From positions 930,001 to 994,000 of the forward strand of contig NZ_JACJFN010000001.1 in assembly GCF_014164785.1 (NCBI RefSeq): a stretch of 64,000 bases of DNA. Reading direction: 5' to 3'. A model generated the notes under the pieces. The model ran no database searches and was not told the origin of the DNA. It saw only the letters and a list, made by a program, of their open reading frames with translations. The position numbers and the translations under genes were made by a program. The stretch is from Aquipseudomonas guryensis (GTDB lineage: Bacteria > Pseudomonadota > Gammaproteobacteria > Pseudomonadales > Pseudomonadaceae). Below, in pieces: positions 1 through 64,000 of this stretch. Position 1 is the first letter of the stretch. Each line of letters begins with the position of its first letter.

Positions 1-932
1 GCGTATCGAGCTCGTCCAGCAGCACCCTGCCAACCAGCACCCCGCCCTTCACCTTGGACGGCGACAACGCCTACTTCGTGAAGAACGCAGCCTACGGTGC
101 AGATGCCCGTCACCGCTTCGACATCTTCCTGCCCAAGAGCGCCTACAACAGCAAGACGCGCACGCCGCTGGCAATCTTCATTCACGGCGGCGGTTTCTCC
201 TCCGGCGCCAAGGAAGACGCCTACAGCAGTAGCAACCAGAAGCTGATCAAGGCTCTGCTGGCCAAAGGCGCCGCGTTCGCCAGCATCAACTACCCGCTAA
301 TCAGCAAGAGCGGCGAGACGGTGGGCCTGATCAAGTCCCTGCGCGGCGCCCAGCGTGCCCTGCAGTACCTGAAGCAGGACACGCGCTACAACATCGATCC
401 GCAGCGCGTGGTACTGCTCGGCAGCTCCGCCGGTGCCAGCATCGCGCTGTGGCTGGCCTTCCACGACGACATGGCCAACCTCAGCAGTGCCGACCCGGTG
501 GAGCAGCAGTCCACCCGCGTTCGCGGCGCAGCGGCAAGCCAGACTCAGTCCACCCTGGACGTCGTCGGTTGGGAGCGGGTGTTCGCCGAGTACAACTGGT
601 CAGTGGAGGATATGGGCAGTAGCGCGCCAAACTTCTACGGCGTGCGCAGCAGTGCCGATCTGTACCGCTCCAGCACCGTGGCCTACCGCCAGGAAGTGGA
701 CTTCCTCAATATGATGGACGCCGCCGACCCGGAAATCTGGGTCGCCACCGACGGCGTGCCGGTCAGGGCACCGACCATCACCGGCATCCTCTATCACCAT
801 CCCTACCATGCCCGCACCCTGCGTGATCAGGCCCGGGCAGTCGGGCTGAAGGCGGGGGTCATAGTGCCGGCGCTGAAGATCGCCACCACCGAGGAAAGCC
901 TGACCAACTTCATCCTGCGCAAGCTGAATTAG
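1..932 (+). CDS. alpha/beta hydrolase (esterase/lipase-like), 5'-truncated
   Basis: Serine hydrolase of the alpha/beta fold, probably a carboxylesterase in the hormone-sensitive-lipase/BD-FAE style; the substrate cannot be told. The frame is open to the window edge, and the Ser/Thr/Pro-rich stretch before the first TTG (position 54) looks like the linker after a secretion or lipoprotein signal, so the true start lies outside. Counting from that TTG, the oxyanion-hole motif HGGGF is at about residues 44-48 and the nucleophile elbow GSSAGA at 123-128 (Ser125). A late HHPYHARTL segment (about 247-255) probably supplies the catalytic His. A 12-bp stem-loop follows the stop. It is convergent with the M23 peptidase gene. 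The family assignment is firm, the biological role unknown. Confidence 0.8.
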   Translation, partial: VSSSSSSTLPTSTPPFTLDGDNAYFVKNAAYGADARHRFDIFLPKSAYNSKTRTPLAIFIHGGGFSSGAKEDAYSSSNQKLIKALLAKGAAFASINYPLISKSGETVGLIKSLRGAQRALQYLKQDTRYNIDPQRVVLLGSSAGASIALWLAFHDDMANLSSADPVEQQSTRVRGAAASQTQSTLDVVGWERVFAEYNWSVEDMGSSAPNFYGVRSSADLYRSSTVAYRQEVDFLNMMDAADPEIWVATDGVPVRAPTITGILYHHPYHARTLRDQARAVGLKAGVIVPALKIATTEESLTNFILRKLN

Positions 933-946
933 GGCCAGGGGGCAAC

Positions 947-980
947 AGCCGCTGCCCGCTCGCTGCGACGGGCAGCGGCT
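947..980 (+). terminator. possible terminator hairpin after the hydrolase gene
   Basis: Perfect 12-bp stem, AGCCGCTGCCCG pairing with CGGGCAGCGGCT, around a 10-nt loop, 15 bases after the stop codon. No T-run follows, so it is a weak intrinsic terminator or an mRNA 3'-end stabiliser. Confidence 0.4.
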
Positions 981-1120
981 AATTCCGGCTGTCAGGGTCG
1001 CTGGCTGAGTGAGCGAACAGCTGGGGCAATGCACGGACGCAGGATGCCCCATGGCGGGGTCGAGAAGACTGTGCCTAGAACCTGCTCACTGCGAAACGAC
1101 AGCCGGCAGCCCGGCGTTGC

Positions 1121-2017
1121 TCACTCGCCGCCGACGGCAAAGTTGGGCAGGCTGTCGACCGGTTGGGCGAAGTTGAACGGAATCGATTCCAGGGCCAGGC
1201 CGACATTGCGCTGCACCACGAAGTGCAGGTGCGGGCCGGTGCTGTTGCCGGTGTTGCCGGAGCTGGCCAGGCGACTGCCGACCTCGACGCGCTGACCTTC
1301 CTGCACGCTCACCGAGCCGCGCAGCAGGTGCAGGTAGACGCCCATGGTGCCGTCGTCATGCAGGATGCGCACGAAGTTGCCGGACGGATTGTTACCGCGC
1401 CCACTCTGATTGTTCTCGGTCTTCACCACCACCCCACCACGTGCAGCGACGATCGGCGTGCCCTGCGGCATGGCGATGTCCAGGGCGTAGCGCCCGCGCG
1501 GAGTGAAGTGGCTGTACTTGCCGTTGGCGCCCTGGGTCAGCTTGAACGGCCCGCCACGCCAGGGCAGCGGGTAGCGGTAGAGCTGGGGCTGCAGCCGTGG
1601 ATCACCCATGGCATAGCGCAGGCGCGGCTTGTAGCTCATCGGTTTGGCAGCATCGAGGGGCGCCAGGGTGGCCAGGCGGATCTTGCTGCGTGGCGGCAGC
1701 ACCCAGCGGATCGGCTGCTCCGGCGCACCGCTGGCATTGACCACCTTGTTCAGGCTCAGCTCGATCTCGACCGGAGCGTAGAGGTCATTGCGGATCAGCA
1801 GGGTTTCGCCGGCGTCATGCTTCTTGGTTTCCAGCTTCACCAGGTTGTCCAGGCGCTCGATCATGCGATCGCGGAACACGAACACCTGGGCGCCGGCCAC
1901 GGCCTTGTCGCTATAGGTAACCACGCCGTTGGCATCGACGTACTTGTAGATGGTCAGTGCGCTGGCCGGGGTAGCCGCCAGCAACGCTGCGCAGAAGAGA
2001 AATGAACGCCCTAGCAT
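1121..2017 (-). CDS. M23 family metallopeptidase with DUF4124 N-terminus
   Basis: Predicted periplasmic zinc endopeptidase or LytM-type protein acting on peptidoglycan cross-links. The ATG at 2017 is preferred because it gives a clean signal peptide (LFCAALLAATPASA); a GTG three codons upstream is possible. After cleavage comes a DUF4124 segment (TIYKYVDANGVVTYSDK, about 22-38), a beta-rich middle, and an M23 domain in the last third. Metal ligands fit the family: SH in YSHFTPRGRY, the Asp of ALDIAM, and the HLHF motif. GNTGNSTGPHLHF is the typical LytM core, so the enzyme looks catalytically competent. It stands alone and converges with the hydrolase gene. The exact physiological role (cell division, remodelling or recycling) is not visible. 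Confidence 0.85.
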   Translation of the reverse strand: MLGRSFLFCAALLAATPASALTIYKYVDANGVVTYSDKAVAGAQVFVFRDRMIERLDNLVKLETKKHDAGETLLIRNDLYAPVEIELSLNKVVNASGAPEQPIRWVLPPRSKIRLATLAPLDAAKPMSYKPRLRYAMGDPRLQPQLYRYPLPWRGGPFKLTQGANGKYSHFTPRGRYALDIAMPQGTPIVAARGGVVVKTENNQSGRGNNPSGNFVRILHDDGTMGVYLHLLRGSVSVQEGQRVEVGSRLASSGNTGNSTGPHLHFVVQRNVGLALESIPFNFAQPVDSLPNFAVGGE

Positions 2018-2142
2018 GACTGTCACGGATCGAGTGGTTTTTGGCTATCCGGGGTTAGCAAGACTAGCAGCGCCGGCCAGCACGTGCGAGCCGCGAAGGG
2101 TCGTGCTGTGACCGGGCTCACCGCCGCCGGTCGCGGCGACCT

Positions 2143-2203
2143 GTAGCCCGGATGCAATCCGGGGCCAGGCCACGCCAACTCTCCCGGATTACATCCGGGC
2201 TAC
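2143..2203. repeat. dispersed palindromic repeat pair (GTAGCCCGGAT family)
   Basis: Two inverted copies of GTAGCCCGGATGCAATCCGG are separated by about 20 bp (2143-2163 and 2183-2203). Each unit is itself an imperfect palindrome. The same unit occurs at 26781-26801, 27783-27803 and 29642-29703. This is a common intergenic repeat type in Pseudomonas; here it follows the response-regulator gene. Confidence 0.8.
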
Positions 2204-3111
2204 GCGCCGGGGCTGAAGTGCTTCTGCGCGGAGCCGCGGGCGATCAGGCGCGACAGGTAGTCGAGCTTCTGCGGGTCGCGGTCGACGAACTTGAAGGTGA
2301 CCTGCAGCCATTCGCTGTCCGGTTTCGGCTCCAGCGCCGCCACCGCGTGCAGGTAGCCGTTGAGACGCGCCGTTTCGGCGGCCTCGCCCTGCTCCAGGTC
2401 GAGCACCGCACTTTCCAGCACCTGCGGCAGAACCTCGCCACGCCGAACCACCAGCAGCGCTTCCTTGAGGCTCAGGGCCTTGATCACGCAGTCCATGTTA
2501 CCGCCGGGCAGACGCAGCTGGCCCTGGCCACGGCCGCCTGGTGCGCTGGCAGCCGGTTTGGCAGCAGCGGCGGGTTTGGCGAAGCCGGCGGCGGCAACCG
2601 GCGCAGCAGCCTTGGCCGCCGGTTTGACCACTGCGGCGTTGCCACCGGTCAGGGCGGCCAGCGAGTCATTGGCGAAGCTGCCTGTGCTGAGCATCTTCGG
2701 CGGTGCACTGGACATCAGCGCCTGCAGCTTGCCGGCGCGGTGCAGGGCCTTCTTCACCTTGGTGATCAGTTGTTCGTTGGAAAACGGTTTGCCGATGAAA
2801 TCGGAGACGCCGGCCTGGATCGCCTGCACGACGTTTTCCTTGTCACCCCGGCTGGTGACCATGATGAAGGGCACGATCTTCAGGCTGTCCTGCTCGCGGC
2901 ACCAGGTAAGCAGCTCGAGGCCCGAGAGCTCGGGCATTTCCCAGTCACAGAGGATCAGGTCGACCGGTTGCCGGCTCAGCATCTGCTGGGCCTTGCGTCC
3001 GTTGATCGCTTCCTCGATCTGGATACCGGGGAAATGGTCGCGCAGCCCCTTCTTCACCAGGTCACGGATAAAGGTTGCGTCGTCCACCACCAGCACACTG
3101 ACTTTGCTCAT
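2200..3111 (-). CDS. CheY-like response regulator with C-terminal output region
   Basis: Two-component receiver protein. From the ATG at 3111 (MSKVSVLVVDD) the receiver spans about residues 1-125, with acidic residues D10/D11, phospho-acceptor D56 (LILCDWEMP), the conserved Thr/Ser at 86/87 and K108 (GKPF). An Ala/Pro/Lys-rich low-complexity linker of about 60 residues follows, then a roughly 105-residue C-terminal region that is beta-rich and PilZ-like in pattern but lacks a clear RxxxR motif. The sensor partner is not in the window. It lies directly downstream of phoU on the same strand, an arrangement I recall from PAO1 (PA5364-PA5365), but no sequence feature ties it to phosphate control. 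The longer frame to 3129 lacks a better start. Confidence 0.85.
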   Translation of the reverse strand: MSKVSVLVVDDATFIRDLVKKGLRDHFPGIQIEEAINGRKAQQMLSRQPVDLILCDWEMPELSGLELLTWCREQDSLKIVPFIMVTSRGDKENVVQAIQAGVSDFIGKPFSNEQLITKVKKALHRAGKLQALMSSAPPKMLSTGSFANDSLAALTGGNAAVVKPAAKAAAPVAAAGFAKPAAAAKPAASAPGGRGQGQLRLPGGNMDCVIKALSLKEALLVVRRGEVLPQVLESAVLDLEQGEAAETARLNGYLHAVAALEPKPDSEWLQVTFKFVDRDPQKLDYLSRLIARGSAQKHFSPGA

Positions 3112-3219
3112 CGGCCACTCCTGCGACAATGCTCACAAGCATAGCTGCGGATGATGGCCCAAGGCCAACCGCGATCACTCAGGGATTTCCCGAGTGACCG
3201 CCGGGCCCTGTCCGGCCAC

Positions 3220-3948
3220 TTATTCGGCCGGTTTGCCCTGCACTTCTTCCTGCATGCGTGCCAGACCCATGTGCCGTACGTCGGTACCGCGCACCAGGTA
3301 GATCACCAGTTCGGCGATGTTGCGCGCGTGGTCGCCGATGCGTTCCAGCGAGCGCAGCACCCAGATCACGTTGAGTACGCGGGTGATCGAGCGCGGGTCT
3401 TCCATCATGTAGGTGACCAGTTCGCGCAGGGCGGTCTTGTACTCGCGGTCGATGGTCTTGTCGTACTGCGCCACCGACAGGGCCAGGTCTGCGTCGAAGC
3501 GGGCGAAGGCGTCCAGCGCCTCCTGCACCATGCGCCGCACCTGGTCACCGATATGCCGCACTTCGACGTAGCCACGCGGCGCTTCGCCTTCCTCGCACAG
3601 CAGGATGGCGCGCTTGGCGATCTTCGACGACTCGTCGCCGATGCGCTCCAGGTCGATCACCGACTTGGAGATGCTGATGATCAGGCGCAGGTCGGAAGCG
3701 GCCGGCTGGCGGCGGGCGAGAATGCGCAGGCATTCCTCGTCGATGTTGCGCTCCATCTGGTTGATCTGGTCATCGATCTCGCGCACCTGCTGGGCCAGGC
3801 CCGAGTCGGCGTCGATCAGCGCGGTGACTGCGTCGTTGACCTGCTTCTCGACCAGGCCGCCCATCGCCAGGAGGTGGCTGCGCACTTCCTCCAGCTCGGC
3901 GTTGAACTGCTGGGAGATGTGATGGGTGAGGCTGTCTTTGTTGATCAT
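3220..3948 (-). CDS. phoU: phosphate transport/signalling regulator PhoU
   Basis: Negative regulator of the Pho response that couples the PstSCAB transporter to the PhoR sensor kinase. The 242-residue length and the two repeated three-helix bundles, with metal-binding E/DxxxD-type motifs (for example DLRLIISISKSVIDLERIGDESSKIAKRA and its second copy around RSLERIGDHARNIAELVIYL), are diagnostic. It is the last gene of the pst operon, 151 bp after pstB; that gap holds a hairpin-forming repeat. The start ATG at 3948 fits MINKDSLTHHISQQFN, the usual N-terminus. Loss of PhoU in relatives makes the Pho regulon constitutive. Confidence 0.97.
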   Translation of the reverse strand: MINKDSLTHHISQQFNAELEEVRSHLLAMGGLVEKQVNDAVTALIDADSGLAQQVREIDDQINQMERNIDEECLRILARRQPAASDLRLIISISKSVIDLERIGDESSKIAKRAILLCEEGEAPRGYVEVRHIGDQVRRMVQEALDAFARFDADLALSVAQYDKTIDREYKTALRELVTYMMEDPRSITRVLNVIWVLRSLERIGDHARNIAELVIYLVRGTDVRHMGLARMQEEVQGKPAE

Positions 3949-4004
3949 GGTCGAGCCCTTGCGAAACTGAGTGAAGGTCTTAGCGAAACGTGCCGGCCTT
4001 TGGA

Positions 4005-4084
4005 AAATCGTGCTGAGCGAGGAGGCGGCGCGCAGACAGTACAGCTAGTACGGCAAGCGCCGCCGACGAAGCGCAGCGCGATTT
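4005..4084. repeat. imperfect inverted repeat between pstB and phoU
   Basis: An 80-bp element with imperfect inverted arms beginning AAATCG and ending CGATTT, containing GAGGAGGCGGCGC and GCGCCGCC as the inner stem. The transcript would fold into a long hairpin between pstB and phoU and could lower phoU expression relative to pstB. No coding potential is seen. Confidence 0.55.
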
Positions 4085-4099
4085 GCCATAGCCGGCGGA

Positions 4100-4933
4100 C
4101 TAGCCGTAGCGACCGGTGATGTAATCTTCGGTCTGTTTTTTGGCCGGGTTGGTGAACAGGGTATCGGTGTCGCCGAATTCGATCAGTTTGCCCATGTACA
4201 TGAACGCCGTGTAGTCGGAAACGCGCGCGGCCTGCTGCATGTTGTGGGTGACGATGACGATGGTGTACTTGCTCTTCAGCTCGTAGATCAGCTCTTCCAC
4301 CTTGAGGGTGGAGATCGGATCCAGTGCCGAGCAGGGTTCGTCGAGCAGCAGCACTTCCGGCTGCACCGCCACGGTACGGGCGATCACCAGGCGCTGCTGC
4401 TGGCCGCCGGACAGGCCGAGGGCCGAGTCGTGCAGACGGTCCTTCACCTCATCCCACAGCGCCGCGCTTTTCAGCGCCCACTCCACGGCTTCGTCGAGCA
4501 CACGCTTCTGGTTGATGCCCTGGATGCGCAGGCCGTACACCACGTTCTCGTAGATGCTCTTGGGGAACGGGTTGGGCTTCTGGAACACCATGCCAACGCG
4601 GCGACGCAGCTCGGCAACGTCTTCGCCCTTGCGGTAGATATTCTTGCCGTCGATGTTGATTTCGCCATCCACGCGGCAGCCGTCAACCAGGTCGTTCATC
4701 CGGTTGAAGGTACGCAGCAGGGTCGACTTGCCGCAACCGGACGGGCCGATGAAGGCAGTGACCCGCTGCTTGGGGATGGTCAACTTGACGTCGAACAAGG
4801 CCTGCTTGTCGCCGTAGTACAGGTTCAGGCCTGGAACATCGATGGCGACGGTTTCCGCCGCCAGGTTGAGGCTTTGCTTGTCGCGACCCAGGGCCGAGAT
4901 GTCGATACCGTGACTGTGTGCTTCGTGCTGCAT
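4100..4933 (-). CDS. pstB: phosphate ABC transporter ATP-binding protein PstB
   Basis: ATPase subunit of the high-affinity phosphate importer, on the cytoplasmic face. Walker A (GPSGCGKST), the Q-loop region ([11 protein letters not shown]), the ABC signature LSGGQQQR, Walker B ([13 protein letters not shown]) and the H-loop ([13 protein letters not shown]) are intact. The length of 277 residues includes a short N-terminal extension common in pseudomonads. GGGAG precedes the ATG at 4933. It lies between pstA (64 bp upstream) and phoU in the same direction, as in the standard pstSCAB-phoU operon. Confidence 0.97.
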
Positions 4934-4997
4934 GGGATGCTCCCTACGCTAACAAATTCATTCTGCCGCCCGGCGCGAACCTGGGCGGCGCAATTGA

Positions 4998-6674
4998 TTA
5001 ATGATCCAGCGCCTTGTACTTCTCACGCAGGTGATTGCGCAGGTACACGGCAGAAAGGTTGAGCGTCGCGATCACCAGCACCAGCAACAGCGCAGTGGCG
5101 TACACCAGTGGCCGCGCGGCCTCGACGTTGGGGCTCTGGAAGCCGACGTCGTAGATGTGGAAGCCCAGGTGCATGATCTTCTGATCGAGGTGCAGGTACG
5201 GGTAGTTGCCGTCTACCGGCAGGCTCGGGGCCAGCTTGACCACCCCCACCAGCATCAACGGTGCCACTTCACCGGCGGCGCGGGCAACGGCGAGGATCAG
5301 GCCGGTCATCATCGCCGGGCTGGCCATCGGCAGTACCACACGCCAGAGGGTTTCCACCTTGGTCGCACCGAGGGCCAGGGAGCCTTCGCGTACGGCCCGC
5401 GGAATCCGCGCCAGACCTTCTTCGGTGGCGACAATCACCACCGGCACGGCGAGGATCGCCAGGGTCAGCGAGGCCCACAGCAGGCCCGGCGTACCGAAGG
5501 TCGGTGCCGGTGCCGCTTCCGGGAAGAACAGGCTGTCGAGCGAGCCGCCCAGCACGTAGACGAAGAAGCCCAGGCCGAACACACCGTAGACGATCGCCGG
5601 GACGCCAGCCAGGTTGTTCACCGCAATGCGGATCACTCGGGTCAGCGGGCCCTGCTTGGCATACTCACGCAGATAGATGGCCGCGACTACGCCGAACGGG
5701 GTGACGATCACCGCCATGATCAGGGTCATCATCACGGTACCGAAGATCGCCGGGAAGATGCCGCCTTCGGTGTTGGCCTCACGCGGGTCGTCGCTGACGA
5801 ACTCCCACAGCTTGGCGAAGTAGAAGGCGATCTTCTCGCCGGTACCCATGGCGTTGGGCTGGAAGGCACGCACCACCTTGCCCAGGCTCAGGATCACTTC
5901 GCGCCCGTCGACACTGCGCACGGTCACGCTGTCACGGTTGAACGCCTGATTCAGCGCGATCAGCTCGGTTTCCAGCACCTTGTACTCGGCATCCCACTGC
6001 GCCCGCTCGGCATCCAGCTCAGCCTGGGCGACCGCGTCCAGCTTGCCTTGCAGCTCCAGCTTGCGGGTTTGCAGACGCACGCGCTCCAGGCCGGCGTTGA
6101 TTCGGCCGATGTCCTTCTTCTCCAGACGCACCAGTTGCTTGTGCAGCTGCTCGACGCGCTCGATGCGCTCCTGCAGTGCCGGCCAGCTGGCGTCGCCCTC
6201 GGCCACCAACTGGCCGTTTTCCTTGACGTTGACCAGGTAGCCATAGAAGTTGCCCCACTCGCGACGCTCGAAGGCGGTGAGGTTTTCCGGGGTGCGCGGG
6301 TTACTCAGCCATTCGCCAACCACCCAGGTGAAGTCCGCACCATAGAGGTCGCGGTTACCCACCTTGAACAGTTCGCGGGTCATGAACTCGCCACCCTCGG
6401 CGGTCACCGGCAAACCGGAAGCGGCCAGGCGCGCGCGCGGCACTTCTTCGACCTGGGTGATCTCACCCGCCATCACCCGGGCTTCCTGCCCCGGAATCTG
6501 GTAATCGGCTTCGACGATATCCGCCGGCCAGAAGTGACCGAGACCACGCACGGCGATAAGCAACAGCAGGCCCAGGGTCATGATCACCGCGATCGACACC
6601 GCGCCGGCATTCATCCAGATCCACGGCGTACCGCTCTTGAACCAGGATTTCAGGTTGTTCTGTTTCACGGACAT
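4998..6674 (-). CDS. pstA: phosphate ABC transporter permease PstA (long form)
   Basis: Inner-membrane permease subunit of PstSCAB. The C-terminal half (from about residue 300) carries the six-helix permease core with the EAA-type loop (EEGLARIPRAVREGSLALGATKVETLWRVVLP region). The N-terminal half has one membrane anchor and a roughly 250-residue periplasmic, partly coiled-coil insert (RIERVEQLHKQLVRLEKK and following). About 558 residues is much longer than the E. coli protein (about 296) but matches my recollection of pseudomonad PstA. The ATG at 6674 is chosen because GGGAAGG sits 5 bases upstream; the TTG at 6686 is part of that Shine-Dalgarno region. Confidence 0.95.
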   Translation of the reverse strand: MSVKQNNLKSWFKSGTPWIWMNAGAVSIAVIMTLGLLLLIAVRGLGHFWPADIVEADYQIPGQEARVMAGEITQVEEVPRARLAASGLPVTAEGGEFMTRELFKVGNRDLYGADFTWVVGEWLSNPRTPENLTAFERREWGNFYGYLVNVKENGQLVAEGDASWPALQERIERVEQLHKQLVRLEKKDIGRINAGLERVRLQTRKLELQGKLDAVAQAELDAERAQWDAEYKVLETELIALNQAFNRDSVTVRSVDGREVILSLGKVVRAFQPNAMGTGEKIAFYFAKLWEFVSDDPREANTEGGIFPAIFGTVMMTLIMAVIVTPFGVVAAIYLREYAKQGPLTRVIRIAVNNLAGVPAIVYGVFGLGFFVYVLGGSLDSLFFPEAAPAPTFGTPGLLWASLTLAILAVPVVIVATEEGLARIPRAVREGSLALGATKVETLWRVVLPMASPAMMTGLILAVARAAGEVAPLMLVGVVKLAPSLPVDGNYPYLHLDQKIMHLGFHIYDVGFQSPNVEAARPLVYATALLLVLVIATLNLSAVYLRNHLREKYKALDH

Positions 6675-6689
6675 ATACCTTCCCAAGCC

Positions 6690-8975
6690 TTAGAGCGAGG
6701 CGTACTTGACGCGCAGACGCTGGCGCACCAGCTCCGCTACGGTATTCATGACAAAGGTGAAGCTGAGCAGCACCAGCGCCGAGAGGAACAGCACGCGGTA
6801 GTGGGTACCGCCGACTTCCGACTCGGGCATTTCCACCGCCACGTTGGCGGCCAGGGTACGCAGGCCTTCAAAGATGTTCATGTCCATGATTGCGGTGTTG
6901 CCGGTAGCCATCAGCACGATCATGGTCTCGCCAACGGCGCGGCCCATACCGATCATCAACGCCGAGAAGATGCCTGGGCTGGCAGTGAGGATCACCACGC
7001 GAGTCAGGGTCTGCCACGGCGTGGCACCCAGGGCCAGAGAGCCAAAGGTCAGGCTCTTCGGCACGCTGAAAATGGCGTCTTCGGCGATCGAGTAGATGTT
7101 CGGGATTACCGCAAAGCCCATGGCCAGGCCAACCACCAGGGCGTTGCGCTGGTCGAAGGCGATACCTAGGTCATTGCTGATCCACAGGCGCATGTCGCCG
7201 CCGAAGAACCAGTTCTCCAGGTGGCCGCTCATGCCCAGCGAACCGGCACCGACCAGCAGGATTACCGGGATCAGCAGCGCAGCTTCCCAGCCATCCGGAA
7301 TCACCAGGCGGATGCGCTCCGGCAGGCGGCTCCAGGCATAGGCCGCCAGCAGAATACCGATCGGCGTGAGCAGCAGCAGACTGAAGATGCCCGGCAGGTG
7401 GCCTTCCACATATGGCGCGAGGAACAGGCCGGCGAAGAAGCCGAGGATTACCGTCGGCAGCGCCTCCATCAGCTCGATCACCGGCTTGACCTTGCGGCGC
7501 ATGGCCGGGGCCATGAAGTAAGCGGTATAGATCGCGGCGGCGATGGCCAGCGGGGCGGCCAGGAGCATGGCGTAGAACGCCGCCTTCAGCGTGCCGAACG
7601 TCAGCGGCGCGAGGCTCAGCTTGGGTTCGTTGTCCGTGCTGGCGGAGGTGGACTGCCAGACGTAGCCGGGGTCATCGTAGTTCTCGTACCAGACCTTGCC
7701 CCACAGCGAGCTCCAGGAAATCTCCGGGTGCGGGTTATCGATGACCAGGCGTTGCAGCTGGCCCTCGCTCTCCACCAGCACGCGGTTGGCGCGCGGCGAC
7801 AGGGCGATCAGCGCCTGGCCCTCGGCGACCGGCTCAACCAGCAGGGTGCGGTGTGCGGTGCTGTGGAAGATACCCAGGTTGCCTTTGGCATCCAGGGCGA
7901 AGAAACCCTTGCGGCGCTCTTCCGGGAGAATCTGGATGATCGGGCTGTCGCTCAGCTGGAAGCTGCGGATCGACTTCAGCACCGCCTTGCCATCGTCCTG
8001 GCGCACCATGAACCATTGGGCGATACCACCGCCGCTGTCACCGATCATCAGGGAGATGCCACCGAGCAGCGAAGTGGCGTTGCTGACTTCCAGCTTGCCG
8101 TCTTCCAGCAGCTTGTAGCGGCCATTCAGGGTCTTGCTGCGCATGTCGAAGACATCCGCGGTGGCGCGGCCGTTGACCACATACAGCCACAGGTGACGCG
8201 GATCGATGATCAGCGCCTTGATCGGCTCGGCGATCTGCGGCAGGGCGATGCGCTCTTCGCTGAGGGTCACCTCGCCGGTCATCATGTTCTCTTCGCGGCC
8301 CAGGCTCAGCACATGCAGCTCGCTGCTGGTGGAGCCCGTGAGCATCAGGGTGCCGCTGTTCAGGCTAATGCCGACGTGATCCAGGGCACGACCCTGCGGA
8401 TCGAGTCCGATCGGCGCTTCGCCGAAGGGGTATTCGATGCTCGGCGTGATGGTTTGCACATCATTCGGGTAGCTGAGCTTGTAGACATGCTGGAACACCA
8501 GGACCTGGCCGTTGGACAGGCCCAGGGCAACGCGGTTGCTGCCTGGCTGATCCTGACCCACCGAAGCGATCTGCACATCGGCCGGAATCGGCAGCTGTAC
8601 GCTGTTCAGCGGCTGCATCTTCTTCGCGTCGAAGAACTGCACCTGACCGCTGCGATCCAGGCGCATGGCCATCTGGTTCTGCTCTTCCAGGGTCATTAGC
8701 AGTGGCGCAGCGGCTTCCTTGAGCCAGGCGGCCTGCACCGGCTGGCGGCTGTCCAGGCTGGCGCCCTGGAACATCGGCAGCACTACGTAGGCCAGGTAGA
8801 AGAAGATCAGGGTGATGGCACCGAGTACCGCCATGCCGCCGACGGAAACCGCCCAGCGTGCGAGACGATCTTTCAGCGCGCGGATGCGCCGCTTGCGCTG
8901 CAGGGCCGGGGTGTTGAAGTCCAGGCCAAGGGATTTGGAGGTGGCGGTCATGGTTTCACTAGCCAAGTCATTCAT
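6690..8975 (-). CDS. pstC: phosphate ABC transporter permease PstC (long form)
   Basis: Second permease subunit of the phosphate importer. An N-terminal membrane helix (about residues 45-70) is followed by a roughly 400-residue beta-propeller-like periplasmic region, then six C-terminal helices with the permease loop (AEDAIFSVPKSLTFGSLALGATPWQTLTRVV region). 761 residues is more than twice the E. coli length and, as with PstA, typical of pseudomonads; the role of the large periplasmic domain is not established. Only 15 bp separate it from the pstA start. A near-perfect Pho box lies about 80 bp upstream, so pstCAB-phoU can be driven separately from pstS. Confidence 0.95.
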   Translation of the reverse strand: MNDLASETMTATSKSLGLDFNTPALQRKRRIRALKDRLARWAVSVGGMAVLGAITLIFFYLAYVVLPMFQGASLDSRQPVQAAWLKEAAAPLLMTLEEQNQMAMRLDRSGQVQFFDAKKMQPLNSVQLPIPADVQIASVGQDQPGSNRVALGLSNGQVLVFQHVYKLSYPNDVQTITPSIEYPFGEAPIGLDPQGRALDHVGISLNSGTLMLTGSTSSELHVLSLGREENMMTGEVTLSEERIALPQIAEPIKALIIDPRHLWLYVVNGRATADVFDMRSKTLNGRYKLLEDGKLEVSNATSLLGGISLMIGDSGGGIAQWFMVRQDDGKAVLKSIRSFQLSDSPIIQILPEERRKGFFALDAKGNLGIFHSTAHRTLLVEPVAEGQALIALSPRANRVLVESEGQLQRLVIDNPHPEISWSSLWGKVWYENYDDPGYVWQSTSASTDNEPKLSLAPLTFGTLKAAFYAMLLAAPLAIAAAIYTAYFMAPAMRRKVKPVIELMEALPTVILGFFAGLFLAPYVEGHLPGIFSLLLLTPIGILLAAYAWSRLPERIRLVIPDGWEAALLIPVILLVGAGSLGMSGHLENWFFGGDMRLWISNDLGIAFDQRNALVVGLAMGFAVIPNIYSIAEDAIFSVPKSLTFGSLALGATPWQTLTRVVILTASPGIFSALMIGMGRAVGETMIVLMATGNTAIMDMNIFEGLRTLAANVAVEMPESEVGGTHYRVLFLSALVLLSFTFVMNTVAELVRQRLRVKYASL

Positions 8976-9057
8976 AGGTAAGAGCGTCTCTGCGCAGCCA
9001 TGAGCGCGCCATAATGAGTTCTGTCGCTATCTGCGCGGCCAACTCTAACCGCACTGT

Positions 9058-9075
9058 ATGACAGAAAAGTTACAG
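9058..9075 (-). promoter_or_regulatory. Pho box upstream of pstC
   Basis: On the minus strand the sequence reads CTGTAACTTTTCTGTCAT: two 7-bp CTGTAAC/CTGTCAT units separated by 4 bp, matching the PhoB-binding consensus almost perfectly. A plausible -10 (TAGAGT) lies about 10 bp downstream. It should give PhoB-dependent transcription of pstCAB-phoU independent of pstS. Confidence 0.8.
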
Positions 9076-9092
9076 CGCTTTGACAAAGCAAA

Positions 9093-9119
9093 GCCCGCCT
9101 GTCGTAAACGAAGGCGGGC
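9093..9119 (-). terminator. intrinsic terminator after pstS
   Basis: On the minus strand, GCCCGCCT and AGGCGGGC form an 8-bp GC stem around an 11-nt loop, followed by TTTGCTTTG. It lies about 40 bp past the pstS stop and before the pstC Pho box, so it would limit readthrough and keep pstS more abundant than the permease genes. Confidence 0.8.
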
Positions 9120-9158
9120 ATGCGACTTACTGAGGCGTCCTTGCCAGTCAGGCGATCC

Positions 9159-10127
9159 TTACAGACCCAGTTCCTTCATGGTCTTCTCGACCACTTTGAG
9201 CGGCAGCGGGATGTAGCCGTCTTTCACGACAACTTCCTGGCCCTGCTTGGACAGCACCAGCTTGACGAACTCGGCGTCCAGCGGGCTCAGCGGCTTGTTC
9301 GGCGCCTTGTTCACGTACACGTAGAAGAAGCGCGCCAGGGGGAACTTGCCAGCCAGGGCGTTGGCTTCGTTGGCATCAAAGGCTTCGCCGCCTTTCTTCG
9401 ACAGCGGCACGGTCTTCACGCTGGAAGTCTTGTAGCCGATGCCCGAGTAACCGATGGCGTTGATGGTGCTGGAGATCGACTGCACCACGGAAGCCGAACC
9501 CGGCTGCTCGTTGACGTTAGCCTTGAAGTCGCCTTTGCACAGGGCTTCTTCCTTGAAGTAACCGTAGGTGCCGGATACCGAGTTACGGCCGAACAGCTGA
9601 ATCGGCTTGGCCGCCCACTCGCCAGTCATGCCCAGGTCGCCCCAGGTTTTGATATCGGTAGCGCCGCCACACAGACGGGTGCTGGAGAAGATCGCGTCAA
9701 CCTGAGCCATGTCCAGGGACTTGATCGGGTTGTCCTTGTGCACGAACACCGCCAGGGCATCGATGGCCACCGGTACGGCAGTCGGCTTATAACCGTATTT
9801 CTCTTCGAACGCCTGGATCTCGACATCCTTCATTGCACGGCTCATCGGGCCCATGCTGGCGGTGCCTTCAGTCAGAGCGGGCGGCGCGGTGGAGGAACCG
9901 GCGGCCTGGATCTGGATGTTGACGTTCGGGTATTCCTTTTTGAACTCTTCGGCCCACAGGGTCATCAGGTTGGCCAGGGAGTCGGAACCGACGCTGGACA
10001 GGTTGCCCGATACGCCGGAAGTCTTGGTGTAGCTCGGCAGAGCCGGATCAACAGCGGCAACCGCAGTGGCAGTGGTTACGCCAGCGGCGACGAAAGTCAT
10101 GGCCGCCATCAAACGCTTCAGTTTCAT
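9159..10127 (-). CDS. pstS: phosphate-binding protein PstS
   Basis: Periplasmic high-affinity phosphate-binding component of PstSCAB. The ATG at 10127 is preferred: AGGAGC lies a few bases upstream and it yields a signal peptide ([24 protein letters not shown]). Phosphate-binding loops of the PstS/DING type are visible: GSDSLANLM near the start, [20 protein letters not shown], and the [18 protein letters not shown] segment. About 322 residues, the normal size. The longer frame to 10169 only adds untranslated leader. It is first in the pst block, with its own candidate Pho box and a terminator behind it. Confidence 0.95.
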
Positions 10128-10195
10128 GCCTTGCTCCTGGAAAACTAGTGTTGGTTTGAACGGGGCCAAGTATCTGCAGGCCGCATGAACACTCT

Positions 10196-10213
10196 ATGAA
10201 TGGATTGTGACAA
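10196..10213 (-). promoter_or_regulatory. candidate Pho box upstream of pstS
   Basis: The minus strand reads TTGTCACAATCCATTCAT: TTGTCAC and CATTCAT units 4 bp apart. The first unit is a good match to the PhoB half-site, the second matches 5 of 7. It is about 70 bp upstream of the pstS start and weaker than the box before pstC. Confidence 0.55.
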
Positions 10214-10238
10214 TTAGATTAAAGCGCGGAAAAAACTA

Positions 10239-10262
10239 AAAAGGCCTGCAAGCAGGCCTTTT
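10239..10262 (-). terminator. intrinsic terminator after the MFS transporter gene
   Basis: AAAAGGCCTGC-AA-GCAGGCCTTTT is a self-complementary hairpin flanked by A and T runs on either side. It ends the leftward MFS gene and insulates the pstS promoter from it; the symmetry would allow termination in both directions. Confidence 0.85.
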
Positions 10263-10295
10263 CGATCACTGGCACGCCCTACCCAGGCTAAAACT

Positions 10296-11600
10296 TCAGC
10301 CGGCAACCGCCTGTGGCTGGCGCTGCCAAAGCCAGCCACCGATCAGGATGAACAGCAGGCACAGGGCGCCAACATAGTAGGCCGGGCCCAGCGGGCTCCA
10401 CTTGAGCAGCAGGCTGACCAAGATCGGCGTCAGCCCGCCGAAGATGGCGTAGGCCAGGTTGTAGGAGAACGACAGCCCGGAGAAACGCACCAGCGCCGGG
10501 AAAGCGCGAACCATCACCAGCGGAATCGCGCCGATCATGCCCACGCACAGGCCAGCCAGGGCATACAGCGGCAGCAGTAGCTCGGGGTGGCTGGCCAGGC
10601 TGTTGTAGAAGGTCCAGGAGCTGAGCAGCAGCAACAGGCCACCGCCGACGAACACACGCCCGGCGCCGAGGCGATCCGCTAGCCAACCGGCCAGGATGCA
10701 GCCGATGCTCAGGCAGACGATGGCCAGGCTGTTGGCCTGCAGCGCCTCGGCCGGCTTGAAGCCATGCAGGGTCTGCAGCAGGGTCGGGGTCATCAGGATC
10801 ACCACGACTATGCCGGCCGACAGCACCCAGGTCAGCAGCATGCACAGGATCACCGCCGGGCGATGCTCACGCACCACGGTCTTCAGCGGCAGCTCGGCGG
10901 CCAGGGTCTGGCGCAGCTGCATTTCGGCGAACACCGGGGTCTCGTGCAGCCAGCGACGCAGGTACATGGCAATCAGCCCGAACAGGCCACCGACCAGAAA
11001 CGGAATGCGCCAGGCATAGGCCGTGAGTTCCTCTGGCGTGAACACCCGGTTGATCAGGCTGGCGGTCAGCGAACCGAGCAAAATGCCCACGGTCAGCCCG
11101 GCGGTTAGGGTGCTGCAGGCGAAGCCGATATGCCGCGGCGGCACATGTTCGGCGACGAACACCCAAGCCCCCGGCACCTCGCCGCCAATCGCCGCGCCCT
11201 GCACCACACGCAGCACCAGCAGCGCCAGCGGCGCCCAGATGCCGATCTGCGCATAGGTCGGCAGCAGCCCCATGAGCAGGGTCGGCACGGCCATCAGGAA
11301 GATGCTCAGGGTGAACATGCGCTTGCGCCCGAGCAGATCGCCGAAGTGCGCCAGGACGATGCCGCCCAGCGGCCGCGCCAGGTAGCCGGCAGCGAAAATG
11401 CCGAAGGTCTGCAGCTGGCGCAGCCACTCAGGCATGTCGGCGGGGAAGAACAGCTTGCTGAGCACCGCCGTGAAGAACACGAAGATGATGAAGTCGTAGA
11501 ACTCCAGCGCGCCGCCGAGGGCGGACAGCGACAGGGTCTTGTAATCGCTACGGTTCAACGGGCGCGCCGCGGGCGCAGCGCTGGGGGGCACGGAAGACAT
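10296..11600 (-). CDS. MFS transporter, metabolite:H+ symporter (MHS) family
   Basis: Twelve-helix inner-membrane secondary transporter of the ProP/KgtP-like MHS family. It shows the N-terminal signature SALGGALEFYDFIIFVFF, the loop 2-3 motif HFGDLLGRKRMF and the VQGAAIGGEVPGAWVFVAEH segment typical of this family. 434 residues is the usual length. Substrates of MHS members are usually small organic acids, compatible solutes or aromatic acids; nothing here fixes which. It is monocistronic, lies upstream of pstS and is divergent from the thioesterase gene. Confidence 0.9.
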   Translation of the reverse strand: MSSVPPSAAPAARPLNRSDYKTLSLSALGGALEFYDFIIFVFFTAVLSKLFFPADMPEWLRQLQTFGIFAAGYLARPLGGIVLAHFGDLLGRKRMFTLSIFLMAVPTLLMGLLPTYAQIGIWAPLALLVLRVVQGAAIGGEVPGAWVFVAEHVPPRHIGFACSTLTAGLTVGILLGSLTASLINRVFTPEELTAYAWRIPFLVGGLFGLIAMYLRRWLHETPVFAEMQLRQTLAAELPLKTVVREHRPAVILCMLLTWVLSAGIVVVILMTPTLLQTLHGFKPAEALQANSLAIVCLSIGCILAGWLADRLGAGRVFVGGGLLLLLSSWTFYNSLASHPELLLPLYALAGLCVGMIGAIPLVMVRAFPALVRFSGLSFSYNLAYAIFGGLTPILVSLLLKWSPLGPAYYVGALCLLFILIGGWLWQRQPQAVAG

Positions 11601-11866
11601 GGTCGACAGCTTCTTTTATAAGAGTAGGGATGGCTGGCGCTGATGGCAGCCGCCGCACGATAGCAAATTGCATCGCAGGCCGGCAGCCGTGCCAGCCCAC
11701 AAATGCAGAACCGGGCGGTCGTCGCCTGACGCGCCGCCCGATATACTGCGCGCGCGGCCCGCTGGGCCACGGGGGATTGTGCCAAGCCTTGGCCGTCGGC
11801 AAAGTCTTGGCAGAACCTCCCACACCACTCCAAACATAAGAAAATCGGCACCGGGGCCCCACCACC

Positions 11867-12271
11867 ATGATCGAGCTCGAACAGGAAGATCCCATACCGC
11901 AAGGCGATCTGGCCCTGCAGCTGACCGCGCTACCGCGCGAAACCAACGGTTTCGGCGATATCTTCGGCGGCTGGCTGGTGTCGCAGATGGACCTGGCCGG
12001 CACCGCCATGGCCAGCAAGGTCGCCGGCGGCCGAGTGGCCACCGTGGCCATCGACCGCATGGCCTTCCTGGTGCCGGTGGCGGTCGGGGCGCAGCTGTCC
12101 TTCTATACCCAGGCCCTGGAAATCGGCCGCAGCTCGATCCAGATGCTGGTCGAGGTGTGGAGCGACGACCCGCTGTCCAGCGAGTGGCGCAAAGTCACCG
12201 AGGCGGTGTTCGTCTTCGTCGCCATCGACGGCAGCGGCCGCACTCGCCCGGTACCGCCACGCCGCGGTTAA
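11867..12271 (+). CDS. acyl-CoA thioesterase (YciA-like hotdog fold)
   Basis: Hydrolyses acyl-CoA thioesters to free acid and CoA in the cytoplasm. The 134-residue single hotdog domain carries NGFGDIFGGWLVSQMDLAGTAMA, the YciA/BFIT pattern in which the Asp in GGWLVSQMD and the upstream Asn/Gly loop form the active site, and the VATVAIDRMAFLVPV strand. It is divergent from the MFS transporter and stands before kup. Substrate range cannot be read from sequence. Confidence 0.92.
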   Translation: MIELEQEDPIPQGDLALQLTALPRETNGFGDIFGGWLVSQMDLAGTAMASKVAGGRVATVAIDRMAFLVPVAVGAQLSFYTQALEIGRSSIQMLVEVWSDDPLSSEWRKVTEAVFVFVAIDGSGRTRPVPPRRG

Positions 12272-12278
12272 GCCCCGC

Positions 12279-12305
12279 GGGTGCGTCTGCCCTCCAGGCG
12301 CACCC
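12279..12305 (+). terminator. possible terminator hairpin after the thioesterase gene
   Basis: GGGTGCGTCTG pairs with CAGGCGCACCC (one G-T wobble) around a short CCCTC loop, starting 8 bases after the stop. There is no T-run, so termination is uncertain. Confidence 0.4.
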
Positions 12306-12430
12306 GATCCGGCGGCTTACGACCGCGACGAAATGCCCCACAGCCCGCGCTGTGGTGTCGCCGCCCATAACCTTGCCTAGACTCAGCAACTGGCGCAGCA
12401 TGCGCCGCCTCTGACTACCAAGGCCCGGCC

Positions 12431-14302
12431 ATGAGCCAATCCAGCACCAGCAAACTGAGCCTGACCGTCGCCGCGCTCGGCGTGGTCTATGGCGATATCG
12501 GCACCAGCCCGCTTTACACCCTCAAGGAAGTCTTCGCCGGCCACCATGGGGTCAACGTCGACCCGGCCGGGGTCTACGGCATCCTCTCGCTGATCTTCTG
12601 GTCGCTGATGTGGGTGGTGACGCTGAAGTACGTGCTGGTCATCCTGCGTGCCGACAACGAAGGCGAAGGTGGTGTGATGGCCCTGACCGCCCTCGCCCGC
12701 CGCGCCACTCAGGCCTATCCGCGGCTGTCGCGGCTGCTGGTACTGGCCGGCCTGGCTGGCACCGCGCTGTTCTACGGCGACAGCATGATCACCCCGGCCA
12801 TCTCGGTGCTCTCCGCGGTGGAAGGCCTGGACGTCGCCCTGCCGGGCATCGGCCACTGGGTGGTACCCATCACCGTGGCCCTGCTGATCGGCCTGTTCCT
12901 GATCCAGAAGCACGGCACCGCACGCATCGGCGTACTGTTCGGCCCGGTTATGGGCCTGTGGTTCACCACCCTCGGCGTGCTCGGCATCTACGGCATCGTC
13001 CGCCACCCGGAAGTGCTGCAAGCGCTCAACCCCTGGTGGGCAATCAACTTCTTTGTCAGCCACCCTGGCATCGGCATCACCATCCTCGCCGCCGTGGTGC
13101 TGGCGCTGACCGGGGCCGAAGCGCTGTATGCGGACATGGGCCACTTCGGCCGCAAGCCGATTGCCCGCGCCTGGTTCGCCCTGGTGCTGCCCGGCCTGGT
13201 GCTGAACTACTTCGGCCAAGGCGCCCTGCTGCTGGACAACCCGCAGGCTGCGCGCAACCCCTTCTACCTGCTGGCCCCGGGCTGGGCACTGATCCCGCTG
13301 ATCGGCCTGGCCACCCTGTCCACCATCATCGCCTCGCAGGCGGTGATCTCCGGCGCCTTCTCCCTGACCCGTCAGGCCATCCAGCTCGGCTTCGTGCCGC
13401 GCATGCACATCCAGCACACCTCCAGCGATGCCGAGGGGCAGATCTACATCGGCGTGGTCAACTGGGCGCTGATGGTCGGGGTGATCCTGCTGGTGATCGG
13501 CTTCGAAAGCTCCGGCGCCCTGGCCGCCGCCTACGGCGTGGCCGTGACCGGCACCATGCTGATCGACACCCTGCTGATCGCCGCCGTCGCCCTGCTGCTC
13601 TGGAAAAGCCCGCGCTGGCTGGCGATCCCCCTGCTGCTGTGCTTCCTGGTGGTCGACACACTGTTCTTCGCCGCCAACATTCCCAAGATTCTCCAGGGCG
13701 GCGCATTCCCGGTTATCGCCGGGATCGCCCTGTTCATGCTCATGACCACCTGGAAGCGCGGCCGCGAGCTGCTGGTCGATCGCCTCGACGAAACCGCCAT
13801 GCCGCTGCCGGTGTTCGTCTCCAGCATCGCCATCCAGCCGCCGCACCGGGTGCGCGGCACCGCCGTATTCCTCTGCGCCCGCGCCGATGCGGTACCGCAT
13901 GCGCTGCTGCACAACCTGCTGCACAACCAGGTGCTGCACCAGCAGATCGTCATGCTCACAGTGGCCATCGCCGACCATCCGCATGTACCGCTGGCCAAGC
14001 GTTTTGAAGTCGATAGCTTCGGTGAGGGTTTCTATCGGGTGGTCCTGCATTTCGGCTACATGGACGAGCCCAACGTGCCGGCAGCACTGGAAAAGAACCC
14101 CCACGACTTCATCGACTTCACCCCGTTGAGCACCACCTACTTCCTCAGCCGCGAAACCATCATCCCGACCAAGCGCATCGGCATGATGGCCTGGCGCGAG
14201 TCGCTGTTCGCCTTCCTGTTGAAGAATGCCAACAGCAACCTGCGCTACTTCCAGCTACCGACCAACCGGGTGATCGAGCTGGGCACACAGGTCGAGATCT
14301 AA
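12431..14302 (+). CDS. kup: low-affinity potassium transporter Kup
   Basis: Inner-membrane K+:H+ symporter of the KUP/HAK/KT family. The N-terminal family signature [19 protein letters not shown] is intact, followed by about 12 hydrophobic helices to residue ~430 and a roughly 190-residue cytoplasmic C-terminal domain (from about [13 protein letters not shown]). The length of 623 residues is normal. It uses the ATG at 12431, 160 bp after the thioesterase gene, with no overlap. The large frame on the opposite strand is a shadow of strong GC third-position bias. Confidence 0.97.
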
Positions 14303-14400
14303 GCACCGGGCCGACTCCCCTGGAGTGGACCCGGCGCTCCGGCACTGGCCTTTCACCGGGGTCTGCGGTACATCTCTGTTTTTAGCGTGCGGATGCCCAG

Positions 14401-15306
14401 ATGAGCGCTCTTCCCCCTAGCGTCGAACGGATCGAACTGGATGAACTGGTGTGCTGGCGTGTGCAGGTCGGCGACGGCACCCTGCTGGTCGCCCAGCAGG
14501 GCGCGCAGATCCTGCATTACCAGCAAGGCACACAAGCGCCGATCATCTGGCTCAGCGAGCAGGCCCGCTACCAGCGTGGCCAGTCGGTACGTGGCGGCGC
14601 ACCGGTGTGCTGGCCCTGGTTCGGCGGCCTGACGCGCAATCCAGCGGCGGTGCAGGCCATGCACAGCAACCCGGCCAGCGCGCCAGCCCATGGCAATGTG
14701 CGCGGCCTCGACTGGCAGCTGCTGGGCATCGACCAGCACGACGGCGCCGTAACCCTGCAATTCGCCTTCGACAGCCGCAAGCATCCACTGCCGGACTGGC
14801 CGCATGCGGCCGAACTGCAACTGGATATACGCCTGGATCAGCAGCTGCACCTGGAACTGCGCAGCCGTAACCTGGGCACTCAGCCACTGGTGCTGAGCCA
14901 AGCGCTGCACACCTACTTCGCCGTCAGCGATATCCGCGATGTCCGCGTGCACGGCCTGGACGGCTGCCGCTATATCGAAACCCTGGAAGACTGGCAGGAG
15001 CGCCAGCAACAGGGCGCGCTGGGCTTTACCGGCGAGACCGATCGCATCTACCTGGACACGCCGACGCGGCTGAGCATCGTCGATCCGGGCTGGCAACGGC
15101 GCATCCTTCTGGATGCCCGGGGCTCACGCTCGGCCGTGCTGTGGAATCCGTGGATCGACAAGGCCAAACGCCTCTCGCAGTTCGCCGAAGACGCCTGGCA
15201 GCGCATGCTGTGCATCGAAACCGCGAATATCTGGGACGACTGCGTGACGCTGGCGCCAGGCGCCAGCCACAGTCTGTGCCTGAGCCTGAGCAGCGAACCC
15301 CTTTAG
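14401..15306 (+). CDS. D-hexose-6-phosphate mutarotase (aldose 1-epimerase family)
   Basis: YeaD-like enzyme interconverting the anomers of glucose 6-phosphate and related sugar phosphates. The galactose-mutarotase-like beta-sandwich is recognisable from QQGAQILHYQ, SVRGGAPVCWPWFG, the catalytic-His region QALHTYFAVSDI and the late WNPWIDKAKRLSQFAEDAWQRMLCIETAN block, which is characteristic of the subfamily. 301 residues, as expected. It is on the same strand as kup and 98 bp after it. It is not next to sugar catabolic genes; zwf is 32 kb away. Confidence 0.92.
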   Translation: MSALPPSVERIELDELVCWRVQVGDGTLLVAQQGAQILHYQQGTQAPIIWLSEQARYQRGQSVRGGAPVCWPWFGGLTRNPAAVQAMHSNPASAPAHGNVRGLDWQLLGIDQHDGAVTLQFAFDSRKHPLPDWPHAAELQLDIRLDQQLHLELRSRNLGTQPLVLSQALHTYFAVSDIRDVRVHGLDGCRYIETLEDWQERQQQGALGFTGETDRIYLDTPTRLSIVDPGWQRRILLDARGSRSAVLWNPWIDKAKRLSQFAEDAWQRMLCIETANIWDDCVTLAPGASHSLCLSLSSEPL

Positions 15307-15373
15307 GGTGGGTGAAACCCGCGCAGCTCGACGCGGGTTGTACCGCTCTAGCGTGACGTGACGCCGAGCGGCG

Positions 15374-15907
15374 TCACAGATCAGCCTCTTCCACCACCCG
15401 CACCGAACTGGCCTTAAGGGCATAGGCCGCATCGGCCAGGTCATTGCTGACCGTCTCAATCTGCAGCGGCCCCTCGACCCACAGCGGGGCATAGATGTCT
15501 TCGAGCAGGATGCCCTTGGGGTAGCGCACCAGCACGATCTGGTTCGGCGGCGGTGGCGGCACATGGATGCAGGCGCCAGGGTACGGCACCAGGAAGAACA
15601 GCGTGCTGCGGCCCTCGGCGTCACTTTCCAGGGGCACCGGATAGCCGCCCAGGCGCACCGTCTTGCCATTCAGATGGGCCACGGTCTTGCTCGAATACAT
15701 CACCGCCGGCAGATCACTCTTCTGCTGCTTGAGGCCGCCTTGCTGCCCGAAAGTACCAGCCGACTCCGGAGTCTCGTGGCTGATTTCCGGCATGGCTTCG
15801 AGGGCCAGCTGGTCCTCGCGCGGCATCAGTTCCAGCCAGTCGGTTTCCCGTGGTTCGGCATGCGCCAGCAACGGTATTAAGAGCAGGGCAAGCAGTAGTC
15901 GGCGCAT
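15374..15907 (-). CDS. DUF3299 domain periplasmic protein
   Basis: Short exported protein of unknown function. A signal peptide (MRRLLLALLLIPLLAHA) precedes an acidic region and then the DUF3299 pattern: VRLGGYPVPLESDAEGRSTLFFLVPYPGACIHVPPPPPNQIV. The Cys in GACIHVPPPP is family-conserved. About 177 residues. Some homologues are annotated near lipoprotein export or metal-handling genes, but nothing at this locus supports a role. It converges with the mutarotase gene (67 bp apart). Confidence 0.8.
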   Translation of the reverse strand: MRRLLLALLLIPLLAHAEPRETDWLELMPREDQLALEAMPEISHETPESAGTFGQQGGLKQQKSDLPAVMYSSKTVAHLNGKTVRLGGYPVPLESDAEGRSTLFFLVPYPGACIHVPPPPPNQIVLVRYPKGILLEDIYAPLWVEGPLQIETVSNDLADAAYALKASSVRVVEEADL

Positions 15908-15982
15908 GAGGGTTCCCGGTATGAAGGTAAGCGGTAGACCGGTGACGGGACGGCGAAGTTTCCGCCGCCCCGCCGGCCTCAG

Positions 15983-16153
15983 AACCTGTTTACGATCTCG
16001 CGAGCTAGAGCCAGGCTAGGCTAGGCGCTACGCCAGTAACAGCCTCCGGCTGGTCAAAACAGGCGAGGAAGCGCAGTTTACAAGTGGTAAATGAGCATTC
16101 CGAGCCTGTTTTTAACGACGCATGGCCGACGCGCAGCAGATCGTAAACAGGTT
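15983..16153. mobile_element. MITE-like element with 16-bp terminal inverted repeats
   Basis: A 171-bp non-coding element starts AACCTGTTTACGATCT and ends with its exact reverse complement AGATCGTAAACAGGTT. CTCAG flanks it on both sides (15978-15982 and 16154-16158), as expected of a 5-bp target-site duplication. The right-hand CTCAG includes the purK stop codon. No transposase is present, so mobilisation would have to be in trans. Confidence 0.6.
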
Positions 16154-16154
16154 C

Positions 16155-17237
16155 TCAGGCGTTGATCAGCGCTTCGACTTCGGCAATACGAGCCTTGAGC
16201 GTGGCCATGTCCTTGCTGCGCAGGGTGGCGTGGCCGACCTTGCGTCCGGCCTTGAAGGCCTTGCCGTAGTGGTGCAGGTGGCAATCGGCAATCGCCGCGA
16301 CCTTGCTCACATCCGGCACGCTGCCGAGGAAGTTGAGCATGGCGCTCTCGCCGACCTTGGCCGTGGAGCCCAGCGGCAGGCCGGTGACGGCACGCAGGTG
16401 GTTCTCGAACTGGCTGCATTCGGCGCCTTCAATGGTCCAGTGCCCGGAGTTGTGTACACGCGGGGCGATCTCGTTGGCCTTGAGGCCGCCATCGACTTCG
16501 AAGAACTCGAAGGCCAGCACGCCGACATAATCCAGCTGCTTGAGCACGCGACCGACATAGTCCTCGGCCAGCGCCTGCAACGGGTGATCGGTGCTGGCGA
16601 TGGACAGGGCCAGCACGCCGCTGTCATGACGGTTGTGCACCAGCGGGTAGAAGCGCGTCTCGCCGTCGCGACCGCGCACGGCCACCAGCGACACTTCGCC
16701 AGTGAACGGCACGAAACCTTCGAGCAGGCACGGCACGCTGCCCAGCTCGGCAAAGGCGCCGACTACGTCCTGCGCCTGGCGCAGCACCTTCTGGCCCTTA
16801 CCGTCGTAGCCCAGGGTGCGGGTCTTCAACACCGCCGGCAGGCCGATGGCGGCCACGGCGGCGTCGAGGTCGGCTTGCGACTGGATATCGGCGAAATCCG
16901 GGGTGGGGATGCCGAGGTCCTTGAACATCGACTTCTCGAACCAGCGGTCGCGGGCGATGCGCAGCGCTTCGGCGCTCGGGTACACCGGCACGAACTGGGA
17001 GAGGAAGGCCACGGTCTCGGCCGGCACGCTCTCGAACTCGAAGGTCACCAGGTCGACGTCATCCGCCAAGCGGCGCAGGTGCTCGTGGTCGTTGTAATCG
17101 CCGCGCAGGTGCTCGCCCAGGGCCTGGGAACAGGCGTCCGGCGCCGGGTCGAGAAAAGCGAAACTCATCCCCAGCGGGGTGCCCGCCAGAGCCAGCATGC
17201 GGCCCAGCTGGCCGCCACCAATGACACCGATCTTCAT
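16155..17237 (-). CDS. purK: 5-(carboxyamino)imidazole ribonucleotide synthase PurK
   Basis: ATP-grasp enzyme of purine synthesis that makes N5-CAIR from AIR, bicarbonate and ATP. The N-terminus MKIGVIGGGQLGRMLALA is the PurK nucleotide-binding start, and the ATP-grasp core (LKTRTLGYDGKGQKVL, EGFVPFTGEVSLVAVR, EIAPRVHNSGHWTIEG) is complete. 360 residues. It follows purE by 16 bp on the same strand, so the two are co-transcribed. Its stop codon lies inside the right flank of a MITE-like element. Confidence 0.97.
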   Translation of the reverse strand: MKIGVIGGGQLGRMLALAGTPLGMSFAFLDPAPDACSQALGEHLRGDYNDHEHLRRLADDVDLVTFEFESVPAETVAFLSQFVPVYPSAEALRIARDRWFEKSMFKDLGIPTPDFADIQSQADLDAAVAAIGLPAVLKTRTLGYDGKGQKVLRQAQDVVGAFAELGSVPCLLEGFVPFTGEVSLVAVRGRDGETRFYPLVHNRHDSGVLALSIASTDHPLQALAEDYVGRVLKQLDYVGVLAFEFFEVDGGLKANEIAPRVHNSGHWTIEGAECSQFENHLRAVTGLPLGSTAKVGESAMLNFLGSVPDVSKVAAIADCHLHHYGKAFKAGRKVGHATLRSKDMATLKARIAEVEALINA

Positions 17238-17253
17238 AGCTTCTGAGCCCCTA

Positions 17254-17742
17254 TCAGGAACGCGGATCCGGGTTTTCCAGCACGGCTTCGGTCTGCTCGG
17301 TACGGAACTGCTTCAGCGCCGCGTGGAACTGCGGGTGCTGGTGACCGAGGATGCTCGCCGCCAGCAATGCGGCGTTGATCGCCCCGGCCTTGCCGATGGC
17401 CAGGGTGGCGACCGGAATGCCGGCCGGCATCTGCACGATCGACAGCAGCGAGTCGACGCCCGACAGCACGGCCGACTGCACCGGCACGCCGAGAACCGGC
17501 AGGTGGGTCTTGGCCGCACACATGCCCGGCAGGTGCGCCGCGCCACCGGCACCGGCGATGATCACCTGGATGCCACGGCTGTCAGCCTGTTCGGCGTACT
17601 GGAACAGCAGGTCCGGCGTGCGGTGGGCGGAAACCACCTGCACTTCATAGGGAATGCCCAGCTTGTCCAGCATGTCTGCGGTGTGACTGAGGGTGCTCCA
17701 ATCGGACTTGGAGCCCATGATCACGCCAACCAGTGCGCTCAT
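17254..17742 (-). CDS. purE: 5-(carboxyamino)imidazole ribonucleotide mutase PurE
   Basis: Converts N5-CAIR to CAIR directly after PurK. The class I PurE motifs are present: [17 protein letters not shown] at the N-terminus, SAHRTPD, and [25 protein letters not shown]. The ATG at 17742 gives a 162-residue protein, the normal length; the frame runs upstream to 17961 but that part has no homology. A terminator-like hairpin lies 44 bp upstream in the leader. First gene of purEK. Confidence 0.97.
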
Positions 17743-18056
17743 CGTTTTGCCTCTGACTCGGGCGCCTGTCGGCGCGACAAAAACCAACAAGCCACGCATC
17801 GGGCGTGGCTTGTTATGTGCGGGCCAGACCGCATGGGGCCTGGAGGCGGCGCAGTATACCGGAAAGCGTCGGGTGTCGCGCCCCTGGGGTGACCGTTTGT
17901 CAGCGGGGGCGGTTAGGGGCTGCGGGAGTGGCACTAATACCGTCAGCCTGTACCAGTACAAGGTGATGGGCTATTTAATCACCGCAACATGCGGCACTCA
18001 GTCTTCCTGTCCAACCAATGCCGCACTGAATACCACGCACCAATACACCTGATTAC
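17743..18056. other. intergenic region upstream of purE
   Basis: Contains the purE leader with one strong hairpin (17786-17814) and then grades, from about 17970, into the AT-rich DNA that carries the neighbouring orphan gene. No further gene is seen. Confidence 0.6.
17786..17814 (-). terminator. terminator-like hairpin in the purE 5' leader
   Basis: AACAAGCCACGC and GCGTGGCTTGTT form a perfect 12-bp stem with a 5-nt loop. On the minus strand it is followed by GGTTTTTGTC. The position, about 44 bp upstream of the purE ATG, makes it either an attenuator of purEK or the leftover terminator of a lost upstream gene. Confidence 0.6.
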
Positions 18057-18881
18057 TTATTTATAATTGCTTCTAACTACGAAAGAACCAATTAAATGAC
18101 GAGCCGGCTCGACTATACGAGACCAGTTCTCTATATCCCTGTGCGCTATACCCATGGAGACACCGCGCCCCTTCACCTCGAAATAGGCTTTACAGCCAGT
18201 ACTAAGACAATCTATAGCGACACCTTCTTCATCAGCAGTGACTTCTGGAGGACTCATCAAAGACACAATGCGTCGATCCAATCGACAGTTACTAGGAGAC
18301 CTACCATCACCTTCTTTACCAGCCAGAAATTCTCTTGCTTTCACATGCAATGCCAAATACGAATCCTCGTAACAAACTACCCGTGAATAGCGCTCCAACC
18401 CGGCGTAATCAACATCACGAATAAGTCTTGAGGAAGACAAAGCCCTTTTTCTCATCATCTCTCGCTTACCAAAACCGCCAGCAGCATTGCGCCCGACGTC
18501 CGCAGAAAACTTACCCTGCCAGGTTTTCATAAATTCTTCGTATTCAGGCGTGCCTCGCTTTCCTCTGAGCCATGGCCGCTCTTTGGGAGGGATAGGACCA
18601 GGTAGTTCGAACATGACGGAAAAGGAGGTTATTGAGCCATCCTTTTCAACCCAGGTTGTGCTTCGATATAGATACTCACCGGGAACACGAAAAGTAATAG
18701 CCGGATTGCGACCCCCTGCATTTTCCGGCCAGGAAACCACCAAGTCCGCCTCTTTCAACCCTCGTTTGGGCCGCAACGAATTATCCATCGCAAAACTTTG
18801 GCTAACGTATAGCGCACCAATCACACCCAAGACTGCACCCAACGCACCGATCAACACTATCTTCTTCGCCATACTATCCAT
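18057..18881 (-). CDS. hypothetical membrane-anchored protein in AT-rich DNA
   Basis: Not recognised. The 274-residue product begins with a single N-terminal hydrophobic segment (KIVLIGALGAVLGVIGALYVSQSFA), either an uncleaved anchor or a signal peptide, then a soluble domain rich in charged residues with three or four Cys (VVCYEDSY, SNCRLDRR, AIDCLSTGCKAYF). Base composition and codon use are clearly more AT-rich than the neighbours, which suggests recent acquisition. It stands alone between purE and a solute-binding protein gene. The start could be the ATG at 18881 or the one three codons inside. It resembles orphan cargo or immunity-like proteins only in general style; no function is claimed. 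Confidence 0.7.
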   Translation of the reverse strand: MDSMAKKIVLIGALGAVLGVIGALYVSQSFAMDNSLRPKRGLKEADLVVSWPENAGGRNPAITFRVPGEYLYRSTTWVEKDGSITSFSVMFELPGPIPPKERPWLRGKRGTPEYEEFMKTWQGKFSADVGRNAAGGFGKREMMRKRALSSSRLIRDVDYAGLERYSRVVCYEDSYLALHVKAREFLAGKEGDGRSPSNCRLDRRIVSLMSPPEVTADEEGVAIDCLSTGCKAYFEVKGRGVSMGIAHRDIENWSRIVEPARHLIGSFVVRSNYK

Positions 18882-19052
18882 GTCTTATTCGAAGTAGTTA
18901 ATAGAGCACCTGCATCATCAGCCAGATTATTGCGGACGCAGATACCACTTTTCACAATTCAAGATAAACCCTAACGCTTCCTTTCATTTCATGCAGCTCT
19001 GCAGAACTGTATGCCGGTAGTCTTTTTATGGTGACGCGACAGAAACAGCCAA

Positions 19053-19805
19053 TCAGTTGCTGTACTCGTAGATGATCGAATCAAAGGCACCCGCGTCATG
19101 CCCGCGCCTCAGGCACTGATTGAACTGCTGCAGAAACCAGCCCATCTTCAGCTCCTTGGCAATGCCCATGTGCTTGCTGTCGGACTTGAACGGCACGGGC
19201 AGGGCCACAAAGCTATCGCCCTGCAAGGCCGGGCTGCCCTCGACGAGTTTGCCGATATCCACGCTGGAGCCCATCAGGATGGCATCGATACGCTCGCGCT
19301 GGAGCATGGCCAGGCCGCTGCGACTGTCGTTGAAACCAACGATGGTCAGGCTGCCGTTGGCGACGGCCTCGTCAAAGGCGGTGCCATAACTGGTACCGAT
19401 GGACACGCCGACCAGCTTGCCCTGCAGGTCGCCGATCTTCTCGTAGGCGAACTCTCGGCCCTTCTTCACGATCAGCACGATGTGCTCGGTAAAGATCGGC
19501 TCGGAGAAATCGAACAACAGCCGCCGCTCCTCACTCATCGACAAGCCGATGACTCCGCCGCCGCCGCGTTCTGCCAAGGTGTAGGCACGCGCCCAGGGCA
19601 TCAGTTTGATCTGGTAGGGCACCTGCATTTCATCCAGGCAGAGCCTGCTGATGTCGACCACGATGCCTTTGGCCTGGCCCGCTTCTTCGTAGTACTTGGG
19701 GTAGCCATCGTGGGTACCGTAGACCATGAACGCGTCGGCCTGCACGCCCCGCCCCGCCAGCAAGGCCAGCAGCAGGACCAGCACATGCAGCTTGCTAACG
19801 GACAT
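19053..19805 (-). CDS. periplasmic solute-binding protein (SBP_bac_3 family)
   Basis: Extracellular solute-binding protein of the amino-acid type. The ATG at 19805 is preferred: it starts a signal peptide (MSVSKLHVLVLLLALLAGRGVQA) and GCGAGGTG lies upstream; the frame upstream to 20069 has no such features. The mature protein shows the family pattern GIVVDISRLCLDEMQVPYQI, MPWARAY and ERRLLFDFSEPIF. At about 250 residues it resembles the stand-alone family-3 proteins common in pseudomonads. No permease or ATPase gene accompanies it, so it may feed another transporter or act as a sensor-like protein. It is divergent from aatJ. Confidence 0.8.
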   Translation of the reverse strand: MSVSKLHVLVLLLALLAGRGVQADAFMVYGTHDGYPKYYEEAGQAKGIVVDISRLCLDEMQVPYQIKLMPWARAYTLAERGGGGVIGLSMSEERRLLFDFSEPIFTEHIVLIVKKGREFAYEKIGDLQGKLVGVSIGTSYGTAFDEAVANGSLTIVGFNDSRSGLAMLQRERIDAILMGSSVDIGKLVEGSPALQGDSFVALPVPFKSDSKHMGIAKELKMGWFLQQFNQCLRRGHDAGAFDSIIYEYSN

Positions 19806-20018
19806 GGCGGCACCTCGCAGGGAGGTTGGAGGGAATCGCTTAACTGTAGGAGCCAAGGTGCGAACGTGCATCCAATCGATTACCTGACTCGACACAAGAA
19901 CATCGCTGATGCCTGGGGGTAGTTTCACCGAGCCCGCAGCCCCTTGGATGACCAACGGATACCGGCACGCGACAAACCGAGAACCCCGCCACCCTGCCAC
20001 GCCTAAGGGGCGCCTGCA

Positions 20019-20032
20019 TTCGGTTTCCCGAA
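20019..20032. promoter_or_regulatory. AauR-type operator, perfect copy
   Basis: TTCGGTTTCCCGAA exactly fits the inverted repeat TTCGG-N4-CCGAA reported, as I recall, for AauR in P. putida. It lies about 110 bp upstream of the -24/-12 promoter, a usual enhancer distance. Confidence 0.75.
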
Positions 20033-20049
20033 CGCGCCCCCGTTGATTG

Positions 20050-20063
20050 TTCGAAGAACCGAA
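20050..20063. promoter_or_regulatory. AauR-type operator, one mismatch
   Basis: TTCGAAGAACCGAA matches TTCGG-N4-CCGAA except for one base in the left arm. Its centre is 31 bp, about three helical turns, from the perfect site, so the two could bind cooperatively. Confidence 0.65.
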
Positions 20064-20139
20064 CAGCAACGATCACTTCGCGCTATCGTAAATAATAATT
20101 AATCTTTTAATTTCAATCAGTTAGAAGATAAGAAGGCGC

Positions 20140-20156
20140 CTGGCACAGTACCTGCT
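20140..20156 (+). promoter_or_regulatory. sigma-54 promoter of aatJ
   Basis: TGGCACAGTACCTGCT has the -24 GG and -12 GC exactly 10 bases apart, as RpoN promoters require. It is 79 bp upstream of the aatJ ATG and fits control by the sigma-54 activator AauR, encoded downstream. Confidence 0.75.
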
Positions 20157-20234
20157 CTAGATCCTCGCAGGGATGGTCTGCATCCCATACGCCAACGGGG
20201 CACGCCCCGGACAACAACAACAGCGAGCATCAGC

Positions 20235-21149
20235 ATGACCAAGAGCATTCTCTCCCGCGCCATCGGCATCGCCCTGGCTGCCACCCTTTGTAGCACCCCA
20301 GCCCTGGCCGAAGAACTGACTGGCACCCTGAAGAAGATCAAGGACAGCGGCACCATCGTCCTCGGCCACCGCGACTCTTCGATTCCCTTCTCCTACTTCG
20401 GCAGCGACCCGCAACAGCCGGAAGGCTACTCCCACGACCTGCAGATGAAGGCGGTCGAGGCGCTCAAGCAGAAGCTGGGCATGCCCGACCTCAAGGTGCG
20501 CTACAACCTGGTGACCTCGCAGACGCGCATTCCGCTGGTGCAAAACGGCACCGTGGACCTGGAGTGCGGCTCCACCACCAACAACGTCGAGCGCCAGCAG
20601 CAGGTCGACTTCTCCGTCGGCATCTTCGAAGTGGGCACCCGCCTGCTGACCAAGACCACCTCCGGCGTCACCGACTTCCCCGACCTCAAGGGCAAGAACG
20701 TGGTGACCACCGCCGGCACCACCTCCGAGCGCCTGCTCAAGGCGATGAACGCCGAGAAGCAGATGGGCATGAACATCATCTCGGCCAAGGATCACGGCGA
20801 GTCGTTCCTGATGCTGGAGTCCGGCCGCGCCGTGGCCTTCATGATGGACGACGCCCTGCTCGCCGGCGAAATGGCCAAGGCCAAGCAGCCGGCCGACTGG
20901 CACGTGGTCGGCACCCCGCAGTCCTACGAGATCTACGGCTGCATGGTGCGCAAGGGTGACCCGGCGTTCAAGGCAGTGGTCGACGAGGCGCTGGTGGCCA
21001 CCTTCAAGTCTGGCGAAGTCAACGCCATCTACGACAAGTGGTTCCTCAACCCGGTCCCGCCCAAGGGCCTCAACCTGAACTTCCCGATGAGCGACGAGCT
21101 GAAAAAGCTGGTTGCCAACCCCACCGACAAGGCTGCCGAGCAGCTCTGA
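20235..21149 (+). CDS. aatJ: glutamate/aspartate-binding protein AatJ
   Basis: Periplasmic binding component of the acidic amino acid ABC importer. The signal peptide MTKSILSRAIGIALAATLCSTPALA precedes a GltI-type domain: TIVLGHRDSSIPFSYFG, DLQMKAVEALKQKLG, NGTVDLECGSTTNN and DFSVGIFEVGTRLL. At 304 residues and followed by aatQMP and aauSR it matches the aat locus of P. aeruginosa and P. putida. A 27-nt stem-loop after the stop probably protects its mRNA, giving excess binding protein over permease. Confidence 0.93.
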   Translation: MTKSILSRAIGIALAATLCSTPALAEELTGTLKKIKDSGTIVLGHRDSSIPFSYFGSDPQQPEGYSHDLQMKAVEALKQKLGMPDLKVRYNLVTSQTRIPLVQNGTVDLECGSTTNNVERQQQVDFSVGIFEVGTRLLTKTTSGVTDFPDLKGKNVVTTAGTTSERLLKAMNAEKQMGMNIISAKDHGESFLMLESGRAVAFMMDDALLAGEMAKAKQPADWHVVGTPQSYEIYGCMVRKGDPAFKAVVDEALVATFKSGEVNAIYDKWFLNPVPPKGLNLNFPMSDELKKLVANPTDKAAEQL

Positions 21150-21157
21150 CGCGGTGA

Positions 21158-21184
21158 CACCGCGCCTCCACAAGGGGCGCGGTG
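21158..21184 (+). promoter_or_regulatory. stem-loop between aatJ and aatQ
   Basis: CACCGCGCC pairs with GGCGCGGTG and extends inward. It starts 9 bases after the aatJ stop in a 173-bp gap. With no T-run it is more likely an mRNA processing or stability element, or a partial terminator, than a strong stop. Confidence 0.5.
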
Positions 21185-21322
21185 GCGGGAACCAGGGGGC
21201 GACCGCCCCCGCCTTCGCCAGAGAGGACAGGGGCACCGTCGCTACCCGCGACGGGGGCACGCGAGTGCACGGCCACCGGTCCGCCTGGGCCTTGCATTGG
21301 CTTCATCCGAGGGGAAACCCAC

Positions 21323-22069
21323 ATGAATTACAACTGGGACTGGAGCGTGTTCTTCAAGTCCACCGGCATCGGCAGCGAGATCTACCTGGACTGGTTCGTC
21401 ACCGGCCTGGGCTGGACCGTCGCCATCGCCCTCGCCGGCTGGCTGATCGCCCTGCTGCTGGGCTCGCTGCTCGGCGTGCTGCGCACCGTGCCGAACCGCT
21501 GGATCAGCGGCTTCGCCACCTGCTACGTGGAGCTGTTTCGTAACGTACCGCTGCTGGTGCAGCTGTTCCTCTGGTACTTCCTGGTGCCGGACCTGCTGCC
21601 CGAGCCGCTGGAGCTGTGGTTCAAGCAGGACCTCAACCCCGCCACCTCGGCCTTCATCAGCGTGGTCGTGTGCCTCGGCCTGTTCACCGCCGCGCGCGTC
21701 TGCGAGCAGGTACGCACCGGCATCCAGGCGCTGCCCAAGGGCCAGTTGGCCGCCGGCTATGCGCTGGGCTTTGGCCTGCCGCAGATCTACGCCAACGTGC
21801 TGCTGCCGCAGGCCTTCCGCATCATCATTCCGCCGCTGACCAGCGAGTTCCTCAACATCTTCAAGAACTCCTCGGTGGCCTCGCTGATCGGCCTCATGGA
21901 GCTGCTGGCGCAGACCAAGCAGACCGCCGAGTTCAGCGCCAACCTGTTCGAGGCCTTCACCCTGGCCACGCTGATCTACTTCACCCTGAACATGAGCCTG
22001 ATGCTGCTGATGCGCCTGATCGAGAAGAAGGTCGCGGTGCCCGGCCTGATCGCCGTGGGAGGCAAATAA
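21323..22069 (+). CDS. aatQ: acidic amino acid ABC transporter permease AatQ
   Basis: First inner-membrane permease of the AatJQMP importer (GltJ homologue). The ATG at 21323 follows GAGGGGAAA and begins [19 protein letters not shown], the family N-terminus; the frame upstream is not coding. 248 residues with about five helices and the HisM-type permease loop ([39 protein letters not shown]). The stop overlaps the aatM start (TAATG). Confidence 0.95.
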
Positions 22070-22734
22070 TGGATTTCAGCGCTATCGTCCCGGCCTTGCC
22101 GGGCCTGTGGAACGGCATGCTGATGACCCTGCAGCTGATGGTGCTGGGCGTGCTCGGCGGCGTGCTGCTGGGCACCCTGCTGGCCATCGCGCGGCTGTCG
22201 CACAACAAGCTGCTGGCCAACGCCGCCGCCACCTACGTCAACTACTTCCGCTCCATCCCGCTGCTGCTGGTGATCACCTGGTTCTACTTCATGGTGCCCT
22301 TCCTGCTGCGCTGGATCACCGGCGAAGACACCCCGGTAGGCGCCTTCACCTCGTGCCTGGTGGCCTTCGTGATGTTCGAGGCGGCCTACTTCTGCGAGAT
22401 CGTCCGCGCCGGCATCCAGGCCATCCCCAAGGGCCAGATGGGTGCGGCCTCGGCGCTGGGCATGAGCTACGCGCAGAGCATGCGCCTGATCATCCTGCCG
22501 CAGGCCTTCCGCAAGATGACGCCGCTGCTGCTGCAGCAAAGCATCATCCTGTTCCAGGACACCTCGCTGGTCTACACCGTGGGCCTGATGGACTTCCTCA
22601 ACGCCGCCCGCTCGCGCGGCGACATCCTCGGCCAGCCGCACGAATTCCTGATCTTCGCCGGCCTCATGTACTTCATCCTCAGCTTCGCCGCCTCGCAGCT
22701 GGTCAAGCTCCTGCAGAAAAGGTTAGCCGTATGA
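22069..22734 (+). CDS. aatM: acidic amino acid ABC transporter permease AatM
   Basis: Second permease subunit (GltK homologue), 221 residues from the ATG at 22069, which shares a base with the aatQ stop. The HisM-family loop [40 protein letters not shown] marks the ATPase contact site. Its stop overlaps the aatP start (ATGA), so aatQ, aatM and aatP are translationally coupled. Confidence 0.95.
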
Positions 22735-23465
22735 TTTCCATCCAGAACGTCAACAAGTGGTACGGGGACTTCCAGGTGCTGACCGACTGCAGCACCGAGG
22801 TGACGAAGGGCGAAGTGGTCGTGGTCTGCGGGCCGTCCGGCTCGGGCAAGTCGACCCTGATCAAGTGCGTCAACGCCCTGGAAGCCTTCCAGAAGGGCGA
22901 CATCGTGGTCGACGGCACCTCCATCGCCGCCAAGGGCACCAACCTGCCCAAGCTGCGCTCGCGGGTCGGCATGGTGTTCCAGCACTTCGAGCTGTTCCCG
23001 CACCTGACCATCGTCGAGAACCTGACCATCGCCCAGATCAAAGTGCTCGGTCGCAGCAAGGAAGAAGCCACCGCGAAGGGCCTCAAGCTGCTCGACCGCG
23101 TCGGCCTCGCCGCCCACGCGCACAAGCACCCCGGCCAGCTCTCCGGTGGCCAGCAGCAGCGCGTGGCGATCGCCCGTGCGCTGGCCATGGACCCGGTGGT
23201 GATGCTGTTCGACGAACCGACCTCGGCCCTCGACCCGGAGATGGTCAACGAGGTGCTCGACGTCATGGTGCAGCTGGCCAACGAAGGCATGACCATGATG
23301 TGCGTGACCCACGAGATGGGCTTCGCACGCAAGGTCGCCGACCGGGTGATCTTCATGGACCGCGGGCAGATCGTCGAAGACTGCGCCAAGGATGAGTTCT
23401 TCGGCGACATCAACGCCCGCTCCGAGCGGGCCCAGCAGTTCCTCAACAAGATCCTGCAACATTAA
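22731..23465 (+). CDS. aatP: acidic amino acid ABC transporter ATPase AatP
   Basis: ATP-binding subunit (GltL homologue), 244 residues from the ATG at 22731. Walker [11 protein letters not shown]-loop [11 protein letters not shown], signature LSGGQQQR, Walker [16 protein letters not shown] and the H-loop [13 protein letters not shown] are all present. Upstream reading in the same frame overlaps aatM and is not used. An 11-bp stem-loop follows the stop and may attenuate transcription into aauS. Confidence 0.96.
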
Positions 23466-23470
23466 GGGCG

Positions 23471-23498
23471 GGCGCCCGGGGTTCCGGCCCTGGGCGCC
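23471..23498 (+). promoter_or_regulatory. stem-loop between aatP and aauS
   Basis: GGCGCCC and GGGCGCC, extended inward by GGGG/CCCT, form an 11-bp stem with a 6-nt loop just after aatP. There is no T-run; it is probably a partial terminator or stabiliser separating transporter from regulator expression. Confidence 0.5.
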
Positions 23499-23523
23499 AA
23501 CTGGCCAGCCCCGGACGACTGTG

Positions 23524-25402
23524 ATGCAATGTCTCTCCCCCAGCGTCCGCGCCCTGCCGCCCGCCCTCATGGTCAAACCACGCCTGTTCCGCCAACTGCT
23601 GCTGACCCTGCTGGCGCTCCTGCTGATCGGCACCTGCGGCTACGCCGGCTATCGCCTCAGCGAAGCCAGCGGCATCCAGACCCTGACCGGTAACGGCGAA
23701 CGCCAGCTCGAGCTCAACGCCCGCGCGGTAGAGAGTGAGATCAACCGCTACACCTACCTGCCCAGCCTGCTGGAGCTGGAAAGCGCCGTCAGCCGCCTGC
23801 TGCTGACCCCTGCCAGCCAGCACCGCCAGCGTCTCAACGATTACCTGGAAGGCCTCAACCGCCGCAGCGGCAGCCTGGCCACCTATGTGCTGGACCTCGA
23901 CGGCCGGGTAGTCGCCAGCAGCAACTGGAACCAGGCGGATAGTTACCTGGGCGAAGACCTGTCCTTCCGCGCCTATTTCCAGGACGCCGTGCGCGGCCGC
24001 CCGGGGCGCTTCTACGGCATCGGCAGCACCACCGGCGAACCCGGCTACTACCTGGCCCACGGCCTGCGCGGCAACGGTCGAGTGATCGGCGTAGCAGTGG
24101 TCAAAGTGCGCCTGGATGCCCTGGAGAAGCGCTGGGCCGACGCGCGCGTGGAGGCCTATGTCAGCGACGAGAACGGCATCATCATCCTCGCCAGCGACCC
24201 GGCGCGCCGGCTCAAGGCCGTGCATCCCCTGGACGACGCCACCCGCGAGCGCCTGGCGCGCAGCCTGCAGTACCACTGGGCAGCCCTGGAGGAACTGCAG
24301 CCGCTGGCGCGCCGCGAGCTCGGTCATGGCCTCGAGGAAGTGCGCCTGCTGGCCGCCGACGGTCAGCCGCGCGACTACCTGCGGCAGAGCCGGCCGCTGG
24401 CCGACAGCCCCTGGCACCTGACCCTGCTCACCCCGCTGGCCGAACAGCGCCGCGCCGCCAGCAGCCACGCCATGCTCGCCGCCGTGGCCTGCGCCCTGTT
24501 GTTGCTCCTGGCCCTGGCGCTGAACCAGCGGCGCAAGGTGATTGCCACCCGCCTGGCCGCGCGCGAGGCGCTGGAGCGGGCCAACAGCGAGCTGGAACGC
24601 AAGATCGCCGAACGCACCGCCGACCTGCAGGCCAGCAACACCCGCCTGCAGGACGAAGTACGCGAGCGCCAGCAGACCGAGGCCACCCTGCGCCAGGCCC
24701 AGGACGGTCTGGTGCAGGCCGGCAAGCTGGCGGTGATCGGACAGATGTCGACCAGCATCGCCCACGAATTGAACCAGCCGCTGGCGGCGCTGCGCACCCT
24801 GTCGGCGAATGCCGCGCGCTTTCTCGAACGTGGCGCGCTAGATACCGCCGGCAGCAACCTGCAGGCGATCGGCGAGCTGGTCGACCGCATGGGCCGCATC
24901 ACCGCCAGCCTGCGCGCCTTCGCCCGGCGCTCCGACGACCGCGGCCAGGCCAGCCTGGAGCAGGCGGTGGACGCCGCGCTGTTCCTCCTGCACAGCCGCA
25001 TCGAGCAGGAGCGGCCGAGCTTGCAGCGGCAGTTCGCCGAGGCGCGCCTGGCCATCGACCAGACCCGCCTGGAGCAGATCCTGGTCAACCTGATCAGCAA
25101 CGCCCTCGACGCCCTGCGCGAGCAGCCACGCCGCGAACTGTGGCTGAGCGGCGCGGTCGAGGGCGACAGCTACCAGCTGGAGGTACGCGACAGCGGCGCC
25201 GGCATCGCCCCGGACGTGCGCGCCCACCTGTTCGAGCCGTTCTTCACCACCAAACCCGGCGAGAAGGGCCTAGGCCTCGGCCTGACCCTGTCCGCCAGCC
25301 TGGCCGCGGCCGCCGGCGGCAGCCTGGCTGTGCGCCACCCGGAGGAAGGCGGCAGCGCCTTTATCCTCAGCCTGCCGACCCTGCGCGAGGGAAATCACCG
25401 CC

Positions 25403-25410
<8 letters not shown>
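23524..25410 (+). CDS. aauS: sensor histidine kinase AauS
   Basis: DctB-type membrane sensor kinase for acidic amino acids. From the ATG at 23524 the order is: TM1 (LLLTLLALLLIGTCGYAGY), a roughly 270-residue periplasmic double-Cache-like sensor, TM2 (AAVACALLLLLALALNQ, about 318-335), a coiled coil, HisKA with the phospho-His in IAHELNQPLAALRTL (about 414), and HATPase_c with N-box LISNALDAL, G1 DSGAGI and G2 GLGLGL. The ATG at 23569 is a possible alternative; the upstream one has a weak GGACG. The aauR start overlaps its end, so the pair is co-translated. In PAO1, ggt and ansB lie between aatP and aauS as I recall; here they are absent. Confidence 0.9.
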
Positions 25411-26728
<1,318 letters not shown>

Positions 26729-26780
26729 CTCGACCCAGTGCAGCGCTATCGCAAGCAACCGGGACGCGTTGTGCAGAGCC

Positions 26781-26801
26781 CCCGGATTGCATCCGGGCTA
26801 C
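26781..26801. repeat. single GTAGCCCGGAT-family repeat unit
   Basis: One unit in inverted orientation (CCCGGATTGCATCCGGGC and onward) in the convergent gap between aauR and the LysR gene. Same family as at 2143, 27783 and 29642. Confidence 0.75.
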
Positions 26802-26858
26802 GCCACGACAAGCCCCAGAGCGGAGCTGGGTAGGCTGTCGCGGCGAGCGTAGGCTGCG

Positions 26859-27773
26859 TCAGCCATCCACGCCGACACCCACGCCTTCCTTGAGTTTGCG
26901 CCAGAGTAAACGCACCGCCGCCTTGCGCGACAGCTCGCAGCGGTACAGGCGGATCTCCAGCGGCACCTGCCAGTGTTCGCCGCCGCAAATGGCCAGCTCG
27001 CCGCGCGCCAGTTCGGCGGTCACCGACAGGCGTGGCACCCAGGCCACGCCCAGGCCCTGCATGGCCATGCTCTTCAGGCTGTCGGCCATCGCCGTTTCGT
27101 ACACCGTACTGGAGCGCAGGGCACGCTGGCGCAGCAACAGGTTAACCGAGCGACCAAGGAAGGCGCCGGCGCTGTAGGCCAGCAGCGGCACACTCTGCCC
27201 GCTGTCGAGGTCGAACAGCGGCACGCCGGCTTCGTCCACCGCGCATACCGGCAGCATCGAGGTGGCGCCCAGGTGCAGCGAGGGGAAAATTTCCGGCGCC
27301 AGCTGCAGCGCCGCATCCGGGTCGTAGTAGGCAAGGATCAGGTCGCAGGCGCCCTCGCGCAGGGCGTGGATCGCCTCGCCGACGTTGCTGGCCACCAGCC
27401 GCGTGTTCAGCGGCAAGCCCTCGCGGCGCAGGCGGGCGATCCACTCCGGGAAGAAGCCCAGGGTCAGCGAGTGCGCGGCGGCGATCTGTAGCACTTCGCC
27501 CTGCTGGCCTTCGACGTTGTGCAGGTGGCGCACCACCTCGCCCAGTTGTTCGACCATGCTGCGCGCGGTGACCAGGAACAGCTGGCCGGATTCGGTCAGT
27601 TCCACCGGCGTGCGCGAGCGGTTGACCAGGGTCAGCCCCAACGCCGCCTCCAGGCTGCGGATGCGCCTACTGAAGGCTGGCTGGGTGACGAAGCGCTTTT
27701 CCGCGGCCTGGGAAAAACTGCGGGTGGCGGCCAGGGTGACGAAGTCCTCCAGCCACTTGGTTTCCAGGTTCAT
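26859..27773 (-). CDS. LysR-type transcriptional regulator next to aspA
   Basis: DNA-binding regulator with an N-terminal winged helix-turn-helix (WLEDFVTLAATRSFSQAAEKRFVTQPAFSRRIRSLEAALG) and a LysR substrate domain. The ATG at 27773 begins MNLETKWLEDF, the standard LysR spacing; the frame to 27824 reads through a dispersed repeat. About 304 residues. It is divergent from aspA, and a LysR-style dyad lies between them, so aspA is the likely target. A LysR gene sits next to aspA in PAO1 as well, as I recall. Ligand unknown. Confidence 0.9.
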   Translation of the reverse strand: MNLETKWLEDFVTLAATRSFSQAAEKRFVTQPAFSRRIRSLEAALGLTLVNRSRTPVELTESGQLFLVTARSMVEQLGEVVRHLHNVEGQQGEVLQIAAAHSLTLGFFPEWIARLRREGLPLNTRLVASNVGEAIHALREGACDLILAYYDPDAALQLAPEIFPSLHLGATSMLPVCAVDEAGVPLFDLDSGQSVPLLAYSAGAFLGRSVNLLLRQRALRSSTVYETAMADSLKSMAMQGLGVAWVPRLSVTAELARGELAICGGEHWQVPLEIRLYRCELSRKAAVRLLWRKLKEGVGVGVDG

Positions 27774-27782
27774 CGAATCTCC

Positions 27783-27930
27783 GTAGCCCGGATGCAATCC
27801 GGGAAATGTTTCGATAGCTCCCACGCTCTGCGTGGGAGCTGCACGCCCGTGACGCTCCGCGTCACTCCGGCGCGGAGCGCCTGAGGCTGCATTCCCACGC
27901 GGAGCGTGAGAACGATCACATCCGGGCTAC
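27783..27930. repeat. nested palindromic repeats
   Basis: A GTAGCCCGGAT-family unit (27783-27803) and a truncated inverted partner ending ATCCGGGCTAC (about 27919-27930) flank a different repeat of about 110 bp. The inner repeat opens with a perfect 11-bp hairpin AGCTCCCACGC-TCT-GCGTGGGAGCT (27816-27840) and contains further CGCGTCAC and CGCGGAGCG stems. It looks like one repeat type inserted into another. Confidence 0.7.
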
Positions 27931-27998
27931 GCATTTTCACCCCAGGCAGTCGTTTGAAATTATGCACGCGCGACATTCACCCTAGGTCACCGCGACAT

Positions 27999-28015
27999 TA
28001 TGCCGATTGTGCATA
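27999..28015. promoter_or_regulatory. candidate LysR-type operator upstream of aspA
   Basis: TATGC-N7-GCATA contains a T-N11-A core (28001-28013). Two direct repeats CGCGACATT lie at 27969-27977 and 27991-27999, two helical turns apart. The position between divergent LysR and aspA genes fits an operator. Confidence 0.5.
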
Positions 28016-28110
28016 CCATAGCGTTTAACAGCATTAGCCGACAAACGGACTCAGGCCTAGTCTATTGGGCATCGCGGCAATCGCCGTATCTACCAGAGAT
28101 AAATCTCATC

Positions 28111-29535
<1,425 letters not shown>

Positions 29536-29584
29536 GTATTCGCTGCAAACATCGACCGAGAGGCTCCCTCGCCTCTTGCCCTCA

Positions 29585-29611
29585 GGGATGGCTCCGGCCA
29601 TCCCTTTTTTT
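29585..29611 (+). terminator. intrinsic terminator of aspA
   Basis: GGGATGGC-TCCG-GCCATCCC hairpin followed by seven T residues, 50 bp after the aspA stop. A classical rho-independent terminator. Confidence 0.9.
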
Positions 29612-29641
29612 GTCCGCGGAAAAGTACTGCGTCCAGATGAC

Positions 29642-29703
29642 GTAGCCCGGATGCAATCCGGGGGAAGCAGGCGGCTCCAAGTCCCGGATTGCATCCGGGC
29701 TAC
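29642..29703. repeat. dispersed palindromic repeat pair (GTAGCCCGGAT family)
   Basis: Inverted units at 29642-29662 and 29683-29703 with about 20 bp between them, the same arrangement as at 2143-2203. Located between the aspA terminator and the 3' end of the lipoprotein gene. Confidence 0.8.
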
Positions 29704-29730
29704 GCGCGATGCCGCGCGCACCTAGCCAAC

Positions 29731-30462
29731 TCACTGCACCAAGCACTCACCCTCTTCAAGAGTTTCCAGCAGGCGCTCGCGATACTGCGATTCACCGTCG
29801 AATACCGCGACCGGCTCCTTCTGCGCGTAGGGTTCGAGGAAATCGAGGGTGACCATCAGCTTGAACACCTGGTAGCGCTTGCGCGACTGGCGAAAGCCAG
29901 GGCAGTCGGGGAAGTGATCGCGCACGACGGCGGACTCCTCCTCGCAGTTGGCGTCGTCCTCGTGCTCCTCGTAACGCTCCGTACCTTGCCGATAACTCCT
30001 GCGGCCACAATCCAGACGCTGCACGCTCTTGCTGCAGAAACCGGCAGCGCTACAACTCTCATGACCAGTGTGCTCACTGGTTTCCGCCTGCACTTCGCGC
30101 CAGCGGGCCTGGATGTCGTAGGCCAGGCCACTGTCCACGCTGTCGATGAAGAAGGAGTTGCCGGCATAGTCCCCGGCCGTTACCCAGGCACTGAAGCCGG
30201 ACGTAGCGTCATGCAGCTTGAGCCGACCGATCAACCAGGGGTCCGGGGCAAACTGCAGACGCATGTGCCCCTGCTTGAGCACCACCTCATCCGTCAGCTG
30301 CAGCGGCTGGCTGTTCTCGGTGAACAGGTAGCCCTTGCCCGAGAGACTGCTGCAACCGGCCAGGGCCAGGCCGACCAACAAAGTAGCGCTGAGCCGCAGG
30401 ATCGCCCGCGGCGTCCTGGCTGCGAGAAGGTGGTGCAAGTGGTATCGCTCCGTGATGATCAT
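29731..30462 (-). CDS. hypothetical lipoprotein
   Basis: Function not recognised. A lipoprotein signal with lipobox LALAGC (Cys at about residue 37) indicates membrane anchoring; the N-terminal region before it is long, so a later start is possible. The mature part of about 205 residues has many Cys (CSAAGFCSKS, LDCGRRS, DDANCEEES, DCPGF, EGECLVQ at the C-terminus), which suggests disulfides in the periplasm. It is on the same strand as the XRE regulator gene, 52 bp downstream of it. No known domain could be named. Confidence 0.7.
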   Translation of the reverse strand: MIITERYHLHHLLAARTPRAILRLSATLLVGLALAGCSSLSGKGYLFTENSQPLQLTDEVVLKQGHMRLQFAPDPWLIGRLKLHDATSGFSAWVTAGDYAGNSFFIDSVDSGLAYDIQARWREVQAETSEHTGHESCSAAGFCSKSVQRLDCGRRSYRQGTERYEEHEDDANCEEESAVVRDHFPDCPGFRQSRKRYQVFKLMVTLDFLEPYAQKEPVAVFDGESQYRERLLETLEEGECLVQ

Positions 30463-30514
30463 GGCGGGCTTGGGTCGCCGTTCGACCTCGGCCGCTGCAA
30501 TAGATTCGCCGAGC

Positions 30515-31327
30515 CTACTCGATCTCGAACAGGCCGTTTTTCAGCGGTTCCACCGTCAGCCGCTGGCGGATGTCGGCATCGATGCGCGGGTCGTCCGGGC
30601 GGTACAGACCGATCTGCCGGTAGGCGTTGACCCGGTTGATCTCCGCCCCCATAAACTCCCAGACCACCCGGGTGCAGGCCGGGTTGCGCCCGTCGGCGCT
30701 GGAGACGCCGGTCTTCAAACCGTTGAGGCGGGTGATGCGACTCTTGAAGCTGGGAATGAGGATGGTCTGGCTCATCTCGTTGACGGTCAGTGACTCGTAG
30801 TCCAGCAGGAACAGCCGGTCCTGCAGGGCGAAGGCCGCGCCCAGGTAACGGCAGCGCACCCAGTCCTCGGCCTCGCCGGCCCGCGTGCGCTCCTGGCGTT
30901 CCTGACGCTCGAACAGGAAGGTGCCGCGCTCCTCGCGCAGGTGCACCAGCGACAGCAGGATGAAGCCCGGTACCGACATGCAGTTGGAGTATTCGAAGTA
31001 GTAGCCGCAGTAGCGACTGAGGTTGCCGGCGTTGTCGCGCAGCGGCTGCAGCAACTCCAGCAACGGATCGCCTTCGCTGGCCTTGCCTGGCGTGGTGCCA
31101 CGGGCACCGATCAGGCGGGCGAACTGCTCCGGCGGCTGGCCCAGCTCGTATTCCTCGACCCCGAAGAAGTCGCAGATGCGCTTGAGATTGTAGGGCGTCG
31201 GGCGGCTCTGGCCGTTGAGGTATTTGTTGAACTGGGCGCGATTGATCGCCAGCTTGCGGCAAACCTCGGCAATCGAGCGGTAGTGGCTGCACAGCAGCTT
31301 GAGGTTGTCGCCGAGATGTTCCGCCAT
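30515..31327 (-). CDS. XRE-family transcriptional regulator with C-terminal sensor-like domain
   Basis: An N-terminal helix-turn-helix of the Cro/XRE type spans about residues 8-62 (CSHYRSIAEVCRKLAINRAQFNKYLNGQSRPTPYNLKRICDFFG). The remaining roughly 200 residues are a conserved but unnamed region, possibly ligand-binding. 270 residues from the ATG at 31327. It is divergent from the alanine/sodium symporter gene (178 bp between starts) and could control it or the downstream lipoprotein gene. Confidence 0.82.
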   Translation of the reverse strand: MAEHLGDNLKLLCSHYRSIAEVCRKLAINRAQFNKYLNGQSRPTPYNLKRICDFFGVEEYELGQPPEQFARLIGARGTTPGKASEGDPLLELLQPLRDNAGNLSRYCGYYFEYSNCMSVPGFILLSLVHLREERGTFLFERQERQERTRAGEAEDWVRCRYLGAAFALQDRLFLLDYESLTVNEMSQTILIPSFKSRITRLNGLKTGVSSADGRNPACTRVVWEFMGAEINRVNAYRQIGLYRPDDPRIDADIRQRLTVEPLKNGLFEIE

Positions 31328-31504
31328 GGCGCCCCTCCTGATGATGAGATTGCGGGTGATGCGAGTGACGCGATTCTAGCATCAACTCGCGTCAATTCGC
31401 CGCGACCCGCGAAATTGCCTCGGCGCCGCCCTTGGCCAACCATGCCGGGGCCGCACGGTGGCGCGGCCTCGCCCATCCAGAACAACAAGAGAGACAACCT
31501 CATC

Positions 31505-32950
31505 ATGCTCGATCTTCTTAACGACCTGCTCTGGAGCAAGGTCCTCATCGTCGCCCTGGTCGGTCTCGGCCTGTACTTCACCATCGCCTCGCGTTTCGTC
31601 CAATTCCGTTACTTCAGCGACATGTTCAGCATCTTCGCCGAAGCCTTCCAGCGCCAGCCGGGCCAGCTCAGCTCGTTCCAGGCGCTGATGCTCTCCGTAG
31701 CCGGCCGCGTCGGTGCCGGCAACATCGCCGGTGTGGCGGTGGCGATCATGCTCGGCGGCCCAGGCGCCGTGTTCTGGATGTGGCTGGTGGCGCTGGTCGG
31801 CATGGCCACCAGCTATTTCGAATGCTCCCTGGCGCAGCTGTACAAGCGCCGCGAGGCCGACGGCACCTACCGTGGCGGCCCGGCCTTCTACATCCTGCAT
31901 GGCCTGGGTCAGCGCTGGCTGGCAGTGATCTTCTCGATCCTGCTGCTGGTGACCTTCGGCTTCGGCTTCAACGCCGTACAGTCCTACACCGTGGCCACCT
32001 CGCTGCACGACACCTTCGGCGTGCCCACCTGGGCCAGCGGCCTGGCACTGGTCGGGGTGATCGGCCTGATCATCTTCGGCGGCATCAAGCGCATCGCCAG
32101 CATGGCTGACGTGCTGGTACCGATCATGGCGTTCTCCTACATCGGCATGGCGCTGGTGGTGATCGGCATGAACGTCAGCGAAGTACCGGCGGTACTGACC
32201 CTGATCGTCAAGAGCGCCTTCGGCCTGGAGCCGGCCTTCGCCGGTGGTATCGGCGCGGCCATCCTGATGGGCGTGAAGCGCGGCCTGTTCTCCAACGAAG
32301 CGGGTCTGGGCAGTGCGCCGAACGTCGCCGCCGTGGCCGAGGTCAAGCACCCGGCCGCCCAGGGCATCGTGCAGTCGCTCAGCGTGTTCATCGACACCAT
32401 CCTGGTGTGCACCAGCACCGCGCTGATCATCCTGCTCTCCGGCGTCTACCAGCCGGGCAGCGAGATGGCCGGTGTCGTGCTGACCCAGAACGCGCTGGCC
32501 GCCGAAGTCGGCGAGTGGGGCCGCATCTTCGTCAGCACCGCCCTGCTGCTCTTCGTCTTCACCACCCTGGTGTACAACTACTACCTGGGTGAGAACGCCC
32601 TGGGCTTCTTCAGCAGCAAGCGTGCCCTGCTGCAGGTCTATCGCGTGCTGGTCATCGCCCTGGTGATGTGGGGCTCGATGCAGGACCTGTCGACCGTGTT
32701 CGGCTTCGCTGACGTGACCATGGGCCTGCTGGCACTGGTCAACCTGGCCGCCGTGACCCTGCTGTTCAAGACCGGCCTGCGCCTGATGCGCGACTACGAC
32801 AACCAGCGCAAGGCTGGCGTGCAGTCGCCGGTACTGGATCCGAAGGCCTATGCCGACCTCGACCTGGACCCGGCCGCCTGGCCGAGCAAGGCCAAGAGCG
32901 AAAGCGCCGACGCCCGCGCCGAGCTGGCTCACACCGCGCACCAGCGCTGA
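31505..32950 (+). CDS. sodium:alanine symporter family protein (AgcS)
   Basis: Inner-membrane Na+-coupled amino acid symporter of the AlsT/DagA/AgcS family for alanine or glycine. The ATG at 31505 (MLDLLNDLLWSKVLIVALVG) gives 481 residues and follows GAGAGACAACC; reading upstream runs into the XRE gene region. Family motifs GRVGAGNIAGVAVAIMLGGPGAVFWMW and GVKRGLFSNEAGLGSAPNVAA are complete. About ten to eleven helices. A strong terminator follows. Confidence 0.92.
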   Translation: MLDLLNDLLWSKVLIVALVGLGLYFTIASRFVQFRYFSDMFSIFAEAFQRQPGQLSSFQALMLSVAGRVGAGNIAGVAVAIMLGGPGAVFWMWLVALVGMATSYFECSLAQLYKRREADGTYRGGPAFYILHGLGQRWLAVIFSILLLVTFGFGFNAVQSYTVATSLHDTFGVPTWASGLALVGVIGLIIFGGIKRIASMADVLVPIMAFSYIGMALVVIGMNVSEVPAVLTLIVKSAFGLEPAFAGGIGAAILMGVKRGLFSNEAGLGSAPNVAAVAEVKHPAAQGIVQSLSVFIDTILVCTSTALIILLSGVYQPGSEMAGVVLTQNALAAEVGEWGRIFVSTALLLFVFTTLVYNYYLGENALGFFSSKRALLQVYRVLVIALVMWGSMQDLSTVFGFADVTMGLLALVNLAAVTLLFKTGLRLMRDYDNQRKAGVQSPVLDPKAYADLDLDPAAWPSKAKSESADARAELAHTAHQR

Positions 32951-32970
32951 GTCTGCGCACTCAAGGATGA

Positions 32971-32994
32971 GGGGGCTTAGGCCCCCTTTTTCTT
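32971..32994 (+). terminator. intrinsic terminator of the symporter gene
   Basis: GGGGGC-TTAG-GCCCCC hairpin followed by TTTTTCTT, 21 bp after the stop codon. Confidence 0.9.
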
Positions 32995-33053
32995 GCCCAA
33001 TCGCCGCCGTTTCGCCGTTACACTCGGGCGAAACCCCGCGCAAGGAGCCGCCG

Positions 33054-33500
33054 ATGTCTCTGCAAATCCGCCCCGTCACCGCCGCCGATCACGCCGCCTG
33101 GCTGCCGCTGTGGCAGGGTTACCAGCGCTTCTACCAGGCCGAGATTCCAGCCGAGGTCAGCGCCGTGACCTGGCAGCGCTTCCTCGACCCGAGCGAGCCG
33201 ATGCACGCCGCGCTGGCCTGGCAGGACGACGTAGCCATCGGCCTGGTGCACTGGATCTTCCACCGCTCCTGCTGGACGGTCGGTGACTACTGCTACCTGC
33301 AGGACCTGTTCGTCGCCGAAGGCGTGCGCGGCGGTGGTCATGGCCGCGCGCTGATCGAGCATGTGTATGCCGCCGCCCAGGCTGCCGGCGCCAGCCGCGT
33401 GCACTGGCTGACCCAGGAAGACAACGCCCAGGCGCGCCTGCTCTACGACCGGATCGCCAGCCGCTCCGGCTTTATCCAATACCGTCACTTGTTTGGTTGA
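33054..33500 (+). CDS. GNAT family N-acetyltransferase
   Basis: Single-domain acetyl-CoA-dependent acetyltransferase of 148 residues. AAGGAG lies 7 bases before the ATG at 33054. The acetyl-CoA-binding motif A is visible as LQDLFVAEGVRGGGHGRALIEHV, followed by the late SGFIQYRHLFG strand. The substrate is unknown. The stop is 4 bp before the asparaginase start, so the two are probably co-expressed. Confidence 0.88.
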   Translation: MSLQIRPVTAADHAAWLPLWQGYQRFYQAEIPAEVSAVTWQRFLDPSEPMHAALAWQDDVAIGLVHWIFHRSCWTVGDYCYLQDLFVAEGVRGGGHGRALIEHVYAAAQAAGASRVHWLTQEDNAQARLLYDRIASRSGFIQYRHLFG

Positions 33501-33504
33501 CCCC

Positions 33505-34497
33505 ATGAATCCGACCCAAAAGCTGCTGGTGCTGTATACCGGCGGCACCATCGGCATGCAGATGAGCGCCGCCGGGCTGGCCCCGGCCTCGGGCTTCGAA
33601 GCACGCTTGCGCGCCGAACAGGCCGCCCACCCCGAACGCCCGGCACCGGCCTGGCAGTTCGCCGAGCTGCTGCCGCCGCTGGACAGCGCCAACATGACCC
33701 AGGCCAACTGGCTGGCCATGCGCGACGCCATCGTCCGCGCGGTGGACGAGGACGGCTGTGATGCCGTGCTGCTGCTGCACGGCACCGACACCCTGGCTTA
33801 CAGCGCGGCGGCGCTGAGCTTTCTACTGCTCGGCATGGATGTGCCGGTGCTGCTGACCGGCTCGATGCAACCGGCCGGCGCGCCCGGCAGCGATGCCTGG
33901 CCGAACCTGTTCGGCGCCCTGGCCCTGCTCGCCGACGGTGTAGCGCCTGGCGTGCACCTGTATTTCAACGGCCAGCTGCTGCACGGCGCGCGCGCCAGCA
34001 AGCTGAAGAGCGAGGCCTTCGACGCCTTCCAGGACACCCGCCGGCCGCGCCACGGCCAGGCCGTCGACGCACTGCCGAGCGCCCTGCACTACCGCCAGCC
34101 GCGCCGCCCGGTGGCGCTGGCCGTGCAACCGCTGTTCCCCGGCCTGAGCGCCACGCAAATGCGTGCGCTGCTGGCCAGCGGCGCCGAGGCGCTGCTGCTG
34201 GAATGCTATGGCAGCGGCACCGGGCCGTCGGACAATCCCGAGATTCTCGCCGCGCTGCGCGAAGCGCATGCCCGCGGCGTGGTGCTGGCAGCGATCAGCC
34301 AGTGCGCCCAGGGCCATGTCGAATTCGGCGTATATGCCGCCGGCAGCGCCCTGGCGCAGACCGGCCTGGTCAGCGGCGGCGGCATGAGCCGCGAGGCGGC
34401 GCTGGGCAAGTTGTTCAGCCTGCTCGGTGCCGGTCTGCCCCAGGCCGAGGTGGAGCGCCTGTTCGCCCTCGACTTGTGCGGCGAGCTGGCCGAGTAA
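33505..34497 (+). CDS. L-asparaginase (AnsA-like)
   Basis: Hydrolyses L-asparagine to aspartate and ammonia. Both catalytic Thr motifs are visible: YTGGTIGMQ near the N-terminus and LLHGTDTLAYSA around residues 91-102, plus TGSMQPAG. 330 residues from the ATG at 33505. No signal peptide, so cytoplasmic type I. It follows a GNAT gene by 4 bp and converges with glutaminase. It would supply aspartate to AspA. Confidence 0.92.
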   Translation: MNPTQKLLVLYTGGTIGMQMSAAGLAPASGFEARLRAEQAAHPERPAPAWQFAELLPPLDSANMTQANWLAMRDAIVRAVDEDGCDAVLLLHGTDTLAYSAAALSFLLLGMDVPVLLTGSMQPAGAPGSDAWPNLFGALALLADGVAPGVHLYFNGQLLHGARASKLKSEAFDAFQDTRRPRHGQAVDALPSALHYRQPRRPVALAVQPLFPGLSATQMRALLASGAEALLLECYGSGTGPSDNPEILAALREAHARGVVLAAISQCAQGHVEFGVYAAGSALAQTGLVSGGGMSREAALGKLFSLLGAGLPQAEVERLFALDLCGELAE

Positions 34498-34527
34498 GCA
34501 CAAGGCGTCAGACCCACTGCGAACCGT

Positions 34528-34553
34528 CCCCTCTCCCGTTTACGGGAGAGGGG
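34528..34553. terminator. bidirectional hairpin between asparaginase and glutaminase genes
   Basis: CCCCTCTCCCGT and ACGGGAGAGGGG form a perfect 12-bp stem between two convergent genes. The core is the same repeat type (CCCTCTCCC...GGGAGAGGG) that is found inside vgrG at 50596. It has no T-run but is well placed to separate the two transcripts. Confidence 0.6.
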
Positions 34554-34559
34554 CGGCAC

Positions 34560-35483
34560 TCAGCGATTCAGCGGTGAAAACACCGACCCGCCGATCCGCT
34601 CGCTAAGCAGCTCCAGCGCCGCCATGCCAGCCAGCGAGTTGCCGGCCGGGTTCAGTTCCGGCGACCACACACACACGCTGAAGCGCCCCGGCACCACCGC
34701 GACGATGCCGCCACCAACCCCGCTCTTGCCCGGCAGGCCGACGCGGTAGGCGAAGTTGCCGGCCTCGTCGTACAAGCCGCTGGTGGCCATGATCGCGTTG
34801 ACCTGCTGGGTCTGCCGCGGCGTCAGCAGTTGTTCGCCGCTGTGTGTGCACAACCCCTGGTTGGCCAGGAAACCGCAGGCGCGCGCCAGGTCGACACAGT
34901 TCATCGCCAGCGCGCAGTGGTGGAAATAGCTGCGCAGCACCGTCTCGACATCGTTGTGGAAATTGCCGAAGGCCTGCATCAGGTAGGCCGCCGCGGCGTT
35001 GCGCGCGCGGTGCTGGTACTCCGACTCGGCCACCTTCATGTCCGCCACCACATGGGCATTGCCGGACAGGCGGCGGGCGAAGTCGCGCATCGACAGTGCC
35101 GGGGCGGCGAAGCGCGACTGGTTGATATCGCAGATCACCAAAGCGCCGGCATTGATGAACGGGTTGCGCGGCCGGCCGCGCTCGAACTCCAGCTGTACCA
35201 GGGAATTGAACGGCTGGCCGGAGGGCTCGTGGCCGAGGCGCTGCCAGATGTCCTCACCGGAATGCTGGATCGCCTGGACCAGGCTGAACACCTTGGAAAT
35301 GCTCTGGATGGAGAACGCCGTGGTGGCGTCACCGGCGGTGTGCAGGCTGCCATCGACGCCATACACGGCGATGCCCAGCTGGTTGGCCGGCACCTCGGCC
35401 AGCGCCGGAATGTAGTCGGCGACCTGGCCCTGGCCGAGCAGCGGTCGTACCTGATCCAGAATCTCGTTCAACAACGCCTGCAT
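34560..35483 (-). CDS. glsB: glutaminase
   Basis: Serine-dependent glutaminase converting L-glutamine to glutamate and ammonia. The beta-lactamase-like SxxK motif is in [12 protein letters not shown], and the family blocks [29 protein letters not shown] and [18 protein letters not shown] are complete. 307 residues from the ATG at 35483 ([16 protein letters not shown]), the normal length; the longer open frame upstream has no homology. The enzyme is cytoplasmic. With ansA it deamidates the amides whose acid products AatJQMP imports. Confidence 0.95.
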
Positions 35484-35689
35484 GCTCGACCTCTTGCCTG
35501 TACGGGTGCCGAAATAGACGCCCGCCGGCCACGCGCAATCACAGTGCCGGGCTGGCCGTGGCCAACCCGTGGTGGCCACGCTCACCGCCACAATGGCCGG
35601 AATTATCCCTTTGTTGGCCGGGGTTATCGTTCTCCCGGCTCGGCCACGGCGCCAACAATGCGCCCAGCAAGCACGAGGAGAATCACAAG

Positions 35690-36718
35690 ATGCTGACCAT
35701 CTACAGCGACGACCACCGCCTGCACCACGCCCAGGGCGAGATGGTCGGCGGCGAATTCCAGCCCTGCTTCGAGATGCCGGCGCGCGCCGACCATGTGCTG
35801 GCCCGCGTGCAGGCGCAGCAGCTCGGCGAAATCCGCGCACCGCAGGATTTCGGCCTGGCGCCGATCGCGCGCATCCACAGCGCCGATTACCTGGAGTTCC
35901 TGCAAAAGGCCTGGGCCGGCTGGGCCGCCCAGGGCAACAGCGCCGACTTCCTGCCCGGCGTGTTCCCGGCCCGGCATATGCGCGCCAAGCGCCCGGACGA
36001 TCTCTACGGCCAGTATGGGTTCCACAGCTTCGACTGCTTCGCGCCAATCACCGCCGGCACCTGGCAGGCCGTCTACACCTCGGCCCAGGTCGCCCTCACT
36101 GCCCAGCGCGAAGTCGCCACCGGCGCGCGCAGTGCCTTTGCCCTGTGCCGTCCGCCGGGCCACCACGCCAGCAGCGATGTGATGGGCGGTTACTGCTACC
36201 TGAACAACGTGGCCATCGCCGCCCAGGCCTTTCTCGACCAGGGCGCTGCGCGGGTGGCTATCCTCGATGTCGACTACCACCACGGCAACGGCACCCAGTC
36301 GATCTTCTATGAGCGCGCCGACGTGTTCGTCGCCAATATCCACGGCAGCCCGAGCTTCGAGTACCCGCACTTTCTCGGCTATGCCGACGAGACCGGCGCG
36401 GGTGCCGGCGAAGGCTACAACCTCAACCTGCCACTGGCAGCCGGCAGCGCCTGGGATGTCTGGGGCGCGGCCCTGGATAGCGCCTGCCAACGCATCGCCG
36501 ACTACGCGCCCGACGTGGTGTTGGTGTCGCTCGGCGTCGACACCTACAAGGACGATCCGATCTCCAGCTTCAAGCTCGACAGCCCGGATTACCTGCGCAT
36601 GGGCCAACGCATCGCCGCGCTCGGCAAACCAACCTTGTTCGTCATGGAAGGGGGTTATGCGGTGGCAGAAATCGGTATCAACGCGGTCAACGTACTCGAA
36701 GGTTTCCAGGGCGCCTGA
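35690..36718 (+). CDS. acetylpolyamine amidohydrolase (histone deacetylase family)
   Basis: Zinc hydrolase that deacetylates acetylated polyamines such as acetylputrescine or acetylcadaverine. The ATG at 35690 follows GAGGAG and starts [18 protein letters not shown]. Active-site residues are intact: H158/H159 in [13 protein letters not shown], Zn ligands D195 and H197 in [13 protein letters not shown]284 in [11 protein letters not shown], and Y323 in MEGGY. At 342 residues it matches P. aeruginosa AphA/AphB in size. The next gene, 24 bp on, encodes a polyamine-binding protein, the pairing I recall at PA1409-PA1410. Confidence 0.9.
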
Positions 36719-36742
36719 GGCGCCATCAATGAGGAGAACAAG

Positions 36743-37846
36743 ATGAACAAACTCCAGCAACTGATCGGTGCCACCCTCTGCGGCAGCGCTCTGCTGACCG
36801 GCGCGGTGCAGGCGGCAGAACAGCGCGAACTGCGCGTGTACAACTGGGCCGACTACATGCTGCCGTCGGTGCCCAAGGAGTTTCAGCAGAAGACCGGCAT
36901 CCAGCTGACCTGGGATACCTACGAGTCCAACGAAGCCCTCGAAGCCAAGCTACTGGCCGGTAACTCCGGCTATGACCTGGTGGTGCCGAGCAACACCTTC
37001 CTCGACACCCAGATCAAGGCCGGCGTCTACCAGAAACTGGACAAGGCCAAGCTACCCAACTGGCAGAACCTCGACCCCGGCCTGCTCAAGCTGATGAGCG
37101 CCAACGACCCCGGCAACCAGTACGCAGTGCCCTACATGTACGGCACCGTGCTGATTGGCTTCAACCCGGCCAAGGTCAAGGCCGTGCTCGGCGAGAACGC
37201 GCCAGTGGACAGCTGGGACCTGATCTTCAAGGAAGAGAACATCAGCAAGCTCAAGCAGTGCGGCGTGGCCATGCTCGACTCGCCCGGCGACATCCTGCCG
37301 ATCGCCCTGCACCACCTGGGCCTGGACCCGAACAGCGCGCAGCCCGACGACTATGACAAGGCCGCCGAACTGATGCTGAAGATCCGTCCCTATGTCGCCT
37401 ACTTCCACTCGGCCAAGTACATGACCGACATCGCCAACGGCGACATCTGCGTGGCCATCGGCTACTCGGGCAGCTTCTACCAGTTCGCCAACCGCGCCAA
37501 GGAAGCCGGCAACGGCGTGGTGGTCGACTGGCGCCTGCCCAAGGAAGGCGCGCCGCTGTGGTACGACTCCTTCGCCATCCCGAACAGCGCGAAGAACGTC
37601 GCCGAGGCGCATGAATTCCTCAACAACCTGCTCGACCCGAAAGTGGTGGCGCCGATCAGCGACTTCCTCGGCTACCCCAACCCCAACCTGGCCGCCACGC
37701 CACTGGTCGGTGCCGAAATTCGCGACAACCCCAACCTGACCCCGACCGCCGAAGCGCAGAAGACCCTCTACGTGCTGCAACCGCTGCCGCAGAAGATCGA
37801 GCGCGTGCGCACTCGCACCTGGAGCAAGATCAAGACGGGTAACTGA
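36743..37846 (+). CDS. polyamine-binding periplasmic protein (PotF/SpuD-like)
   Basis: Spermidine/putrescine-type solute-binding protein. A signal peptide (MNKLQQLIGATLCGSALLTGAVQA) and GAGGAG before the ATG support the start. The PotD/PotF fold is clear: RVYNWADYMLPSVPKEFQQKTGI, VPSNTFLDTQIKAGVYQKLDKAKLPNWQNL, VPYMYGTVLIG and AIGYSGSFYQFANRA. 367 residues. Co-transcribed with the acetylpolyamine amidohydrolase, it probably delivers acetylpolyamines. No permease or ATPase gene is adjacent, so it must share a transporter encoded elsewhere. Confidence 0.92.
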   Translation: MNKLQQLIGATLCGSALLTGAVQAAEQRELRVYNWADYMLPSVPKEFQQKTGIQLTWDTYESNEALEAKLLAGNSGYDLVVPSNTFLDTQIKAGVYQKLDKAKLPNWQNLDPGLLKLMSANDPGNQYAVPYMYGTVLIGFNPAKVKAVLGENAPVDSWDLIFKEENISKLKQCGVAMLDSPGDILPIALHHLGLDPNSAQPDDYDKAAELMLKIRPYVAYFHSAKYMTDIANGDICVAIGYSGSFYQFANRAKEAGNGVVVDWRLPKEGAPLWYDSFAIPNSAKNVAEAHEFLNNLLDPKVVAPISDFLGYPNPNLAATPLVGAEIRDNPNLTPTAEAQKTLYVLQPLPQKIERVRTRTWSKIKTGN

Positions 37847-37868
37847 GCCGCGACTCAACAGTTGAAAT

Positions 37869-37892
37869 AGAACCGGCCTCAGGGCCGGTTCT
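37869..37892 (+). terminator. terminator after the polyamine-binding protein gene
   Basis: AGAACCGGCC-TCAG-GGCCGGTTCT, a perfect 10-bp stem 23 bp after the stop. The following sequence is GCATTTCG, so the T-tract is poor. Confidence 0.7.
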
Positions 37893-38028
37893 GCATTTCG
37901 ACCTGCAGCTTATCGGCAAGCTCGGCAGTCGTTGGACAAGCCCGATAGCGGCTGCTTAGGTGAACAATCAGGAACGCCGCCGGCCGGCCATGGCTCTGGC
38001 GTCCTCTGCCGACTCTAGGAGCCATCCG

Positions 38029-38370
38029 ATGAAAAGCCTGTTGCTCGCCGCCCTACTCGTCACCAGCACGGTGGCCAATGCCGCCAACCTGCCCGCCTTC
38101 AACGTCACCTGCCCGACCGATATCAGCGTGCGCGCCGAGGCCGGTGGCCCGGTGTATATCAACGACCAGCAGGCCACCCTGCACAAGTTCAGCGAGCAGT
38201 ACTTCGAGGCCAAGGGCGAAGGCATGACCGTCTCCGTCAGCCTCACTGCCAGTGGCACGCCAACGGTGTCCTACACCGGCAAGCAGGGCGCCAATGGCAT
38301 CTGCGAGGAAACGCAGGAAGACCCGGCAGCAGAAACCGCGCAGCCAACCCAGCCAGACGAGCAGCAGTAA
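38029..38370 (+). CDS. small exported protein of unknown function
   Basis: 113 residues from the ATG at 38029, which follows TAGGAG. It has a clear signal peptide (MKSLLLAALLVTSTVANA), a compact domain with two Cys (NVTCPTDI and NGICEETQ) and an acidic Pro/Gln/Glu-rich tail. Its short length and composition recall small periplasmic proteins widespread in pseudomonads, but I cannot name a family. It converges with the threonine aldolase gene, only 10 bp apart. Confidence 0.75.
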   Translation: MKSLLLAALLVTSTVANAANLPAFNVTCPTDISVRAEAGGPVYINDQQATLHKFSEQYFEAKGEGMTVSVSLTASGTPTVSYTGKQGANGICEETQEDPAAETAQPTQPDEQQ

Positions 38371-38380
38371 GCCGCGATGC

Positions 38381-39418
38381 TCAGGCCATGGCCCGGCGAA
38401 TATCCGCCGCCAACTCGCGCACCCGCGCCTCCTCGGTATCCCAGCTGCACATAAAGCGCGCGCCACCGGCACCGATGAAGGTGTAGAAGCGCCAGCCCCA
38501 TGCGCGCAGGCGCTCGATGGCCGGCTCGCTGAGCTGCAGGAATACGCCGTTGGCCTGCACCGGGAACATCAGGCTGACGCCCGGCACATCCGCCACCAGC
38601 TCGGCCAGCAGGCGTGCGCAGCAGTTGGCGTGGTGGGCGTAGCGCAACCAGGCGTCGTCCTGCAGCAGGCCAACCCAGGGGGCGGATAGGTAGCGCATCT
38701 TCGAGGCCAGCTGGCCAGCCTGCTTGCAGCGGTAATCGAAGTCTTCGGCCAGGGCCTTGTTGAAGAACAGGATGGCCTCGCCGACCGCCATGCCGTTCTT
38801 GGTGCCGCCGAAGCACAGCACGTCGACGCCGGCCTGCCAGGTCAGCTCGGCCGGACTGCAACCGAGGAAGGCACAGGCGTTGGAGAAGCGCGCGCCGTCC
38901 ATGTGCAGGTTGAGGCCGAGTTCCTTGCACACCTGGCTGATCGCCCGCACTTCATCCGGGCTGTAGACGGTGCCGACCTCGGTGGCCTGGGTCAGGGTCA
39001 CCACCCGCGGTTTCGGGTAGTGAATGTCCTGGCGCTTGAGCGCCACTTCGCGGATCGAATCGGGCGTCAGCTTGCCCTGTTCGGTACGCGCGGTGAGTAG
39101 CTTGGAACCATTGGAAAAGAACTCCGGCGCACCGCACTCGTCGGTCTCGACGTGGGCGGTCTCCGAGCAGATCACGCTGTGGTAGCTCTGGCACAGGCTG
39201 GACAGCGCCAGGGAGTTGGCCGCCGTGCCGTTGAAGGCGAAGAACACTTCGCAATCGGTCTCGAACAGCTGACGGAACTGATCGGCGGCGCGTGCCGTCC
39301 ACTGGTCCTCGCCGTAGGCACGCTGATGGCCCTGGTTGGCCTCGGCCATGGCGGCCCAGGCTTCCGGACAGATGCCGGAATAGTTGTCGCTGGCGAATTG
39401 TTGGGTCTGGTCAGGCAT
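38381..39418 (-). CDS. ltaE: low-specificity L-threonine aldolase
   Basis: PLP enzyme cleaving L-threonine or L-allo-threonine to glycine and acetaldehyde. The ATG at 39418 gives MPDQTQQFASDNYSGICPEAWAAM, the family N-terminus, and 345 residues. The PLP lysine lies in CFGGTKNGMAVGEAILFF; other blocks (HVETDECGAPEFFSNGSKLL, HMDGARFSNACAFLG) agree. The upstream frame to 39460 lacks support. It is divergent from the DUF1127 gene across a 388-bp AT-rich region. Confidence 0.93.
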   Translation of the reverse strand: MPDQTQQFASDNYSGICPEAWAAMAEANQGHQRAYGEDQWTARAADQFRQLFETDCEVFFAFNGTAANSLALSSLCQSYHSVICSETAHVETDECGAPEFFSNGSKLLTARTEQGKLTPDSIREVALKRQDIHYPKPRVVTLTQATEVGTVYSPDEVRAISQVCKELGLNLHMDGARFSNACAFLGCSPAELTWQAGVDVLCFGGTKNGMAVGEAILFFNKALAEDFDYRCKQAGQLASKMRYLSAPWVGLLQDDAWLRYAHHANCCARLLAELVADVPGVSLMFPVQANGVFLQLSEPAIERLRAWGWRFYTFIGAGGARFMCSWDTEEARVRELAADIRRAMA

Positions 39419-39806
39419 GACGATTTCCTTGCTGAACATACGGGCACAAGCATGGAACAAGACGCGACCTTATGCCGAAACGCCACACCCATGCCCGGGT
39501 AAAAACACAACGTCAGCCGGCAATAACAGATCGAATGAATACTGGGCAGCGGAAAAACTGTACCTGCATGAATCTATCGCAAGGCCCATCATCGACAGAT
39601 AAAAGTCCTGTATTAAGGCAGCGCCCCAGATTTTTCACTTATGACCAGTACAGTTGCGTACACAGGACCGGAACAGTTACCAAGCCGACTAACGAATAGC
39701 CCTGCAATTTAATCCAGCTGTGCCTACAAAATCGACCATTTAGTCAGGAAAATACTTACCAGACGAACACACTCTCACCCCGCCACAAGCGGAAGGAAGC
39801 ACCACC
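39419..39806. other. AT-rich intergenic region between ltaE and the DUF1127 gene
   Basis: A 388-bp gene-free region, clearly richer in A+T than its surroundings. It contains inverted 8-mers AACTGTAC (39556-39563) and GTACAGTT (39648-39655) and a related GGAACAGTTACC, which may be operator half-sites for one of the divergent genes. No small ORF with a ribosome-binding site stands out. Confidence 0.5.
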
Positions 39807-40022
39807 ATGGAACGTACCCTCAGTTCCGACTCGCTCTTTCAAGACAGCTCCTCGACTGTACGTGGCAACCTGCCGCTGCAGATCATTGCCACGCTGCTGC
39901 TGTGGAAACGCCGCATCATCAGCCGCCACCAGCTGGCCCGCCTGGATGAACGCCTGCTGGCCGACGCCGGCATCAGCCTGTATGAGCGCCAGGCCGAGAT
40001 CAGCAAGCCATTCTGGCGCTGA
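39807..40022 (+). CDS. DUF1127 domain small protein
   Basis: 71 residues ending in the DUF1127 (YjiS-like) motif: LARLDERLLADAGISLYERQAEISKPFW. Such Arg-rich small proteins occur in many copies in proteobacteria, and some members are linked to RNA turnover or phosphate and arginine metabolism; the role here is unknown. GGAAGGAAG lies upstream of the ATG. A strong terminator follows. Confidence 0.88.
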   Translation: MERTLSSDSLFQDSSSTVRGNLPLQIIATLLLWKRRIISRHQLARLDERLLADAGISLYERQAEISKPFWR

Positions 40023-40040
40023 GTCTGCCCGCTACGAACA

Positions 40041-40065
40041 AAGGGGAGCCTAGGCTCCCCTTTTT
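40041..40065. terminator. bidirectional terminator between the DUF1127 and sbtB-like genes
   Basis: AAGGGGAGCC-TA-GGCTCCCCTTTTT. The hairpin has a T-run on the plus strand and CCCCTTTG on the minus strand, and sits between two convergent genes. Confidence 0.85.
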
Positions 40066-40096
40066 CTTGCTCATGCGAATTGCCCTGCAACGGCTG

Positions 40097-40399
40097 CTAG
40101 AACTTCTCCGGGCGCAGCACCTGCACATCGGACAGATAGCAGACCATCGCGTAGTTGGCGTAATAGCGCTGCTGCAGGTGCTCGGCGATGCGCTCGGCCA
40201 GCTCGCGCGCACAGATCACCTCCAGGCGGATGTTGCCTTCGGTGTCCCAACCGGCGCTGCGCACACCGCGGCCGCCACGGCCACGCGCATCAGAAATGGT
40301 CCAGCCCGGCGCGCCGAGCGTTTCCAGGTCGGCCAGCAACTTCTTCTCCAGCGCCGCTTCGCCGATCACGGTGAGCAGGGTGCGAGTATGTACGTTCAT
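40097..40399 (-). CDS. PII-like signalling protein, SbtB-like
   Basis: 100-residue PII-superfamily protein. The ferredoxin-like alternation (RTLLTVIGEAALEKKLLADLETLGAPGWTISDARGRGGRG, then IRLEVICARELAERIAEHLQQRYYANYAMVCYLSDVQVLR) follows the SbtB pattern, with a T-loop equivalent around GRGGRGVRSAGWDTEG. The ATG lies one base past the stop of the SbtA-like permease gene, so the two are tightly coupled. In cyanobacteria SbtB binds adenine nucleotides and gates SbtA; the same role here is inference. Confidence 0.75.
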   Translation of the reverse strand: MNVHTRTLLTVIGEAALEKKLLADLETLGAPGWTISDARGRGGRGVRSAGWDTEGNIRLEVICARELAERIAEHLQQRYYANYAMVCYLSDVQVLRPEKF

Positions 40400-40400
40400 T

Positions 40401-41336
40401 TCAAAGCCCCCAGGCGATCAACTGTTCGGCCAGCGCCAGATAGAGCGGTATGCCGACCAGGATATTGAACGGGAAGGTAATGCCCAGCGAAGCCGTCAGT
40501 GACAGCGAGGGATTGGCCTCGGGCAGTGCCAGACGCAGAGCGGCCGGCACGGCGATATAGGACGCCGAGGCGGCCAGGGTGGCGAGCATCGCCGTGCCGC
40601 CCAGGCTCAGGTCCATGCCCCGCGCCAGCAAGGCGCCAATCAGCGCGCCGAGCAACGGCATGAGCAGGGCGAAGGTCGCCAGGCGCAGGCCGAACTGCTT
40701 CAGCGCACCCAGCTGGCCGGATGCGATCAGGCCCATCTCCAGCAGGAAGAACGCCAGCACTGGCTTGAACATGCTGGTGTACAGGGGCTCCAGCGGCTTG
40801 ATCGCTTCTTTGCCGGCGATGGCACCGATCACCAGGCCGCCGAGCAGCAGCATGATGCTCTTGCCGAGGAAGATCTCGCGGCCCAGCTCTCTCCAGTCGG
40901 TGCCGCGGCTAACGCCCTTGGCTAGCACGATGCCGACCAGAATCGCCGGAATCTCCAGGATCGCCACGAACAGCGGCATGTAGCTCTCGAAGTAGATCTC
41001 GCGCGACACCAGATAAGCCACCACCACGGCGAAGGTACCCGCGCTCACCGAACCATAATGCGCCGCCACCGCCGCCGCGTTGACCCGGTCGAAGCGCAGC
41101 CCGCGCAACAGGACGAAGGCCAGCAACGGCAAGCCGACACCCAGCCCCAGTACCAGCCCAGCCTGGCCCAACAGCTGCAGGCTGGCCTGTTCGGCCAACT
41201 CCACGCCGCCATGCAGACCAATGGCCAGGAGCAGGATGATCGACAGCGTCTCGTACAACGCCGCCGGTAACTTCAGCTCACTCTTCAAAAGCCCGGCGAC
41301 CAGGCCGAAGACGAAGAACAGCACCACCGGATCCAC
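40401..41336 (-). CDS. SbtA-family sodium-dependent bicarbonate permease
   Basis: Polytopic membrane protein of the SbtA (DUF897) family. About ten helices, with internal repeats typical of the fold; HGGVELAEQ and AHYGSVSAGTFAVVVAYL are family-type blocks. GTG at 41336 is chosen because AAAGGAGG lies exactly 6 bases upstream; the TTG at 41360 would place that Shine-Dalgarno inside the gene. 311 residues. It lies directly downstream of pyruvate carboxylase and upstream of a PII-like gene. Cyanobacterial SbtA imports bicarbonate with Na+; the substrate here is inferred from family and neighbours. Confidence 0.82.
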   Translation of the reverse strand: MDPVVLFFVFGLVAGLLKSELKLPAALYETLSIILLLAIGLHGGVELAEQASLQLLGQAGLVLGLGVGLPLLAFVLLRGLRFDRVNAAAVAAHYGSVSAGTFAVVVAYLVSREIYFESYMPLFVAILEIPAILVGIVLAKGVSRGTDWRELGREIFLGKSIMLLLGGLVIGAIAGKEAIKPLEPLYTSMFKPVLAFFLLEMGLIASGQLGALKQFGLRLATFALLMPLLGALIGALLARGMDLSLGGTAMLATLAASASYIAVPAALRLALPEANPSLSLTASLGITFPFNILVGIPLYLALAEQLIAWGL

Positions 41337-41356
41337 CTCACACCTCCTTTCTGCAG

Positions 41357-41383
41357 ACAAAAAAAGGGGCGCTTACGCGCCCC
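41357..41383 (-). terminator. intrinsic terminator between oadA and the sbtA-like gene
   Basis: On the minus strand GGGGCGC-GTAA-GCGCCCC is followed by seven T residues. The T-tract ends about 6 bp before the sbtA Shine-Dalgarno, so sbtAB transcripts must come from readthrough or from a promoter overlapping the hairpin. Confidence 0.9.
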
Positions 41384-41389
41384 TGGGAC

Positions 41390-43213
41390 TCAACCTTCGA
41401 TCTCTACCAACACTTCACCGGGGGTAACCCGATCCCCCTTGGCCACGTGGATGGTTTTCACCGTACCGGCGATCGGCGCCTGCACTTCGGTTTCCATCTT
41501 CATCGCCTCGGTAATCAGTACGGCCTGGCCGGCTTTCACCTGATCGCCCTCTTTAACCAGCACGTCGACGATATTGCCCGGCATGGTGGTGGACACATCG
41601 CCCGGCGCGCTGGCCTGCTTGCGCTTGCTGCCGCCACCGCCGACGAAGTCGTTGAGCGGCTCGAACACCACCTCTTCGGGCATGCCGTCGATCGACAGGT
41701 AGAAGTGGCGCTTGCCGTCGCCCTTCACGCCGACGCCGGTGATGTCGACGCGGTAGCTCTCGCCGTGCACATCGATGATGAACTCGGTCGGCACGCCTTC
41801 GCCGCCCACCGCCGCGACACCGCCGGCTTCCGGAATCGGCAGCAGCACTTCCGGGGTCAGGGTGCCGGCAGCGCGCTCCTCGAGGAACTTGCGGCCGATG
41901 TCGGGGAACATCGCATAGGTCAGCACGTCTTCCTCGGACTTGGCCAGGGCGCCGACTTCGGCACGCAGCTTGGCCAGCTCCGGCGGGATCAGGTCGGCGG
42001 GGCGCACATCAATGACGTCCTCGCTGCCGATCGCCTGCTTGCGCAGTTGCTCGTTGATCTTGCCCGGCGCCAGGCCGTAACGCCCCTGCAGGTAGAGCTT
42101 CACCTCGTTGGTGATGGTCTTGTAGCGCTCGCCGGCCAGCACGTTGAACACCGCCTGGGTGCCGACGATCTGCGAGGTCGGCGTCACCAGCGGCGGGAAG
42201 CCGAGGTCTTCGCGCACTCGCGGGATCTCGGCGAACACTTCGTTGATGCGGTTAAGTGCGCCCTGTTCTTTCAGCTGGTTGGCCAAGTTGGACATCATCC
42301 CGCCCGGCACCTGGTTGACCTGCACGCGGGTGTCCACGGCGGTGAACTCGCTTTCGAACTGGTGGTACTTCTTGCGCACGGCGTGGAAGTACATGCCGAT
42401 CTCCTGGATCAGCGACAGGTCCAGACCGGTATCGTATTCGCTGCCACGCAGGGCGGCGACCATCGACTCGGTGCCCGGATGGCTGGTGCCCCAGGCGAAG
42501 CTGGAGATGGCGGTGTCGATATGGTCGGCACCGGCTTCAATCGCCTTGAGCTGACACATCGAGCCCATGCCGGCGGTGTCGTGGCTATGGATGAATACCG
42601 GCAGGTCGACTGCGGCCTTCAGCGCCTTGACCAGCTCGGCGGTAGCGAACGGGGTGAGCAGCCCGGCCATGTCCTTGATCGCGATGGAGTCGATGCCCAT
42701 CGCCTGCATGGCCTTGGCCTGGGCGACGAACGCCTCGACCGTGTGCACCGGGCTGGTGGTGTAGCTGATGGTGCCCTGGGCGTGCTTGCCGGCGGCCTTC
42801 ACCGCCTCAATGGAGACGCGCAGGTTACGCACGTCGTTCATCGCGTCGAAGATGCGGAACACGTCGATGCCGTTGACCGCGGCCTTGGCCACGAAGGCCC
42901 GCACCACGTCGTCGCTGTAGTGGCGGTAACCGAGCAGGTTCTGCCCGCGCAGGAGCATCTGCAGGCGGGTGTTGGGCAGCGCGGCCTTGAGCTTGCGCAG
43001 GCGCTCCCAGGGGTCTTCCTTGAGGAAGCGCACGCAGGCGTCGAAGGTCGCGCCGCCCCAGACTTCCAGCGACCAGTAGCCGACTTTGTCGAGCTTGTCG
43101 CAGATCGGCAGCATGTCTTCGGTGCGCATCCGGGTGGCGATGATCGACTGGTGGGCGTCGCGCAGGATGGTGTCGGTAACGGTGATCTTTTTAGTAACTG
43201 GGGTCTTAGCCAT
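41390..43213 (-). CDS. oadA: pyruvate carboxylase subunit B (OadA-like carboxyltransferase/biotin carrier)
   Basis: Carboxyltransferase of the two-subunit pyruvate carboxylase that makes oxaloacetate. The N-terminal carboxyltransferase barrel begins TDTILRDAHQSIIATRMRTEDM and contains EVWGGATFDACVRFL, the conserved Lys region (IAIKDMAGLL) and HSHDTAGMG metal ligands. A conserved C-terminal linker precedes the biotinyl domain with the EAMKME biotin site. 607 residues, 11 bp downstream of pycA. The name oadA is by homology; with a soluble PycA and no oadB/oadG nearby, anaplerotic carboxylation rather than Na+-pumping decarboxylation is likely. Confidence 0.95.
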   Translation of the reverse strand: MAKTPVTKKITVTDTILRDAHQSIIATRMRTEDMLPICDKLDKVGYWSLEVWGGATFDACVRFLKEDPWERLRKLKAALPNTRLQMLLRGQNLLGYRHYSDDVVRAFVAKAAVNGIDVFRIFDAMNDVRNLRVSIEAVKAAGKHAQGTISYTTSPVHTVEAFVAQAKAMQAMGIDSIAIKDMAGLLTPFATAELVKALKAAVDLPVFIHSHDTAGMGSMCQLKAIEAGADHIDTAISSFAWGTSHPGTESMVAALRGSEYDTGLDLSLIQEIGMYFHAVRKKYHQFESEFTAVDTRVQVNQVPGGMMSNLANQLKEQGALNRINEVFAEIPRVREDLGFPPLVTPTSQIVGTQAVFNVLAGERYKTITNEVKLYLQGRYGLAPGKINEQLRKQAIGSEDVIDVRPADLIPPELAKLRAEVGALAKSEEDVLTYAMFPDIGRKFLEERAAGTLTPEVLLPIPEAGGVAAVGGEGVPTEFIIDVHGESYRVDITGVGVKGDGKRHFYLSIDGMPEEVVFEPLNDFVGGGGSKRKQASAPGDVSTTMPGNIVDVLVKEGDQVKAGQAVLITEAMKMETEVQAPIAGTVKTIHVAKGDRVTPGEVLVEIEG

Positions 43214-43224
43214 GGTTCAGTTCC

Positions 43225-44640
43225 TCACAGGCCGGCGTGGGCGGCGATGGCGGCAGCGATGGCCAGGGCCAGCTCGTCCGGTTTGCGCTTGATCGAATAG
43301 TTGGTCAGTTCCGGGTGAGCTTCGACGAAACTGGTGTTGAACTGGCCGCTGCGGAACTCAGGGTTGCGCAGGATTTCCTGGTAGTAGGCGGCGGTGGTCT
43401 TCACCCCCTGCAGGCGCATGTCGTCCAGCGCGCGCAGGCCGCGGTCCATTGCCTCTTCCCAGGTCAGTGCCCAGACGATCAGCTTGAGGCACATGGAGTC
43501 GTAGTACGGCGGAATGGTGTAGCCGGTGTAGATCGCCGTATCGGTGCGCACGCCAGGGCCGCCGGGGGCGTAGTAGCGGGTGATCTTGCCGAATGAGGGC
43601 AGGAAGTTGTTCTTCGGGTCTTCGGCGTTGATGCGGAACTGCAGGGCGAAGCCGCGGTACTGGATGTCTTCCTGCTTGATCGACAGCTCCAGGCCCGAGG
43701 CGATGCGGATCTGCTCGCGGACGATGTCGATGCCGGTGATTTCCTCGGTGATGGTGTGTTCCACCTGCACCCGGGTGTTCATCTCCATGAAGTACACCTC
43801 GCCCTCGGCGAGCAGGAACTCCACGGTACCGGCGTTCTCGTAGCCCACTGCCTTGGCCGCGCGCACGGCCAGGTCGCCGATATAGGCGCGCTGCTCGGGG
43901 GTCAGCTGCGGGCTGGGGGCGATCTCGATCAGCTTCTGGTTGCGCCGCTGGATCGAGCAGTCGCGTTCGTACAGGTGCACAGTGTTGCCGAAGCTGTCGG
44001 CGAGGATCTGCGCCTCGATGTGCTTGGGGTTAACGATGCATTTTTCCAGAAAGACTTCGGCGCGGCCGAACGCCTTGGTCGCCTCGGAGATCACCCGTGG
44101 GTAGGCCTGTTCCAGCTCCTCACGGCTGTTGCAGCGACGGATACCACGCCCGCCGCCACCGTTGGTGGCCTTGAGCATCACCGGGTAGCCAATGCGGTCG
44201 CCTTCGCGCAGGGCTTCGTCGATATCCGCCACGTTGCCCTCGGTACCGGGCGTGCAGGGCACGCCGGCGGCGATCATGCTGCGCCGTGCCTCGGTCTTGT
44301 CACCCATGCGGCGGATCACTTCGGCAGACGGACCGATGAACTTGATCCCGCGTTCGGCACAGATATCGGCCAGCTCGGCGTTCTCGGAAAGGAAGCCGTA
44401 GCCCGGATGGAGGGCGTCGCAGCCGGTCTCCACCGCCAGGTTCACCAGCTTGCGCGGGTTGAGGTAGCCGGCCAGCGGGTCGTCACCGATGCTGTGGGCT
44501 TCGTCGGCGCGCTTGACGTGCAGCGCCATGCGATCCGCTTCGGAGTAGACCGCCACCGAGCGGATGCCCATCTCGGCGCAGGCGCGCACGATACGGACGG
44601 CAATCTCGCCACGGTTGGCTATGAGGATTTTCTTGATCAC
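43225..44640 (-). CDS. pycA: pyruvate carboxylase subunit A (biotin carboxylase)
   Basis: ATP-grasp biotin carboxylase that carboxylates the biotin on subunit B using bicarbonate and ATP. It starts MIKKILIANRGEIAVRIVRACAE; the Gly-rich ATP loop GGGGRGIRRC, the EKCIVNPKHIEAQIL block and EMNTRVQVEHTITEEITGID are complete. 471 residues. It is the first gene of the pycA-oadA operon and divergent from pycR across 188 bp. Confidence 0.96.
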   Translation of the reverse strand: MIKKILIANRGEIAVRIVRACAEMGIRSVAVYSEADRMALHVKRADEAHSIGDDPLAGYLNPRKLVNLAVETGCDALHPGYGFLSENAELADICAERGIKFIGPSAEVIRRMGDKTEARRSMIAAGVPCTPGTEGNVADIDEALREGDRIGYPVMLKATNGGGGRGIRRCNSREELEQAYPRVISEATKAFGRAEVFLEKCIVNPKHIEAQILADSFGNTVHLYERDCSIQRRNQKLIEIAPSPQLTPEQRAYIGDLAVRAAKAVGYENAGTVEFLLAEGEVYFMEMNTRVQVEHTITEEITGIDIVREQIRIASGLELSIKQEDIQYRGFALQFRINAEDPKNNFLPSFGKITRYYAPGGPGVRTDTAIYTGYTIPPYYDSMCLKLIVWALTWEEAMDRGLRALDDMRLQGVKTTAAYYQEILRNPEFRSGQFNTSFVEAHPELTNYSIKRKPDELALAIAAAIAAHAGL

Positions 44641-44744
44641 GAGCCTGGTTCCTCGATCACGTGAGCAAACGGCCGCTGCAGAGCGGTCGACGGGTGACCG
44701 TACGCCTTGTAGCGGTCTTGGCTTTACCCTACGCCGGCACGCCG

Positions 44745-44800
44745 ATTAACCAAAATCAATATTTGTTGGGTTAGTCATTAGCAAAGACTTATAGTTGAAC
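44745..44800. promoter_or_regulatory. AT-rich divergent promoter/operator region of pycA and pycR
   Basis: The stretch between the divergent genes is unusually AT-rich and contains partly symmetric TTAACC...GGGTTA arms around AAAATCAATATTTGTT. This is the expected place for PycR binding; the exact site cannot be set from sequence alone. Confidence 0.4.
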
Positions 44801-44828
44801 GCATCAACCTTTCTGGCGAACCACAGCA

Positions 44829-45779
44829 ATGCGTAAGTCGCTGATGCGCATGACATTTCGACAGCTGCAGATTTTTCGGGCAGTTTGCGAAAGCCGTTCC
44901 TACAGCCGCGCAGCCGAGGAAATGGCCCTCACCCAGCCGGCCGTGAGCCTGCAGATTCGCCAACTGGAAGAGCTGATCGACCAGCCGCTGTTCGACTACG
45001 TGGCCAAAAAGCTCTACCTGACGCCGGCCGCCGAGGCGCTGCTGAAAGCCAGCGAAGACGTCTTCGGCCGCCTGGAGAGCCTCGACATGCAGCTCTCCGA
45101 CCTGCAGGGCTCGCTGCAGGGCCAGCTCAGCCTGGCGGTCGAGTCCAGCGCCAAGTACCTGGTGCCGCACCTGTTCGCCGCCTTCCGCGCCCAGCACCCG
45201 GAAGTCAGCCTGCAGCTGGTGGTGGTCAACCATGCCATGGCGGTCAGACGCCTGTCGGCGAGCCGCGACGACCTGCTGATCATGTCGCAGGTACCCAGCG
45301 AGCTGGCGCTGGATTTCTTTCCGTTCTTCAACAACCCGATCGTTGCCGTGGCGCCGCCGACGCATCCCCTGTGTTCAGTGGAGCGCCTGCGCCTGAGCGA
45401 TCTCAGTGAGTTCCCCCTGCTGGTGCGCGAGCCTGGCTCGGGCACGCGCAAAGCCTGCGAGGAATACTGCCACCAGAAGCGCGCGCACTTCGCCCAGTTG
45501 ATCGAGATCGGCTCCAGCGAATCCCAGGTGGAAGCGGTGATCGCCGGCCTCGGCCTGGCCCTGCTGCCGCGTCACGCGGTGCGCCTGGAACTGGCCGCCG
45601 GCCTATTGCGCGAGCTGCCAGTGGAAGAATTGCCGCTGCTGCGCAGCTGGTGTGTGGTGCACAACCGTGGCAAACGCCTGTCACCGGTGGCGCAGGCGTT
45701 TCTCGACTTTATCCGCGTCGAGCGCCTGCAGATCAGCGCCCTGGGCGAGCGCTTCGCGGCTGCGCCGACTGCAGCGTAG
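44829..45779 (+). CDS. pycR: LysR-type regulator PycR
   Basis: LysR regulator divergent from the pyruvate carboxylase genes. Winged HTH at the N-terminus (TFRQLQIFRAVCESRSYSRAAEEMALTQPAVSLQIRQLEELI) and a LysR substrate domain. 316 residues from the ATG at 44829; an internal ATG at 44844 (MTFRQLQIF) is a reasonable alternative. The position matches PA5437 (pycR) in PAO1. Its 3' end overlaps the convergent PA3496-family gene by 47 bp. Confidence 0.9.
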   Translation: MRKSLMRMTFRQLQIFRAVCESRSYSRAAEEMALTQPAVSLQIRQLEELIDQPLFDYVAKKLYLTPAAEALLKASEDVFGRLESLDMQLSDLQGSLQGQLSLAVESSAKYLVPHLFAAFRAQHPEVSLQLVVVNHAMAVRRLSASRDDLLIMSQVPSELALDFFPFFNNPIVAVAPPTHPLCSVERLRLSDLSEFPLLVREPGSGTRKACEEYCHQKRAHFAQLIEIGSSESQVEAVIAGLGLALLPRHAVRLELAAGLLRELPVEELPLLRSWCVVHNRGKRLSPVAQAFLDFIRVERLQISALGERFAAAPTAA

Positions 45780-45948
45780 TCAGGTAGTTGGCGGCGATCA
45801 GCTCGGGAAAATCGGCGACCTCCTGGCTGAGGCGGCGCTGCTCCGAATAATCCTCGATCGCCCGGCGAAACTGCATGCGGCGCAGGTCTTCCTGCTGGCG
45901 ACGGGTGCGGCTGGCGGAATGTTGCTGGTCAGCGTGATGGCGGGACAT
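45733..45948 (-). CDS. PA3496-family putative envelope-integrity small protein
   Basis: 71 residues, highly charged, with the family core RRQQEDLRRMQFRRAIEDYSEQRRLSQEVADFPEL. GGAG lies 7 bases upstream of the ATG at 45948. The family name comes from P. aeruginosa PA3496; its function is poorly known. It is convergent with pycR and overlaps its last 47 bp, so the C-terminal residues here are constrained by the opposite strand. Confidence 0.78.
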   Translation of the reverse strand: MSRHHADQQHSASRTRRQQEDLRRMQFRRAIEDYSEQRRLSQEVADFPELIAANYLTTLQSAQPRSARPGR

Positions 45949-46050
45949 GGCACGACTCCAGTGCGGATGCGGAGAGCATCAGCATGCGGGGGAGCCATGA
46001 CGGTTTGCCGACAGGATGGTGAAGATCGGGTGAAGCCTGAGGCCTGATCC

Positions 46051-46118
46051 TGTAGGAGCCAGCTTGCTGGCGATAGGCAGACAGCGTCCCGCTGATCGCC
46101 AGCAAGCTGGCTCCTACA
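46051..46118. repeat. inverted REP pair
   Basis: TGTAGGAGCCAGCTTGCTGG (24 bp in full, 46051-46074) is repeated as its exact reverse complement at 46095-46118 with a 20-bp spacer. This is the typical REP doublet of Pseudomonas intergenic DNA. Confidence 0.85.
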
Positions 46119-46166
46119 AAAGCTTGTGCGGAATAACAGTATCTACAAATGCTCGGAGCCTACGTA

Positions 46167-46196
46167 TGGTGGAAAACCGTGCAGCGTTTTCCACCA
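46167..46196 (-). terminator. hairpin downstream of the rpiR gene
   Basis: TGGTGGAAAAC and GTTTTCCACCA form a perfect 11-bp stem with an 8-nt loop, just past the 3' end of the leftward RpiR-family gene. It may act as terminator; the stem itself is also a common Pseudomonas intergenic repeat. Confidence 0.55.
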
Positions 46197-46204
46197 AGTG
46201 CGCC

Positions 46205-47071
46205 TCAATCCTCGGCGGCACGCACCGACTTGGGCGACAACCGCAAGCTGCGCAGGCTGCGCTTGACGCTCTTCAGGTGATTGACCAGGTCCGGGCCACG
46301 GGCCATGGCCACGCCCATGGCCAGCACATCGATCACCACCAGGTGGGCGATGCGCGAGGTCAGCGGGGTGTAGATTTCGGTGTCTTCCTGCACGTCGATG
46401 GCCAGGTTGACGTCGGCCAGGTCGGCCAGCGGCGTTTGCCCTGGGCACAGGGTGATCAGCGTGGCGCCGGACTCGCGCACCAGGTTGGCGGTGATCAGCA
46501 GGTCTTTGGAGCGCCCGGACTGGGAAATACAGATGGCCACATCGCTAGGCTTGAGGGTCACTGCGCTCATCGCCTGCATGTGCGGGTCCGAATACGCGGC
46601 AGCCGTCAGTAGCAGACGGAAGAACTTGTGCTGGGCATCCGCCGCCACGGCGCCGGAAGCGCCAAAACCGTAGAACTCGATGCGCTTGGCATTGGCGATG
46701 GCGTTGATCGCCTTCTGCAGGGCCTGGGTGTCGAGGCGCTCGCGCACTTCCATCAGGGTATGCAGGGTGGTGTCGAAGATCTTCAGGCTGAACTCGGTGA
46801 CCGAGTCATCCTCCTGGATCGCGAACTGGCCGAAGCTGGCCCCCGCCGCCAGGCTCTGCGCCAGGCGCAGCTTGAGGTCCTGGAAACCGGTGCAACCAAT
46901 GGCACGGCAGAAGCGTACGATGGTTGGCTCGCTGATGCCGACCTCGTGGGCCAGGTCGGCCATGGAGCTGTGCATCACCGCCGAGGGGTCCTGCAGGACG
47001 TAGTCGGCGACCTTGAGTTCGGACTTGCGAAGCAGATGGCGGGACTGGGCAATGTGCTGCAACAGATTCAC
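46205..47071 (-). CDS. RpiR/HexR-family transcriptional regulator
   Basis: An N-terminal RpiR helix-turn-helix (SSMADLAHEVGISEPTIVRFCRAIGCTGFQDLKLRLAQSL) is followed by a SIS sugar-phosphate-binding domain (RIEFYGFGASGAVAADAQHKFFRLL). GTG at 47071 (VNLLQHIAQSRHLLRKSELKVADYVL) is the likely start; the frame upstream overlaps zwf on the other strand. About 288 residues. It is divergent from zwf with a HexR-type palindrome between them, so it probably senses a sugar phosphate and represses zwf and itself. It corresponds to PA5438, the paralogue of HexR, as I recall. Confidence 0.87.
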   Translation of the reverse strand: MNLLQHIAQSRHLLRKSELKVADYVLQDPSAVMHSSMADLAHEVGISEPTIVRFCRAIGCTGFQDLKLRLAQSLAAGASFGQFAIQEDDSVTEFSLKIFDTTLHTLMEVRERLDTQALQKAINAIANAKRIEFYGFGASGAVAADAQHKFFRLLLTAAAYSDPHMQAMSAVTLKPSDVAICISQSGRSKDLLITANLVRESGATLITLCPGQTPLADLADVNLAIDVQEDTEIYTPLTSRIAHLVVIDVLAMGVAMARGPDLVNHLKSVKRSLRSLRLSPKSVRAAED

Positions 47072-47106
47072 GGGCGGGACTCGGTTATGATCAGGCTGTA
47101 GTGGCC

Positions 47107-47122
47107 TTGTAGTTATACTACA
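47107..47122. promoter_or_regulatory. HexR/RpiR-type operator between rpiR and zwf
   Basis: TTGTAGTTATACTACA contains a perfect dyad TGTAGT-TAT-ACTACA. This is very close to the gammaproteobacterial HexR consensus TTGTAAT-N3-ATTACA. It sits 36 bp upstream of the rpiR start and 41 bp upstream of the zwf start, where it could repress both. Confidence 0.75.
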
Positions 47123-47162
47123 TGAACGCTTGTACCGCACAGGCAAACCCGGAGTCATCCTG

Positions 47163-48608
<1,446 letters not shown>

Positions 48609-48609
48609 C

Positions 48610-48745
48610 TGCGCCACTTTTTGCACAGGCGCCGCGCAGCCAGCACCCGCTCACTGCGCTAGAGCGCCTGCCCCGCCTGGCCCTGCGCCCACTGCGCCGC
48701 TTTCTGCACAGACCTGCGCAAACTGTTGCGCAGCTTTTTGTGCGG
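48610..48745. repeat. three imperfect 19-bp direct repeats upstream of hcp
   Basis: TGCGCCACTTTTTGCACAG (48610), TGCGCCGCTTTCTGCACAG (48693) and TGCGCAGCTTTTTGTGCGG (48727) share the form TGCGC-N3-TTTYTG. A dyad CTGCGCAA-ACTG-TTGCGCAG lies at 48714-48733. The cluster is 70-210 bp upstream of a sigma-54-like promoter, where enhancer sites would be expected. Confidence 0.55.
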
Positions 48746-48816
48746 CGCTTGGCAAGGCGTCTTTCGCGCCCTCTCTAAAACAATTTAACTTATTGTTTTT
48801 AAACAGAATTTAAATA

Positions 48817-48833
48817 CTGGCACAGCTCTTGAT
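48817..48833 (+). promoter_or_regulatory. sigma-54-like promoter of hcp
   Basis: TGGCACAGCTCTTGATA follows an AT-rich stretch. The -24 TGGCAC is perfect and TTG is correctly placed, but the -12 dinucleotide is GA instead of GC. It is about 55 bp upstream of the hcp ATG. RpoN control is known for some Pseudomonas hcp genes. Confidence 0.5.
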
Positions 48834-48887
48834 AACTCTTTGGCTCCCGGACCAGATAGGTCCATGACCCAGGCAAGGAGCGCACTC

Positions 48888-49406
48888 ATGCCAACACCCG
48901 CGTATATGACCCTCGAAGGCACCAAACAAGGTCTGATCACCGCTGGCACCTTCACCGAGGATTCGGTCGGCAACATTTTCCAGGAAGGTCATGAAGACCA
49001 GGTGCTGGTACAGGCCTTCAACCACCAGGTCATCATCCCGCGTGACCCGCAGTCCGGCCAACCGACCGGCCAGCGCGTACACAAGCCGCTGATGATCACC
49101 AAGGTGTTCGACAAGTCCTCGCCGCTGATCTTCAACTCGCTGACCTCCGGCGAGCGCCTGAACAAGTGCCGCATCGAGTGGTACCGCACCTCCGCCACCG
49201 GCACCCAGGAGCACTACTACACCATCGAACTGGAAGACGCGGTGATCGTCGACGTGCAGTCGCGCATGCCGAACTGCCAGGATCCGGGCATGGCCCACTT
49301 CACCCACCTGGAAGACGTCTACTTCACCTACCGCAAGATCGTCTGGACCCATGAAGTGTCCGGCACTTCCGGCTCGGATGACTGGCGTTCGCCGATCTCC
49401 GCCTAA
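48888..49406 (+). CDS. hcp: type VI secretion tube protein Hcp
   Basis: Forms the hexameric-ring inner tube of the type VI secretion system. The ATG at 48888 follows AAGGAG; 172 residues. The sequence is of the Hcp2/Hcp3 type: MPTPAYMTLEGTKQGLITAG, GHEDQVLVQAFNHQVIIPRD, QEHYYTIELEDAVIV and the C-terminal THEVSGTSGSDDWRSP. No T6SS structural genes (tss) are in the window, so it is an orphan Hcp working with an apparatus encoded elsewhere. It begins the hcp-vgrG-adaptor-effector module. Confidence 0.96.
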   Translation: MPTPAYMTLEGTKQGLITAGTFTEDSVGNIFQEGHEDQVLVQAFNHQVIIPRDPQSGQPTGQRVHKPLMITKVFDKSSPLIFNSLTSGERLNKCRIEWYRTSATGTQEHYYTIELEDAVIVDVQSRMPNCQDPGMAHFTHLEDVYFTYRKIVWTHEVSGTSGSDDWRSPISA

Positions 49407-49444
49407 AGCAGTGCTCCGCTCGGGTTGAACCTGAGCCAGGGAGA

Positions 49445-49460
49445 GGGGCATTTTTGCCCC
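49445..49460 (+). promoter_or_regulatory. stem-loop between hcp and vgrG
   Basis: GGGGCA-TTTT-TGCCCC hairpin 38 bp after the hcp stop. It has no downstream T-run. It may raise hcp mRNA over vgrG by stabilising the upstream transcript. Confidence 0.45.
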
Positions 49461-49581
49461 CCGCGTCACGGCACGCCCGTGGCGCATCCCGGACAATGTA
49501 CAGGCCTGCAGGAACGCAGACCGCACTACCCGCATCGGCCAGGTCTCCTGGCCGATGCCATTTCGGCAGAAGGAACAACGG

Positions 49582-51684
49582 ATGTTCGCCCCAGCCAATC
49601 AGACCCATTTCAGCCTGAGCATCGACGGCGTCGCGCACGACCTGCAAGTGCTCGAATTCAAGGGCTTCGAGGCCCTCAGCCAGCCCTTCGTCTTCACCCT
49701 GGAATTGGTCAGCGAACAGCCCGACCTCGATCTCCAAGGCCTGCTGCATCAGCGCGCCTTTCTCGCCTTGTCCAGCCAGGGCAATGGCATCCACGCTTAC
49801 ATCCACCAGGCCGGCCGTGGCGAATCCGGCAAGCGCTTGACCCGCTACCAGTTGGTGCTGCGCCCACAACTGGCCTACCTGGCACACCGTACCAACCAGC
49901 GCATCTTCCAGCAGCTCAGCGTGGCCGAGATTATCGCCAGCATTCTGGAAGAGCACGGCATCGTGCAGGGCGCCTACAAATTCCAGCTCGGCGCCAGCTA
50001 CCCCCAGCGCGACTACTGCGTGCAGTACGACGAGAGCGACCTGCACTTCATCCAGCGCCTGTGCGAGGAAGAGGGCATCCACTACCACTTCCAGCACAGC
50101 CAGGACGGCCATGTGCTGATCTTCGCCGACGACCAGACCGCCTTCCCGCGCCTGGCCCCGGTGGCCTACCAGCAGGACTCCGGCCTGGTCGCCGATGACC
50201 CGTTGATCAAGCGCTTCGGCCTGCGCCTGGCCACCCGCACCAGCCGCGTCACGCGCCGCGACTACGACTTCGAGAAGCCACGCCTGCAACTGGAGGCGGC
50301 ACATAAAGGTGATGCCAAACCGGACCTGGAAGACTACGACTACCCCGGCCGCTTCACCGACCGCAGCCGCGGCAAGCACCTGTCCCAACGCGCCTTGGAA
50401 CGCCACCGCAGCGACTACCAACTGGCCGAAGGCCAGAGTGATCAGCCCCTACTGCTCAGCGGCCACTTCCTCGAACTGACCGCCCACCCGCGCGCCGACT
50501 GGAACCAGCTGTGGCTGCTCAATGAAATCCATCACGAGGGCAAGCAGCCGCAGGTGCTGGAAGAGTCGGTCACCGACTTTCTCGGCGGCTCGCTCCCCTC
50601 TCCCATTCATGGGAGAGGGGCCGGGGGTGAGGGTTTGACCGGCAACACCGAATCCTTCCAGCAGGGTTACCGCAACCACTTCAGCGCCACCCCCTGGGAC
50701 ATCCCCTACCGCCCGCCGCTGACCCACCCCAAGCCACGCATCCTCGGCAACCAGAGCGCCGTGGTCACCGGCCCCAAGGGCGAGGAAATCCACTGCGATC
50801 AGTATGGCCGGGTAAAAGTGCAGTTCCACTGGGACCGCGAGGGCCAGGCCGACGACAAGACCAGCTGCTGGCTGCGCGTCTCCAGCAGCTGGGCCGGCGA
50901 CCGCTACGGCGGCATCGCCATCCCGCGGGTCGGCATGGAAGCGCTGATCACCTTCCTCGAAGGCGACCCCGACCAGCCACTGCTCACCGGCTGTCTGTAC
51001 CACGCCGAGCACGTGGTGCCCTACGACCTGCCGGCGAACAAGACCCGCATAGTCTTCAAAACCCTCAGCTCGCCGGGTGGCGGCGGCTACAACGAACTGC
51101 GCATCGAAGACCGTAAGGGTCAGGAACAGATCTACCTGCACGCGCAGAAAGACTGGGACGAAAACGTCGAAAACGACCAGAGAATCCGCATCGGCCACGA
51201 ACGCCACGACACGGTCGAAGCCAACAGCTACACCGAACTGAAAGCCGAGGAACACCGCACCACCCACGCCGACCGCAAGGTGGAAATCCGCGCCAACGAC
51301 CACCTCACTGTGGCCAACAACCAGCACGTGAAGATCGGCACCGGCCAGTTCGTCGAAGCCGGCAACGAAATCCACCTGTCCAGCGGCCTGAAAGTCGTCC
51401 TCGAAGCCGGCGCCGAACTCACCTTCAAGGCAGGCGGAAGCTTCGTCAAACTAGACGCCAGCGGCATCACCCTCAGCGGCGCGGTGGTGAAGATCAACTC
51501 CGGCGGCGGGCCTGGAAGTGGCTCGGGAGCGGCGCCGCTATTGCCGGGCAAGGTGAAGGCCGCGGACAGCGATAAAGCCGGCGAGCTACTGATCCAAGCA
51601 CAGCGCCAGGCGCTGATGCAGAAGAAACCGCTGTGTGCCATCTGCATGGCGGCTCAGTCGGAGGCGGCTCGTGCAAAAGCTTGA
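49582..51684 (+). CDS. vgrG: type VI secretion spike protein VgrG
   Basis: Trimeric spike protein of the T6SS needle tip. The ATG at 49582 (MFAPANQTHFSLSIDG) follows AAGGAAC. The gp27-like part runs to about residue 370 and the gp5-like OB fold follows (VVTGPKGEEIHCDQYGRVKVQFHWDREG). A beta-helical repeat region then ends in a short tail with CAICMAAQSEAARAKA, a plausible adaptor or effector contact. About 700 residues. Residues near 338-352 (SLPSPIHGRGAGGEGL) are encoded by an intergenic-type repeat sitting in frame. The DUF4123 gene overlaps its 3' end. Confidence 0.95.
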   Translation: MFAPANQTHFSLSIDGVAHDLQVLEFKGFEALSQPFVFTLELVSEQPDLDLQGLLHQRAFLALSSQGNGIHAYIHQAGRGESGKRLTRYQLVLRPQLAYLAHRTNQRIFQQLSVAEIIASILEEHGIVQGAYKFQLGASYPQRDYCVQYDESDLHFIQRLCEEEGIHYHFQHSQDGHVLIFADDQTAFPRLAPVAYQQDSGLVADDPLIKRFGLRLATRTSRVTRRDYDFEKPRLQLEAAHKGDAKPDLEDYDYPGRFTDRSRGKHLSQRALERHRSDYQLAEGQSDQPLLLSGHFLELTAHPRADWNQLWLLNEIHHEGKQPQVLEESVTDFLGGSLPSPIHGRGAGGEGLTGNTESFQQGYRNHFSATPWDIPYRPPLTHPKPRILGNQSAVVTGPKGEEIHCDQYGRVKVQFHWDREGQADDKTSCWLRVSSSWAGDRYGGIAIPRVGMEALITFLEGDPDQPLLTGCLYHAEHVVPYDLPANKTRIVFKTLSSPGGGGYNELRIEDRKGQEQIYLHAQKDWDENVENDQRIRIGHERHDTVEANSYTELKAEEHRTTHADRKVEIRANDHLTVANNQHVKIGTGQFVEAGNEIHLSSGLKVVLEAGAELTFKAGGSFVKLDASGITLSGAVVKINSGGGPGSGSGAAPLLPGKVKAADSDKAGELLIQAQRQALMQKKPLCAICMAAQSEAARAKA
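50596..50637. repeat. intergenic-type repeat inserted in frame within vgrG
   Basis: CCCCTCTCCCATTCATGGGAGAGGGG and the adjoining GCCGGGGGTGAGGG form the palindromic repeat usually found between genes; a related core stands at 34528-34553. Here it is read through as PSPIHGRGAGGEG without breaking the vgrG frame. Confidence 0.75.
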
Positions 51685-52555
51685 GACCTTACCAACTGAT
51701 CTACCTTGGTCGATGCAGGCTGTACTGATTCTGGACGGCGTCAGCCTGCCCAACCTGCCCCGCAAGCTCTACGAATGGCACCCACAACCCGAGTTTGAAC
51801 CGCTCTACCTGGGTACAGACTACGAAGCGCTGCTTGACCTATCACCTTGCCTGGTTCGCCTGAGCGGCAGTAGCGATCCCTTACTGCGTCACTACCTCGA
51901 CCATACGGGGGAAGAATGCGGCTTCATGCTCTTTAGCCGCGCCACATGGCAGGAGCAGGTGCAGCACATGCGCTGGCTTAGCCGGGTGCACGCTCCCCAT
52001 GGTGAGGAACTGCTGCTGCGCCTGGCGGATCCTGCCGTGTTTCGTGCGCTTCTGGCCGACTCAAGCGAGGCAGCAACTGCCCCTCTGATGGGCCCCTTCG
52101 AACTTGCCGTCATGCCGGATGCCCTGGAAGGGATATGGCACAAACATAGACAGCCCCCAGGACGGCAAACGTCTCAAAGCGCCCCCTACACACTCAGCGA
52201 CGAGCAACTGACGCGACTGGGCGAGGTCAACTTCCGCAACGTCACAGGCAAACTGGATCTATATATGCAGGCGCAATTCCCCGCATACGGCTCAGGCTGG
52301 GATCGAGCCAACCGCAGAACCAACCTGAAAAACCTGGCGGACGATGTCTACGCGAAAGGCTTCTGCAGCGAAGAAGAGATTTTTCTCTACGCCAAGATCT
52401 TTGGACTGCTCGGCTCAAAAGCCCTGGAAGCGCACCCGGATATCGCCCAACTACTGGAGCAGCGCTCGACCAAGACGCCCTCGCAACGACTCCACAAGGC
52501 AGTAGAAATAGCTCAAGGCCGAGCCCCGACGTTGGAAAGGAAACCCGATGCCTAA
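51671..52555 (+). CDS. DUF4123 T6SS effector adaptor (Tap/TEC family)
   Basis: DUF4123 proteins load effectors onto a cognate VgrG before firing. The core is visible: AVLILDGVSLPNLPRKLYEW, YLGTDYEALLDLSPCLVRLSGSSDPLLRHYL, then MLFSRATWQEQVQHMRWLSRVHAPHGEELLLRLADPAVF. GTG at 51671 is preferred since GGAGG lies 6 bases upstream; it overlaps the vgrG end by 14 bp. About 294 residues. The stop overlaps the effector start by 8 bp, so adaptor and effector are translationally coupled. Confidence 0.88.
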   Translation: MQKLETLPTDLPWSMQAVLILDGVSLPNLPRKLYEWHPQPEFEPLYLGTDYEALLDLSPCLVRLSGSSDPLLRHYLDHTGEECGFMLFSRATWQEQVQHMRWLSRVHAPHGEELLLRLADPAVFRALLADSSEAATAPLMGPFELAVMPDALEGIWHKHRQPPGRQTSQSAPYTLSDEQLTRLGEVNFRNVTGKLDLYMQAQFPAYGSGWDRANRRTNLKNLADDVYAKGFCSEEEIFLYAKIFGLLGSKALEAHPDIAQLLEQRSTKTPSQRLHKAVEIAQGRAPTLERKPDA

Positions 52556-55500
52556 TACCCCAAGCCCAGCCAGCTGCAACACTGCTGATGCCAAAAGCGC
52601 AGTGAGCAACTGCCCTGCACGTCAGGCGGAAATTTTCATCGTACCGGCCCGCTATGCCCTCGGCGAAGAAGCCATAACCCACTCGTCACTGAGTCCGCCA
52701 ATCAGCACCAAGAGCCAGCCAACCGCACTGCGCAAACTGCGTCAGGGCTACCTCTATCTGTGGCACGGAGACGGACCACTGAGACGCTTCGCCGTTGCTC
52801 AGGACGGACTGCTCGTCGAGCAGGCGCTCGATCAAAAAGTGTTAAAACTTCAGCAGGGTGAACTGGCAGGGCTGGCGCTCGATAAAAACCATGATGCCTG
52901 GCTGATGCACAGCGAAGCACCGCTCTCTCAGGCGGCAATGGATACCCTCGCTGACAGCAGAATCCGACGCCACCGCATGCAGAGGATCGGCCTGACCGAG
53001 GTGGCACGACGCCTTGAGTCCGATCACTGTCCCGCACTGACGGAAGCGGACAAAGTCATTGCCGAACTGACACCACAAGCCCGGCAAAAAGCCATGGCCT
53101 ACGACTATGGCCAGAATGGCGAGGAATACCAGAAAGCCACGGACGAGCTCGGCCGGCGTATGTCAAATGAGCCCGACCTGGAAACACAACAAGCACTGCA
53201 GTCCGCCCATATCAGCGCCTGCAACTGGATCGGGGGGCTCGCTCAAGCAGCGCACCAATACCCTGAGTACCGTGATCGTCCGCCGGGAGACTGGAGCGCC
53301 GAGGCGTGGAGCGTCACCGCAGCCGAAGCCTGGCTGAGCAAAGCCAGAACCCAGGCTGCCGAACTGCACACTGTGTTCGCCGCCCTCGACGACGACCCTG
53401 GCATGCTGCGCGACCTCAACCACGCCCAGGCCAAGGCCAGCGAGCGTGAGGAGGAATGGGACCAACAGAACGCCTTCAAGGGACTGATAGCAGGCTTTAT
53501 CAACAGCCTGATCAAGGAAGACGGCGCCGAGCTGGCCGGCCAGATCAACTACCGCTATCGCGAGCGCGACATCCTGCTCTCGCCCGAAGAAGGCGAGACA
53601 CTCCTGCAGGCCCAGCGCGAACTGAAACCGCTGCTGGACGAGGAAACCGAGGTCAACGTTCACCAACGCCACCGCATTGGTCACCCTGCTGCCGACGCTC
53701 GTATTGACGACATCAAGCGCCGGGAAGAACAGGTGCTGGCCCCCACCCGCACCTTCATTCCTATCGAGCTGCACGGGCAGCTGCAGGATGTTGTCATGCA
53801 CTACCGGGCCGAAAAAGCCCGCAACATGACCGACAGCAAGAGTGGCGCCCAGGTAGCCCAGCGCGTGCGCCTGGACCTGATGCAAATCTGGATCGACAAC
53901 GTCGCCGAACCTCATCGCGAGTGGCTGACCAGCCGTCGCGACCACCTGCTAAGTGATAGCAAAAGCCTGTTCGCCCGCCAGACCAAGAGCCTGTGGTATG
54001 CCGACTACCTGAATCTGGATCACTGCAACTGGCTGGCCGAACTGAGCCTCAACAGCCTCAGCGAGCTTTGCAGCACCCCAGAAGGGGTGAGGATTGCCGC
54101 CGACCTGCTGCGCGCGCCGAACCCGAGCGAGCCCTTCAGCCTGCTACCAGCTGGATTCTCCCCTGAACTGGCGAACTTCGTCGACAGCGCCGACCGCGCC
54201 AACGACCTCCTCGGCGCCTTCGAGGCAGAAAACCAGCAGGCTGTTGGCGCGCTAGTGGGCAAGTTGGTCGGTGCTGGCAAACTGGCCTGGTTGAGCGGCC
54301 TGGGAGGAGAAGACAAGACCTGGGGCCTGGCCGTATCCCGCCTGAGCGCGGCTTTTCTAGAGCTCAGCCGCGAGCATCTGGCACCCGTGCCGGCTGGTGT
54401 CAAACCGAACAATCCTATTCAGCGCTTCCCCTGGTCAGTCAAGGCTTACATGCTGAGCATGAAGCTGTCCGGTAACTTCATCATAGAAACCGGCCAGGCT
54501 GGTTTCCGCATGACTGGACCGGCGGGCCAGGCCCTCTGGGACTGGGGCCAGCAGGGCGGACAACTGCTGCAACGCGGCCTCACCCCCTTGGCCAACGGTC
54601 TCAAGGGCCTGAACACCTACGGCGGAGCACTGCCCCTGGCAGCCTTGGTACTGCACCTATTCAACCTGGCCGACCTGCTGCAGCGCGATGCCCATCGGCA
54701 GAACGATGGCGTACGCGGTGCAGAGCAGACAGCAGAAACGCTCAAAGTAGGCGCGGCCTTAGCGGCGGTAATTGGCAATGCCTGGTCTTCTACTGGCAAG
54801 TTAGAAATATCAGGTAGCTCTTCCCCGCTCAAAATTACGTTCAAGGCACCCATCATCACGCTATTTGGCGGGCTAACCGGCGGATTAGCAGCTCTCGCCA
54901 GCGCGGCAGAACTCGCCAAGCTTGCATTTGATATGCAGCGTGATGGCGCCTACTGGCGCAGCGAGCATTGGGTCCGCCTCGCCCACGATGGCGGCATGCT
55001 TGGCCTGACCGGCACCCAAGCTGGCTTGGGTGGCTACGCCACCTGGATGGCCCTGACCAATCGCTGGACCACCCAGAAGGCAATTAGCTGGTTCGTGCTG
55101 CGCATGGTGCCAGTCAGTTGGCTGATTTTACTGGTCGAGGCGGCGTACTTTATCTGGAACCACTGGTTCAAGGACACCGAACTGCAGAACTACCTGGATG
55201 AATGCTGTTGGGGCAACGAGCCGCGCTGGGGCACTACCCCCGAAGGACAGAACCGCGAGCTGCAGGCTCTACTGAGCCTACTGCTTCGCCCACGCATAGC
55301 CGTGGAAAGCACCCTGTCCAGCCGCCAAATCGGCAACAGTGGTAACAACATCCTTATCGACAGCTGCACCAGCCGCCTACACCTGCTCCTGCCCAGCGCA
55401 ACACCACAAAGCCAGTTGCATCTGGCACTGGCAGCGGTCGACCAGGCAGGTCGGGCTGAAGACTTTACCCTCCACTGGCTGAACCAGGCCGAAGCCGACT

Positions 55501-55787
55501 GGATACCAGCCGAACAAGGCATGGGGCTCAAACTCAGCGGTCCAGTACCCCTGCTGCCTCAGGGTAGCCACTGGCAAGTGCGGGTGCTCTACTACGCCCC
55601 CGCCGGCATGCTGGCCGGTACCCTGAATCCTGACAACCTCGTGATCGGTGGCAAGTGGGGACTGCGCTTCCTGATCGACGGCAGCAACATCACCGAACAC
55701 GTCTCCAACGAAGGTGCACTGCCTAGCGACAGCATCCCAGCCAAGCCAATGAATCTGGCCGCAGCATTTAAGGACAAGACGACATGA
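52548..55787 (+). CDS. VasX-like T6SS effector (BTH_I2691-type), putative pore-forming toxin
   Basis: Large 1079-residue protein at the effector position after vgrG and DUF4123. The N-terminus (CPARQAEIFIVPARYALGEE, LRQGYLYLWHGDG) is typical of the VasX N-terminal/MIX-like region. The middle is helical and charged. The C-terminal third holds hydrophobic segments at about 690-710, 768-793, 817-840 and 846-870 (WFVLRMVPVSWLILLVEAAYFIW), consistent with membrane insertion and depolarisation of rival cells. It ends with ALPSDSIPAKP plus 12 residues. The following genes are candidate immunity genes. Toxicity is inference from family and context. Confidence 0.82.
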   Translation: MPNTPSPASCNTADAKSAVSNCPARQAEIFIVPARYALGEEAITHSSLSPPISTKSQPTALRKLRQGYLYLWHGDGPLRRFAVAQDGLLVEQALDQKVLKLQQGELAGLALDKNHDAWLMHSEAPLSQAAMDTLADSRIRRHRMQRIGLTEVARRLESDHCPALTEADKVIAELTPQARQKAMAYDYGQNGEEYQKATDELGRRMSNEPDLETQQALQSAHISACNWIGGLAQAAHQYPEYRDRPPGDWSAEAWSVTAAEAWLSKARTQAAELHTVFAALDDDPGMLRDLNHAQAKASEREEEWDQQNAFKGLIAGFINSLIKEDGAELAGQINYRYRERDILLSPEEGETLLQAQRELKPLLDEETEVNVHQRHRIGHPAADARIDDIKRREEQVLAPTRTFIPIELHGQLQDVVMHYRAEKARNMTDSKSGAQVAQRVRLDLMQIWIDNVAEPHREWLTSRRDHLLSDSKSLFARQTKSLWYADYLNLDHCNWLAELSLNSLSELCSTPEGVRIAADLLRAPNPSEPFSLLPAGFSPELANFVDSADRANDLLGAFEAENQQAVGALVGKLVGAGKLAWLSGLGGEDKTWGLAVSRLSAAFLELSREHLAPVPAGVKPNNPIQRFPWSVKAYMLSMKLSGNFIIETGQAGFRMTGPAGQALWDWGQQGGQLLQRGLTPLANGLKGLNTYGGALPLAALVLHLFNLADLLQRDAHRQNDGVRGAEQTAETLKVGAALAAVIGNAWSSTGKLEISGSSSPLKITFKAPIITLFGGLTGGLAALASAAELAKLAFDMQRDGAYWRSEHWVRLAHDGGMLGLTGTQAGLGGYATWMALTNRWTTQKAISWFVLRMVPVSWLILLVEAAYFIWNHWFKDTELQNYLDECCWGNEPRWGTTPEGQNRELQALLSLLLRPRIAVESTLSSRQIGNSGNNILIDSCTSRLHLLLPSATPQSQLHLALAAVDQAGRAEDFTLHWLNQAEADWIPAEQGMGLKLSGPVPLLPQGSHWQVRVLYYAPAGMLAGTLNPDNLVIGGKWGLRFLIDGSNITEHVSNEGALPSDSIPAKPMNLAAAFKDKTT

Positions 55788-56779
55788 CCCAGCCGCCCAT
55801 GGAAACGCGTCAGGGGTTGCTTTGGAAACAGCAGCATCTGGCCCCTCCGGCCATTCCCACCGGCCAGTCAGCCCAGGACCTGCTCAATCTGATCTGGCGC
55901 AAGAATGAGATCTATCTGGATATAGGCAGCTTTGCCATGAGTGCCGGCTGGATAACACTTCATGCAATGACATTTGTTTTTTTAATAAGCTCGCTTTGTA
56001 TTTCTTTGAGTGCCCCCGAAAATATTCAAGGAAATATAGATTGGTTGTTTCATCTGATTGGCCCTGTTCCCGGTCTAATGATCATGGGCCCGCTCTGGTA
56101 TCTGTTTATTCGCGACTGGAAAAAGCCGCTGCGCCCGCCGCTGCGCTTCAATCGCCAGCGCCGCGAGGTCTGCGTCACCGAGGCAGACGGCACCTCCTGG
56201 TTCGTGCCCTGGGAGTGCGTGCATGCCATCGCCCCCAGCGTCACCAATCTCGGCACCTACGGCGCCATGCAGAACGGTGCTCTGATCATCTGGCTGCCAC
56301 TCAAGGGCGAGGAACACGAGCCCTATCATGAGAACAAGGAAGGTTATGTGTTCATGACCAACCCCGGCCCCGGTGCCTCGGCCATGGCTCAATGGGAATG
56401 CATCCGCAGCTTTATGGAAGTGGGGCCTGGCTCTGTGCCGGAGCCAAGTCCCAGCCCAGACTGGGAGGGAAGCTTCTGGGGAGCCGTGGCTCGCTCGTTT
56501 ATCGAAGCGGGTAAGGAAAAGGGCTGGGGGTATGCGGTATTTGTAACCGGCCTTGTCCATTTCCTAATTTTCAACATCCTCACCTACGCTCATATCGCCC
56601 GCAAAAAGCTCGCCGTACTTCCCGACCTCACCATCCCCGAAGCCATCGAGTGGTCCAAGCCCCTGCCGCCCGAGCAATGGGCCAGACGCTCTCCCGAGCT
56701 GGCACAGGACATCGCCGAGCGCGAAGCCGAACTAACCACATCGGACAGCCCATGCATAGGAACCCTTCAGGGACAATGA
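55784..56779 (+). CDS. DUF6708 membrane protein, candidate immunity protein
   Basis: 331 residues with about three hydrophobic helices (GWITLHAMTFVFLISSLCISLS at 55-76, IGPVPGLMIMGPLWYLFI at 92-109 and VTGLVHFLIFNILTYAHIA near 253-271). Between them lies a cytoplasmic domain with the DUF6708 pattern (RPPLRFNRQRREVCVTEADGTSWFVPWECVHAIAP). The ATG overlaps the effector stop by 4 bp, and DUF6708 genes are frequent behind VasX-like effectors. Membrane immunity against a pore former is the simplest reading. One stretch near 55960-56060 is markedly AT-rich. Confidence 0.72.
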   Translation: MTQPPMETRQGLLWKQQHLAPPAIPTGQSAQDLLNLIWRKNEIYLDIGSFAMSAGWITLHAMTFVFLISSLCISLSAPENIQGNIDWLFHLIGPVPGLMIMGPLWYLFIRDWKKPLRPPLRFNRQRREVCVTEADGTSWFVPWECVHAIAPSVTNLGTYGAMQNGALIIWLPLKGEEHEPYHENKEGYVFMTNPGPGASAMAQWECIRSFMEVGPGSVPEPSPSPDWEGSFWGAVARSFIEAGKEKGWGYAVFVTGLVHFLIFNILTYAHIARKKLAVLPDLTIPEAIEWSKPLPPEQWARRSPELAQDIAEREAELTTSDSPCIGTLQGQ

Positions 56780-56822
56780 ATGAGGCAAAACCTATTTCTA
56801 TAAACCTCACGGATGAATCGAC

Positions 56823-57272
56823 ATGAGTGAAGACAACACCAGCACCTCCACCCGAGCCACCTGCCCTTATTGCCAGCACACCGGCCCGCTCGATGCGTTT
56901 CAGCTGCAGCACGTGCTCAAGAAAACTCCAATCAACTGCGAGCAATGCGCTGGCCCGATGATCCTGGCCTGTGAGGATCAGCTAAAGCGCTTCGAGCGGC
57001 TCGGCAGCACCGGCATGGTGTTCATGTTGGTGATCACGCTCAGCGCCGTCACCGTGGTGGTGGCCATTGCGCTGAAGTGGCTGGGGGTGATTCGTGGCGA
57101 TACTCAGTTGATGACCTCCGTGATTGCCACAGCCGTCGGTATCACCACCCTGTTTCTGGCCAAAGCGACCAACGAGTTCACCTTTGAATTGCAGGCGCCC
57201 GCACCGAGCAGCCCCGAACAGCTAGCCAGCGAAGACGCGCTGCCCAGCGTCAGCATCCCGGCCAAGCCATAG
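56823..57272 (+). CDS. small zinc-ribbon membrane protein at the end of the T6SS module
   Basis: 149 residues with an N-terminal zinc-ribbon-like pair of CxxC motifs (C14-PY-C17 and C39-EQ-C42) and two hydrophobic helices (about 61-91 and 97-117). The tail ends EDALPSVSIPAKP, nearly identical to the tail motif of the effector two genes upstream. It is 43 bp after the DUF6708 gene, so probably in the same transcript. I cannot name a family. It could be a second immunity or accessory protein, or a remnant of a gene rearrangement. Confidence 0.65.
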   Translation: MSEDNTSTSTRATCPYCQHTGPLDAFQLQHVLKKTPINCEQCAGPMILACEDQLKRFERLGSTGMVFMLVITLSAVTVVVAIALKWLGVIRGDTQLMTSVIATAVGITTLFLAKATNEFTFELQAPAPSSPEQLASEDALPSVSIPAKP

Positions 57273-57344
57273 ACCCATATCAATACCCCACGCCTCACGC
57301 CTCCCTAGAATCGACGGCCGTTTCAACAGCCGTCGATTACCGCC

Positions 57345-58670
57345 ATGCCCACACTTGCCAAACCCGAACTGCTCTGCCCCGCCGGCACCCTCAAGGCCAT
57401 GCGCTATGCCTTCGCCTATGGCGCCGATGCGGTGTATGCCGGGCAGCCGCGCTACAGCCTGCGGGTGCGCAACAACGAGTTCGACCACGCCAACCTGGCC
57501 ATCGGCATCAACGAGGCCCATGCCCAGGGCAAGCAGTTCTACGTGGTGGTCAATATCGCGCCGCACAATGCCAAGCTGAAGACTTTCCTCAAGGATCTGG
57601 CGCCGGTGGTGGCGATGGGCCCGGATGCGCTGATCATGTCCGATCCGGGGCTGATCATGCTGGTGCGCGAGCACTTCCCGCAGATGCCGATCCACCTGTC
57701 GGTGCAGGCCAACGCGGTGAACTGGGCCAGCGTCGAGTTCTGGCGCCGGCAAGGGCTGAGTCGGGTGATCCTCTCGCGCGAGCTGTCGCTGGAGGAGATC
57801 GGCGAGATCCGCCAGCAGGTGCCGCAGATGGAGCTGGAAGTGTTCGTCCACGGCGCGCTGTGCATGGCCTACTCCGGGCGCTGCCTGCTGTCCGGCTACA
57901 TCAACAAGCGCGACCCCAACCAGGGCAGCTGCACCAATGCCTGCCGCTGGCAGTACCAGGCTCACGAGGGGCAGCAGAATGAACTGGGCGAGATCGTGCG
58001 CCAGTGCAGCCCCGCCGCGCCAACCCTGGGGGAAGGCGCGAGTACCGAACGGCTATTCCTGCTCGAAGACGGCAGCCGCCCCGGCGAGCTGATGGAGGCC
58101 TTCGAGGATGAGCACGGCACCTACATCATGAATTCCAAGGATCTGCGCGCCGTGCAGCATGTCGAGCGCCTGGTGCAGCTGGGCGTGCATTCGCTGAAGA
58201 TCGAAGGTCGCACCAAGAGTCACTACTACGTGGCGCGCACCGCTCAGGTGTACCGCCAGGCCATCGACGACGCCGTGGCTGGGCGGCCGTTCGATCGGGC
58301 CCTGATGGACGACCTGGAGTCGCTGGCCAACCGCGGCTATACCGAGGGCTTCCTGCGCCGCCACGTGCATGACGAGTACCAGAACTACCAGCGCGGCAAC
58401 TCGTTCTCCGAGCGCCAGCAGTTCGTTGGCGAGCTGACCGGCGAGCGGCGGGGCAAGTTGGTCGAGATCAAGGTGAAGAACCGCTTCAGCGTCGGTGATC
58501 GCCTGCAGCTGATGACGCCGCGCGGCAACCACAGCTTCACCCTGCAGGCGCTATACAAAGGCACTGGCGAAGCCACCGACGTGGCGCCAGGCGACGGCCA
58601 TACCCTCTATCTAGAGCTGCCTGCAGATATCGAGCTGCGTTATGCCCTGCTGATGCGCTATCTGGACTGA
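57345..58670 (+). CDS. trhP: U32-family tRNA hydroxylation protein TrhP (YegQ)
   Basis: Close homologue of E. coli YegQ/TrhP, needed for prephenate-dependent 5-hydroxyuridine formation at the tRNA wobble position. The U32 signature region EVFVHGALCMAYSGRCLLSGYI is intact with its Cys residues, followed by NQGSCTNACRWQY and FEDEHGTYIMNSKDL. N-terminal PELLCPAGTLKAMRYAFAYGADAVYAGQPRYSLRVRNNEF is almost family-invariant. 441 residues. Older annotations call it a peptidase. Its end abuts the convergent GGDEF-EAL gene with no gap. Confidence 0.93.
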   Translation: MPTLAKPELLCPAGTLKAMRYAFAYGADAVYAGQPRYSLRVRNNEFDHANLAIGINEAHAQGKQFYVVVNIAPHNAKLKTFLKDLAPVVAMGPDALIMSDPGLIMLVREHFPQMPIHLSVQANAVNWASVEFWRRQGLSRVILSRELSLEEIGEIRQQVPQMELEVFVHGALCMAYSGRCLLSGYINKRDPNQGSCTNACRWQYQAHEGQQNELGEIVRQCSPAAPTLGEGASTERLFLLEDGSRPGELMEAFEDEHGTYIMNSKDLRAVQHVERLVQLGVHSLKIEGRTKSHYYVARTAQVYRQAIDDAVAGRPFDRALMDDLESLANRGYTEGFLRRHVHDEYQNYQRGNSFSERQQFVGELTGERRGKLVEIKVKNRFSVGDRLQLMTPRGNHSFTLQALYKGTGEATDVAPGDGHTLYLELPADIELRYALLMRYLD

Positions 58671-61550
58671 TCAGCACATCTCGGCATGGCTGCGCAGCAG
58701 CTCGGCGAACTGCTCGGCCGGCAACGGCTGGCTGATCAGGAAGCCCTGCAGTTCGTCGCAGCGCTGGGCCTTGAGGAAGTCCATCTGCGCCTGGGTTTCC
58801 ACTCCCTCGGCCACCACCTTGAGATCCAGGCTGTGAGCCATGGCGATGATCGCGCGGGTAATCGCCGCATCCTCGCCACCCACCGACAGGTCGCGGATGA
58901 AGGTCTGGTCGATCTTCACGTAGTCCACCGGGAAGCGCTTGAGGTAGCTGAGCGAGGAATAGCCGGTACCGAAGTCGTCGATCGCCAGTTTGACGCCCAA
59001 ATCGCGCAGTTGCTGGAAGGTGGCGATGACGTTCTCGACATTGTCCAGCAGGTGGCTTTCAGTCAGTTCCAGCTCGAGCATATGGGCGGGCAGATCAGTC
59101 TCGTCGAGCACCTGGCGCACCAGGCTGACCAGATTGCCCTGGCGCAGCTGGTGCACCGACAGGTTGACCGACACGCGCAGCTCGACCAGCCCCTGCACCT
59201 GCCACTCGCGAGCCTGCAGGCAGGCCTGACGCAGAACGAACTCGCCGAGCGGGGCGATCAGCCCGGTCTCCTCGGCCAGCGGAATGAAATCCCCCGGCGG
59301 CACCAGGCCCAGCTCCGGGTGACGCCAACGCACCAGGGCTTCGGCGGCATTCAGGCTGTCGTCGGCCAGACATAGCTTGGGCTGGTAGAAGACTTCCAGT
59401 TGGCCTTCCTGGATGCCCTTGCGCAACTGGTTCTCGAGCTGCAGACGCTCCAGGGTGCAGGCCTGCAGGTTGTCGGTGTAGAACTGGAAGGTGTTGCCGC
59501 CCAGGTGTTTGGCGTGCTGCATGGCCATGTTGGCCTGGCTGATCAGCGCGGAGATTTCTCGCGCGTTGTCCGGTAGCAGGCTGATGCCGATGGAGGCACT
59601 GACCACCAGTTCGTGGCCGCCGACATCCATCGGCGTACGCAGCTTGCCGAGCAGGCGGCTGGCAGTGCGCGCCAGGGCCGAGAGGCTGCCGTAGTCGTCG
59701 AGAAGGATGGCGAATTCGTCGCCAGACAGCCGCGCGATGGTGTTGGCCTCGGACGCCGCCTGGGTCAGGCGACGGGCCATCTGCCGCAGCAACTGGTCGG
59801 CCACTTCATGGCCGAGACTGTCGTTGAGCAGCTTGAAGCGGTCCAGGTCGATATGCAGCAGGGCCAGGCCGCGGCCATGCTGCCGCGAGGCTTCACCGGC
59901 CTCGTGCAGGCGCTCGCGGAACAGCGTGCGGTTGGCCAGCCCGGTCAGCTCGTCGTAGTGCGAGAGGTAGCGCAGGCGCTCCTCGGTCTGCCGGCGCGAC
60001 GACAGGTCGGAGAAGAAACCGACGATATGGCTGACCTGGCCACGGGCATCGCGCACCACGTTGAGTTGCAGCCACTGCGGGTACAGTTCGCCGTTCTTGC
60101 GCGTCTCCACCAGCTCGCCGCGCCAGCTGCCATGCTGCTCCAGGTCCTGGCGGATCAGGTGGTAGTGGCGGCGGGTCTCGCGGCTGCTGATCAGGGTCGC
60201 CACGCTGCGCCCGAGCACTTCTTCCTTGCGGTAGCCAGTAACCTGGCTGAACGCTTCGTTGACCGACAGCAACATATAGTCGGCATCGAGAATCACGATG
60301 CCCTCGCTGGCCGCCTCGAATACCGTGGCCGCCAGGCGCTGCTGTTCTTCGCGCTGCTTGCGCCCGGTGATGTCGCGGCGGGTGCCGAGCATGCGCAGCA
60401 CCTGGCCCTGCGCGTCGCGCTCCACCGCACGGCCGCGGTCCTCGACCCAGCGCCAGCGGCCATCGGCATGGCGCACGCGGTATTCAACGGTATAGCCGTC
60501 GGTGCGCCCCTTGAGGTGTTCGACCAGGGCGCGGCGCAACAGCGGCAGGTCGTCCGGATGCAGGCGCGGCTTGAGGTGGCTGAGCACGCCTTTCACCTCG
60601 TCCTGGCTGATGCCGAAGATGCTTTCCAGATGGCTGTGGTGCACCTCGTCGGTCTGCAGGTTCCAGTCCCACAGCCCCAGCTCGCTGGCCTCCAGGGCCA
60701 GGCCCAGGCGCGCTTCGCTCTTGCCCAGGGCATGGCTGGCATCATCCAGCTCCAGAGTGCGCTGGGCCACGCGGATTTCCAGCTCGTCGTGGGCCTTGCG
60801 CAGCTCGCGCTCGGCGCGGCGGCGCTGTTCCACCTCGCGCGCCAGTTCCTGGTTCAACCCTTCGGCACTTTCCCGCGCATGTTCCAGGCCGCTGATCAGC
60901 GCCTGGTTCTGGAAACGCTGCAGCAGGCTGCGCAGGACCAGGCGATTGACCTGCCAGGCCACCACGCACAGGCTCAGCAGCAGGATCAGGCCGAGCATGC
61001 CCCAGCCCTGTTGACGGCTGCTGTCACTGAGCAGCAGAAAGATGATGGGTGGCACCAGACACGGCAGGGCAAACACCAGAAATGCCGCGCGGCTGACCGC
61101 ATAGGCCACGCTGGCAGACAAGATCGCGGCGGCGATCAGGCCATAGACCAGCGCCTGCAGCACGAAGCGGTCGGGCGGCACCAGATAGATCGCGGCAAAG
61201 CCCAGGGTCAGCCCGGATAGACCGGCCCCCAGCAGGAACATGCGCCGCCATTGTGGGCTGGCCTGGCGCGATGGCAGGGCGGCGTTGAAGGCTGCCATCT
61301 GGATCAGCCGCAATACCGCCAGCAGCACCAGCCAGATCAGCCAGCCACCGAGCAGCAGGCTTTGCTCGCCACCCCACAACAACGCGGCACAGGCCAGGCC
61401 GTTGAGCAGCATGAACAGGGTCGGAACCTGGGAACCTTGATAGAGCAGACGGGTTCGCTCGACCGCGATCTCGGTGGCGAACTGCTGGCGAATGGCGCGC
61501 GAATCAAGCGGCGACACAGGGGCCGCCGCAGGCGTTACGGGGGTGGTCAT
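58671..61550 (-). CDS. membrane PAS-GGDEF-EAL cyclic di-GMP protein
   Basis: 959-residue signalling protein. N-terminal membrane region of about seven helices (45-205), a coiled coil (about 215-280), two PAS domains (about 283-395 and 405-525), GGDEF (about 530-690) and EAL (about 705-950). The diguanylate cyclase motif reads SGDEF ([10 protein letters not shown]), a variant still found in active enzymes. The phosphodiesterase motif [10 protein letters not shown] and downstream [13 protein letters not shown] and EGVET motifs are intact. It probably both senses membrane or redox input and turns over c-di-GMP, with phosphodiesterase activity the safer prediction. It corresponds in position to PA5442 as I recall. 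Convergent with trhP and divergent from uvrD. Confidence 0.92.
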
Positions 61551-61673
61551 AGGCGATTTTCTTGTAATGGTTTGCCCGACTTTTCCCGAGCATACCCGAG
61601 CTAGAGCGCCCGCCCAAGCCTGATAGTGGCTTTTTAACAGCCATCATCGACCAATGGCGCACAGTTGTTCACT

Positions 61674-61690
61674 GACTGAACAGTTCAGTC
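61674..61690. promoter_or_regulatory. 17-bp palindrome upstream of uvrD
   Basis: GACTGAACAGTTCAGTC: 8-bp arms around a single central base, 46 bp upstream of the uvrD ATG and in the divergent gap with the GGDEF-EAL gene. It resembles a TetR-type operator more than a LexA box. The regulator is unknown. Confidence 0.5.
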
Positions 61691-61735
61691 TGGTCACGGT
61701 TTGCCGCCCCCTGCCCCGGCCCGTAGAATGCCGCG

Positions 61736-63946
61736 ATGCAAAATGATCCCGCCCGTTTCGACCCCGAACTCCTCCTCGCTTCCCTCAACGATGCGCAGTG
61801 CCAGGCCGTGGCCGCCCCGCTCGGCCGCCAGCTGGTGCTGGCCGGCGCCGGCTCGGGCAAGACCCGCGTGCTGGTCCACCGCATCGCCTGGCTGATCCAG
61901 ATCGTCAACGCCTCGCCCTACAGCATCCTGTCGGTGACCTTCACCAACAAGGCTGCGGCCGAGATGCGCCACCGCATCGAGCAGATGCTCGGCCTGAATC
62001 CCAACGGCATGTGGGTCGGCACCTTCCACGGCCTGGCGCATCGCATCCTGCGGGCGCACTGGCAGGAAGCCGGGCTGGCCGAGAACTTCCAGATTCTCGA
62101 TTCCGACGACCAGCAGCGCCTGGTCAAGCGGGTGATCCGCGAGCTGGGCCTGGATGAACAGCGCTGGCCGGCCAAGCAGGCCCAGTGGTTCATCAACGGG
62201 CAGAAAGACGAAGGCCTGCGGCCGAAGAACATCCAGGCCGGCGGCGACCTGTTCCTCGCCACCATGCTGAAGATCTACGAGGCCTACGAAGCAGCCTGCG
62301 CGCGCACCGGGGTGATCGACTTCGCCGAGCTGCTGCTGCGTGCCCTCGACCTGTGGCGCGACAACCCGGGCCTGCTGGCGCACTACCAGCAGCGCTTCAA
62401 GCACATCCTGGTCGACGAGTTCCAGGACACCAACGCCGTGCAGTACGCCTGGCTGCGCTTCCTCGCCAAGGGCGGCGAGAGCCTGATGGTGGTGGGCGAC
62501 GACGACCAGTCAATCTACGGCTGGCGCGGCGCCAAGATCGAGAACATCCAGCAGTACAGCAGCGACTTCCCCGACGCACAGATGATCCGCCTGGAGCAGA
62601 ACTACCGCTCCACCGCCGGCATCCTCAAGGCCGCCAACGCCCTGATCGCCAACAACAACGGGCGCCTGGGCAAGGAGCTGTGGACCGACGGCGACGACGG
62701 CGAGCCACTGTGCCTGTACGCCGCCTTTAACGAGCACGACGAAGCGCGCTACGTGGTGGAAAGCATCGAGCGCGCCCTGAAGACTGGCCTGTCGCGCAGC
62801 GAAATCGCCATCCTCTATCGCTCCAACGCCCAGTCGCGGGTGCTCGAAGAAGCCCTGCTGCGCGAGAAGATTCCCTACCGCATCTACGGCGGCCAGCGCT
62901 TCTTCGAGCGCGCCGAGATCAAGAACGCGGTGGCCTACTTGCGCCTGCTCGACGGCCGGCACAACGATGCCGCGCTGGAGCGGGTGATTAACGTGCCGAC
63001 CCGTGGCGTCGGCGAGAAAACCATCGAGGCGATCCGCGAGCACGCCCGCCACAGCGAGCTGTCGATGTGGGCGGCGATGCAGCAGCTGATCGCCAACAAG
63101 GCCCTGCCGGGCCGCGCCGCCGGCGCCCTGGCCGCCTTCGTCGAGCTGATCGAGAATTTGGCCGCGAAAGTGCTGGATATGCCCCTGCACCTGATGGCAC
63201 AGACGGTCATCGAGCAGAGCGGGCTGATCGCCTGGCACAAGGCCGAGAAGGGCGAAAAAGCCCAGGCGCGAGTGGAAAACCTCGAGGAACTGGTCAGCGC
63301 CGCGCGCAACTTCGAGAACAACGAGGAAGAGGAGATGAGCCCGCTGGCGGCCTTCCTCACCCACGCCTCCCTGGAGGCCGGCGACACCCAGGCCGACGAG
63401 CACGAGGAAAGCATCCAGCTGATGACCCTGCACAGCGCCAAGGGCCTGGAATTCCCCATGGTGTTCCTGGTCGGCATGGAAGAAGGCCTGTTCCCGCACA
63501 AGATGAGCCTGGAAGAACCCGGCCGCCTGGAGGAGGAACGCCGCCTGGCCTATGTCGGCGTGACCCGCGCCATGCAGCACCTGGTGCTGACCTATGCCGA
63601 GACCCGCCGCCTGTACGGCAGCGAGACCTACAACAAGGTGTCGCGCTTCGTCCGCGAGATTCCGCCGGCGCTGATCCAGGAAGTGCGCCTGTCCAACAGC
63701 GTCAGCCGCCCCTACGGCAGCAGCAGTTCGAGCAGCGGCAGCACCAGCAGCATGGGCATGTTCGCCAATGCCGAAGTGCCGGACACCGGCTTTCGCCTCG
63801 GCCAGCACGTGCGCCACGCACTGTTCGGCGACGGGGTGATCCTCAACTTCGAAGGCAGCGGCGCCCAGGCGCGGGTGCAGGTCAACTTCGAGGCCGAAGG
63901 CAGCAAGTGGCTGATGCTCGGCTACGCCAAGTTGGAGGCGCTGTAA
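61736..63946 (+). CDS. uvrD: DNA helicase II UvrD
   Basis: SF1 3'-5' helicase of nucleotide excision and mismatch repair. Motif Q/I (LNDAQCQAVAAPLG, LAGAGSGKTRVL), Ia (VTFTNKAAAEMR), II (LVDEFQDTNAVQY), III (VVGDDDQSIYGWRGA), IV (EQNYRS), V (LMTLHSAKGLEFPMVFLVGMEEGLFPH) and VI (EERRLAYVGVTRA) are all present. 736 residues, with the C-terminal Tudor-like RNA-polymerase-contact region (GQHVRHALFGDGVILNFEGSG). The ATG at 61736 fits the family N-terminus. Divergent from the GGDEF-EAL gene. Confidence 0.97.
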   Translation: MQNDPARFDPELLLASLNDAQCQAVAAPLGRQLVLAGAGSGKTRVLVHRIAWLIQIVNASPYSILSVTFTNKAAAEMRHRIEQMLGLNPNGMWVGTFHGLAHRILRAHWQEAGLAENFQILDSDDQQRLVKRVIRELGLDEQRWPAKQAQWFINGQKDEGLRPKNIQAGGDLFLATMLKIYEAYEAACARTGVIDFAELLLRALDLWRDNPGLLAHYQQRFKHILVDEFQDTNAVQYAWLRFLAKGGESLMVVGDDDQSIYGWRGAKIENIQQYSSDFPDAQMIRLEQNYRSTAGILKAANALIANNNGRLGKELWTDGDDGEPLCLYAAFNEHDEARYVVESIERALKTGLSRSEIAILYRSNAQSRVLEEALLREKIPYRIYGGQRFFERAEIKNAVAYLRLLDGRHNDAALERVINVPTRGVGEKTIEAIREHARHSELSMWAAMQQLIANKALPGRAAGALAAFVELIENLAAKVLDMPLHLMAQTVIEQSGLIAWHKAEKGEKAQARVENLEELVSAARNFENNEEEEMSPLAAFLTHASLEAGDTQADEHEESIQLMTLHSAKGLEFPMVFLVGMEEGLFPHKMSLEEPGRLEEERRLAYVGVTRAMQHLVLTYAETRRLYGSETYNKVSRFVREIPPALIQEVRLSNSVSRPYGSSSSSSGSTSSMGMFANAEVPDTGFRLGQHVRHALFGDGVILNFEGSGAQARVQVNFEAEGSKWLMLGYAKLEAL

Positions 63947-64000
63947 TCACTGTTCGGGGTACGACATACGCTTCGTGAACCCGGCGCACCCTACGCCACT

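Follow-up and report, generated by a model that had tools for sequence, protein, structure and literature searches.

SbtA permeases and their PII-like partners SbtB have been studied mostly within photosynthetic and chemosynthetic carbon concentration. A C-terminal redox loop of the form CGPxGC is a feature of some SbtB proteins only. Bicarbonate is also the substrate of pyruvate carboxylase. Numerous heterotrophic bacteria are stated to have SbtA-like proteins (PMC10117731), and in autotrophic proteobacteria proteins of this family are reported importers of inorganic carbon, an Sbt of Thiomicrospira restoring growth of E. coli without carbonic anhydrase (PMC12628692). In the heterotroph Staphylococcus aureus, MpsAB has been suggested as a source of bicarbonate for pyruvate carboxylase and further carboxylases (PMC6689103). 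This is the likeness to what is proposed for the locus described here, whereas MpsAB belongs to other families (PF00361, PF10070), and the available text of that report makes no claim that its genes are linked to pyc. The two-subunit pyruvate carboxylase of P. aeruginosa with its regulator PycR (PMC5059739) resembles our locus in the pair of subunit genes and the adjoining LysR regulator. The available text of that study leaves sbtAB unmentioned, whereas here the pair lies behind oadA.

The analysed stretch of DNA, 64,000 nucleotides from Aquipseudomonas guryensis, is called the window in the following. Its genes pycA, oadA, sbtA and sbtB-like follow each other head to tail on one strand (Table 1), with the coordinates given in the initial annotation, which was also right that the PII-like gene begins one base past the permease stop: position 40400 is the sole base between this stop and the ATG of sbtB. 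The spacing is 11 nt between pycA and oadA and 53 nt between oadA and sbtA. We placed the sbtA start at the GTG behind AAAGGAGG; the mechanical list of open reading frames opens 24 nt earlier at a TTG. According to Pfam and NCBIfam, biotin carboxylase and carboxyltransferase with biotin carrier are predicted as separate adjoining subunits, as in two-subunit pyruvate carboxylases; the oadA product also scores above the TIGR01108 cut-off (oxaloacetate decarboxylase alpha). The best NCBIfam match of the LysR-type regulator is CbbR, with 216 bits against a cut-off of 450.

Table 1. Features of the pyc-sbt region, in positions of the window
Feature	Position	Strand	Description
pycA	43225..44640	-	GTG start; biotin carboxylase subunit of a predicted two-subunit pyruvate carboxylase; Pfam Biotin_carb_N, CPSase_L_D2, Biotin_carb_C; NCBIfam NF005525, 986.5 bits (cut-off 768)
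oadA/pycB	41390..43213	-	carboxyltransferase and biotin carrier subunit; Pfam HMGL-like, PYC_OADA, Biotin_lipoyl; NCBIfam NF006761 (pyruvate carboxylase subunit B), 942 bits (cut-off 402)
Predicted intrinsic terminator, oadA/sbtA gap	41359..41384	-	hairpin and T run
sbtA ribosome binding site AAAGGAGG, GTG start and first codons	41329..41350	-	
sbtA	40401..41336	-	predicted Na+-dependent bicarbonate permease, 311 aa; GTG start; PF05982, 367 bits; AlphaFold2 model
sbtB-like	40097..40399	-	PII-like protein, 100 aa; ATG start; PF00543, 81.5 bits; Foldseek
Predicted terminator 3' of sbtB, between convergent genes	40039..40065		
Divergent LysR-type regulator (PycR position)	44829..45779	+	Pfam LysR_substrate, HTH_1; CbbR-like, below CbbR cut-off

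The permease matches the Sbt_1 profile (PF05982, cut-off 27) from position 1 to 307 of 308, which is the whole domain. With its AlphaFold2 model (pLDDT 92.5), the top five Foldseek hits were SbtA chains at TM 0.78-0.88, ranked above bile acid symporters, the value of 0.88 being reached with SbtA 8zor. Beside sbtA a PII fold is encoded, as judged from the match to P-II (PF00543); the model of this protein, in which residues 45-51 fall below a pLDDT of 50, aligned with TTHA0516 at TM 0.85 and with 7egk_B, the SbtB of an SbtA-SbtB complex, at TM 0.83. Common to the window and the cyanobacterial system (Synechocystis slr1512-slr1513; 7CYE, 7CYF, 7EGL, 8ZOR) are thus the permease fold, the adjoining PII-like partner and the equivalents of Ser114 and Ser324. 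In contrast to cyanobacterial SbtB, the window protein has a shorter T-loop and no C-terminal CGPxGC loop, a motif that was found in none of 121 SbtB-like sequences searched (loci L047-L186).

Of the four residues that contact bicarbonate in cyanobacterial SbtA, two are conserved, Ser114 as Ser98 and Ser324 as Ser259. The other two are changed, Tyr140 to Val124 and Ser327 to Ala262, and Asp325 is replaced by Tyr; the cyanobacterial-type contact set is therefore incomplete. In Synechocystis SbtA, alanine at bicarbonate-contact sites lowers activity to about 10-40% (PMC8352866). The pocket might therefore belong to a permease for another small anion, such as a monocarboxylate or the oxaloacetate of the pyruvate node, with SbtB gating the flux. 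We regard this as quite unlikely, since at 49 of 50 loci of the class sample both serines are retained, position 124 is not Tyr and position 262 is Ala or Val (43 of the 50 combine Leu, Val or Met with Ala), and many of these loci stand beside PycR-like LysR genes. Some SbtA proteins with this pocket pattern come from genomes in which RuBisCO is encoded a few kb away from sbtA (e.g. G167, G212), and some from loci with a PycR-like LysR gene. Through these class-sample proteins the window SbtA can be likened to those of autotrophic proteobacteria such as Thiomicrospira pelophila, and the import of inorganic carbon reported for that group argues against another anion as well. The same holds for the neighbourhood of carbonic anhydrase genes: a beta carbonic anhydrase gene lies no more than 3 kb from sbtA at 11 of the 28 linked named loci and at 11 of 37 further phylum-sample loci. 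Such neighbours were seen in none of the 50 class loci and in 3 of 51 named loci, which counts against a bicarbonate supply. Compared with the loci of autotrophic proteobacteria, the carboxylase next door in the window is pyruvate carboxylase.

The linkage of sbtA to pycA and oadA, which had been put forward for the window, proved to be conserved within the Pseudomonadaceae. The four-gene order pycA-oadA-sbtA-sbtB was found in 11 of the 12 genomes with an orthologous sbtA in a sample of 149 genomes of the genus, in 28 of the 31 named loci that could be assessed and whose SbtA is at least 75% identical, and in all three Pseudomonadaceae of the phylum sample; among the 135 more distant loci fetched (50 + 48 + 37, sets overlapping in part) it did not occur. 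Since the order is repeated in loci of three genera, Pseudomonas, Stutzerimonas and Halopseudomonas, a chance neighbourhood was ruled out. Distances of SbtA and PycAB correlate over 36 loci (r 0.741; none of 2000 permutations as high). The dN/dS values relative to P. alcaligenes, about 0.08 for sbtA and 0.16 for sbtB, suggest purifying selection on both genes. The frequent absence of the pair speaks against a supply for pyruvate carboxylase: while oadA is present in all 149 genus genomes, 136 have no protein over the PF05982 cut-off, 12 have the orthologue and one has another SbtA, and on the pycAB tree the four other rows of the clade of the window lack the pair. The linkage may descend from one event, so that the linked loci, however many, are not independent.

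This last point leads to a different account, in which sbtAB form an independent unit for bicarbonate or for pH and sodium housekeeping that landed once behind the pycAB terminator and was kept by inheritance, without a special tie to pyruvate carboxylase; we hold it to be possible, if doubtful. It agrees with the distribution of the pair. The pycAB tree shows several losses or gains of sbtAB, and the pair stands apart from oadA in one genome (G069) and in one Halopseudomonas-like bin (L138). Elsewhere, sbtA lies close to PycR-like LysR or carbonic anhydrase genes, not pyc. Against an independent unit, almost every carrier in the family has oadA as the upstream neighbour, whereas the gene 3' of sbtB changes (carbonic anhydrase, glutaminase, oligopeptidase, DUF1127 and others).

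The region between oadA and sbtA speaks on both sides. A terminator, not mentioned in the initial annotation, is predicted there in the window, as it is at 23 of 25 loci of the Pseudomonas/Stutzerimonas type, and because it separates the two genes, one simple pycA-oadA-sbtA-sbtB operon is doubtful. Of the 39 assessable relatives that lack sbtAB at this place, 38 have a comparable predicted terminator 3' of oadA, and the gap varies between loci from 24 to 594 nt; both observations fit the independent unit. We compared 40 relatives with oadA and no sbtAB behind it, which were hand-picked from the genus sample and are not random: 16 are those nearest to the OadA of the window, and one (G052) has another SbtA type elsewhere. 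Conversely, no terminator was predicted in three Halopseudomonas-type loci, with gaps of 24, 60 and 137 nt. In the window, 22 nt separate the T run of the terminator from the sbtA GTG, so there is hardly any room for a promoter 5' of sbtA, which again argues against an independent unit. The terminator scan of positions 39700-45000 gave four sites against a mean of 3.2 in shuffles and is by itself no proof; the stretch in question folds with a z of -2.4, a value reached by 2 of 200 shuffles. What speaks for this predicted terminator is its position and its recurrence among relatives. A promoter scan of the same interval returned no site, not even for pycA, hence its silence says little.

A match to RuBisCO (PF00016) was absent from all 39 Pseudomonas genomes searched, the one of the window (G000) and 38 others, which rules out a CO2-concentrating mechanism with RuBisCO as client and distinguishes the host, a likely non-photosynthetic bacterium, from those of the cyanobacterial system. 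PEP carboxylase and beta carbonic anhydrase are each encoded in all 39. The lack of either enzyme was thereby ruled out as the reason for sbtAB, and a dependence on the pump is not evident.

Taken together, these comparisons tilt us slightly towards sbtAB as a bicarbonate supply for pyruvate carboxylase. The module proposed in the initial annotation is partly upheld, by the linkage, the SbtA-like fold, the SbtB-like partner, the RuBisCO result and, in part of the relatives, the carbonic anhydrase neighbours. It is weakened by the predicted terminator between oadA and sbtA, by the two changed contacts, by the frequent absence of the pair where pycAB stays, and by the PEP carboxylase and carbonic anhydrase that are present anyway. 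In the supply for pyruvate carboxylase that we favour, SbtA would import bicarbonate by sodium symport, and SbtB would dock on it and close the pump according to its nucleotide ligand. The imported bicarbonate would raise the cell pool for pyruvate carboxylase, with a gain also for other bicarbonate-using enzymes. Since pyruvate carboxylase uses bicarbonate, import should be most useful where CO2 is scarce, as in alkaline, saline or well-aerated water. With hardly any promoter room past the T run, sbtAB of the window would depend on transcription reading through the pycAB terminator. The pump would then be made in small amounts and in step with the carboxylase. Where the gap is longer, as in many relatives, sbtAB may have their own promoter.

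Rather more tentatively, the locus of the Pseudomonadaceae could be seen as the heterotrophic version of a locus for autotrophic carbon concentration, in which pyruvate carboxylase replaces RuBisCO and is accompanied by a CbbR-like LysR regulator, an adenylate-gated SbtAB and often a carbonic anhydrase. The pump would be set by leakage through the pycAB terminator and, in some of the species, also by a new leader RNA with a three-way junction. If the tie to pyruvate carboxylase is true, it shows a possible role of SbtA-like proteins in heterotrophs, and easily grown Pseudomonas and Stutzerimonas offer a testable system. It would also be relevant to the engineering of carboxylation: in E. coli, a significant rise in succinate was reported only for the co-expression of a bicarbonate transporter with a carboxylating enzyme (PMC4667291).

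The candidate structured leader RNA lies 5' of sbtA in some relatives and is absent from the window. Rfam gave nothing at gathering scores for the window and one unrelated weak match for 12 leader loci. Compared with 500 shuffles, the percentage of paired positions was reached once and the covariation score 27 times, and pairs changed on both sides were no more frequent than in shuffles. This weak covariation support is explained by the MAFFT alignment, which in some rows pairs the second helix wrongly. A covariance model matched 8 of the 149 genus genomes, once each, and a pattern taken from the hairpin occurred once each in six of eight genomes, before sbtA, so that a dispersed repeat was ruled out. 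Owing to the near-palindromic outer helix, the model also gives weaker matches on the reverse strand of its own sites.

The genes pycA, oadA, sbtA and an sbtB-like gene follow each other head to tail on one strand, as the initial annotation had described, and the ATG of the PII-like gene comes one base after the sbtA stop codon. This arrangement is real and conserved. Pfam and NCBIfam searches also name the oadA product oxaloacetate decarboxylase alpha. Divergently from pycA lies a LysR gene whose top NCBIfam match, CbbR, scores 216 bits against a cut-off of 450, so that the gene is CbbR-like and not assigned as CbbR. Downstream, sbtB and a DUF1127 gene, which is below the 80-aa limit of the ORF list, have a common predicted terminator between them. 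The genome (4.29 Mb, 7 contigs) contains a single PF05982 match. A glutaminase gene is located farther beyond sbtB; in several Stutzerimonas-type loci, L120 among them, such a gene directly follows sbtB, ahead of a carbonic anhydrase gene.

Features of the pycA-oadA-sbtA-sbtB locus and of related loci (window positions unless a locus, genome or plasmid is named)
Feature	Position	Strand	Basis or remark
pycA, biotin carboxylase	44640-43225	minus	Pfam, NCBIfam
oadA, pyruvate carboxylase subunit B	43213-41390	minus	Pfam, NCBIfam
Predicted intrinsic terminator	41384-41359	minus	hairpin, then seven T; inside 53-nt oadA-sbtA gap
sbtA	41336 (GTG) to 40401	minus	Sbt_1, 367 bits
sbtB-like gene	40399-40097	minus	P-II, 81.5 bits
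DUF1127 gene, 71 aa	39807-40022	plus	downstream, convergent with sbtB
Glutaminase gene	34560-35468	minus	about 4.6 kb beyond sbtB
Glutaminase gene, L120	L120:9286-10215		directly after sbtB
Leader RNA candidate	L107:7800-7875; L108:4603-4694; L100:9030-9105; other sbtA leaders		covariance model
Second SbtAB type, L235	NZ_CP070507.1 (plasmid pSDM007), 244756-245055		conjugative plasmid, P. hygromyciniae
Chromosomal SbtA, L099	G052:C1:2976317-2977223		apparently split over two frames near C-terminus

The linkage of sbtA to pycA and oadA holds in most carriers of the genus sample, in most of the closest named loci and in the sampled Pseudomonadaceae, but in none of the remaining class, phylum and named loci examined. 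Among the 149 genomes of the genus sample, all with oadA, 14 match PF05982 (13 above cut-off) and 12 carry an sbtA orthologue, namely the window's genome and 11 others with 86-92% identity. In 11 of these 12, oadA lies within 1.5 kb of sbtA; the twelfth (G069) has sbtAB away from oadA, adjoining a reading frame whose start resembles the oligopeptidase gene following sbtAB in the linked locus L117. From the scan of named genomes, the best 80 of 470 loci were used: pycA-oadA is found upstream of sbtA in 28 of the 32 loci with SbtA at 75% or above (some of the 28 are bins) and in none of the 48 below this value. A contig end truncates L119, whose strain is also represented by L122; the unlinked ones are L133, L135 (Pseudohongiella) and the bin L138, with an SbtA that clusters with Halopseudomonas. 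Of the 369 class-sample genomes, 54 exceed the PF05982 cut-off; 50 of the 57 sites in genomes other than the window's were examined, and none showed a match to PycA or OadA up to about 6 kb away. From the phylum sample (55 of 398 genomes above cut-off), 40 of 64 such sites were examined: three Pseudomonadaceae loci, all linked, and 37 others without oadA within 3 kb of sbtA. Two of these 37 carry a homologue of biotin carboxylase (47% and 51%) no more than 5 kb from sbtA, and in two OadA is matched weakly and partially at a distance of about 5 kb. Since the samples partly overlap (e.g. L102, L107), the sets are not independent.

The predicted terminator between oadA and sbtA speaks against a plain operon, and the coupling of sbtAB to pycAB is likely to be loose. 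The 22 nt remaining between terminator and GTG include the sbtA ribosome binding site. As a general scan of 39700-45000 gave 4 terminator-like sites versus 3.2 in shuffles, and the fold of the stretch has a z of -2.4, the case for this terminator stands on position and recurrence. With one script for all loci, a terminator is predicted between oadA and sbtA in 23 of the 25 named Pseudomonas/Stutzerimonas-type loci and in none of three Halopseudomonas-type loci (gaps of 24, 137 and 60 nt). A terminator is also predicted within 300 nt past oadA in 38 of 39 assessable relatives that lack sbtAB at this place (of 40 retrieved, one broke off at the edge of a contig), which makes it likely that the hairpin is the old pycAB terminator with sbtAB placed behind. 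No sigma-70-like promoter was predicted in 39700-45000, nor any for pycA, and sbtA would be expressed via read-through of the upstream terminator.

Some Pseudomonas relatives carry a candidate leader RNA, a 72-97 nt stretch 70-125 nt ahead of sbtA. Its three-way-junction fold with the loop AUCAGCAC occurs in 10 loci, some of one species group; four folded sequences gave z of -5.1 to -6.8, covariation support is limited and no Rfam family matched. The covariance model has one match each in 8 of the 149 genus genomes and none in the window. Six of these matches lie between oadA and sbtA (of 12 genomes with the orthologue). In G064 and G113 a shortened form stands past oadA with sbtAB absent, which reads as a possible remnant of sbtAB loss or as a retained terminator.

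On a PycA and OadA tree of 75 rows (36 with and 39 without sbtAB behind oadA, the latter hand-picked and partly near relatives), the trait requires 9 changes versus a shuffled mean of 25; it is missing throughout a 26-row clade and likewise in the four rows grouped with the window. SbtA and PycAB distances correlate (r 0.741, 36 loci; reached in 0 of 2000 permutations). Together with the identical position in Stutzerimonas and Halopseudomonas, this suggests that sbtAB was present early and was lost repeatedly; a conceivable alternative is its acquisition by transfer, always at the same site. In L188, from a relative that lacks sbtAB at this place, the alignment with the window covers oadA and resumes past sbtB through the DUF1127 gene and the aldolase, the sbtAB block being the difference. 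Versus P. alcaligenes, dN and dS are 0.031 and 0.386 for sbtA and 0.059 and 0.377 for sbtB.

For the window SbtA, bicarbonate is most likely the substrate, as judged from fold, pocket pattern, RuBisCO association and a characterized relative. The AlphaFold2 model (pLDDT 92.5) has SbtA chains as its top five PDB matches (TM 0.78-0.88), followed by bile acid symporters. Bicarbonate is contacted in SbtA by Ser114, Tyr140, Ser324 and Ser327 (PMC8352866); of these, Ser114 and Ser324 have serine counterparts here, and V124 and A262 replace Tyr and Ser. The same two serines with a non-Tyr at 124 and Ala/Val at 262 occur in 49 of 50 class loci, and Leu/Val/Met at 124 with Ala at 262 in 43. A PF00016 (RuBisCO) match was found in 39 of 53 SbtA-positive non-Pseudomonas class genomes, a few of these matches being weak and probably RuBisCO-like, versus 5 of 17 SbtA-negative ones compared. 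According to PMC12628692, SbtA-family proteins of Thiomicrospira pelophila rescue E. coli without carbonic anhydrase and increase internal inorganic carbon. Of the loci L047-L186 in the alignment, one shows the cyanobacterial pocket pattern, L093 (G173:C17); its genome, from the class sample, encodes three SbtA proteins, one of them with this pocket and with an SbtB-like gene in opposite orientation. A LysR match to PycR, which adjoins the two-subunit pyruvate carboxylase genes of P. aeruginosa (PMC5059739), lies within 3 kb in 26 of the 50 class loci.

The SbtB model (pLDDT 86; residues 45-51 under 50) matches Thermus TTHA0516 and the SbtB of the SbtA-SbtB complex. Aligned with cyanobacterial SbtB, the protein lacks the C-terminal CGPxGC loop and has a shorter T-loop; nucleotide binding would be expected from its family.

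Of the 28 linked named loci, 11 have a beta carbonic anhydrase gene no farther than 3 kb from sbtA. It is convergent after sbtB in the P. oleovorans group and co-directional, mostly past a glutaminase gene, in Stutzerimonas-type loci; some copies are farther away. None lies beside the window's sbtA, and two are elsewhere in its genome. Among the 40 loci that lack sbtAB, three have the gene after oadA. With the same query, a single beta-type enzyme that would miss other types, it was found near sbtA in 11 of the 37 non-Pseudomonadaceae phylum loci (L278, L279, L282, L283, L286, L287, L289, L290, L291, L296, L302; within 3 kb, same strand in 10), in 3 of 51 named loci outside Pseudomonadaceae (Pseudohongiella-type included) and in 0 of 50 class loci.

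SbtAB is likely to feed bicarbonate to anaplerosis. The initial annotation regarded a tie to pyruvate carboxylase as new or little described. We found no open PMC paper linking the two, most subscription papers being outside coverage, but the general idea is published: PMC6689103 already proposes MpsAB of S. aureus as a bicarbonate concentrator for pyruvate carboxylase in a heterotroph.

Plasmid pSDM007 (L235) encodes another type of SbtAB (57-61% to the one in the window), with a Tn3 transposase and short genes for cyanophycin synthetase nearby; L099 is the chromosomal SbtA of the same genome. Genes similar to the SbtB gene of L235 are present on three conjugative Arthrobacter plasmids.
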